Assembly (NCBI GenBank): GCA_029258925.1
Contig: JAPDJV010000022.1
Location: 1-32,113, forward strand
Reading direction: 5' to 3'
Source: Thermoproteota archaeon
GTDB taxonomy: Archaea > Thermoproteota > Thermoprotei_A > EX4484-217-1 > JAPDJV01
Length of the DNA: 32,113 nt
Part shown: positions 1-32,113 of the stretch, piece by piece
How the letters are laid out: every line of letters begins with the position of its first letter
How positions within the stretch are numbered: the first letter of the stretch is position 1
Notes under the pieces: model-generated
Told to the model about the DNA's origin: nothing
The model's input: only the letters and a program-made list of their open reading frames with translations
The model's database searches: none
Program-made: the position numbers and the translations under genes

Positions 1-80
1 CCGTTGGGCTCGACAGCCACCCATGACCCCATAGGGATATCTAAATCCCCATGGGCGAGGCAGGAACCGATGAAGCCATG

Positions 81-1370
81 TCACAATAAAACAAAAACAC
101 ATAGAGTGATACGGTTCGAGGAAACGGCTCCAGGAGCTTTGGGAAGTATGCTTGCATCACTCACGAACAATCCACTTATCTCAGTCTCATGGTCTATGTT
201 TACGACTCTCCCTATTCCAGCCGTTCCACCCGGGTGCCCGGCTCGCACCCTGGTTACGTAAAAAGTGTTGGGGTCAGCACCGGTTTTGGAAAGTATTTTC
301 TTAGAGATCTCAACACCCATATCCAGTTTTCTCCGATCTCTCCGTAACAGGCTTATGTATTACACCGTTGACATCTACTCTTCCAGAATCATCGTCAGTA
401 ATCTTAGTCATTAATCCAAGGGTTCTATGCCTCCTAAACGCACGTATCTTCTTGAATACTGGTAGATACATGAACATGTCTAGGGGAGTATCTAGGATAG
501 GCGACAGTATGAAACCGTGGTTCTCATGGAATTCGTCTATCAGCGTTGCCATACCGATCTCATCTTTCATATGTCCCTTCTTAATCATGCCGTAAGTGTT
601 AACCAGTAGGTCTGCGAAGAAATTGCTTCCAGCATTGTTTATCCCTGATCTCTGGAGAATTATCGGAGTACCTATCCCTCCAGCTGCTAACACTATGCTA
701 GAGGCATTGATCGTGAAGGCTCTGGAAGAACCGTGCCCGCGTACACCCTTCACTTCACCATTTGAGTGGAGAACTTCATCTACGAGGCCTCGGTGACAAG
801 CCTCGCTCCAGCTTTAACAGCTTCCCCAATAAATCTTTGAGCAGACCATTTAGCTCCATAACGACACCCCAAGACACAGCTCCCACAGCTCCTACACTTC
901 GAGGGATCTATGAACTTAGGCATATATTTCACATTATATCCGCACTCCCTTGAAGCATCCATTAGGATCCTAGCTCGCTCACCTATCAGGCTTTCAGGTA
1001 ATGATATAACACCGAGCTCTCTTTCAGCCTCTGCAAACTCTTCTTCCAAGCCGATCCCCAAACTCCTCAACTCCTCTTGAAGAGCTCTGACACCGTTGGC
1101 AAACGTAACGATAGAGGTTCCTCCAACCATGAATGCCCTTAAAATCTCAACTCCCTCAACAGATCTCTCTCCTGGACTGAGATTCCTCAAAAACTTTGAG
1201 AAGCTTATGGAACCACTGTAGAACCCTAAAGCCCCTCTCTCACCCCCAAGCCTATGATACCTTCCCTTCTCCAAAATTACTACTTCAACGCCTCGTGTTG
1301 CAAGCTCTTTAGCAACAGTTGCACCCCCAGCTCCCGAACCAACAATTAAAACTTTGTCCATAAAATTCAC
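81..1370 (-). pseudogene. GMC-type FAD-dependent oxidoreductase, broken by frameshifts
   Basis: Three consecutive reading frames on the minus strand spell one protein of the glucose-methanol-choline/FAD oxidoreductase family. The first part (780-1370) has the N-terminal dinucleotide fold VLIVGSGAGGATVAKELATR, a glycine-rich loop MVGGTSIV and a cysteine cluster CRSCGSCVLGCRYGAK. The second (310-753) has LAAGGIGTPIILQRSG. The third (81-320) has the GMC C-terminal signature GLFVSDASILPKAPGA. One frame change lies near 780-795, where a TAG interrupts LVTEAS before the other frame continues as VDEVLHSNGE. A second lies near 335-345. After APGA the expected C-terminal helix is absent and the frame ends in unrelated residues. 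The start at 1370 precedes the FAD-binding strand directly. It is probably a dead gene; sequencing errors could explain one shift but hardly the abnormal C terminus as well. Confidence 0.82.
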
Positions 1371-2044
1371 CAGCAGAATTCTCCCCGCTCTTCAATCACA
1401 TTGCCGTGTAAGCCATTAAGCAGATCAAAGACTTTTCTAATGCTACTCTGAAATCGCTTTCCTTAATAACTGAGAATAAAGACAGCAACATTACCTTACC
1501 TTACGTGAGTAGGGGAATGGAACTATTTAAGTGTTTGTGTCATGACGGTACATAGCCTTAAGCAATTATTTTAGTCTCTTAGCCGTCCCAGAGCACGCAT
1601 ACATAATATCTTTTAACCAAGGGCTCCCCTAGTAATGCTTCTTAAAGCATGTGGTAAAACGAGGAGTAGGGATGTATAGGCTTACCCATAGGAGTAATTG
1701 AAGTTTATGGGAGGATAACTTAAGCTCTCATCAGCAAGGGTTTAAGCAATTCCGCACTAGGTATCCCACGAGATCCGCCGAAGGATTAACTCCACATCAC
1801 GGGCAGGAGTCAAGGAATACAGCACCACGGAGGACTAAGAGTCGAGGTCGGTGTTAGAAAAGGTTTCCATCAAACACTATCATATATCTCCACATCTAAG
1901 ACTAGTATTTTTAAACTCCAAGAACACTCCTCACCTAGGCACTTTCTCACAAGCATAATCTACACTATCATGCCTATGAGCTTAGTGTTATCGTTTAGCA
2001 AGAGTTAGAGAGACCTAAAAAGGTTGGTTTAAGAAGGAGAGAAA
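1371..2044. other. Intergenic stretch with no recognised gene
   Basis: No convincing gene is seen in this 670-base stretch. Around 1640-1850 a plus-strand frame stays open for some 50 codons after a stop, but its composition (H, Q, R and S rich) matches no family I know. It could be the degraded end of an insertion sequence, but no terminal repeats or transposase motifs support that. A Shine-Dalgarno-like AAGGAGAG at about 2034-2041 belongs to the relic that follows. Confidence 0.4.
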
Positions 2045-2372
2045 ATGCTGCAGTGGATTAGCGTTTGCAGAGAGTTCTCGAAAAACATAGCTGAACAGGT
2101 CATGCTGTTGCCATTAAAGCCATTTAATTGTATTGGCAAACTTTTATGTGGTGTGGGAACAAGCTACGAGTATCTGGTACTATTGAAGAATAGAGTTTTG
2201 AATGCTTCGAAGTAAACTGAAAAGGCTTTTACGGAGGGAGATCATGATACTGCTGTTCGTGAGGCTGAATACGCTGTATAGCCCTATACTAAGTTCATCA
2301 TATACGCGCCATATAAGCTTCGATACCATGTTCATGGAGTTTTAACGTATCTTCTCTCAGCTAGTCAGCCTA
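2045..2372 (+). pseudogene. Decayed HEPN-domain protein
   Basis: An ATG at 2045, preceded by a good Shine-Dalgarno-like sequence, opens a frame that runs to a TAA at 2213. It continues in the same frame as TEKAFTEGDHDTAVREAEYA, reaches a TAG at 2279, and then reads PYTKFIIYAPYKLRYHVHG and LTYLLSAS. The order (alpha-helical EKAFxEGDxDxAVxxAEYAxQ, then YxKxxxY, then H-G-V, then LL) is the HEPN pattern of archaeal toxin partners. Two in-frame stops and no open alternative frame indicate a dead copy. The first about 40 residues do not look like HEPN and may come from a fusion or another gene. No nucleotidyltransferase partner remains downstream. Confidence 0.62.
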
Positions 2373-2610
2373 CCAATAATAGTCTTACAACAAACAGAGG
2401 TAACACAACCCGCCCACTAAACCCGAATCTCCTCCGCGTACCATGTAAACATTAGCTTCAAGCCGGATCGGAAACAGCAGTGTCAAAAAGGTCCCTAGAA
2501 CCGTGTGTTCCAGCAACCACTATTTGATAATCTTCGGGTTGAACACAGTTCGTGACGGATGGCTTGAACACCGCTCTCCATGTTTTGAAAGTATGTTGTT
2601 GGTTTTTGGT

Positions 2611-3012
2611 TTAGCGCTCTCCTGCAAGCTCGCTGCTGGTGATCGTCCGTACACGTTTTGATGATTTTTTCTTAAGCTTCTGGTCATCGGTTACGAGTGT
2701 GAGTTTATTCTTCATGGCGATATATATGTACGATGCATCATATATCGTAATGTTCTCTTCAGAGGCTAGGTTAAAGACTTCTCTCTCTAACCCTCTTATG
2801 GACAATATCTCGATTACATTAAACACTCCGTCTATGACTTCCAGGAACACTAGTGCGGTATCTTTGTCAAGCTTCTTCAGCAACACGTGCTCCTTCCATA
2901 CAGCGTTAAGAGACTCGTAAAGCGCTAAATCAAGAGTGGCTCCCTTGGCAAACGGCTTGACTCTGCCTTTCTTAATCAAGTTCACAATAGAGCTCGCATC
3001 AAAAAGGTACAC
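2611..3012 (-). CDS. vapC: VapC-type PIN-domain ribonuclease toxin
   Basis: A 133-residue PIN-domain protein, predicted to cleave RNA with a metal ion held by acidic residues. The acids are in the expected places: D5 in LFDASSIV, E33 in LALYES, D92 in IYDASYI and D109/D110 in LVTDDQ. Length and motif spacing fit active VapC toxins. The gene lies 2 bases downstream of a ribbon-helix-helix antitoxin on the same strand and is surely cotranscribed with it. The antitoxin should both repress the operon and block the toxin's active site. The family is certain; the RNA target is not predictable. Confidence 0.92.
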   Translation of the reverse strand: MYLFDASSIVNLIKKGRVKPFAKGATLDLALYESLNAVWKEHVLLKKLDKDTALVFLEVIDGVFNVIEILSIRGLEREVFNLASEENITIYDASYIYIAMKNKLTLVTDDQKLKKKSSKRVRTITSSELAGER

Positions 3013-3014
3013 TG

Positions 3015-3251
3015 CTACCTCCCTTCCCTATCCTCACGTATAATCCTGGCAACCTCTTCATCAGGTATGTGGGAAATCCTCTTGCTCAGCTCCCTAGCCT
3101 TCTCCTCGATCTCACTGAGCATATGCTTCTTCACCTCCTCCTCTAAAGCCCTCCTAATGACAGGACCAGGCTTAACCCCATATTTATCAAGCAGTTCCTT
3201 CAGCCTACGAGGAATCTTAGCGGAAACAGTAACATACCCCACAAACACCAC
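3015..3251 (-). CDS. vapB: VapB-type ribbon-helix-helix antitoxin
   Basis: Antitoxin partner of the PIN toxin that follows it. The core YVTVSAKIPRRLKELLDKYG followed by PGPVIRRALEEEVKKH is a ribbon-helix-helix DNA-binding unit: one beta strand and two helices, acting as a dimer. The rest is a charged helical tail that would wrap the toxin. The frame is open back to 3320, but the only good TATA-like sequence in front (CTTTATATG on the minus strand, within 3279-3288) would put transcription start near 3255. Translation therefore most likely begins at one of the GTG codons at 3251 or 3248, nearly leaderless. The ATG at 3281 lies inside the TATA box itself and is unlikely to be used. Confidence 0.85.
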   Translation of the reverse strand: MVFVGYVTVSAKIPRRLKELLDKYGVKPGPVIRRALEEEVKKHMLSEIEEKARELSKRISHIPDEEVARIIREDREGR

Positions 3252-3267
3252 CCTATATGTAGTACGT

Positions 3268-3296
3268 TTAGGTAAACTCATATAAAGTTTACCTAA
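3268..3296 (-). promoter_or_regulatory. Palindromic operator over the vapBC TATA box
   Basis: A perfect 11-base inverted repeat (TTAGGTAAACT at 3268-3278 and AGTTTACCTAA at 3286-3296) surrounds a 7-base spacer that forms the core of a TATA-like box read on the minus strand. It sits about 20-45 bases upstream of the proposed vapB start. A ribbon-helix-helix dimer or tetramer bound here would block TBP, which is the usual autoregulation of such operons. The symmetry is directly visible; its role as operator is inferred. Confidence 0.72.
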
Positions 3297-3515
3297 AAGT
3301 CTTCCACCTACACCAGCCATACCCTAAGGATAACACCTAACAAGACCCATGGGTGATTATGCTATTTGTAGCAGTATCTAGTGTTTAACATCGACCCTAC
3401 CATGTTACTATGACCTCATAGCGTTTCAGTAATTTCTCCCACTTCTCGTTGTTAAATCAGTAAGGTTTCCTGCCAAATATTAGACAGAGAGACATTAATC
3501 TTTACTGACAATCAA

Positions 3516-3888
3516 TTATTCATGTTCGGCGCCTTCCGTCATTGCTAAACGAACAATCTCTTCCAGGACTCCAAAGCGGAACACACCTATGTTGCAGTCC
3601 TTAAGCATGGAGTCCACGAGATTCCTAATCTCATCAGGATGATCCTTCCAAACAAAACGCCTTTAAAGCTTCAGTAAATCCCAAGCGCCATCGCTGACAT
3701 AGCTAACAGCATCCTTTATTTAGGAGGAGAAGCAGACGTTTAACTCGCTTAAGTTACTCTACTTAATTAGCTCTTGACTTTCTTTATAATATCTCATAAG
3801 CGCTTCAGTAAGGGTTGTTGGAGTAGACTATTTTTGCCGACACTTCGGCTATCTTACACTTAATAAGGTATTCTATAACTATATTCAT
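3516..3888 (-). pseudogene. Decayed helical protein, PaREP1/HEPN-like
   Basis: The minus strand from an ATG at 3888 reads MNIVIEYLIKCKIAEVSAKI, changes frame after YSNNP, and continues as TLTEALMRYYKESQELIK, stop, LSELNVCFSS, stop, then IKDAVSYVSDGAWDLLKL, stop, RRFVWKDHPDEIRNLV and GVFRFGVLEEIVRLAM, ending at TAA 3516-3518. The segment 'YYKE(S/A)xELIKxGxLxxA ... IKDAVS' followed by a second helical hairpin resembles PaREP1-type proteins, which are common in Thermoprotei and related to HEPN. With one frameshift and three stops it is clearly dead. The family assignment is by pattern only. It lies between a vapBC operon and a restriction-type nuclease on the same strand. Confidence 0.5.
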
Positions 3889-3933
3889 GGACTGCGAACT
3901 CCATTTTGTTAAACATAACATATGTTTAACCAA

Positions 3934-4785
3934 TTAGATAGTCTCTTCCATCTCTATTACTTCTTCTAATGCTTGTCCCCATTCATCCTTCAATACATAT
4001 CTTTTTGTTTCAATCTTCCAATATTCCTCTCTTAACTCATTCGCTGTAGGCATAGGTGGTGATAAACCCATTCTCTTGCTAAGCCTCGTAATACCACTCT
4101 TAATACCAGTAAACCCCATTTCGTCTACAGTTACACCTCTTTTCTTTAATTCATTAATTAATTCATTTTTAGTGAGTTTCCGCCCTTGTTTCCAAGCCTC
4201 AAATACTATTTTGAGAAACATTTTTTCTTTATAGTTTAGCAATTTATAGAATCTCTTAACCTTGTCTAGATCCGGACTAGGTTGTTTAGGTTGTATAGTA
4301 GGCTTAAGAGGTTCTATCTTGCTGTCTTTTATTAACGGTCTCCAAAGGGAGAGAAGCTTCCTAACAATATCTTCAATAGGATCCTTAAGCATGTTAACTT
4401 CGAGTATTAGTTCACCACCCATCTTCTTTACATCATAAACCTTCCATACATTACCATCCGTTATTATAAAATACGGTATCTTATTTTTCCAGCTATAACT
4501 AAAGCCTAAGTCTAGAGCCTTCTTTTCATCGAGTTTTAAACCTAAGCTTTTAACTTCTAAGGCTATAAGCTTTCTACCATTGCAGTAAAGTACATAGTCA
4601 GGTCTACCACTCTCTTGCCTTTCCTCGGGTCTAACAATATCAGGATTCTCTATATCCCAGTCAAGAACTCTAAGCAGAGGGTCGATAAGAACATATCGCG
4701 TTAATGCCTCATTGGTTCTTAGAAGACTCTCGTATTTTTTAATTCGATTTCTAAGTTTATTAATAAGATCAAATAACTCCTTCAT
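3934..4785 (-). CDS. PD-(D/E)XK restriction-type endonuclease (HsdR N-terminal-like)
   Basis: A 283-residue protein whose first about 120 residues form the HsdR N-terminal / predicted type IV restriction nuclease fold. It has a helix with E26 (NEALTRYVLIDPLLRVLDWD), then GRPDYVLY with D63, then LIALEVKSLG with E77 and K79, followed by a strand and helix pattern PYFIITDGNVWKVYD. These are the metal-binding and catalytic residues of PD-(D/E)XK nucleases. A proline- and lysine-rich linker (about 158-172) leads to a C-terminal helical region (about 175-260) that resembles a winged-helix or DNA-recognition module. No methyltransferase or specificity subunit lies nearby, so it may cut modified or foreign DNA, or be an orphan. 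The ATG at 4785 fits the start of the first helix. Confidence 0.8.
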   Translation of the reverse strand: MKELFDLINKLRNRIKKYESLLRTNEALTRYVLIDPLLRVLDWDIENPDIVRPEERQESGRPDYVLYCNGRKLIALEVKSLGLKLDEKKALDLGFSYSWKNKIPYFIITDGNVWKVYDVKKMGGELILEVNMLKDPIEDIVRKLLSLWRPLIKDSKIEPLKPTIQPKQPSPDLDKVKRFYKLLNYKEKMFLKIVFEAWKQGRKLTKNELINELKKRGVTVDEMGFTGIKSGITRLSKRMGLSPPMPTANELREEYWKIETKRYVLKDEWGQALEEVIEMEETI

Positions 4786-4807
4786 GACTTCTCACTGGGA
4801 GCTTTTC

Positions 4808-4996
4808 TTATAATGATTTAACATCTTCAAGCACCCATTCTATCTTATCATCCTCATTTATCTTCAGTATCCTTCTGATCCCCTCGGAATTGTCGTCCTA
4901 TAGCATCTTCCAATACGTGTAATAGTTAGGACAAGCATATGTTCTAAAGCGCTCACTATAGAATACACTATAGCTTCTGATAAGTTTTACGTGAAA
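4808..4996 (-). pseudogene. Small decayed reading frame upstream of the nuclease
   Basis: A minus-strand frame from about 4996 to a TAA at 4808-4810 reads FHVKLIRSYSVFYSERFRTY, ACPNYYTYWKML, a TAG, then DDNSEGIRRILKINEDDKIE and WVLEDVKSL. Only one internal stop interrupts about 60 codons of protein-like sequence, and no usable start codon is present. The second part (IRRILKI-ED-DKIEWVLED) is reminiscent of an AbrB-type antitoxin strand-hairpin, but this is not firm. It ends 22 bases before the restriction-type nuclease on the same strand, so it may once have been its operon partner. Confidence 0.35.
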
Positions 4997-5159
4997 GTGT
5001 TAGTATAAGTGGTTAATTTTAATGCCGTACATAAATATATTGAGTGCAGAGATTTTAGCTTAGTGAACAATAAAAAATCTCTACAATATTAGGAGAGATA
5101 TTGAAATGCTGGTTTTAGGGTTTGTTAAGTAAGCTAAATATGGTTTAAAGATGACCTAG

Positions 5160-5887
5160 TGGCTCCTTAACCGTATAAGGAGTAGGTGCAAGGAGTTAAA
5201 TGAGGAATACTTTTACTGTAGGAGACGATTACTTTACAACCTCCAACAGTCTTCGGAAAAGATCGTTAAGGTCTACATCACGGGTTTCATTGTTAGCTAC
5301 GCTAGGTTTATAGTTTACGTAATCGGGGAAATTAATTGTAAAATTGATGTAACAAGTTTCCAAAATATATAGGTTCCATGAAGAGTTCAAGTACATTGCT
5401 AAGCTAACACTTCAACAGCCTGGCCATACCATGCACGGATATTACTTAACTATCTTGAAGAACTTATATGAACTGATATTTATTTACCATAAGAGAAGCT
5501 AAACAATACCTTGATCTACTCTTGAAGAATCTTAGAATACTACTGAGTTTTTAAAAGATAGAGTTGCTGGATTGAGGCTTCACTATTGAAGAAAGAAATA
5601 GAATTGCCAATACATTAGACTTGCTTATGGAGAGATTAAGGAGGATATTTTTACTTAGTCTAATAGCAATAAAATACAGTGATAGAGTGTGATTGAGGCT
5701 GTGGCTTGTTTTAGCTTTCGTTGATAACGAGTTTGAAGCCTATGTGTTGTAAATAGTTGTCTCATTGAAGCTTACTGGGGAATCGAACTTCACATCAGCC
5801 GAGGTAAGTGTTGAGAGCTTTAGCACTGCGGAGAGGCGGGTCCCAGGGTGCTTGGTGGAGAGGTCTGAGGTGTTAAACAAGGCTTGA
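5160..5887 (+). pseudogene. Heavily decayed gene(s), unrecognised helical family
   Basis: Three successive plus-strand segments look like former coding sequence. Segment 5160-5372 reads CKELNEEYFYCRRRLLYNLQ, then QSSEKIVKVYITGFIVSYAR. Segment 5371-5502 reads RFHEEFKYIAKLTLQQPGHT, then MHGYYLTILKNLYELIFIYH. Segment 5588-5887 reads EERNRIANTLDLLMERLRRI, with two in-frame stops and a tail ending VERSEVLNKA. The pattern 'YxxRxxLxYNLQQSSEKIVKVYITG' recalls HEPN helices. Whether this is one gene or two is unclear. No start codon or intact frame remains. The region fills the gap between the restriction-type nuclease relic and the HAD gene. Confidence 0.4.
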
Positions 5888-5916
5888 GAGAGTAATTTTT
5901 CTACTTGTGGTGTTGC

Positions 5917-6621
5917 TTAGCGTGATATTTCTGTTAAGATGGTTGGTAGCTGTGTTAGCTTGGAAATCCTTAGACAATGTTTATCACCGTGAACCCCCAT
6001 TCTATCTAGTAGTATGCCGGTTAATCCAGCAGCTTCAGCTCCAAGACAGTCTGCCTTGTAGTCGTCTCCAACGTGCACGATCTTACGGGGATGGATGTTC
6101 AGAGCTTTCAATGCGATATTGAATATTTTGGGGTTTGGTTTCTCGTAGCCAACGGAGCCCGAGGCTACTAGTAGTTCAAAGTATTTCATTAAACCTATCC
6201 GTGTAAGATATATTAAGAGGTTCTTCAGGGAGGAAACGTTCGAGATTACTATTAGGCGGAACCCCCTCTCCCTAAGCTCTCTTAGAGCGGGTTCAACATC
6301 ATCGTATGCCCTAAACGCGACTCTATGAGGCAATAGGTCAACCACTTTTAATGCAAGGCTTCTTGAGACAGGTAGCCCTATTGAAGAGAAGAAGCGTTCA
6401 ACGAATTCCACGTAAGCCTCCTCACACCACACTCTACCAGTCCTAGCCTTCTCCCTCCTCCACCAACCCTTAGCCTCAACCAGCCCCCTCTTAACCAGGT
6501 CAACGCTAATAGTGTAGCCTAGCTCCCTCAAAACATTATAGTAGAGTACGTGGTCTTCTCCAACTTCGTAAGCTATTGTTCCGCCAAAGTCCAATGAAAC
6601 TACTTCGATCATACACTCCAC
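5917..6621 (-). CDS. HAD-superfamily hydrolase
   Basis: A 234-residue haloacid-dehalogenase-like protein, probably a small-molecule phosphatase. Motif I is VSLDFGGTI, with nucleophile D11; the usual second aspartate is a glycine (DFGGT), as in a known subset of HADs, so phosphatase activity is less certain. Motif II is VISN (S127), motif III is K161 in YEKPNPKIF, and motif IV is GDD at 185-187 in VHVGDDYKAD. Residues 20-105 form the helical cap, which is rich in aromatic and charged residues. Translation may start at 6621 or at the ATG three codons later. It stands alone, convergent with nothing clear. Substrate unknown. Confidence 0.9.
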   Translation of the reverse strand: MECMIEVVSLDFGGTIAYEVGEDHVLYYNVLRELGYTISVDLVKRGLVEAKGWWRREKARTGRVWCEEAYVEFVERFFSSIGLPVSRSLALKVVDLLPHRVAFRAYDDVEPALRELRERGFRLIVISNVSSLKNLLIYLTRIGLMKYFELLVASGSVGYEKPNPKIFNIALKALNIHPRKIVHVGDDYKADCLGAEAAGLTGILLDRMGVHGDKHCLRISKLTQLPTILTEISR

Positions 6622-6775
6622 TCTTATACTCTCTAAACAAGTCCTGCGTAAATCTTCAACGCTTATCTTATAAGGTTTGTGAACTACACGAACAGGTTAA
6701 AACACTATCTCCACGCAAAGGTTTAAACTAACGTAATAATTCTAGTGGGGGGTGGAATATCGTTAAGTCGGAAAG

Positions 6776-6787
6776 AATTATATATTT
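6776..6787 (+). promoter_or_regulatory. TATA box of the AbrB/PIN operon
   Basis: AATTATATATTT at 6776-6787 with a purine-rich element just before it would place transcription start near 6807. That gives a leader of about 14 bases to the ATG at 6821. It is the only good promoter-like sequence ahead of this operon. Confidence 0.55.
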
Positions 6788-6820
6788 CAGATATCCGAAT
6801 AAATTCAGAGGTATGATGGA

Positions 6821-7066
6821 ATGTCTGAGAATATAATTCTCCGTGTTGGGAAAAGAGGTGAGATATATACTACAAAGAAGGTTAGGGAGATTGTTGGAAT
6901 ACATGAGGGAGGATTAGTTAAGGCAACTATAGAAGATAATAAGCTGATCATCGAGCCCATACCATCGATTAAAGAGTTGCTAGAGGATGTGGTCATGGAA
7001 GTTGAGCCCGGGGAAGCTGAGAGGATAAGTGAGGAAATGCAGAAAGAGGCTAACATATATGGTTGA
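6821..7066 (+). CDS. vapB: AbrB/SpoVT-type antitoxin (VapB)
   Basis: An 81-residue protein with an N-terminal swapped-hairpin AbrB domain: ILRVGKRGEIYTTKKVREIV, then GIHEGGLVKATIEDNKLIIE. The C-terminal about 35 residues are acidic and helical and should bind the toxin. It precedes the PIN-domain gene with an 8-base overlap, the standard translationally coupled arrangement. A decayed relative of this same AbrB/PIN pair occurs at 19060-19769 in this window. Confidence 0.88.
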   Translation: MSENIILRVGKRGEIYTTKKVREIVGIHEGGLVKATIEDNKLIIEPIPSIKELLEDVVMEVEPGEAERISEEMQKEANIYG

Positions 7067-7529
7067 GTTAATCATAGACACCACTTACCTTCTCCCATTA
7101 TTCGGAGTAAGAGTGGGTCTCAGAGATTTTGACAGATTATTCCCCAGACTATTAGATGAGTTCGATGTAGCATATAGTCCAGTGTCACTCATAGAAGCTA
7201 AGTGGATCATACTAGCACTAACCCGTAGAAACATTATGTTAAGAATGAGAATGCTTGAGAGGTATATACGCGGACTTAAGGGAATACTTGCTGAAGAAAG
7301 ACTTAAAGCGACGGAACTAACCAATCCCCTAATCGAGGAAGTAGCCGACAAACTGCTACTCAACGTAGGGCTAAAAGATTACTTTGATAGAATGATATAC
7401 TCAACGACCAAGTACTATAATGCAACATTGCTGACCGAAGACGAAGAGCTGATGAAGATAGCGGAAGCCAAGCCAGGGCTCACCATAAAAATAACGAGTT
7501 GGAACAAAATGATCGAGAAATTGTCATGA
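7059..7529 (+). CDS. vapC: VapC-type PIN-domain ribonuclease toxin
   Basis: A 156-residue PIN-domain toxin. The ATG at 7059 overlaps the last codons of the antitoxin (ATGGTTGA) and places the first PIN motif, ELIIDTTYLLP, at the N terminus with D7. The remaining acids are E46 in SLIEAKW, D110 in KDYFDRMIYS and D128 in LLTEDEEL. An in-frame codon upstream at 7029 would only add basic residues encoded inside the antitoxin gene. It belongs to the long PIN subfamily paired with AbrB antitoxins in Thermoprotei. Confidence 0.88.
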   Translation: MVELIIDTTYLLPLFGVRVGLRDFDRLFPRLLDEFDVAYSPVSLIEAKWIILALTRRNIMLRMRMLERYIRGLKGILAEERLKATELTNPLIEEVADKLLLNVGLKDYFDRMIYSTTKYYNATLLTEDEELMKIAEAKPGLTIKITSWNKMIEKLS

Positions 7530-7929
7530 AACAAATTCTTTTACTGATCCGCCTAACACTCTCTAAATCCGCCGCATGAAGCATCTATCTATTTGAATAG
7601 GCACATCCTTGATTTTCCAGTCGAGAAAACTCTCCAATAATTCTATCGTTAGATCAGGGCACTCCTTCAAACCTTACTCCTCAAGCTAGACAGGTGAATT
7701 AGGGTTCGAAGAACATAAAATGCTGGACAAAAACAAACCACACATCAAACCTTAAAGCCTCACCTAAAGACGATACTTACGCTCACAGGACTCTCAAAAC
7801 TATTCTAAGACAAGATTTAACGTGAAACCTGTATAAGTTCTCCAAAATCTCCCCACTAAAGCCATCATCAACTATTTTCTCCGATATCACGAAAATATTT
7901 CAAACAATTCTCTCAGCGGTTAAGTGGCC
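7530..7929. other. Intergenic stretch with faint coding trace
   Basis: No intact gene. On the minus strand around 7570-7680 a frame reads CPDLTIELLESFLDWKIKDV and ends FMRRI-stop, without a start. It may be the end of a lost gene, but I cannot name a family. The rest is AT-rich and featureless apart from the promoter at its right edge. Confidence 0.3.
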
Positions 7930-7955
7930 TTTATATAGTTAAGGCATTAACTATA
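7930..7955 (+). promoter_or_regulatory. TATA box with overlapping inverted repeat
   Basis: TTTATATAG at 7930-7938 is a good archaeal TATA box about 36 bases before the methyltransferase ATG. A perfect 9-base inverted repeat (TATAGTTAA at 7934-7942 and TTAACTATA at 7947-7955, spacer GGCA) overlaps its downstream half, so a dimeric repressor could act here. A GGGGTG Shine-Dalgarno-like element follows at 7962-7967. Confidence 0.55.
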
Positions 7956-7969
7956 AGGATAGGGGTGTA

Positions 7970-8629
7970 ATGTTCATTACTCAAATGCTGTTCGCCATGC
8001 TCCAATGGATACTCTTCATCATATTGGGGCTGATATTTCTCGTTGAGGTCGTTGTTAGAGCTGTGCGCAGATACAAGCATTTCCCAATACCCGCATTCAT
8101 TGCACGCTTCATAGACAATCCCATCAGGAGGAGGATACAGCCTCCCTCGAAAGTAGTCAGCTGGATTAATATTAAGAGCGGGATGCGTGTCCTAGAAGTT
8201 GGCTCAGGTCCCGGAACATTCACTATTGAAGCGGCAAGACGTGCCGGGATAAGTGGAATGGTTCTCGCCATCGACATACAGCCGTCAATAACCATGAAAC
8301 TCAAGTCTAAGCTTAGGAAAATGGGAGTAGTGAACGTGGAGCCCATAGTGGCATCAGTCCACGAACTCCCATTCCCAAATAAAATCTTCGACCGCACCTT
8401 CATGATAACAGTACTCGGCGAACTTCCAGACAAAGAGAAAGCCCTACTGGAAATCAAATGCACCCTAAAAGAAAACGGCCTACTGGCAATAGGCGAACTC
8501 CTATTAGACCCAGACTATCCGCGCAGAAAAACAGTAATCAAATTATGTAGGAAAACAGGATTCAAACTAGTTGAAAAACATGGAGGCATACTACATTACC
8601 TACTAGTCTTCACAAGGCTGGCTAAATGA
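7970..8629 (+). CDS. Membrane-anchored class I SAM-dependent methyltransferase
   Basis: A 219-residue protein. Residues 7-30 form one hydrophobic transmembrane helix followed by a basic stretch (RAVRRYK), which would place the enzyme on the cytoplasmic face. Residues 60-215 are a class I (Rossmann) methyltransferase: motif I VLEVGSGPGTF at 74-84, motif II acid in LAIDIQPS, motif IV region FDRTFMITVLGELPDKEKAL, and a C-terminal strand pair typical of the fold. Substrate unknown; the membrane anchor suggests a lipid, quinone or membrane-bound acceptor. A dedicated TATA box and GGGGTG element lie upstream. The gene stands alone. Confidence 0.85.
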   Translation: MFITQMLFAMLQWILFIILGLIFLVEVVVRAVRRYKHFPIPAFIARFIDNPIRRRIQPPSKVVSWINIKSGMRVLEVGSGPGTFTIEAARRAGISGMVLAIDIQPSITMKLKSKLRKMGVVNVEPIVASVHELPFPNKIFDRTFMITVLGELPDKEKALLEIKCTLKENGLLAIGELLLDPDYPRRKTVIKLCRKTGFKLVEKHGGILHYLLVFTRLAK

Positions 8630-8876
8630 AGTTAGCGGAAATGTTAGGGGATCAGCAGGATTCTTCGAAGAAGCAAGGAGGAAGACTGGAAGCGCTCTTT
8701 AGGCTTCCTCCTAGAAATTACGGGGGTTCCTGGCGTCCGCAGTAGTCGCAAGCTATCTTAGAGTTAGAAGCACAAGGTTTCTCATAATCATACTAAGGCT
8801 TAAATATTATAACATACTAAAACACAGATTACGTGTTTCGGACGAAATATTATAAGTTATGCTTTAGGACTTCAGT

Positions 8877-9308
8877 TTAAGGGTAGTCTTTGATATGTTT
8901 TACGTGCTTTCTATATCTTTGCTTAAGCTTGTTGATGAGGTGCTCGTCGGCTGTGTAAAGCGTGGTGTTGAGAAGTATTGCTAGACCTACATAGCTTGCA
9001 TCATATATTGTGATATCGTTCTCCACACTTGCCTCAATAGTTCTCAAAGCATATTCACCCTTCAACCTATAAAGTTTGAAGCCGTACAAGCTAAGGCTCT
9101 CAATAATCATCTTAAGCTTCTCTAAACTAACGTCACGCCTACTATACTTGACAGCATTAACAACTTCAAAAGGCATTAGCTCCGGAGCGGCTATGTTAAT
9201 AAGCCCGGATATGTAGTCGTCTCTAAGCCTTAATGCTTCCCCGCTATACTCCTCCTCTAAATACCATTTCACAACCACGCTGGCATCAGCAATCACGGTC
9301 TTCTCCAC
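8877..9308 (-). CDS. vapC: VapC-type PIN-domain ribonuclease toxin
   Basis: A 143-residue PIN-domain toxin when started at the GTG at 9308, which gives the normal N terminus VEKTVIADASVVVKWYLEEE with D8. An ATG at 9326 would add six residues. Other acids: E48 in PFEVVNAVKY, D103 in IYDASYVGLA and D121 in LYTADEHL. The start lies 16 bases inside the antitoxin gene, so the two are translationally coupled. The sequence is typical of Sulfolobus and Desulfurococcales VapC. Confidence 0.92.
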   Translation of the reverse strand: MEKTVIADASVVVKWYLEEEYSGEALRLRDDYISGLINIAAPELMPFEVVNAVKYSRRDVSLEKLKMIIESLSLYGFKLYRLKGEYALRTIEASVENDITIYDASYVGLAILLNTTLYTADEHLINKLKQRYRKHVKHIKDYP

Positions 9309-9544
9309 CTTACAGTCTCCCTCCACTTCCTAATAACATCAACACTACTATAACCTGGCTCAGGCTTAATTCTAGCTCTCTCATTTAAAAGAACGGCTTT
9401 AGCAAGATTCCTGGCCTCCTCTCTCTCAACAACCTCTATTATAGCCCTACGTATAACTTCACTCCAATTAATATGCTTTAACCTATCCATACGCTTCTTA
9501 AGTTCCTCATCAACTCTAACAGTTATTATAGGCAGAGCGATCAC
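9293..9544 (-). CDS. vapB: VapB-type ribbon-helix-helix antitoxin
   Basis: An 83-residue protein from the GTG at 9544: VIALPIITVRVDEELKKRMD, then RLKHINWSEVIRRAIIEVVE, the ribbon-helix-helix DNA-binding unit. A basic, proline-containing tail (NERARIKPEPGYSSVDVIRK) would contact the toxin. The frame stays open upstream to 9706 but that part is not protein-like. A TATA box at 9566-9574 puts transcription start almost exactly on the GTG, giving a leaderless message. Confidence 0.87.
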   Translation of the reverse strand: MIALPIITVRVDEELKKRMDRLKHINWSEVIRRAIIEVVEREEARNLAKAVLLNERARIKPEPGYSSVDVIRKWRETVRWRRP

Positions 9545-9565
9545 CGAGAAATACAAGTATATACA

Positions 9566-9574
9566 CATATAAAA
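9566..9574 (-). promoter_or_regulatory. TATA box of the second RHH/PIN operon
   Basis: Minus-strand TTTTATATG centred near 9570 lies about 26 bases before the GTG at 9544, the spacing expected for a leaderless archaeal transcript. The surrounding 9557-9581 is unusually AT-rich with several overlapping TATA-like elements. Confidence 0.55.
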
Positions 9575-9798
9575 ATATATACTACAAACACCTCGAGGCT
9601 CCTCAAAACACATCAAGCAATATTTTACCCAGATACATGAATACTGCAATTCTATGAAACTTAACGTCAAATACTGCCAACTCCTCACACGCTTACCAGC
9701 AATCAAACCCCCTAAAGAATAGGTATATGGTTGTAAACTCTCTGGAAGACGGAGAACTCAAATATTATTAGTTGCTGGTAGATTTATGCTAGACCGAG

Positions 9799-10276
9799 GT
9801 GGAAGGCATTTCAATAATCATCAGAAGAGCGGTAGAAGAGGATATACTTGGGATGATAGATATTGCTGTAGAAGCGTTTTGGACAGAGAATAGGAGATAA
9901 GAGTCGAGCTAGGGAAGTGTTCTGTGAGAAAGTCATGCCTAGATGGAAGAGGCTCTTAGGGAGCAGGAGTTCCATTATAGCAGTAGCGGAGGTCAACAAC
10001 GATATTATAGGATTCGCAGTCTTAAGATGGTGGTTTGGGTGGAACGGCTGGCTTGAAGAAATAGCGGTAAGAGAAGAGTTCAGAGGAAGAGGAGTAGGCA
10101 GGGCGTTAATGGAGTACCTGATAAAACACGCCGAGGAAATAGGGTATAGGAGAATATGTCTAGCAACTCAGAGCGAAAAAGCTGAGAGATTCTACTCGAA
10201 GTTCAATGCAGTTCTCATAGGCGAAATCCCGGATGAAGAAGTGGGGAAACTAAAACTGTACTACATAACTATCTGA
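9799..10276 (+). pseudogene. GNAT-family N-acetyltransferase with one frameshift
   Basis: The C-terminal frame (from about 9899 to 10276) holds the acetyl-CoA-binding core: IIAVAEVNNDIIGFAVLRWW, then WLEEIAVREEFRGRGVGRAL with the RGRGVG pyrophosphate loop, then GYRRICLATQSEKAERFYSK. The expected first strand and helix are present just upstream but in another frame: a GTG at 9799 starts VEGISIIIRRAVEEDILGMI, then DIAVEAFWTEN, and runs into TAA at 9898. Shifting by one base near 9885-9897 joins it to GDKSRAREVFCEKVMPRW without any other defect. It is either a recently broken gene or a sequencing error. A shortened protein from the GTG at 9917 would lack the first strand. Confidence 0.75.
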
Positions 10277-10475
10277 GACTAAACTTCTTCAAAGATGGAA
10301 TGCTCGAATCGATAATGGAACATTTAGTTATGGTAGAGAGTCGTTAAATATTAGGCAAAGCACCCTACCTCTCATCTAGTTCCACGAGTTTAGGCAATGG
10401 GCAATGAAAGTGAAGTATACATTTTAAATAAGTGTTGAACCTAGACATTACAGCTGTTGTGGGGCGTGTTTAGCT

Positions 10476-10859
10476 ATGGAATGCGTTTGGATAGATGATG
10501 AGTGGATAGAGGATTTACTGTGGTGCCCCAGCCAATGCTATAGGAGGACGAAGTGTGATGGGAAAACGTACACGCCGTATCTTAGATGGAGGTGGGAGGA
10601 TCCATGGGAATTCTTGGTAGCTGAGGGAGATATCGTGAGCCAGAGAGGACTATACATCTACAACTTGAGAACGGGGGAAGCTGGCAGACTAGTGGGAATC
10701 GATGAAAATGGAAAACCCATCATAGAAGAGCTTAAATGGAGATTCGTGACAGGCGACTTATTCGCAGAGAACAGCATATTCTTCAGGGACGAGGAATATA
10801 AGAAGGCTGAAGAATATGCTGAAAAACTATTCCTTAAATGGATAGGGGAGAAATGTTAA
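10476..10859 (+). CDS. Uncharacterised acidic protein with cysteine motif
   Basis: A 127-residue protein of unknown family. It is rich in tryptophan (9) and acidic residues, and has no signal peptide or membrane segment. An N-terminal LLWCPSQCYRRTKCDGK (C17, C21, C27) could bind zinc or be redox active. The middle part (WEDPWEFLVAEGDIVSQRGL, then YIYNLRTGEAGRLVGIDENG) is beta-rich and the end is one helix (KKAEEYAEKLFLKWIGEKC). The start ATG follows a GTGTTTAG-rich stretch and TTTTAAATAAG at about 10421-10431, a possible TATA box. Codon use resembles its neighbours. No operon partner. Confidence 0.6.
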   Translation: MECVWIDDEWIEDLLWCPSQCYRRTKCDGKTYTPYLRWRWEDPWEFLVAEGDIVSQRGLYIYNLRTGEAGRLVGIDENGKPIIEELKWRFVTGDLFAENSIFFRDEEYKKAEEYAEKLFLKWIGEKC

Positions 10860-11227
10860 AGAAGAATTCTCCAAGCCGCTGTGATTTTCACAGGGACAAA
10901 GCATAACCAGACTCCAGCCTACTAGATAAGTATGCAGCTTCTTCCGGCATCTCAATAAGCGGTTTGTAGAAAACCGTGAAATCGAATACGTGACATGTTA
11001 GGAATAGCTTCAATGAAATGCCAACTACACCCTATTACCGCTATTCACTTCGAAGATCCTAGAGTAGGACAGAAGAGATTTCTCAAATATCATGCTATTT
11101 CACCACACTATCAATACTTGAAACACATTAACTATAGTTAACCAAAATCTTGAACCCTCATCTCTTCAATGTTAAGTTATTAAATACGGGTTTCCAAATA
11201 TCATTAAAGAGCATATAGGATAAAGTA
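10860..11227. other. Intergenic stretch, nothing recognised
   Basis: No gene supported. A 41-codon plus-strand frame from an ATG at 11013 exists but resembles nothing known and has no promoter or ribosome-binding signal. A short hairpin (CTGTGATTTTCACAG, near 10878-10892) might terminate the upstream gene. Confidence 0.3.
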
Positions 11228-11235
11228 TTATATAC
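11228..11235 (+). promoter_or_regulatory. TATA box of the HepT/MntA-like operon
   Basis: TTATATAC at 11228-11235 would give a start near 11257 and a leader of about 40 bases, which contains a small GAGGCCGCCCTC hairpin-like sequence before the ATG at 11296. Confidence 0.45.
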
Positions 11236-11295
11236 ATGGCATAACTAACATGCATTTGAATAGAGGCCGCCCTCTTTAATGTAGAGTGGGTGCTC

Positions 11296-11730
11296 ATGGT
11301 TAATATTGACAAAGAGTATGTTGAAAGCACTTTAAGCGAAATTAGAGAGGGTCTGGAAGAAGCTAAGAGTATTATCACCTTAGATCTGAGAGATTATGTA
11401 GGAGATAGGAGAACGAGGTTTGCAATGAGGTATTCCATAGTACTTATCGTTGAAGGAGCCACAGACCTAGGAGTTGCGATACTTAAACAATGTTTCGGCG
11501 AGGAGGCAAGGAGCTATAGGGAGGTATTCGTGAAAATGGCGGAGAAAAGAGTCATAAGTCCCGAAGTCGCCGAGGGCATGGCCTCCTTGGCCTCACTACG
11601 TAACATGATTGTCCACCGATACTGGGGAGTAGACGATGTTAGAATATATCGTGAGGCTAAAGAGAACGGTATAAGCGTTATTGAGAAGTTTATTGGAGAA
11701 GTGGAGAATTATGTCTCTAAGGATCCTTGA
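11296..11730 (+). CDS. hepT: HepT-like HEPN ribonuclease toxin (DUF86)
   Basis: An alpha-helical HEPN protein of the DUF86/HepT family, about 144 residues. The family RNase motif R-x4-H-x-Y is present as LRNMIVHRYWGVD; counted from the GTG at 11290, the residues are R104, H109 and Y111. Helix 2 (AMRYSIVLIVEGATDLGVAI) also matches the family. HepT toxins cleave RNA and are silenced by their MntA nucleotidyltransferase, which adenylylates the tyrosine of this motif. The ATG at 11296 is preferred over the GTG at 11290 because GGGTG lies just upstream. The antitoxin gene starts 20 bases before its end. Confidence 0.88.
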   Translation: MVNIDKEYVESTLSEIREGLEEAKSIITLDLRDYVGDRRTRFAMRYSIVLIVEGATDLGVAILKQCFGEEARSYREVFVKMAEKRVISPEVAEGMASLASLRNMIVHRYWGVDDVRIYREAKENGISVIEKFIGEVENYVSKDP

Positions 11731-12166
11731 GGATAAGAGAAAATTTAAATTCCACAAGTTAAGCCCTGATGAGAAGGATAAAATAGTTACAATGCTCTCC
11801 AACATATTGAACAAAAGGAAGGAAATAATATTAGCCACTATTTTCGGAGGCTTCGTGAAATCTAACATGTTCCGAGACATAGATATAGCAGTATTTACAG
11901 GCTACAGTATACCATACGAGAAGGCAGAGCTATATGAGGAAGAATTGTCCAAGAGCTTGGAATCCATAATAGGGTTGCCCGCTGACGTGAAGGTCATAGA
12001 CTACGCACCATCATGGTTTCGTATAAGGGCGCTGGAGGGCGTAATCCTGGTGGAGAGAGCATACGGATTAGTGGCAAGACTAAAATTCAAGTCCGTGCAA
12101 GAAGTCCTAGATCTTAAGGCTAAATATTGCAACACCCATTTAAAACATGAGCATGGAACGAAATGA
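11711..12166 (+). CDS. mntA: MntA-like minimal nucleotidyltransferase antitoxin
   Basis: A 151-residue nucleotidyltransferase-fold protein, partner of the HEPN gene. The active-site region reads LATIFGGFVKSNMFRDIDIA with metal-binding D56 and D58, and a later acid D92 in PADVKVIDY. The usual G-S of the family is G46-G47 here, so NTP handling may be altered. The C terminus is a helix (VQEVLDLKAKYCNTHLKH). Start ATG at 11711 overlaps the HEPN gene by 20 bases. It is expected to neutralise the toxin by modifying its RxxxxHxY tyrosine. Confidence 0.83.
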   Translation: MSLRILEDKRKFKFHKLSPDEKDKIVTMLSNILNKRKEIILATIFGGFVKSNMFRDIDIAVFTGYSIPYEKAELYEEELSKSLESIIGLPADVKVIDYAPSWFRIRALEGVILVERAYGLVARLKFKSVQEVLDLKAKYCNTHLKHEHGTK

Positions 12167-12485
12167 ATTCTACACCACTTTATAGAAGAGAATAGCTTAG
12201 AGGCGAAGTATCAATATAGCCACGTTCTCAGATACATTATCAGAGACTATCTAGCAGGGGATAAATGGTCTGCAAGATGCGTGAAGTATTAAAGTTTGTG
12301 GAAGAATAGTGATCGTAACTATGAATGGAAGAGTTATCTCCGCGGCATATAGCGCGAGGAGCTTGGAAAACTTGAATAATGAGAGATGTGAGAATGGTGG
12401 AGAAGAAACTCTTCTACTCAACGAGAAAGACAGAAGTCTGATACTTATATTTCCTAAGCTAACTACGTAGAATATGTGTGGTAAT
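12167..12485 (+). other. Gap with coding-like remnants
   Basis: No intact gene. In frame with the mntA-like gene and directly after its stop the sequence reads on as ILHHFIEENSLEAKYQYSHV, then LRYIIRDYLAGDKWSARC, ending at TAA. A second frame, GTG 12309 to TAG 12468, gives 53 residues including MNGRVISAAYSARSLENLNN. Both look protein-like but match no family I know. They may be pieces of a lost gene. Confidence 0.35.
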
Positions 12486-12821
12486 TTACTTCCAATATCT
12501 TGGTGGCTCGCTACGTCTCAGCTTCTCCTTCGGTTCCCACCTGAACCTCCACAACCCTCTTCCAACGTCTTCAAGTGCTATTTGAAGCTCGCTAATCATC
12601 TTATCGCTTAATAAAACCTCATCGGCCAACGGCGATATCACTATATCTGCCTCTACTTCAGGAGACTTTGCATTAGATGCTACAACATTAACCCTACACG
12701 CTCTCGGAGCCAGCCATATTGGAACTAGTAGCTGGGGTGTTTCGGCTTCATAACCACTATTAGCTAGAGCACTAGTCTCAACAACCTTTTCATTTCTCAC
12801 TATCCTTATCCTCACCACCAT
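12486..12821 (-). CDS. Retropepsin-like (clan AA) family protein, apparently shortened
   Basis: A 111-residue protein resembling a Thermoprotei family related to clan AA aspartic proteases. The N terminus MVVRIRIVRNEKVVETSALA, NSGYEAETPQLLVP occupies the place of the catalytic strand, but it has A-N-S-G rather than D-T/S-G, so protease activity is unlikely. The C terminus ISPLADEVLLSDKMISELQI, ALEDVGRGLWRFRWEPKEKL is the family's conserved end. Known relatives, as I remember them, carry extra residues between these parts, so this copy may have an internal deletion after LLVPI. It overlaps a 39-codon frame upstream. Confidence 0.6.
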   Translation of the reverse strand: MVVRIRIVRNEKVVETSALANSGYEAETPQLLVPIWLAPRACRVNVVASNAKSPEVEADIVISPLADEVLLSDKMISELQIALEDVGRGLWRFRWEPKEKLRRSEPPRYWK

Positions 12822-12909
12822 ACTCAGACACCGCTCTCCTAACAGCTTTTATCCTACCAATCCTCCTCGTCCTATGATCCCTAATAAAACCTACAAATAC
12901 CCTCCTCAC
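12790..12909 (-). CDS. Small basic protein overlapping the retropepsin-like gene
   Basis: A 39-residue frame from a GTG at 12909 to TGA at 12790: MRRVFVGFIRDHRTRRIGRI followed by KAVRRAVSEYGGEDKDSEK. It overlaps the first 32 bases of the following gene, as partner genes in this window do. It is very basic with an acidic end, consistent with a small antitoxin or accessory protein. The GTG could be replaced by a TTG two codons upstream. Family not recognised; supported only by position and composition. Confidence 0.4.
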   Translation of the reverse strand: MRRVFVGFIRDHRTRRIGRIKAVRRAVSEYGGEDKDSEK

Positions 12910-13108
12910 ACTCAACACTCCACCCTACTATATTCGAAGGATCAATTATAAAAATTTGGTAAAATCGTAAGTCTTGGAACAACTGTTTCGTCGAAATAGC
13001 ATGAGGCCGATCACTAGTCTTAACAATGTTCACAAAGTCCATGTACTTGGAGTAGAACATGTCAAGAATTCTCAACATCCCCCACATGGTTTCCAGGTAC
13101 ACACTTAC

Positions 13109-13418
13109 ATGGTCAATGGGATTAAGGATGTCTACAAGTAGAGGACTGGGCGGCGGAGACTGCCATGCGAATTCATGATGATCCTCAGCGGGATGGCTGA
13201 CTTCGAATACGTTATGTGCAGGGAATTAAGACCGCTCTTCATAGTATTCTGAGATCCGCCTGTCAAGACACAGTACGAAAATATTGGGGAATCTTCTGAA
13301 TCAGAATAAGGGTGGAGAATGAGGGCGAGGCTTCGAGGAAGCCGTGAGAATACTGAGGGAGAACATTGATCAAGGTAATCCAGTTGTCATCGGACCCATA
13401 GACCTCTTAATACTTTGA
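13109..13418 (+). pseudogene. Decayed BtrH-N/C39-like peptidase-fold protein
   Basis: From an ATG at 13109 one frame reads MVNGIKDVYK, TAG, RTGRRRLPCEFMMILSGMAD, FEYVMCRELRPLFIVF, TGA, DPPVKTQYENIG. It then shifts and continues as GFEEAVRILRENIDQGNPVV, IGPIDLLIL, TGA at 13416. The order 'LPxE/CxxMMxLSGM - FxYV - P - EEAVxxLRExIDxGxPVVxGPxD' matches the BtrH N-terminal type of papain-like fold as I know it. At least three stops and one shift make it dead. An intact membrane-anchored protein with a similar fold lies at 15728-16915. Confidence 0.5.
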
Positions 13419-13485
13419 ATCCTAGGAACAATTATTGCGAAAAACATATAGAATTTCCCACGCTTAAGATTACGTGGTTTTCGTA

Positions 13486-13917
13486 ATGGGGTTCTACGAG
13501 GAATTCGCCCGTAGATATCTGGAGGAGGCACTAAAGGATATTAAGCGAGCAAGTAAAGGATACGAGGAGAAGGATTTTCCTGAATGCGTATTTCATGCTC
13601 AACAAGCTGTGGAGAAAGCAGTCAAGGCTATGATAGAGGCTCGCAGAGAATACGTATATAATCATGGTCCTAGACTGGCCTCTCTCTTCATTAGGATCTT
13701 CGAGGATGAGTGGAGACCGGAGTTTGAGGAAGTAGTCGATATACTTGGTTGGTTTACGGAGTATTATACGCGATCCAGGTATCCCTTCCTACTTAGAGGA
13801 GCCATAGTCTCGCCGAGCGAATACATAGGTGAAGACACGGCTGTAAAGGCTATGGGTAAAGCTCGTAGGGTGGTGGAGATTGCGAGAACATATCTTAGAG
13901 AGAGAGGAGTTCTATAA
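13486..13917 (+). CDS. HEPN-domain protein, toxin-type
   Basis: A 143-residue HEPN protein: YLEEALKDIKRASKGYEEKD, then FPECVFHAQQAVEKAVKAMI is the typical first pair of helices (A-Q-Q-A-V-E-K-A-x-K-A). After EYVYNHGPRLASLF comes a C-terminal pair of helices with GWFTEYYTRSRYPF. It lacks the R-x4-H motif of HepT, but the family of HEPN proteins encoded with nucleotidyltransferases is clear. The ATG at 13486 is preferred over the 13474 codon since the protein-like sequence begins there. It overlaps the downstream nucleotidyltransferase by 38 bases, so the two are coupled. Confidence 0.87.
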   Translation: MGFYEEFARRYLEEALKDIKRASKGYEEKDFPECVFHAQQAVEKAVKAMIEARREYVYNHGPRLASLFIRIFEDEWRPEFEEVVDILGWFTEYYTRSRYPFLLRGAIVSPSEYIGEDTAVKAMGKARRVVEIARTYLRERGVL

Positions 13918-14365
13918 GTTGCTCCTTGACGTTGTGAAAGATCTGTTAGGCCGAGATTTGCTAAGCGTCATAGTGTTTGGTAGCACCGTGTATATGGGTG
14001 GAGGGAGAGATGTGGATGTGCTCGTAGTAGTCGAAGACGATATTGGTATGAGGGAGAAGAGGGAAGTGGAGTATAGCATATGGAGAAGACTATGTAGGAA
14101 GCATAGAGTTTGCGACGTAGATCTCCACGTGCTCTCATTCAGAGATTTCATATTAAACCTGGAGGTAGCCTCATTCTTATCGGGCTTGGCTCTAGGCTAC
14201 GTAGTAATATTCGATGCCATAGGCGTGGAGAAGTATATTCTTGAATTCTTAAACAGGTTATCGAGGGAGAAATATATTCTACACAATAAGTATGGGTCCT
14301 GGAATTTAGCATTCTTCGCTAAAGTCACGCTAGCTAGGAGAAGAAAGCATAGCAGCCTCAAATAA
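13880..14365 (+). CDS. Minimal nucleotidyltransferase, partner of HEPN
   Basis: A 161-residue protein of the pol-beta-type minimal nucleotidyltransferases. Active-site motif SVIVFGSTVYMGGGRDVDVL has G34-S35 and D44/D46, with the third acid in CDVDLHVL (D79/D81). The first codon is a TTG at 13880 inside the HEPN gene; a TTG at 13919, next to the HEPN stop, is an alternative giving a shorter N terminus. The C-terminal half is hydrophobic and helical (EVASFLSGLALGYVVIFDAI). It forms a HEPN-MNT toxin-antitoxin pair with the preceding gene. Confidence 0.85.
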   Translation: MREHILEREEFYKLLLDVVKDLLGRDLLSVIVFGSTVYMGGGRDVDVLVVVEDDIGMREKREVEYSIWRRLCRKHRVCDVDLHVLSFRDFILNLEVASFLSGLALGYVVIFDAIGVEKYILEFLNRLSREKYILHNKYGSWNLAFFAKVTLARRRKHSSLK

Positions 14366-14513
14366 TACGGTCATCGATTCAACCGTTGAGGAACCATTGA
14401 AAACCTCTATCTGTACTAATTTTATTGGAAAATATTGAATCGCAGCCTTTTAGTGAAACAGTAAACCCTTATCCACTAAGACTTAACAAATAAAGCACTT
14501 TAGATTCAAGCTC

Positions 14514-15098
14514 TTAGGCAAAACTCCTCGACCAGACAAGTAGTGCCAATTCGGCCAGTCTCGAGGCATGTTTCTCAGCATCCGTAAAAGCCCTTGTATC
14601 GCTGAGTATCTCACCGTAGTCAAATGCAATACCCATGACCCCCCTGTCACCTATGATCATCCTATGCTTCAACCCCCAGTTATGTATGCATGTGAGAGCC
14701 GAGTCTAGACCGTAGCCTCTTCCAACAACTATTGATCCAAGCACCTTATTCTTCAACCTACCCCTAATACACCACGTACGATCCATGAATATCTTAGTTA
14801 ACGTTGAAACATTATCGAAGTTCACGGGCGAAGCAACAACGATCACGTGAGCCTCTAAGAGCAAGGGTATAATCTTCCCAGTCATATCATCATCTATGCA
14901 ACAACACCCGGACTCCAAGCACTTCCTACAACTATAACATGGCTTAACCACGTACTCCCTAAGCCTAACCTTCACACAAGAGAAACCCTCGTCTCCCAAT
15001 TTGTCCAGTACGCGGTCGAGGAGAATCTCAGTATTACTCCTAGTCCTCGGACTACCGAGAACACCCACAACTCTCAAGGAATTCGAACCTCTAACCAT
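14514..15098 (-). CDS. Iron-sulfur flavoprotein / NADPH-dependent FMN reductase family
   Basis: A 194-residue flavodoxin-fold protein that binds FMN. The phosphate loop is LGSPRTRSNTEILLDRVLDK near the N terminus. A compact cysteine cluster C54-x2-C57-x2-C60-x4-C65-C66-C67 (VKPCYSCRKCLESGCCCIDD) matches the 4Fe-4S motif of iron-sulfur flavoproteins, and ASPVNFDNVSTLTKIFMDRT is the conserved loop contacting flavin. It is likely an electron-transfer or oxygen-detoxification enzyme in the cytoplasm. The ATG at 15098 follows a GAGGGTGAGG element; the codon at 15131 would start too close to the TTTAAAT box near 15136-15145. Confidence 0.87.
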   Translation of the reverse strand: MVRGSNSLRVVGVLGSPRTRSNTEILLDRVLDKLGDEGFSCVKVRLREYVVKPCYSCRKCLESGCCCIDDDMTGKIIPLLLEAHVIVVASPVNFDNVSTLTKIFMDRTWCIRGRLKNKVLGSIVVGRGYGLDSALTCIHNWGLKHRMIIGDRGVMGIAFDYGEILSDTRAFTDAEKHASRLAELALLVWSRSFA

Positions 15099-15378
15099 GA
15101 AAACCTCACCCTCACAAACTCGAACACACACTCAAATTTAAAATAATTTGTAAATCAAACCTCCAGCCACATTACTAACATCTAAGAGGGCCACTACGAC
15201 ATCTTGCTTCCAATCTAGGCACAATGTATTCAAGCAACGCTTGTTTATTAGAGTTTCGATAGTGAGGGTTCTTCCCTAGAACTATTAAGAGGATTTTAAG
15301 GTCTATAGTGTAGTTGGTTGCTTCTACTTGGATACTGGGGGTTGCGGGGGACGATACTATAATTGAGTGTGATACTCT

Positions 15379-15597
15379 ATGGTAGAAAACTCGTCGAAGC
15401 AGGAGATGAAGAAGGCTTCAAAAGCTAGACGCTTAGTTTCCCTAACATTACTTATAGACTTCTTGATAGCAGCTGGTATCGGGGTAATGCTGAAAATCGG
15501 GGTTCAAGACATGTATTCCCTAAAACTGCACGTGCTCTCAGGGTTTATCATGATACCTCTAACGCTGGCCCACATAATACTTGAAATGGGAAAGTAA
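15379..15597 (+). CDS. Small two-helix membrane protein, DUF4405-like
   Basis: A 72-residue protein with a basic N terminus and two transmembrane helices (about 20-40 and 48-68). The second carries LKLHVLSGFIMIPLTLAHII with histidines H51 and H65, spaced as in heme-binding DUF4405/cytochrome b561-like halves. A TATA-like ACTATAATT at 15356-15364 would put transcription start next to the ATG, giving a leaderless message. It is close to the C39-like gene (convergent), but a functional tie is not shown. It could alternatively be a small peptide substrate or immunity protein of the neighbouring ABC system. Confidence 0.62.
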   Translation: MVENSSKQEMKKASKARRLVSLTLLIDFLIAAGIGVMLKIGVQDMYSLKLHVLSGFIMIPLTLAHIILEMGK

Positions 15598-15727
15598 TTG
15601 TATCGAGATCCCTCCACAGCAATCCAGCTAGTATTCTCCTCCAATAAGCATGTTTTTAATAGAAGGAGTAGACAGGCTTCCCGCAGAAATACCATGCGAA
15701 TCGTAGTAGGGTAATAGCTAGTAGCGT

Positions 15728-16915
15728 CTAGCTACAGGCATTGATCATTAATAGTCCTGCCTCCTTCTCGTATCCCGCTGCCTCGCTTAGAAGTCTAGCT
15801 ATTTCAATCCTGTCCTCAGGTGTAATACCGTCCATAGAGATATCAATTATCTTCCCGTAAAGTCTTCCCGCTTCATCTAGGTAGCCTGCAGCCTCTAATA
15901 CTAGACTATTGTCCGGGAATTGTCTTCTAAGGAACTCCGCGTTATCATGTCTCGACACTAATGCTAAGCTCATAGACCATACTATGCTCTCAACCCCCAC
16001 CTTACCCTCCTCAACGTATTCCGCGAGCACCTTAATTGCATTGGAACCCAAGTACATTGCCTGCTTACCCCACGTAATATTCCATCCAACCTGTAGCCTA
16101 CCATTCGTAACTAGAACCGGCTTCAAGTCCTCAACAGGCTTCCCAGTCTTAGTGAAGTATATGAGGGCATATCTCCACGGCTGACTGAAGCCAGCAGACA
16201 TTTCTTCAACAGCCTTAACCACGAGGTCAACGGGGAACCCGTAGCCACGTTCACCGAACTCGAAAACACTGTTTGACTCTACAGGCTCGTAAAGGTAGAA
16301 CTCGTCCTCGTCATAGCCTACTAGTAGCTCGAAGTGTGGTGAGAAGTATCCCGCATGGTATAGCCTGGACGCGTTAACAGGCAGTATTATGGGGATATCC
16401 TTTGATACGAGGTAGCGGCAAGCGTCAATAAACAGCTCTCTATCATTCGTGACCAGTAGGTGGTATTCGAAGCCCAGAATCCTAGATGCATTAACGTAGC
16501 CCATGAACGGGTCGCCGCCGGGGATGAAGAAGATCTCGCTATCGAAGACCCCGAGATATGCTCCATAGGTGAACCCCATTATGAAGTTAAAGTACTCTAT
16601 AGGCTTCCTAACACCATACTTGTAGGCAACCATCTGGAGACATATGGCTGCACAGTAAGACTTATTATAGCTTATCCACGACACGCCAGCTACAAAGTAG
16701 CTTGAAGGATACCCACCAATATCGGATCTACTAAGCCAGCGAGGCTTATAGTATTCAGCCATATAGTCGTATTGGTATTTGAGTAGGAGGTTGACTTTCT
16801 CAAACCTAACCTCAGGCAAGTGTAAGACGTAACCTACCATGGCCAACACTATAACTAAAACTATCACCATGTTGACGAGGACTTCTCTAGCACTCAAAAT
16901 CCCACCAAACGCCAA
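15728..16915 (-). CDS. Membrane-anchored C39/BtrH-like putative cysteine peptidase
   Basis: A 395-residue protein. Residues 10-33 form a single N-terminal transmembrane helix (signal anchor), so the rest should lie outside the cell. Residues about 80-215 resemble a C39/BtrH papain-like fold: SWISYNKSYCAAICLQMVAY with candidate nucleophile C88, then YLVSKDIPIILPVNASRLYH, then the HFELLVGYDEDEFYLYEPVE segment with H194 and an acid after it, the usual 'H-F-x-x-x-x-G-Y-D' pattern of the family. The C-terminal about 170 residues are helical and unrecognised. The start is a TTG at 16915. It is transcribed divergently from an ABC transporter 100 bases away, as in peptide-processing export systems. 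Confidence 0.68.
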   Translation of the reverse strand: MAFGGILSAREVLVNMVIVLVIVLAMVGYVLHLPEVRFEKVNLLLKYQYDYMAEYYKPRWLSRSDIGGYPSSYFVAGVSWISYNKSYCAAICLQMVAYKYGVRKPIEYFNFIMGFTYGAYLGVFDSEIFFIPGGDPFMGYVNASRILGFEYHLLVTNDRELFIDACRYLVSKDIPIILPVNASRLYHAGYFSPHFELLVGYDEDEFYLYEPVESNSVFEFGERGYGFPVDLVVKAVEEMSAGFSQPWRYALIYFTKTGKPVEDLKPVLVTNGRLQVGWNITWGKQAMYLGSNAIKVLAEYVEEGKVGVESIVWSMSLALVSRHDNAEFLRRQFPDNSLVLEAAGYLDEAGRLYGKIIDISMDGITPEDRIEIARLLSEAAGYEKEAGLLMINACS

Positions 16916-17015
16916 TACAATACGTTAATCAGTATTTAGTAAAACTTTTTTCTCATAGAAACATTTCACTCTAATAGAACCCGTTAATGCCTTAATGTTA
17001 GGGTGCAATAAGTAG

Positions 17016-17816
17016 ATGATCGAGGTCATGGACCTCTACGTTAAGTATAGGTGGCGTCAGGAGCCAGTTATTAAAGGTGTATCAGCGAAATTCGCCGGTA
17101 AACACCTGGTTTTGGGACCTAATGGTTCAGGTAAGACAACACTCTTCAGAGCACTCACAGGCCTAACACCAATAACCTCAGGCAAAATACTAGTCGATGG
17201 CATAGACTTGGACTCAATATATAGTAGGCCCGGGGTACTAGCTATAAACCTAAGTGAGGTTTATAGCGTGTTCCATTTGAGCGCCTACGACCACCTACGC
17301 TTATTCATGGACTTAACTGGCGGAGACCTAGACTTAGCTCTAAAAATGCTCGAAGACCTGGGGCTAAGCGTTGAATTGTTGAAGAAGAGGAAGCCCTGGG
17401 AGCTCTCAGCGGGACAGCAGAAAGCGTTCTCAACAACCATAGCGTTAACATCGAGAGCCAAACACGTGCTCCTAGACGAACCCTTCGAGCAGCTCGACCC
17501 GGCGAGGAAGAGTAAGCTCGTAGAATACCTTAGAGAGTACGATGGAGTAATACTGCTGAACACTCATGAGACATGGCTGCTCTCAGCCTTAGGGGATTGG
17601 AGTACACACTTAATGTTTGAAGGCAGAATCTACGGACCCCTGAGAGCCGGAGAGTTGATCAAAGCAAGCCTGATCCTAGGCGATGTACCAGACGCTGTGC
17701 TCAAATTCGAAGTATCCAATAAAACCTATAGTCTCGTGAGGGGGGAGCTCGGAAAACCAATATCCAAACTCATAACACTAGACAGAATATACGAGCTATC
17801 ACTAAGCCAAACATGA
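17016..17816 (+). CDS. ABC transporter ATP-binding protein
   Basis: A 266-residue nucleotide-binding subunit. Walker A GPNGSGKTT at 34-42, signature LSAGQ at 130-134, Walker B VLLDEP at 151-156, D-loop EQLDPARK, and switch histidine H184 in LLNTHET are all present. The Q-loop position reads LSEVYSVF and lacks an obvious glutamine, a modest departure. The C-terminal about 60 residues form a strand-rich extra piece. TTAGGGTG at 16997-17004 lies 11 bases upstream of the ATG. The permease gene follows after 12 bases and is cotranscribed. Confidence 0.93.
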   Translation: MIEVMDLYVKYRWRQEPVIKGVSAKFAGKHLVLGPNGSGKTTLFRALTGLTPITSGKILVDGIDLDSIYSRPGVLAINLSEVYSVFHLSAYDHLRLFMDLTGGDLDLALKMLEDLGLSVELLKKRKPWELSAGQQKAFSTTIALTSRAKHVLLDEPFEQLDPARKSKLVEYLREYDGVILLNTHETWLLSALGDWSTHLMFEGRIYGPLRAGELIKASLILGDVPDAVLKFEVSNKTYSLVRGELGKPISKLITLDRIYELSLSQT

Positions 17817-17828
17817 GGAGGACACGAC

Positions 17829-18656
17829 ATGACCCTATATCTTAAGCTTAAAATCAAGGACCTGCTTACGAATCCCGAGCTCTTAGGGTGGTCCATTGGC
17901 TTCATAGAGTTCTGGGTTGTAATGTGGATCTTCGTTTTCAGCCAAATCCCCGCCGAGACAGCCTGGAACATATACGTCGTAAAGACCAATATCTCCATGG
18001 CCTTCAGCTTCCTAGGACTACTATCAATGTCATCCGTAGCCGTAGGCTTAACCTACAGCATATTCTACACATCTAGAGCAGCAAGATACATAACCAAGTT
18101 CACCAGGGTAGGCCCCCTAAAATTCATGATAGAAGACTTCCTCGGAAGCCTAGTAGCAATACTGATATTTGCTTTCACAATATTCGTATCAGTCATAGGA
18201 TTATCATACGTGAAGTGGGGAATACTAGCACTACCAGAGAACCCCTTCGGAGTACTAGTAGACCTGGTACTAGGTGGCATAGCATTATACTGGCTCGCCT
18301 ACACGCTAGCACTAGCAGTCATAGTATCGAGAAGGACCAAAGCACTGACAATGACAAGCTACATACCGTTGATCATAGGCTTTATAGCATACTCACAACT
18401 ATGGATAGACCTAGGAAACCTAATATACATCATACCACTATGCCCACTACCAGCACTACTAACATACCATGGAACAGGAGCCTACCCACCAACAGGAGCC
18501 TACTTCACATGGCTATCCAGCAGCGACACGGTCACAGCAGCAAACCTAAGACTAGCAGCAATCTCAGTCTTCACATCAATCATAATATTCACCACACTAT
18601 CACTAATACTATTAAGGAAGAGCCGGGGCGTACCCCTAGAAGAAATAAGACTCTAA
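17829..18656 (+). CDS. ABC transporter permease, ABC-2 type
   Basis: A 275-residue integral membrane protein with about six hydrophobic helices (roughly 20-40, 56-78, 104-128, 140-165, 172-205, 240-262) and a charged cytoplasmic C terminus, as in ABC-2 type exporter permeases. A GAGGAGG Shine-Dalgarno sequence overlaps the stop of the ATPase gene, 7 bases before the ATG. Two copies would form a transporter with the preceding ATPase. The substrate is unknown. The divergent extracellular peptidase-like gene suggests peptides or small proteins. Confidence 0.82.
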   Translation: MTLYLKLKIKDLLTNPELLGWSIGFIEFWVVMWIFVFSQIPAETAWNIYVVKTNISMAFSFLGLLSMSSVAVGLTYSIFYTSRAARYITKFTRVGPLKFMIEDFLGSLVAILIFAFTIFVSVIGLSYVKWGILALPENPFGVLVDLVLGGIALYWLAYTLALAVIVSRRTKALTMTSYIPLIIGFIAYSQLWIDLGNLIYIIPLCPLPALLTYHGTGAYPPTGAYFTWLSSSDTVTAANLRLAAISVFTSIIIFTTLSLILLRKSRGVPLEEIRL

Positions 18657-19059
18657 AAACAGAGAAAAATCAACAAACCAAGCAACTCTTAAGGAACAAC
18701 TAGCAATACTGCAACCACGTAGAGAAACGTGAACTCTATTTTTGAAACATTATACAAACCCAGTTTCGGAAGCTTTCCCTTCAATTCCCCACACAATCCA
18801 CCCCTTCAATAAGCTTGGCAACCTCGATACACACCTAATCCTCCCTCAACCTCTTTAAGCACTCCTCGAGGAACCTTTTCCTGCTTTAAATGCTGGCTGC
18901 ATTCCTTAGGAGGCATGGTTTCTCACGAATAATACCTAGTCTAGCCGAATCTATCTTTCCTTAAGCCGAGCTATAATACTCAAGTGTCCAGATGTTGTTC
19001 ATAATTCTAGACAATCCGCATATAGTCTAGAATCCTGTATCGTATCTAGGTGTAAATGC
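18657..19059. other. Intergenic stretch with weak coding traces
   Basis: No gene supported. A minus-strand trace around 18800-18900 reads RKRFLEECLKRLRED, stop, VCIEVAKLIEGVDCVGN; it may be the end of a lost helical protein. Nothing else is seen before the relic toxin-antitoxin pair. Confidence 0.3.
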
Positions 19060-19298
19060 TTGTATAGAGTTAAGGTAGGTAGGAAGGGTGTAATCTACCT
19101 ACCAGTAGATGTCCGCGAGAAGCTGAGAATTGAGGAGGATGGAGAACTAATATTGTAGTGGAGGAAGACAAAGTGGCTCTGAGGCCAGTGAAGACCGTGT
19201 TTAGGCTAGGTGTAGAGTCTCAGAAGATAAGCAGGGTATCCGTGGAGGAATTTGAGAAAGAGTCTGAGAAGATGCAGGCGACGCTATATGACACGTAG
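19060..19298 (+). pseudogene. Decayed AbrB-type antitoxin (VapB)
   Basis: From a TTG at 19060 the frame reads LYRVKVGRKGVIYLPVDVRE and KLRIEEDGELIL before a TAG. Restoring one base there continues as VVEEDKVALRPVKTVFRLGV and an acidic helix ESQKISRVSVEEFEKESEKM to TAG at 19296-19298. This is the same AbrB-plus-helix architecture as the intact gene at 6821-7066. A single-base loss explains the break. Confidence 0.75.
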
Positions 19299-19299
19299 G

Positions 19300-19769
19300 C
19301 TATAGATCCTAGTAGACTCCACTTACATTCTCCCCGCCTTCGGCATCGAAGTAAAAGGGTCTCACGGACAGCGACCTAGAGAAGCTGGGCAAGCTATGTC
19401 AGTCTGGCAAGGTCATTTTCTACTACATGAACATCATTTGGATCGAAGTAATACCCAAGGTAGTTTAAGAGTGTAAGAAAGCAGGCCTAGAACTACCACA
19501 GTCAAGAATAAATGAAATAACTTCAATGCTGAGAAACATGTTCAAACATCTGGAGCCAAGAGAACAAGCAATAGCAGAGGCCTTCAAACTCGGGAGTGCT
19601 CGGATACAGAGATATGATCGATAACCTCCTCTACGGAACGGCCTTAGAAAACAATCTACACCTTTTAACCATGGACATGGCATTCAAGGAATTCCTCAAG
19701 AAACACGGTCTAAAACACAACATACTATTAACACACCGAGAACTCTTAGCACAATACGAACTACCCTAA
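19300..19769 (+). pseudogene. Decayed VapC PIN-domain toxin
   Basis: The first PIN motif is visible at 19306 as ILVDSTYILPAFGIEVKG. After one shift come LTDSDLEKLGKLCQSGKVIF, WIEVIPKVV with a TAA, ECKKAGLELPQSRINEITSM, and after another shift YRDMIDNLLYGTALENNLHL, LTMDMAFKEFLKKHGLKHNI, ending at TAA 19767-19769. The acids D, E, D and D are all traceable. With two shifts and a stop it is dead, together with its antitoxin. It resembles the intact AbrB/PIN toxin at 7059-7529. Confidence 0.78.
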
Positions 19770-19893
19770 CCTTATTTATTAGCATTCTACACCTAGCAAG
19801 CAAGAGGAGATCCTACCTAGGATAACCAGGCTACGTACAGTTTCCGGAGAACGCTACATACATGAAGTTATATCAGTTAGTATGCACGGAAGG

Positions 19894-20364
19894 TTATGGT
19901 ATCTCTATCTCTAAGAAGACCACTCTTTTAAAGTCCTCATCACACGTTATTAGAGTCTTCACCTTATGCAATCTACAAGTAGCTACTATTAGTGCATCAC
20001 TTGGTAGTAACCCGTATCTTAGCATTTCTCGAACCATGTACCCGTATGGAGAGACCCTAAGGATTCTGATCTTGTACAAGCTGATGAGAGTCTTTATATC
20101 ATTAACTATCTCCTTAGTAGCTGTTCTCACGTAATCCGGGTTCTCCCTAAGGTATTTCAAGACCTCGTAGTGTTTACGTATACCAGCGTCTTTCATAGCC
20201 TTGGCTTTGAGCAGGATATAAGTTGTTTCCCAAAGTACGGAGGATGGTGTACATAGCGAGTATGAGGCGATGTACCTTGAAATCTTATCGACGCCAAATA
20301 CGAAGTAGTCTATGAATATAGTTGTGTCTAAACATGCCCTAGGCTTCACCGCTATAAACCTCAT
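19894..20364 (-). CDS. vapC: VapC-type PIN-domain ribonuclease toxin
   Basis: A 156-residue PIN-domain protein. The acids are D13 in ACLDTTIFIDYF, E46 in SSVLWETTYI, D123 in LLPSDALIVA and D142/D144 in LITCDEDFK. The gene begins 26 bases inside the upstream antitoxin gene, so the two are translationally coupled. It belongs to a different PIN branch from the neighbouring relic, with a longer N-terminal lead (MRFIAVKPRA). It is expected to be an RNase kept inactive by the DUF104 antitoxin. Confidence 0.9.
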   Translation of the reverse strand: MRFIAVKPRACLDTTIFIDYFVFGVDKISRYIASYSLCTPSSVLWETTYILLKAKAMKDAGIRKHYEVLKYLRENPDYVRTATKEIVNDIKTLISLYKIRILRVSPYGYMVREMLRYGLLPSDALIVATCRLHKVKTLITCDEDFKRVVFLEIEIP

Positions 20365-20539
20365 CTAACAGTACATGCTTATTCCTAGGAAAGTTCTCAA
20401 CATAATACTTACCAAGCAACCTCTTCACATTCACCCTCGGCATAATAATTATCTCAACCTCCTCGCCTTCCTTTAAATCAAGCTTCTCTAAAGGCTTCAA
20501 AACACCATTCTCGTAGCGGGCACGAACTATATGTGCCAA
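20339..20539 (-). CDS. vapB: DUF104-family VapB antitoxin
   Basis: A 66-residue protein. MAHIVRARYENGVLKPLEKL followed by DLKEGEEVEIIIMPR is the signature beta-rich module of DUF104 (AF2212-like) antitoxins, with a short C-terminal tail that would bind the PIN toxin. It is complete, and the ATG at 20539 is the natural start. It overlaps the toxin gene by 26 bases. Confidence 0.92.
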   Translation of the reverse strand: MAHIVRARYENGVLKPLEKLDLKEGEEVEIIIMPRVNVKRLLGKYYVENFPRNKHVLLDEVYSGEA

Positions 20540-20719
20540 GGTCGTAACACCTGTATACCCATTAGCTACCGTCCTTGATATTTCTAACTACAAACCATAG
20601 CAATCTTCACATTGAATCACTAAACTGAGCCGGAAACTCGCTAAAAGAACAACACTGCAACATATAGTTAAGACTCCCTGGTAACATTTATCGGCATAAG
20701 ATTAATCACATGTCTCGCT

Positions 20720-20806
20720 TCATGGCAAGCCCACTAGGATTTGAACCCCGGGACTTCAGGTTCCGGGGATGGAACGATTTCATGGTTTATATTGATTAGT
20801 ATGTGT
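20720..20806 (-). repeat. tRNA-3'-half-like sequence, repeat copy A
   Basis: On the minus strand this stretch ends like a tRNA: a GTTCC/GGAAC stem resembling an anticodon arm, then CCCGGGGTTCAAATCCTAG resembling a T arm with the TTCAAAT loop, then TGGGCTTG plus CCA as a 3' acceptor strand. No matching 5' half (an AAGCCCA start) is found upstream. A diverged copy lies at 21589-21676. It could be a pseudo-tRNA or an attachment-site remnant. Confidence 0.5.
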
Positions 20807-20900
20807 CACCAAGGGTATACTCCAAGCTCTACTCGCAAGTATACCAGCATGTAGTATACTATTACGACGCCTCTCTAAGCTTCCAGTCTGGCTTTTAGTT

Positions 20901-21291
20901 CTAGTTCTCTCTCCATTCTCCAAAAGTTATTTCGAAGAGCTCGAAGAATCCTTGTCTACCCAGAATCGCTAGATCGGAGGAAATATATTCCGTGAACGCT
21001 ACTGGTATTCTTATTTCTCTTAGACCCACTATTTCCAAGGTAGTCATTCTTTATATATGTTGGCACGTAGCCTCCGACACCAGCAAGATATTCTCTCTTG
21101 GCATCGGATAGATCTATGCCAGCATCTTCCGCAATACTAGCGTGGAAGAGACTTATGGTTGCGCCGCTATCTACTAATGCATAGAGCTTTGTTACGTACT
21201 TAGCCTTGATAGCAATGGGTATCATAGGATAATATCTTCCACGAATCTTAACATAGTTAAATACTCTAGTTAAAACCATGAAAGTACACAT
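20901..21291 (-). pseudogene. Retropepsin-like aspartic protease with one frameshift
   Basis: The N-terminal frame reads VFNYVKIRGRYYPMIPIAIK, then LYALVDSGATISLFHASIAE with catalytic-type D-S-G-A, then AGVGGYVPTYIK. It then leaves the true frame and ends at 20956. One base away the sequence goes on as MTTLEIVGLREIRIPVAFTE, then LAILGRQGFFELFEITFGEW, stop at 20901-20903; ILGRQGFF is the family's second conserved glycine-arginine motif. The shift lies around 21050-21062. Apart from that the gene looks whole. It is paired with a DUF5678 gene 17 bases upstream, a common archaeal couple. Confidence 0.75.
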
Positions 21292-21308
21292 AAAACTGCG
21301 TCAACACC

Positions 21309-21527
21309 CTAGATAACCAGGAAATCGTGGCTTGGAACCTTAATTACATAGTATTCCTCGCGATTATACCCTTTCTCCTCCATTCTCTCACGGAGCTCCT
21401 TAAGGGTATTAGCCCATGCTACCACTTTTCCATCCTTTACTGCCGCCCACTTACCTGGAGGTACTTTATCAAGTTCACCGGGCTCAACAAGCTCAATAAC
21501 CCTAGTCTCAGCCAAGCTATCATACAC
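21309..21527 (-). CDS. DUF5678-family protein
   Basis: A 72-residue protein. PPGKWAAVKDGKVVAWANTL followed by KELRERMEEKGYNREEYYVI and KVPSHDF is the DUF5678 pattern: a small beta hairpin, a helix and a final strand. These proteins are regularly encoded just upstream of retropepsin-like genes in archaea. The couple is thought of as a possible toxin-antitoxin or regulatory module, but no function is proven. The ATG at 21527 is preceded by GGGTG. Confidence 0.75.
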   Translation of the reverse strand: MYDSLAETRVIELVEPGELDKVPPGKWAAVKDGKVVAWANTLKELRERMEEKGYNREEYYVIKVPSHDFLVI

Positions 21528-21585
21528 CCAAATAATTATACTAGCGTATGACCATGATAAACTTTCGTCTCAAACAAGATGCTAG

Positions 21586-21594
21586 CTTTTATAG
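21586..21594 (-). promoter_or_regulatory. TATA box of the DUF5678/retropepsin unit
   Basis: Minus-strand CTATAAAAG at 21586-21594 would start transcription near 21565, 38 bases ahead of the ATG. It overlaps the end of repeat copy B, so the tRNA-like sequence directly abuts this promoter. Confidence 0.5.
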
Positions 21595-21676
21595 CTGGTC
21601 CACTGGGATTAGGAGCCCGGGATCTCAGGTTTCAGAACGTAGCAGTACGAAAGCGTTCATAGTGCCTAGTATGTGT
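21589..21676 (-). repeat. tRNA-3'-half-like sequence, repeat copy B
   Basis: A diverged copy of 20720-20806 in the same orientation. Shared words on the plus strand are CCACT, GGATT, CCCGGGA, TCAGGTT and, 40-41 bases after CAGGTT, the identical TAGTATGTGT. The T-arm-like part has lost the TTCAAAT loop, so it is more decayed than copy A. The two copies bracket the DUF5678/retropepsin unit about 870 bases apart. Confidence 0.5.
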
Positions 21677-21936
21677 AAATTGCTAGAGGACATCCTAACT
21701 GGGCTAGTCCGTTAAGCAACTTCACAATGTAGGCACACTGCTTACTTCAGAATCCTTTACGCTTTATTAACTCTCTCACGAATTTCAGGAAAGCCTCTAC
21801 GCCCATACAGAACTCGACATGTTCTGAATAAGAACTAACACAGCTTAAACTTATTAATGTAGAATAATGTGTACAAGGAAGCCTAACACTAAATGCAGAG
21901 AAGCAATTGTCTCCCAGCGGAGACCATGTTAGACGA
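21677..21936 (-). other. Gap with a start-less open frame
   Basis: On the minus strand a frame is open from upstream of 21930 down to TGA at 21747, ending SYSEHVEFCMGVEAFLKFVR, ELIKRKGF. The end looks like real protein but the beginning does not, and no family is recognised. It may be the tail of a lost gene. Confidence 0.3.
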
Positions 21937-23019
21937 CTACAAAACCTGCATCATGCTTATGGAAGAATCTAGACCTCCACGAACTATTAGAGCATCCACG
22001 ACCCCTCTTCTCCTGGGATCAGTATAGAATCTGGCTTCAGGATGACTCGGCGGCACAGCGATTCTTGAATCTTGCATAAGAAAGCCCTTAGCAATAAGCC
22101 CCTCCACAACCCTGCACGTCTCACTTACATCTAATCCTAGCTCGCTCGATATCTCTTTAAGCCTAACACTATGAGGACTAGCTCTCACGTATTCCAAAAC
22201 CCTGACCTCAACAATACTTAACGCGTGCTCTAGCTCACCGCGAGAATTCACCCTCAACACTATACCACCATCGCTAAACACGTATAGAGAGCCCGGTTCA
22301 AAGGGCTCCCAATTCTCACTCGTCAAAGGCTTCGTAGCTATGAGAGCCGCGAACTCGTCACGTGCCTTAACCTCCTCCAACCTCACCTCAAAATCCCCAT
22401 CAATAAGCCTAGCATACCCTCCATGAGGCGGGTGCCTAAGCAAGTAATGCAACGTCCCAGACCTGTTCATGTACGCATAAAGGTGAACACCATCACTCAA
22501 CAAGAAATTAAACTTACCGTAACCCCCAATCTCCTTAGCCATAGCCCAGACAACCCTGGAAACCTCGACAACACTACTAACACCATCACCTAGACCCCTC
22601 AAACCATCCATAATATAGCAGAAGGCATGCTCGGAATCAGTCTCACCAACAGGAAAATAATACTCTAGCTTAAACTCTGGATCTCTCATTATACCTGATA
22701 CATCACCATTATGTGCGAAAACCCACTCACGATCACGCAACTTTCTCACAAACGGATGCGTATTAACATACATAGCCTTGCCCTGCGACGCAAGCCTAAC
22801 ATGACTAACAACAATACGGCTCCTAATACCATTCAACAGTAACTTAGCCACGGGGCTCTTGGGTGCAGGCCTAGGCTCCTTAATCAAGAAAACACTCCCA
22901 CCCAAATACCATGCAACACCCCACCCATCACAATGAACCCTACCCCTCTCCAGGAAACCGCGCCAAGTAAAACTCACAGAAACCTCGCGATTAGCTGACA
23001 AACCAAACAACTCACACAT
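21937..23019 (-). CDS. Class II glutamine amidotransferase with winged-helix tail
   Basis: A 360-residue protein. Residues 1-255 are an Ntn-type class II glutamine amidotransferase (GATase 4 / YafJ-like): Cys2 becomes the N-terminal nucleophile after methionine removal (MCELFGLSAN), R75 in SHVRLAS, N104-G105-D106 in FAHNGD and GETDSEH at 125-131. It would release ammonia from glutamine. Residues about 265-325 (VEVRVLEYVRASPHSVRLKE, ISSELGLDVSETCRVVEGLI) form a winged helix-turn-helix, an unusual extension. The last residues RGVVDALIVRGGLDSSISMM contain a GGLDSS run like the P-loop of asparagine-synthetase-type enzymes, but the frame ends at once, so it may be truncated there. Confidence 0.85.
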   Translation of the reverse strand: MCELFGLSANREVSVSFTWRGFLERGRVHCDGWGVAWYLGGSVFLIKEPRPAPKSPVAKLLLNGIRSRIVVSHVRLASQGKAMYVNTHPFVRKLRDREWVFAHNGDVSGIMRDPEFKLEYYFPVGETDSEHAFCYIMDGLRGLGDGVSSVVEVSRVVWAMAKEIGGYGKFNFLLSDGVHLYAYMNRSGTLHYLLRHPPHGGYARLIDGDFEVRLEEVKARDEFAALIATKPLTSENWEPFEPGSLYVFSDGGIVLRVNSRGELEHALSIVEVRVLEYVRASPHSVRLKEISSELGLDVSETCRVVEGLIAKGFLMQDSRIAVPPSHPEARFYTDPRRRGVVDALIVRGGLDSSISMMQVL

Positions 23020-23156
23020 ACAAAATCACTCAACTAGTTGTAGGAGCAACACTTCTCTTAAGCCTTCCCAACAAGCAAAGAATCCTCAAGAAGTCCTCTT
23101 AGAAGGAGAGTATACATAGTAGTATGGTTGTGGTCAACATCTATGCATGTAGAAGC

Positions 23157-23543
23157 TTAATTGGATTGTTTTAAACACAGTTTCCTATTGACAAATTCTA
23201 GAGTTTTACGTGTTTTCTCTATGGCCTCTCTGACCTCTTCTTCATCTGGTTCATCCTCTACGGGATAACGAACACTAGCTGCTCTCGGATGTAATTCATG
23301 TATCTCCAGTTCGTAGAGTTGCTCGAAGCTGGGATCCATCTCCTTACACTCCTCAATCAGTATTGCTATATTATGTGTCTTCTTTACTGGCTTGCCATGT
23401 TTTATGAGGAATGCCTTCAGAGCCTTCTCAACGGCCTGCTGCGCATGGAATAAAGCGTAATCATAGATACCCTCGTCTAGCAAGACCTCAGCCGCTCTTA
23501 GATCCCTCAATGCTTTACGAAGCCAACGACCATAATCACTCAA
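23157..23543 (-). CDS. HEPN-domain protein, toxin-type
   Basis: A 128-residue HEPN protein: WLRKALRDLRAAEVLLDEGI, YDYALFHAQQAVEKALKAFL, then GKPVKKTHNIAILIEECKEM, then the conserved HPRAASVRYP before the last helix. This is a canonical archaeal HEPN of the kind paired with nucleotidyltransferases. It begins with ATGA overlap on the nucleotidyltransferase gene, which precedes it here. Predicted RNase or nucleotide-binding toxin. Confidence 0.92.
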   Translation of the reverse strand: MSDYGRWLRKALRDLRAAEVLLDEGIYDYALFHAQQAVEKALKAFLIKHGKPVKKTHNIAILIEECKEMDPSFEQLYELEIHELHPRAASVRYPVEDEPDEEEVREAIEKTRKTLEFVNRKLCLKQSN

Positions 23544-23941
23544 ATAACTATACCCTCCTGCACAGCATAGTAAGTGATATCACCTACATCACTCCTATAC
23601 CTCTCGAAGTACTTCCTATCAACGACAACTACATCCACATCTATACCCTGCTTCGCAAGTCTAGCAACTATAGTGCCAGCAAAGCGTACGCGATACTTTT
23701 TATCAAGCTTACACCCAGTAACAACCAGTACATCCCAGTCGCTATCCCCACGACAGTCCCCCCGAGCCCGAGAACCGAAGAGAATAACCCTATATATTTC
23801 CACACCATACTCTCTAGCCGTCTTAGAAATAACAGACCTTATAACATCTAAACTCCTAGCATCCCCAACAGCATCAATAGCATCCCCAAGCATCCTAACA
23901 TCCTCATCATATCTATAAGCACCCAACTCTGATAAACCCAT
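23540..23941 (-). CDS. Minimal nucleotidyltransferase, partner of HEPN
   Basis: A 133-residue minimal nucleotidyltransferase. Motif VILFGSRARGDCRGDSDWDV holds G56-S57 and metal ligands D68 and D70; the third acid is in GIDVDVVVVD (D101/D103). It is complete and likely active. The first about 15 residues come from sequence shared with the end of the preceding PaREP1 gene, so the ATG at M17 (MLGDAIDA) may be the real start. With the HEPN gene it forms a toxin-antitoxin pair, in the order antitoxin then toxin, opposite to 13486-14365. Confidence 0.9.
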   Translation of the reverse strand: MGLSELGAYRYDEDVRMLGDAIDAVGDARSLDVIRSVISKTAREYGVEIYRVILFGSRARGDCRGDSDWDVLVVTGCKLDKKYRVRFAGTIVARLAKQGIDVDVVVVDRKYFERYRSDVGDITYYAVQEGIVI

Positions 23942-24200
23942 TGGTAACTAAACCACTAACCATAACACATAACCAAACAACACAACTCTTAACTCTATCC
24001 AACAACTTAGTCCACCAACTACCCTCCCTCCTAGCAACCTCATACTCTGGCATCCCGTTGATTTCAGATAAAATCTTCATCGCGTTCTCAGCAACCTTAT
24101 ACAATTTCTCAACTGCCTGCACGGCATCTCCCTTCCCAACATACTCTGAGGCTTCCCTAAACTTCCTCTTCAACTCCCCTACCCTAGAATTCAAGTTCAT
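23913..24200 (-). CDS. PaREP1-family protein with altered C terminus
   Basis: A 95-residue protein. Residues 1-70 are PaREP1-like: LKRKFREASEYVGKGDAVQA, VEKLYKVAENAMKILSEING, PEYEVARREGSWWTKLLDRV. In the family this is followed by another helix pair, but here the sequence becomes hydrophobic and unrelated (KSCVVWLCVMVSGLVTNGFI) up to the stop. The C-terminal half seems to have been lost, probably when the nucleotidyltransferase/HEPN pair became joined behind it. PaREP1 proteins are HEPN-related and of unknown role. Start ATG overlaps the stop of the preceding gene (ATGA). Confidence 0.7.
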   Translation of the reverse strand: MNLNSRVGELKRKFREASEYVGKGDAVQAVEKLYKVAENAMKILSEINGMPEYEVARREGSWWTKLLDRVKSCVVWLCVMVSGLVTNGFIRVGCL

Positions 24201-24751
24201 CTCCTGTCACCCTTCGTAAGCCTCAGCAAAGCATACGTGAATAAGCCTGCCGCCACAATTCCGAGCACCACAGGTTTCCAAGGAGTAAGCATATCCGGCT
24301 CACGTAGCTCAACCTGGAAATGCTCTTCAACACGAACAATCCACTCACCCATGGGAACATAGTAAACGTGAAGCCTATCGTAAACATCCCTATAGAATTC
24401 AAAAGCCTCGTAAACAACATTAAGCCTCCTAGAACCAAGATGCTCAAAAAACTCCCTCCTAACCTCAACCTCCGCATCAACAAAACCATCACCATAAAGC
24501 CTAACATGAAGCTCCCACACATCACCCAACACCCTCCTCAAACTATAAACCTCACCCTTGGGAACAGCGGGCACAGCAATCTCGAAATCATGCTTCTCAA
24601 CAAGACACCTACGCACAGCCTCAATGTCTGGAACCCAAAGCCTAAACAAAGTATCCTTAGCGACCCTCTCCTCAACATCCCCAGTCCTAAGCACCACAAC
24701 CCTCCCAGACTCAAGGATAAACCTCCTAGGAACACTCGTCACATAAACCAT
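24197..24751 (-). CDS. Uncharacterised tail-anchored membrane protein
   Basis: A 184-residue protein from the ATG at 24751 (an upstream codon at 24784 would add 11 residues). The body is strand-rich (VPRRFILESGRVVVLRTGDV, FEIAVPAVPKGEVYSLRRVL, ELHVRLYGDGFVDAEVEVRR) and the end is one transmembrane helix (about 158-176, PVVLGIVAAGLFTYALLRLT) with a short basic tail, so it may be tail-anchored or expose the body outside. The body composition is that of an all-beta domain. It overlaps the PaREP1 gene by 4 bases and is in one operon with it. Family not recognised. Confidence 0.6.
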   Translation of the reverse strand: MVYVTSVPRRFILESGRVVVLRTGDVEERVAKDTLFRLWVPDIEAVRRCLVEKHDFEIAVPAVPKGEVYSLRRVLGDVWELHVRLYGDGFVDAEVEVRREFFEHLGSRRLNVVYEAFEFYRDVYDRLHVYYVPMGEWIVRVEEHFQVELREPDMLTPWKPVVLGIVAAGLFTYALLRLTKGDRR

Positions 24752-24945
24752 CAACACACCCCCAACAATACATACACTACCCAAGCTTATAAAACGCTAC
24801 ACAACCCATCACTCACACTCTAAAACCCACTCGCTATGGACATCAGCGTCAAGCTACTTATCTACAAATCTTAACAAAACATTGAAGCTCTAAATCCACG
24901 TTTACATTAAGCTAACTTCCCCACCTTAGAGTTTCCAGACTCCCA

Positions 24946-25227
24946 CTAGAAATCCATCAATGCCTCTATAAACTCTCTCAAGCTTTTTACTCTCTGCGAT
25001 GCTTTGACTGGGTCAATAATCCCTGCAATATTCTTCGCCGCCTCATAGCTCTTAACATACCTACGTCCCCCGCTCCTCATCATGTATTCGTCAAGAATCT
25101 TAGCGGGATCCTCAACGCCTTCAGGATCCCCAACACACACATGTATCCCAAGCTCTCTACTCAAAGCCTCATAATCCCCCAATATCCACGCCTCTATAGC
25201 CCTCCTAACAACCAGTATACTGGACAT
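24946..25227 (-). CDS. Small helical partner of the AAA ATPase
   Basis: A 93-residue protein with no family that I recognise: MSSILVVRRAIEAWILGDYE, ALSRELGIHVCVGDPEGVED, then KILDEYMMRSGGRRYVKSYE, AAKNIAGIIDPVKASQRVKS. It starts 13 bases after the ATPase stop and must be cotranscribed. In other genomes AAA_21 ATPases of this kind are often followed by a small nuclease-like gene (DUF4276 TOPRIM). This one has no TOPRIM acids and may be a truncated or different subunit. Confidence 0.55.
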   Translation of the reverse strand: MSSILVVRRAIEAWILGDYEALSRELGIHVCVGDPEGVEDPAKILDEYMMRSGGRRYVKSYEAAKNIAGIIDPVKASQRVKSLREFIEALMDF

Positions 25228-25240
25228 ACTGTTTCACTCC

Positions 25241-26359
25241 TCACGGGTTACCTCCGAAAAAACCCGAATACCATGCCTCCCCAAGCGTGCCACCCTCCTC
25301 AAGAAGCCTCTTAACCCTCTCTAACTCCTTGTGATCCGTAAGCCTCAACACGACGGTTTCAACACCACGCCTATCAACAGCATAAACCTCGTCAACCCTA
25401 CAATGATCCAACAGGTACGGCGAGTGAGTCGTAATAATCGTCTGACAAGAAGCCTTCCTGGCAAGATCAACAATAGCCTCCAGGAGGTAGGGGTGAACAC
25501 AGTTCTCAGGCTCCTCAAACCCCACAACACTAGAACCACCATACAGTGAAACTATAAATGCAAGAAGCCTCAAGGTACCATCAGATATCCCTGCAGGTCC
25601 AACAGGCTTCCTCAAACCCTTCTCACGAACCAGCACGAACACGTCCTCACCCTCAATATGAGGCACCACCTCCTCTACGCAGGGAACCATAGACCTCAAA
25701 ACACCCTCAACATTTATGTACCTCCTCCTATCCTCAAGAAACAAGTGAAGCAAAACCCTCGCAAGATTTTCCCCATAATAACCCAGAACAGGAGGATCCC
25801 TAACCCTCGAAGCCTCTCTTATATGGGGTGGGAGGAAAGAGTAAACCCTAACAGACTTAAGCATGTCAGCCAAAACCCTTATCTCATTAATAACATCAGG
25901 AGGCAACTTGCTCAAACAACTAGGAGGAATAACACTATCGAAGTATGTAAAGTGATCCTGAACACTCTTAGTGGCCTTCTTCCCACCTTTAGCAAAATAC
26001 CAGCACTCACCGGTCTCTCCATCATATTCTAAAACCTTAGTACCATTCAATTCGACTCGCTCCAAGTACCCCTCACGGTGAAGCCTAAGAGTGTAGCAGA
26101 CTTCCTTATCATCAATTGACAAGTTAAACTCTACACACACTTCAACACTCTCATCAAAATTGTAAGCCAACTCCTTAAAACTTCTAAAACCCATAGACTC
26201 CGTGGATTTTCCATGGACAAAATCGGAGACAAACCTAAAAACCTTAACAATATTACTCTTACCACTAGCATTAGGCCCCACAAACACGTTCAACTTACCC
26301 AACTTCAAATCAACATTCTTTAAACTAAGAAAATTCCTAACCCTCAACACTCTAAACAT
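25241..26359 (-). CDS. AAA_21 / OLD-type ATPase
   Basis: A 372-residue SMC-like ATPase from the ATG at 26359 (the frame opens five codons earlier). N terminus FRVLRVRNFLSLKNVDLKLG, Walker A FVGPNASGKSNIVKV, signature region VGPAGISDGTLRLLAFIVSL, Walker B SVVGFEEPENCVHPYLLEAI and switch region TIITTHSPYLLDHCRVDEVY. These are typical of the overcoming-lysogenization-defect/RecF-like ATPases found in defence loci. No TOPRIM domain follows in the same protein; its length and ending match ATPase-only members. The small downstream gene is its likely partner. Confidence 0.88.
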   Translation of the reverse strand: MFRVLRVRNFLSLKNVDLKLGKLNVFVGPNASGKSNIVKVFRFVSDFVHGKSTESMGFRSFKELAYNFDESVEVCVEFNLSIDDKEVCYTLRLHREGYLERVELNGTKVLEYDGETGECWYFAKGGKKATKSVQDHFTYFDSVIPPSCLSKLPPDVINEIRVLADMLKSVRVYSFLPPHIREASRVRDPPVLGYYGENLARVLLHLFLEDRRRYINVEGVLRSMVPCVEEVVPHIEGEDVFVLVREKGLRKPVGPAGISDGTLRLLAFIVSLYGGSSVVGFEEPENCVHPYLLEAIVDLARKASCQTIITTHSPYLLDHCRVDEVYAVDRRGVETVVLRLTDHKELERVKRLLEEGGTLGEAWYSGFFGGNP

Positions 26360-26790
26360 GATATTCCACACCACAACACCTTAATCACAAACACTACACA
26401 ACTAAACCATACAGCTCCAACTCTATCTTATGAAATACACAATTTTAACAATTCGCTCGAACCAAAATCCCCACTCGAACACTCCTCAATAAACCTCTCC
26501 ACGCCCAAGCCACTCAAAAAATAACCAGATACCATACGCTCAGTTCAGAGCCTCCAATAAACCCTTAATAGGAGTGCAAGGGCTGAAATGTTCCTCGCCT
26601 TATCCCAGGAGCCAAGCCTAAATATCGTGCTGTGCTAGGAGGGAGGTCTGGAGACAGGTAGCATCTTGAGCAACCTAGCTTTCTCCAACAATACTAACTC
26701 CGTAAATTTTATATGGGGAATATGTGTAAAGGTTATGCACCGAGCAGTAGCCATTTAAGAATTATAGAATTTATAGAACCTCTATTACAT
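26360..26790. other. Gap with a short reading frame
   Basis: No firm gene. On the minus strand near 26450-26560 an ATG opens a 35-codon frame MVSGYFLSGLGVERFIEECS, SGDFGSSELLKLCIS, which looks protein-like but matches nothing I know. Plus-strand frames near 26590-26760 contain stops. The two ATPase operons are separated by this stretch, which should hold the promoter of the 26359 gene: AATTGTGTATTTC-type AT-rich sequence lies near 26425-26445. Confidence 0.3.
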
Positions 26791-27369
26791 CTAGGGTCTC
26801 ACTTCAATACCAAGTTCCTTAAGTGCTCTGATAAGCTCCCGAAACCAAGGATCTCCCTTAAGATAGTCCAGACTCCTTTTTCCCCTTACCCAGTACTCGA
26901 GTGCACGTGGCACTGTCAATACGTGTATTAGTAGCGTAATATGTGCGACGTATGTGACACTTATTACATAATAGAAGCTTCCCCTACGCGTAAACTTTAC
27001 TTCCGGTTTATATGAGTGGAACCTCCTAGGATTGCTTACAATGTTACTTATCTTCTCAAATATCTTCTTCGACAAGTTGTCTGGTGTGTCGTGGTCGCAG
27101 TCCACCAACGCGAATACTTCTTGCCTCCTCCTCATACTCCTCATTTTAGACACTATTATGGGCACATTCTTCATTAACCTCTCCTTACCACCCTCTACAA
27201 TTACCACCATGCTCGCTGAGATCCCCTTCTCATACATTCTTCTAATGATTTCATCCTTCTCGCCGTAGCTAGCGGAAGAAATTTTCTCAACCACTATACT
27301 CTTAAGAAAGTTATAGTCATTTTTACCTTCACATAAGAAAAGTATTGGTCTACGGCCCACGTAGATCAC
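26791..27369 (-). CDS. Stand-alone TOPRIM-domain protein (OLD/PARIS-type partner)
   Basis: A 192-residue protein with a TOPRIM fold. PILFLCEGKNDYNFLKSIVV carries the glutamate E14, and EVFALVDCDHDTPDNLSKKI carries D90-x-D92 with a further D94. This is the metal centre of OLD nucleases and related RNases. The C-terminal half (FTRRGSFYYVISVTYVAHIT to LKELGIEVRP) is unrecognised. The gene overlaps the end of the upstream ATPase gene by 20 bases, so the two form a split ATPase/TOPRIM module, similar in layout to the defence pair AriA/AriB (PARIS) and to OLD. The start is at 27369, within the ATPase gene. Confidence 0.78.
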   Translation of the reverse strand: MIYVGRRPILFLCEGKNDYNFLKSIVVEKISSASYGEKDEIIRRMYEKGISASMVVIVEGGKERLMKNVPIIVSKMRSMRRRQEVFALVDCDHDTPDNLSKKIFEKISNIVSNPRRFHSYKPEVKFTRRGSFYYVISVTYVAHITLLIHVLTVPRALEYWVRGKRSLDYLKGDPWFRELIRALKELGIEVRP

Positions 27370-28600
27370 CCTTCAACTCTTCAAGTTCCTCAATAGCTTC
27401 CTCCCCACTCAGAATCTCATAGTCTATTTCACCGTTTGGAAGCCTATACATTCTAATAACGTTAATGTTATTGAGTACATTAAGCTCTCTCGCATACTTG
27501 AAGAGGTATTCCAAAAATTCAAGACTATGAGTAGCCATAACATACTGCACATTATAAGTATTAACCACTTTAAGCAATTCCTTGCAGAACTGATTGAGGA
27601 AACCTGGATGCATATGAATCTCAGGCTCCTCCACAACATTAACATTAACACCTAGAATAGCCGGAGTAAGGAGCTCTAGAAGAGCCAGAAATCCGTCGCC
27701 GACAGACGCTAATGGCACGATCTCACGCCCATCACTATAGTTAAAGATCACCATACCATTCCTATAATCGTAGAAATAAGGTACCATACTCCTAAGCCTA
27801 TCTATTAAATCAATGAGTTTATCAACAGGTAGCTTCTCTACGATATCTCTACCTGGTCTACGTCTCAGCAATTCAGCACTAACTAAAATAGGCGATTTAT
27901 ACTTCTTAAGCTCAACGAATTCTTTATCCTCTTCTTCAAACAAGGAGGCGGACTCAGGTTTAAATACCATGTGTACTTTTATCGGGTCATTATCAATAAG
28001 AGTTATTGAGATAAACCCTAGTTCATCAATAATCTTCCGTTGCTCCTGCCTCTTAATGAGATCCTCTTGTTCCTCATATCTCTTCAAGCGATTTAACATC
28101 ATTTCCAGTTCTCTCTCATAGGCTTTTCTTTGCTCAGTGCCCTCCGGTAAAAGCTCTATCCTACGCCTTGAACGTGTTATGTCAATCTTTAGGCCTTGTA
28201 ATATTCTCTTAAACCTTTTTTCAACTACCTCACTTATAGCAGTGTCAATGGCCTCTCGTAGCAGTTGGTTCGTACCTAGCTTCTCAAAGCCTTCCCTACC
28301 TGTTGCTAAATATAGAGACAACACTTCATTATTAGTGGTATGACCCTTTACCACAGCTATGTCACTATGCACTCTCTTAAGGTAACTGTAGCCTCCTCTG
28401 CCCACCGCTAACTTTAAAACATTATTACCAAAGCAATCCTTGTAGTCATTATACGATGAGAGGAGGAGGGCTATAGCCTCTAATACGCTGGTCTTTCCAG
28501 TATTATTCCGCCCCACAATAATGTTCACTCCCTTCAATTCCAGCTTCATGCTGGCTATGGCTCTAAAGTCCTTAATTTCAACCTCCTTCAACAAATACAA
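27350..28600 (-). CDS. OLD-like AAA ATPase, partner of the TOPRIM protein
   Basis: A 416-residue ATPase. KEVEIKDFRAIASMKLELKG, Walker A NIIVGRNNTGKTSVLEAIAL, a charged coiled coil at about 130-190 (KRFKRILQGLKIDITRSRRR, EQRKAYERELEMMLNRLKRY), signature region LASVGDGFLALLELLTPAIL, Walker B NVNVVEEPEIHMHPGFLNQF and switch QYVMATHSLEFLEYLFKYAR. The start is a TTG at 28600; no ATG or GTG fits. It lacks a fused nuclease and is followed by a separate TOPRIM gene in 20-base overlap. It probably senses phage or DNA and licenses the nuclease. Confidence 0.88.
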   Translation of the reverse strand: MYLLKEVEIKDFRAIASMKLELKGVNIIVGRNNTGKTSVLEAIALLLSSYNDYKDCFGNNVLKLAVGRGGYSYLKRVHSDIAVVKGHTTNNEVLSLYLATGREGFEKLGTNQLLREAIDTAISEVVEKRFKRILQGLKIDITRSRRRIELLPEGTEQRKAYERELEMMLNRLKRYEEQEDLIKRQEQRKIIDELGFISITLIDNDPIKVHMVFKPESASLFEEEDKEFVELKKYKSPILVSAELLRRRPGRDIVEKLPVDKLIDLIDRLRSMVPYFYDYRNGMVIFNYSDGREIVPLASVGDGFLALLELLTPAILGVNVNVVEEPEIHMHPGFLNQFCKELLKVVNTYNVQYVMATHSLEFLEYLFKYARELNVLNNINVIRMYRLPNGEIDYEILSGEEAIEELEELKGDLRGP

Positions 28601-28618
28601 CTACATCACCCTACCACA

Positions 28619-28653
28619 CTTAACCTAAGTTAAGCCACTTAAATCTTTTAAAG
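28619..28653 (-). promoter_or_regulatory. Promoter of the ATPase/TOPRIM operon
   Basis: Minus-strand CTTTAAAAGAT at 28643-28653 would start transcription near 28622. There a short inverted repeat (CTTAAC at 28619-28624, GTTAAG at 28629-28634) sits directly on the start site, about 20 bases before the TTG codon. Confidence 0.4.
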
Positions 28654-28947
28654 CTTTAGAAACAGCATTTAACAATAGCGATCCATCCAACTCAAATACC
28701 ACAAACACGCTTAGAAAGCTCTTTGCTCACGACCTCAACAAACCTTTATCTGAAACCTCCTAATAACTATATCATAGAGTATTAACAATTACAGTGAACA
28801 GCATACTCAAAACAAGCTCAACAACCCTAAACCCACCCTTCTTAAACAACACTAATATCTCCAACACTCGCAATAAAACGACGCCATACACCTCCCTCTA
28901 AGTCCAGTATCCAAGCAAACTATAGGAGGGGAAATCCATGTTATCGT

Positions 28948-29477
28948 ATGGCCAAACACCGGACAACCCGGCTAGTAAAACAGTGCATTTACTGCCCAGT
29001 AATTCCATGGATCATAGTAAATTATGGAGTACGGGAGCCGCCAACAGAAAGCATGAAGCAAGGCAGTGAAGGAAAAGAAGCGGAAAGCAAAGGACAAGTA
29101 ATGTTAGAGTAGAAATACAGCATCCAATGCGTAATAGACTAGGTGAAATATTATCAAAAAACGGTAATCATAGAGTATGAGAAATTTAAACCCAAGAAAC
29201 AATCTAGATACAAAATACAACTCCTAACCTACGCACTAGCATTCCAGGAAACACTAGGACCAGTAAGAAAAGCAGTCCCAATAATGAACTCTAAAAGTAG
29301 AATAATGAAATAACGGAAGGAAACCTAGAAACAGCCAAAAGAATACTTAAAGAAACAGAGAAAACACTAAACATGGAAATAGTCAACACTCAAAAACCTA
29401 AGAAATGTGGTTCATGCTGGTATAGGAAGCTTCTGCCCATACACGTAAACCCCTGCTCCAAGCCTAAACAACATTAA
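28948..29477 (+). pseudogene. cas4: Decayed cas4 (CRISPR-associated exonuclease)
   Basis: From an ATG at 28948 the frame reads MAKHRTTRLVKQCIYCPVIP, WIIVNYGVREPPTESMKQGS, two in-frame TAGs, KTVIIEYEKFKPKKQSRYKI, QLLTYALAFQETLGPVRKAV, PIM. It then stops, shifts frame and continues ITEGNLETAKRILKETEKTL, KPKKCGSCWYRKLLP to TAA 29475-29477. This is the order of Cas4: N-terminal cysteine motif QCxYCPxxP, central RecB-like core with QLLTYALA, and C-terminal Fe-S cysteines C-x2-C-WYRK. At least three stops plus one shift make it dead. No CRISPR array or other cas gene is in the window. Confidence 0.85.
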
Positions 29478-29594
29478 AATTAAAATTAAATCACGTAGAA
29501 AGTGCAAGTCCTATTTCAAAGAGTATTGCTGTAAAACACGTTAAAATATTCTTCAAGAGTTCTAAAAACATGAAGAACAGGTTTTAATGGGCTA

Positions 29595-29620
29595 AGTATA
29601 TTTTATATATGATGTATACT
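29595..29620 (+). promoter_or_regulatory. TATA region of the right-hand VapBC operon
   Basis: A strongly AT-rich TATATTTTATATATG stretch at about 29597-29611 lies within an imperfect inverted repeat with AGTATA (29595-29600) and TATACT (29615-29620). It should drive the antitoxin gene that starts at 29653 and may be its operator. Confidence 0.5.
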
Positions 29621-29652
29621 CTATCTACCATTTAAATACTTCAAATATAAGA

Positions 29653-29964
29653 ATGATAGTGGGGGTTACTGTAGTGCGCACCTCGTCTACGACTATTAGG
29701 GTTTCTGAGAAGACGAAGAACATGTTGACCAAGGTGCTCATCAGGTTGGAGAACGAGCTGGGTAAGCGTTTAGATTACGATGATGTTATTAGGATTCTTA
29801 TTGAGAGAAGTGGTTTTAGGAAACCTGGACTGCTACTTAGGCTTAAGGAAATGAGCGTACCCGAGGAAGTCGTGGAGAAAGCCCGCAAGCTATTAGAGGA
29901 GGAGTCTAGGCTTGAAGAAGAAGTTTTTAAGAGGAGATATTGTTCTTCGATACAAGCATTCTAG
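29653..29964 (+). CDS. vapB: VapB-type antitoxin
   Basis: A 103-residue antitoxin. TSSTTIRVSEKTKNMLTKVL followed by GKRLDYDDVIRILIERSGF is a ribbon-helix-helix-type N-terminal domain with an insertion between strand and second helix. The C-terminal acidic helix VEKARKLLEEESRLEEEVFK should embrace the toxin. The start is an ATG at 29653, though the GTG at 29674 (VRTSSTTIRV) is possible. It overlaps the PIN gene by 25 bases. Confidence 0.83.
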   Translation: MIVGVTVVRTSSTTIRVSEKTKNMLTKVLIRLENELGKRLDYDDVIRILIERSGFRKPGLLLRLKEMSVPEEVVEKARKLLEEESRLEEEVFKRRYCSSIQAF

Positions 29965-30350
29965 TTGAAATCCTTCTAGCAACAGAAAATGGTAAACAAC
30001 TTATAGATGAAATAGTTAACGAAAACATCACACCCTACACAACAACCCTAAACATTACAGAAACACTCTACATACTATGCCGACTACTAGGACTAGAAGA
30101 AGCCAAGAAAAGAATAAAGCTACTAGTAAACTCCGGATACCTTGAAACAGTGAGCTCAGACAATTTAAGCCTAGAAGCAGCAGAATGTAAATGCCTATTC
30201 CCAATAAGCATAGTAGACTGCCACACACTAGCACTATCAAGAAAACAGGGAAAACCAGCACTATTCTACAAACCTGAAAAAGAATTTAAACAAATAATAA
30301 GCAAGCTCGAGACATGGACAAAAAACAAAATATACTTCATAACCCAATAA
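29940..30350 (+). CDS. vapC: VapC-type PIN-domain ribonuclease toxin
   Basis: A 136-residue PIN-domain protein starting with a TTG at 29940, five bases after a GAGGAG Shine-Dalgarno sequence. Acids: D4 in MFFDTSILVEILL, E41 in LNITETLYIL and D93 in ISIVDCHTLALS. The fourth position reads ALFYKPEKEFK, so a glutamate would stand where aspartate is usual; activity is probable but not certain. Translation overlaps the antitoxin end. Codon use is richer in AAA/ACA than in the left-hand pairs, suggesting separate acquisition. Confidence 0.88.
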   Translation: MFFDTSILVEILLATENGKQLIDEIVNENITPYTTTLNITETLYILCRLLGLEEAKKRIKLLVNSGYLETVSSDNLSLEAAECKCLFPISIVDCHTLALSRKQGKPALFYKPEKEFKQIISKLETWTKNKIYFITQ

Positions 30351-30610
30351 CACAAAACCAACACTAAAACACTTACACAGTAATACTCCTCAAGTATTTT
30401 ACAAGCAAGGAAAAATATGAAGAAAACAGCTAGGAAACTTGAAGAAACAGAGTTCAAACATCCATAATCAAATACTCCAACTAGCCCAACAAGAATTATC
30501 CCGTCTTAAATGGCTACATAGCCGAATCCCACATCCCCCCTAACCCAACACCAGCCACCTTAGAGCATACGGGCACGTTTTCCAGAACACCTTCAACCAC
30601 CCATACTTGT

Positions 30611-30880
30611 TTAAGAAGCTTTTGTCCACGAAAACCTTACACAGCCTGTTAAAGCAGAAACAACACCGTCCTCAACAAGACATTTAACAGCCCTAACCAT
30701 GTCCTAAACGTTAAGGGCTTCCTGAAGCACCACTGAAACCATGTCAGCCAAACACATGTACCCATCCACGCTGAGACTATAAAGATCCCTAATATTCCTA
30801 GAAAACAAGCATCCCAGATCCAAGTAGAAACCTAGCTCTATCTTCAAAAACATCGGCAACCATAGCAGCCACCCTAAACT
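30611..30880 (-). pseudogene. Decayed gene, family not recognised
   Basis: On the minus strand one frame reads DVFEDRARFLLGSGMLVF to a stop. One base away it continues as CLFSRNIRDLYSLSVDGYMC, LADMVSVVLQEALNV, TAG, DMVRAVKCLVEDGVVSALTG, then a TAA at 30611-30613. The sequence is plainly protein-like and helical, with at least one shift and one stop. I cannot assign a family. The remaining parts of the 30351-30928 gap show no gene. Confidence 0.42.
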
Positions 30881-30928
30881 AACCTCAACAGCCTAAACAT
30901 CACCCAAACCAATAACAGGTCCCTATAG

Positions 30929-31757
30929 GAGGAACCAATAGTATTTAGCGAAAAAGCAGGAATCTTCGAAGGTCCAAAACTTAAATTCAAGAAGAAGTCT
31001 AGACCTGCGGATTTACACCACTATACGAAGTTCCTTAAGAAAAACACTCGAGAGCTGGGTGTTGCGAGGGAGATAAGTATTCCAGTAAATAAAAGAATAG
31101 CCATTGCATACCCAGAGAATTATATTACTGATAACGAAGCCAGACTATTCTATAAAGACCTAGCTAAGGCATCAAAAAAGTATTTAAAACATTATTGCCT
31201 CGAAACCCATTTCTATGGGGTTATAGAGACGACCCATCACCTATTGTACGTAACTATAGAAGGTTTAAAGATAATGTGTTAGCTACGGTGGTTATATTTA
31301 GATCTGTTGATGACGAACTTTACGAGTTCTACAAGAGGTTGTTCGAGGAGAAAGTCTCCCAAATGGTAACAATAAGACTTATAAGAATGAAGGAGCGATT
31401 ACCTAAGGAGGAACTACATAAATATAGAAATATTATTATGAATCTTATTTCAGGCCTTCTAGGAAAACTCAGTTTAAGACCTTGGTTACTAGATGATGAG
31501 CTTAAAGCTAAAGCATACATTGGAATAGATCTATTACCAGGAAGAGCAGCCGCGGTAACATTGATGGATACTTGGGGGAATTACATGGGTGAAGAATGGA
31601 TAACACTGCGGGATCAAAGATTAGCTCAGATGACATGTATAATACTTTATATCGATTAATTATCGGGAACCTAGAGACTTTAGAAGTAATTAATGGGCTC
31701 TCAATAGTATTTATGAAGGATGTGATATATCCCGAATTCTCCGAAGTTTTTAACTAG
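30929..31757 (+). pseudogene. Decayed Argonaute/PIWI-domain protein
   Basis: Three frames on the plus strand join into one PIWI-type protein: 30929-31195 EEPIVFSEKAGIFEGPKLKF, REISIPVNKRIAIAYPENYI, ARLFYKDLAKASKKYLKHY; 31195-31610 LPRNPFLWGYRDDPSPIVRN, ATVVIFRSVDDELYEFYKRL, MNLISGLLGKLSLRPWLLDD, AYIGIDLLPGRAAAVTLMDT, WGNYMGEEWITL; then 31611-31757 GSKISSDDMYNTLYRLIIGN, LSIVFMKDVIYPEFSEVFN. The 'GKLxxRPWLL ... YIGIDxxPGRAAAVTLMDxWGN' block is the start of a PIWI domain, with D of G-I-D in the place of the first catalytic acid. Two frame changes, no start codon and no C-terminal third indicate a dead, truncated copy. Confidence 0.68.
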
Positions 31758-31777
31758 GATAATATCCCGAATTCTCC
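31727..31777. repeat. 16-base direct repeat at the Argonaute/proteasome-like junction
   Basis: ATATCCCGAATTCTCC occurs at 31727-31742 and again at 31762-31777. The first copy lies at the end of the Argonaute relic, the second inside the end of the truncated proteasome-like frame. Such repeats mark recombination or a duplication made at an insertion. Confidence 0.7.
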
Positions 31778-31939
31778 AGCTATGGATAACGATACGTATT
31801 CTTCACTAGATTTGAACGCTATAGGGTGCATCTTCCTAACCCCGTAAGCCAGATACCCCACAGAGATTCTAGGGTCATAGGCACTCATGACAACCCTCCC
31901 ATCGCCCGTAAACCGCTTTAAAGCGATAACCAAAGTCAC
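31754..31939 (-). pseudogene. Truncated proteasome-like Ntn-hydrolase gene
   Basis: A 61-codon frame MTLVIALKRFTGDGRVVMSA, YDPRISVGYLAYGVRKMHPI, AFKSSEEYVSLSIAGEF. The pattern MTLVIALK-x-DGxVVxASDxR...YxxRKxxPI...YVxLxIAG is the N-terminal part of the proteasome-like proteins of Crenarchaeota, which are normally some 200 residues or more. Here it ends at the repeat junction after GILS. The expected S/T-x-D pair is mutated (SAYDPR). Cut off by rearrangement with the Argonaute relic. An AATTATAC-like TATA box near 31963-31975 suggests it may still be transcribed. Confidence 0.6.
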
Positions 31940-32021
31940 GCTTTATCACTCTTAACCAGGTAAGTATAATTCTTCCTTGTTAATCAATATATTTTAAGGA
32001 TAATTCCTCGGGGATCCTATC

Positions 32022-32113
32022 ATGCTTGAGGAAAATATCAAGTACTTTGAGGAGGACTCCTGGAAAAGATACTTCGCTGTAGACCTGGCAGAATTACACG
32101 GTGCTGTTAATGG
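32022..32113 (+). CDS. Start of a gene leaving the window
   Basis: An ATG at 32022 opens MLEENIKYFEEDSWKRYFAV, DLAELHGAVN and runs to the edge without a stop. A TATA-like ATATATTTTAAGG at about 31987-31999 and a GGGGATC element 6 bases before the ATG support the start. Thirty residues are too few to name the family. Confidence 0.6.
   Translation, partial: MLEENIKYFEEDSWKRYFAVDLAELHGAVN

Follow-up and report, generated by a model that had tools for sequence, protein, structure and literature searches.

Several TOPRIM defence systems have been listed, namely AbiL, MADS, retron, Gabija, P2 OLD and PARIS (PMC12409363). OLD classes 1, 2 and 5 (P2 OLD, GajA and Cran1) are single polypeptides in which an ATPase is followed by a TOPRIM domain. 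PARIS, which represents OLD class 4, employs an ABC ATPase (AriA) and a separate TOPRIM protein (AriB) that are sometimes fused. According to the PARIS model, AriB is sequestered by AriA and released on a trigger (PMC12409363), and the published detection rule asks for a partner with a DUF4435 domain (PF14491) (PMC9122126). OLD class 4 has been reported only from bacteria, and classes 3 and 4 were reported to be absent from archaea (PMC12796447). As AbiL and MADS are listed together with PARIS, a split of ATPase and TOPRIM functions is not new. PDCs are guilt-by-embedding candidates that mostly await experimental validation, and the Thermoproteota show a lower detected prevalence of defence systems, with the exception of restriction-modification, CRISPR-Cas and argonautes (PMC12988326).

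The analysed window, i.e. the entire 32,113-nucleotide stretch of DNA from a heat-loving member of the Thermoproteota, contains an ATPase-TOPRIM gene pair that is best read as a divergent relative of the known split ATPase-nuclease defence systems. The following features were assigned:

28605-28610, minus strand: putative Shine-Dalgarno sequence GGTGAT of the ATPase gene, exactly 4 bases before TTG 28600
27350-28600, minus strand: gene of an SMC/Rad50-type ABC ATPase, 416 aa with a TTG start
27350-27367, minus strand: C-terminal ATPase tail DLRGP and stop codon (TAG); relatives with a clearly separate TOPRIM gene keep a similar tail
27365-27370, minus strand: putative Shine-Dalgarno sequence GGTGAT of the TOPRIM gene, exactly 4 bases before GTG 27360
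26791-27369, minus strand: gene of a stand-alone TOPRIM protein, 192 aa from GTG 27369 or 189 aa from GTG 27360

An earlier note on this DNA had described an SMC-like ATPase with a coiled coil and a TOPRIM protein in a 20-base overlap, which was borne out by the ORFs, the Pfam matches and a helical hairpin in the AF2 model. The two frames share 20 bases (27350-27369) if the first GTG is used and 11 bases from GTG 27360. The latter codon is probably the translation start, because GGTGAT precedes both it and TTG 28600 at the same distance and because DLR tails also occur where the TOPRIM gene is separate. Analysis of the ATPase yielded Pfam matches to AAA_15 (7.6e-21, 75.6 bits) and AAA_21 (7.3e-17, 62.8 bits), both with scores above the cut-off, and to AAA_23 (8.5e-10). 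A Walker A motif (GRNNTGKT), an ABC-signature-like SVGDG, a Walker B motif (VVEEPE) and an H-loop (ATHS) are present. In the AF2 model, which was obtained from a four-sequence alignment (pLDDT 79, pTM 0.77), helices 112-150 and 156-193 form the hairpin that corresponds to the coiled coil (approximately residues 112-193). The best Foldseek matches of this model in the PDB were the heads of Rad50, SMC and retron PtuA (E 1e-10 to 1e-11).

The TOPRIM protein contains a conserved glutamate after the first strand (CEG, E14) and a DxD motif after a later core strand (DCD, D90/D92), the arrangement expected of the TOPRIM fold. All metal-binding acids are thus in place, as had been claimed, and they are invariant across the intact relatives aligned. 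Pfam matches remained below threshold for DUF3226 (PF11536; E 1.1e-3, 19.2 bits against a cut-off of 27 bits), RloB (E 0.07) and the OLD-like TOPRIM domain (0.18). A profile of the family was built from ten sequences, some rows of which were joined from broken frames, and was compared with a DUF3226 group whose core is above cut-off or annotated as DUF3226 and to which the archaeal G519 and G040 proteins were added on weaker evidence. This comparison gave a probability of 95% (P 2.3e-8, score 57.9), while 100 column shuffles reached at most 18.7 and a reversed profile 11.8; CEG-x-x-D, G-K-x-x-L and D-x-D were paired with their DUF3226 counterparts (E and DxD). Judged from these alignments, the region of residues 8-115 is homologous to the DUF3226 TOPRIM domain, and the protein is a remote relative rather than a member of DUF3226. 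The C-terminal half, which the earlier note had called unfamiliar, did not match the DUF3226 C-terminus (P 0.24, score 11.8, within shuffles of up to 17.3), and no relative was recognisable for the C-terminal approximately 80 residues. The structure prediction had a mixed outcome for the proposed TOPRIM fold. The model (pTM 0.79) is compatible with it, as strands 9-13, 31-35, 54-58 and 84-90 alternate with helices, but Foldseek searches of the PDB and BFVD retrieved no TOPRIM protein and only unspecific matches (TM about 0.34). The fold assignment therefore rests on sequence evidence. The sole match of a PDB profile search, Pyrococcus PH0156 (2p62, E 0.43), is suggestive at best.

The earlier note had described the two functions as either fused, as in OLD and GajA, or split, as in PARIS. 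This is incomplete, as AbiL, MADS, HEC-01, PDC-M38 and pairs of an ATPase with a DUF3226 protein are split as well. PADLOC includes HEC-01 (HEC-01A/B) and the unvalidated PDC-M38 (PDC-M38A/B) as candidates that consist of an ATPase and a TOPRIM part. PDC-M38A is the best PADLOC match of the window ATPase and covers it nearly at full length (residues 3-414, 1.1e-26). PDC-M38B matched the Vulcanisaeta TOPRIM protein at 1.8e-5 and the window TOPRIM protein weakly (E 2.3e-3, residues 44-110 only, with matched models of 219-293 positions). Mention of PDC-M38 or DUF3226 was not found in the literature searched. The ATPase and DUF3226 pairs (Thermoproteota genome G280 and Klebsiella ColRNAI plasmids) resemble the window in their separate, overlapping genes, and E, DxD and G-K-x-x-L align. 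In contrast to the DUF3226 proteins, the window TOPRIM protein scores below the cut-off, has an unrelated C-terminal half and, in the stretch from the first helix to the G-G-K strand, is longer by approximately 25 residues, among them a conserved K-D. The 4-kb Klebsiella ColRNAI plasmids encode the overlapping pair at L044 1365-3112 and L043 2636-3483, with 144 matching plasmid records; this split ATPase/TOPRIM pair of bacteria has no name. A further predicted split pair in archaea is found in a genome of the window's class (G040; L037, reverse strand, 354-1833), where an ATPase ending in IDLRVIDVL is followed by a 134-aa DUF3226-like TOPRIM frame.

A division into sensor and effector is probably common to PARIS and the window pair. 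Membership in PARIS was nevertheless rejected, as DUF4435 did not match the TOPRIM protein at E values of up to 1. No match was detected in its own genome, and none of 200 Thermoproteota genomes had a DUF4435 match over the cut-off. A 650-aa frame in the window's class (G018, L048), which matches DUF4435 below threshold (E 1e-4), is possibly a fused ATPase-TOPRIM protein. AbiL (AbiLi with AbiLii/RloB) shares the two-gene design, and the window ATPase matches AbiLi at 1.1e-21; on the partner side, RloB (E 0.07) and AbiLii (3e-4, over a short profile stretch) stayed below threshold. OLD classes 1, 2 and 5 have both domains, likewise with the ATPase first, but on one polypeptide, whereas the window has two genes, and a fused frame was found only in Vulcanisaeta sp. 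JCM 14467. With respect to HEC-01 and MADS3-4, no DUF4276 match was obtained for the TOPRIM protein. The profile checks that had been proposed were hence negative for DUF4435 and DUF4276 and left DUF3226 as a remote relative recognised by profile-profile comparison. The suggestion of an undescribed archaeal variant stands insofar as the pair is not PARIS and has so far been seen only in archaea; the novelty of the split itself was overstated.

Relatives of the pair were identified in Vulcanisaeta, in a Thermoprotei bin from Guaymas and in two further lineages of the Thermoproteota, with the ATPase gene always first. The pair is a real conserved family, found in these searches only in Thermoproteota. 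Among 229 genomes of the window's class only two are real carriers, and the one TOPRIM relative detected there is a degenerate copy (G105, 49% identity); the pair is missing from the other three genomes of the order, of which two are incomplete. The 81 genomes of the neighbouring class include eight clear carriers and a distant one. TOPRIM relatives in this class were found in G513, in the Vulcanisaeta-type genomes G303, G329, G531, G537 and G560, and as truncated remnants in G334 and G364, and G424 contains a distant pair of separate genes with an intergenic gap. Identical ORFs suggest that G513 and G531 correspond to named records, G513 presumably being the Guaymas bin B15_G16, and likeness to named records would place G303 and the other genomes in Vulcanisaeta. 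Searches of viral contigs and plasmids revealed no relative. A match in G167 was discarded as false, as it sits in an apparent ribosomal-protein operon, and those in G355 and G523 are membrane-protein-like frames. An ATPase frame lies directly upstream of every TOPRIM frame that keeps its N-terminus (G105, G513, G303, G329, G531, G537, G560 and, more distantly, G424). These ATPases end in DLRG(P/I), with DLRGGP in the error-prone V. distributa JCM 11216 draft and DLRVP in the fused frame. The frame breaks in JCM 11216 are probably assembly errors, because mcm is also split on the same contig. The fused frame of JCM 14467 has one G fewer than its relatives and is either a real fusion or a sequencing error, and the TOPRIM frame of G513 (L006 1471-2070 = L019 5971-6570) lies in -1 after a five-G run at the ATPase stop. 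Within Vulcanisaeta, pairwise dN/dS was 0.16-0.31 in the ATPase gene and 0.22-0.35 in the TOPRIM gene; both genes are therefore under purifying selection, and the TOPRIM protein evolves faster. Decayed copies have lost the N-terminus together with DxD (G334, L029 1468-1965) or the N-terminus (G364, L028 1495-1926); in G105 (L046 3952-4820) the frame is broken, D-S-N replaces DxD and the ATPase is truncated.

The window region contains PIN-domain (VapBC) and HEPN/nucleotidyltransferase pairs and an HSDR_N protein. The latter (3934-4785, minus strand) is an orphan with the N-terminus of a type I restriction R subunit, and no evident partner, neither a methyltransferase nor a helicase, is found in the ORF list of its surroundings. 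A second ATPase module (24946-26374, minus strand) lies 416 bp downstream of the pair. It is of the HEC-01 or MADS3-4 kind and encodes a HEC-01A-type ATPase (PADLOC 3e-51), followed 13 bases on by a 93-aa ORF whose DUF4276 match is confined to the C-terminal half (100-191 of 192); the HEC-01B gene, which encodes the DUF4276 partner, is thus truncated in the window and lacks its N-terminal half. HEPN/nucleotidyltransferase-like pairs are also found near the G303 and G105 copies, and the other neighbours differ. The Vulcanisaeta copies are located at one place beside GINS/MCM genes, which suggests vertical inheritance within this genus. The assignments in G303, G105 and Vulcanisaeta were made by reading the sequences. 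The patchy occurrence, the remnants and the changing setting are what an accessory defence module would be expected to show.

Given the gene pair with intact motifs in both partners, the DUF3226 TOPRIM homology, the recurrent pairing, the purifying selection and the patchy decay, we consider it fairly probable that the locus encodes a two-subunit effector module, i.e. an OLD-type enzyme divided onto two genes and forming a divergent Thermoproteota subfamily, in which the ATPase controls a TOPRIM nuclease against viruses. The ATPase would dimerise via its ABC heads and bind the TOPRIM protein, perhaps through the conserved DLRGP tail, and would either hold it inactive or position it. Either a trigger from the virus or an altered ATP state would then free or activate the TOPRIM protein, which with E14, D90, D92 and two metal ions may cut nucleic acid, either DNA or tRNA, and thereby halt the replication of the virus or shut down the infected cell. 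By analogy with PARIS, the ATPase likely senses infection and controls the nuclease, and an antiviral role of the pair is plausible. The second ATPase/DUF4276 module nearby also speaks for this reading. It is weakened by the absence of relatives from the viral contigs and plasmids searched, by the single location of the Vulcanisaeta copies, by the Foldseek result for the TOPRIM model and by the weak PDC-M38B match of the window protein.

The close junction of the genes would also fit a single OLD protein that is produced by frameshifting or readthrough at the DLRGP stop, with the free ATPase as an alternative product. In close relatives the stop comes right after DLRG(P/I) and is immediately followed by the TOPRIM frame, which lies in +1 in the window and Vulcanisaeta, in -1 in G513 and in the same frame after TAA in G105. 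In addition, JCM 14467 has the in-frame fusion (624 aa, L020 4618-6492), and the G513 TOPRIM frame is without ATG, GTG or TTG before the catalytic glutamate. Both of these frames hinge on one G in a G run, where assemblies err. Furthermore, the DLR tail also ends ATPases that have a separate TOPRIM gene (G424, with its intergenic gap, and G040; DPR in G519), and usable starts exist in the window and Vulcanisaeta frames, the one in the window with its own Shine-Dalgarno sequence. Programmed frameshifting was for these reasons rejected as the main reading and is regarded as very improbable. That the window copy is a non-functional remnant, like those in G105, G334 and G364 and next to a truncated HEC-01B gene, is more improbable still, as neither ORF is shortened, every motif is present and the start signals are good.

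A role of two separately translated proteins outside defence was also weighed. Cran1 of Saccharolobus, an archaeal class 5 OLD ATPase-nickase, is needed for the cell cycle, and an antiviral effect was not detected (PMC12796447). This precedent, the GINS and MCM genes adjoining the Vulcanisaeta copies and an ATPase fold closest to Rad50/SMC heads would fit a pair that helps to process or repair DNA or takes part in the cell cycle. However, Cran1 is apparently essential and is conserved throughout the Sulfolobales, whereas the pair is very patchy, has repeatedly decayed in close relatives and varies in its setting between lineages, which renders such a housekeeping function unlikely. Alternatively, the TOPRIM protein could be a toxin that is constantly restrained by the ATPase and serves element maintenance rather than antiviral defence. 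The tight overlap in a region rich in VapBC and HEPN/nucleotidyltransferase pairs and the effector-type decay in relatives are in line with this proposal, but deletion of ariA or ariB in PARIS is non-toxic (PMC9122126), and the G105 copy, with a truncated ATPase and a TOPRIM protein that has also lost DxD, reveals no clear order of loss. We hold this explanation to be decidedly unlikely.

The two-subunit defence module preferred here is missed by standard profiles on the effector side and is therefore a candidate for part of the defence gap of Thermoproteota. It would show a PARIS-like ATPase/TOPRIM split in archaea, which were reported to lack OLD classes 3 and 4 (PMC12796447). A bolder proposal is that the pair represents an archaeal class of its own among split OLD-like immune systems, with a new C-terminal target-recognition domain on the TOPRIM effector and a PARIS-like mode of action in hyperthermophiles, from which PARIS itself is not known; this is possible yet rather doubtful. 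A minor observation concerns the Vulcanisaeta ATPases (L007 222-1496, L008, L020), in which the H-loop histidine is replaced by glutamine (ATQS instead of ATHS) and ATP hydrolysis may be altered.

Follow-up and report, generated by a model that had tools for sequence, protein, structure and literature searches.

In the main texts of the reports on BPAN-type and ago-agaP/APAP systems, the partners of prokaryotic Argonautes (pAgos) range from nucleases and other effectors to phospholipase D proteins (PMC10620215, PMC11442185). In term searches, no protease or peptidase partner turned up in the main texts of four pAgo surveys and system papers (PMC6299218, PMC2743648, PMC11442185, PMC10620215), and a term search of the text of a 2026 survey of archaeal immunity found no mention of one either (PMC12988326). 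Here we describe the remnant of a pAgo gene in a member of the Thermoproteota, together with the unit formed by its intact relatives, in which the Argonaute gene meets, tail to tail, a gene for a predicted metallopeptidase.

The window analysed is a whole contig (G000:C22) of 32,113 bp, from a host genome of 1.75 Mb in 56 contigs with an estimated completeness of 98.4%. On its plus strand, positions 30929–31745 are, on alignment, the relic of a long pAgo, corresponding to about residues 334–609 of 745, a stretch that takes in MID and the beginning of PIWI (Table 1). With two intact homologues as queries, tblastn against the window aligned residues 334–418, 417–567 and 567–609 in order (E = 3e-90 with P0001 and 1e-86 with P0002) over three consecutive plus-strand frames, the last of which covers 31611–31739. 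The start at 30929 is exact, homology opening at EEP of P0002. The initial annotation had assembled a PIWI-like protein from three adjoining frames, with breaks near 31190 and 31610, and these results bear it out, placing the breaks in an A run and a G run. The motif on which it had relied, GKLSLRPWLL...YIGIDLLPG, is present and contains the first catalytic Asp. Comparison of the frame-corrected protein with pAgo profiles, which had been proposed as a check, gave matches to the PADLOC profiles PprPIWI (E = 9e-12) and pAgo (7e-11), and the composite also matches the solved VbAgo (E = 3e-4). The Pfam Piwi profile detects the intact homologues (E = 6e-9 and 5e-11) and has no match in the genome or the relic fragment, because most of PIWI is gone. 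The search for intact homologues, likewise proposed, located them in two archaeal MAGs at 54–65% identity.

Table 1. Features of the relic and its 3' junction, with the nearest intact relatives and the Ago/partner overlaps of related loci.
Feature	Position or locus	Strand	Basis or remark
Relic pAgo piece 1: linker and N-terminal part of MID, ~334–418 of P0002	30929..31189	+	tblastn 56–65% identity, frame 2
Relic pAgo piece 2: remaining MID with guide 5'-end motif Y..K..Q..K, and PIWI start	31174..31611	+	62–65% identity to P0002/P0001, frame 1
Relic pAgo piece 3: PIWI to just beyond third tetrad position; truncated after ~residue 609	31611..31745	+	51–53% identity, frame 3
First frame break, within A run	31174..31179	+	homology passes from frame 2 to frame 1
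Second frame break, within G run	31610..31612	+	homology passes from frame 1 to frame 3
First catalytic Asp codon of PIWI (YIGID), retained	31528..31530	+	aligns with Asp that is Ala in VbAgo-DM
Second retained catalytic Asp codon, third tetrad position	31719..31721	+	alignment to VbAgo/VbAgo-DM
16-bp direct repeat ATATCCCGAATTCTCC, copy 1, Ago side of junction	31727..31742	+	
16-bp direct repeat ATATCCCGAATTCTCC, copy 2, starting where convergent-gene homology ends	31762..31777	+	
N-terminal stub of convergent gene, 3' truncated at junction	31754..31939	-	homologous to first ~55 of 268 residues of L073:640-1446
P0002, 745 aa	L004		Desulfurococcales MAG JAMOPC010000081
P0001, 749 aa	L005		Thermoprotei MAG QMSP01000018
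Ago/partner 3' overlap, 20 nt	L004, L005, L049 (G409)		
Ago/partner 3' overlap, 36 nt	L050 (G511), viral contigs L058, L059		
Ago/partner 3' overlap, 4 nt	L060, L062, L063		
Ago/partner 3' overlap, 16 nt	L061, L064		

No single open reading frame spans the relic, which is divided among its three frames and truncated at both ends. The N-terminal half (N, L1, PAZ and L2; about 330 residues in intact relatives) is missing from it, and a whole-genome search found neither the N-terminal ~333 nor the C-terminal ~135 Ago residues anywhere, so that the absence of both termini, claimed earlier for the locus, is upheld across the genome. A genome search also found no gene for the HExxH partner that adjoins Ago in the nearest intact relatives. 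We consider it very probable that 30929–31745 is a non-functional remnant of a long pAgo belonging to a partnered family.

Catalytic positions were set by alignment to VbAgo and its double mutant VbAgo-DM, in which both are Ala. Equivalents of the MID guide 5'-end residues Y466, K470, Q479 and K514 are all present in the relic. A full DEDX tetrad is absent: the relic has D, S and D, the fourth position being missing, and its nearest intact relatives, P0001 and P0002, read D-S-D-D with the same Ser at the Glu-finger position. Because of this Ser, slicing was probably weak or missing already in the relic's clade. The tetrad differs by group: L050, L058 and L059 have DEDD, the relic's clade has DSDD, and the haloarchaeal Agos have lost it along with the Lys of the guide motif. 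The AlphaFold model of the full Ago was poor (pLDDT 46) and good in MID only; with it, Foldseek returned Argonaute or PIWI structures for all 50 among the matches listed.

The intact relatives share an ordered unit, consisting of the pAgo gene, a convergent, 3'-overlapping gene for an HExxH metallopeptidase-like protein and, often, a small helical gene. The Ago and peptidase-like genes overlap tail to tail in 11 relatives, by 4–36 nt (Table 1), and the arrangement spans Thermoproteota, viral contigs and plasmids of Haloplanus, Halorientalis, Halosimplex, Halobacterium salinarum and Halorussus; in Natrinema (L067), an annotated IS5-family transposase gene lies between the two. The small third gene, on the partner's strand, is alignable in 8 loci, and plasmids L062 and L064 have an annotated gene of fitting size at its place. 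The five intact plasmid records list the products of all three genes as hypothetical proteins. Two other loci, L028 and L030, match PprPIWI well yet have no such partner. A UvrD helicase gene was observed near the unit in L060, L063 and L064, and a UvrD-like frame by eye in L050. Phage-like genes were seen by eye upstream of the DEDD-type Ago unit in L050 (341–7356) and L059 (2602–5903); these loci suggest that units of this type may be carried by archaeal viruses or proviruses.

The partner in L004 is 379 aa long with a HELGH motif, and that in L005 is cut by the contig end. HExxH, W..xW..E..xD and HP/HPP..xR motifs are kept in all 13 partner proteins, and a partner profile recovers the haloarchaeal proteins at E values of 7e-12 to 0.0035; the Halorussus partner, the weakest profile match, was assigned by position and motif. 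The partner has no credible match in Pfam, NCBIfam, PADLOC or PDB sequence searches, and PADLOC has no model matching either the peptidase-like or the small partner. With the AlphaFold model of the partner (pLDDT 75), Foldseek gave nothing significant, and the similarity to ZMPSTE24 (Z 5.5, rmsd 6.2 over 204 residues) is not distinctive. That the partner is a peptidase, for which HExxH and the conserved E..xD motif make an M48-like or other gluzincin type a candidate, is a prediction resting on its motifs.

The initial annotation had remarked on the patchy occurrence of Argonautes, and our counts agree: PprPIWI has a match at any level in 17 of 229 genomes of the class, with 11 of 122 among the good ones. 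The Thermoproteota copies that we found comprise three intact genes (G116, G424 and G511) and four separate wrecks, including that in the window. In G113, residues 319–343 are joined to 645–745, reaching the contig end; G409 retains residues 511–749 beside an intact partner; and in G355 only the last 30 codons survive, beside an intact partner and the small gene. The Ago family thus decays repeatedly, these three other genomes holding independent remnants. The decayed Ago of G113 (L033 8893–10107) lies directly downstream of a HEPN-like gene, identified by eye, in a toxin–antitoxin-like setting. Viral contigs scanned with a two-sequence Ago profile gave nothing, and a three-sequence profile recovered L058 and L059. 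The same kind of scan with the peptidase profile also gave nothing, though both contigs carry the partner, which marks it as insensitive; a phage search gave no match.

Several other genes of the window resemble defence or toxin–antitoxin components. A VapB-like/PIN toxin pair (29653–30350, plus strand) lies directly upstream of the relic. At 24946–26374 (minus strand), a HEC-01A-like AAA ATPase (PADLOC E = 3e-51) precedes a gene of 93 aa that aligns with just the C-terminal half of HEC-01B, probably a truncated second component. At 26791–28600 (minus strand), another AAA ATPase, PDC-M38A/AriA-like at E = 1e-26, overlaps a small gene weakly like TOPRIM/AbiLii proteins, and the two form a candidate two-gene defence unit. 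There are also two HEPN gene pairs, at 13474–14365 (plus strand) and 23157–23941 (minus strand); the HEPN partner is a Pfam-supported nucleotidyltransferase in the latter and has no Pfam match in the former. No Rfam or tRNA feature was found within the window.

How recently the gene broke was gauged by comparing 247 codons of the relic with those of two intact genes; in the tree, the relic groups with P0001 and P0002. Amino-acid identity of the relic to the intact genes is 0.607 and 0.628, and that of the intact pair is 0.607; lineage-specific amino-acid changes number 29 in the relic and 34 and 29 in the intact genes. NG86 dN/dS values, for which dS is near or beyond saturation, are 0.17 and 0.10 for the pairs that include the relic and 0.09 between the intact genes, and 55 of 58 family-invariant residues are retained. 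On these comparisons the breakage is recent, and selection acted on the gene until recently. The copy had been called decaying; a relic of a long pAgo it is, with the qualification that by the change counts its decay is recent and that its frameshifts may partly be draft errors.

That no relaxed selection is visible might also mean that the gene is broken on paper only, through errors of assembly or sequencing, in an organism that has an intact Ago unit. The assembly is a draft in 56 contigs, each frame break is the loss of a single base in a homopolymer, the relic ends ~370 bp from the contig end, and the window contains a second frameshifted gene, a GMC-type oxidoreductase (310–1370, minus strand) in two adjoining frames that match positions 23–148 and then 173–213 of the Pfam GMC_oxred_N profile. 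Because of the homopolymer losses and this other frameshifted gene, the frameshifts alone prove little: they may be errors of sequencing. For the truncations this is improbable, and it is these, together with the parts missing from a 98.4%-complete genome, that carry the case for a relic. Errors would have to account for the loss of both Ago termini and the partner genes, for the passage of both relic ends into unrelated sequence within one contig, and for an independent gene truncated at the identical junction, which makes an intact unit in the organism very unlikely; a misassembly confined to the 3' junction is possible, with the contig end so near. We set aside programmed frameshifting at the A run (A AAA AAG), since the relatives are unshifted there and the gene is truncated regardless. 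Purifying selection that is still detectable, and the intact guide-binding motif, would also fit a 154-codon open frame (31195–31659) retained for a function of its own, as a MID-like protein that binds guides or acts as a dominant negative. However, this frame opens inside MID, past the frame break, and cuts the Rossmann-like core, and the relatives have no conserved short form, their remnants retaining different parts; we find such a function extremely improbable and return to the reading of a non-functional remnant.

At the 3' end of that remnant, Ago homology ends near 31740, and the homology of the convergent stub stops at the same junction. The truncation of this adjoining gene, noted in the initial annotation, is real: its first 54 residues are 41% identical to a 268-aa protein of another archaeon (BLASTP), and its match in G168 has an E value of 5.8e-8. 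The proteasome-like character attributed to the stub is weakly suggested and unproven, the best solved match being proteasome beta-5 at E = 0.94. The same annotation proposed arrival by insertion. For a fragment brought in by a mobile element, one could cite the 16-bp direct repeat at the junction, the toxin–antitoxin and defence-like genes that abound in the neighbourhood and the presence of homologues in other families and another class. Yet the two repeat copies, with 19 bp between them, are both to one side of the relic and do not flank it, no IS, transposase, recombinase or flanking terminal duplication was recognised beside the relic, and each of the facing genes is cut short of its 3' end at the junction, as a deletion predicts. 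We regard arrival by insertion as quite unlikely. Because both convergent genes lack their 3' ends and a 16-bp stretch is repeated there, we infer that the junction is best read as one deletion with templated (duplicated) filler. Horizontal acquisition of the Ago gene is nevertheless probable, because its closest relatives belong to other families and to a different class; the junction is no evidence of such a transfer. A separate doubt concerns the intact unit, whose peptidase-like gene might have no functional tie to Ago and travel with it by chance or compactness. Convergent overlaps are frequent in compact genomes, and one genome retains the partner without Ago. Against this, order, orientation and overlap stay constant even in Ago pairs of 21–33% identity at the lowest, across Thermoproteota, haloarchaeal plasmids and viral contigs, and the partner is otherwise nearly absent, occurring in 5 of 398 genomes of the phylum and 1 of 229 of the class. 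An incidental neighbour is quite unlikely.

The history of the locus can be proposed on these grounds. The Ago C-terminus and the 3' part of the convergent neighbour were probably lost together in one deletion, which was repaired by end joining and left a short duplicated filler, and any partner genes lying between them would have gone with it; that the window copy once had partners is itself presumed from its relatives. The N-terminal half would have been lost separately, and the two frameshifts either came later or are sequence errors. In the intact unit, MID would hold a 5'-phosphorylated guide, pairing of the guide with invader nucleic acid would trigger the partner peptidase, and the triggered peptidase would cleave a protein of the cell or a regulator, stopping infection; slicing by Ago would be optional. 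The peptidase is the most likely conserved output because Ago catalysis varies while the partner keeps HExxH throughout, and we tentatively assign it the effector step, with a confidence that falls a little short of even. It is likewise plausible, if not quite probable, that the relic is what is left of an undescribed type of Argonaute defence unit that couples recognition by the guide to a metallopeptidase effector encoded tail to tail with Ago, and that plasmids and viruses have spread this unit across archaea, where it has repeatedly been lost. Taken alone, the relic shows that a defence Argonaute was lost recently from an archaeal lineage of which few members have been sampled, and the conserved unit of its intact relatives is more interesting than the wreck itself. 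Cultured haloarchaea, among them Halobacterium salinarum and Haloplanus, have this three-gene unit under the label of hypothetical proteins; laboratory strains that carry it include H. salinarum KBTZ03 and Haloplanus rubicundus CBA1113. Should the peptidase prove to be the effector, Argonaute immunity would be one more case of defence by protein cleavage, and one open to direct testing in culturable haloarchaea.

Among known systems, PprPIWI (PDLC02428) is the PADLOC profile that scores best, with the composite relic as well as with the tested intact relatives (1e-55 to 1e-119), although the relic spans only positions 325–513 of its 666. VbAgo, PliAgo, KmAgo and CpAgo are homologous along residues 119–730 of the family profile (VbAgo E = 1.6e-29) and share the catalytic Asp positions. 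The relic and both of its closest intact relatives differ from these solved pAgos by a Ser in the Glu-finger position, and N, PAZ and the final catalytic Asp are missing from the relic. The pPIWI of the Bathyarchaeia tailed provirus BATPV1, likened here by its description, resembles L058 and L059 as a pAgo carried by an archaeal virus, and a term search of the text of that report found no mention of a peptidase partner (PMC11705971). As their main texts describe them, BPAN and its relatives (PMC10620215) and the haloarchaeal ago-agaP/APAP systems (PMC11442185) likewise have a partner gene next to the pAgo, a defence context and a loss of catalysis in some branches, whereas the partner here is a convergent HExxH metallopeptidase-like gene. 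The relic is a degenerate long pAgo of a known kind, and what appears new, on the texts searched, is the partnered unit of its relatives.
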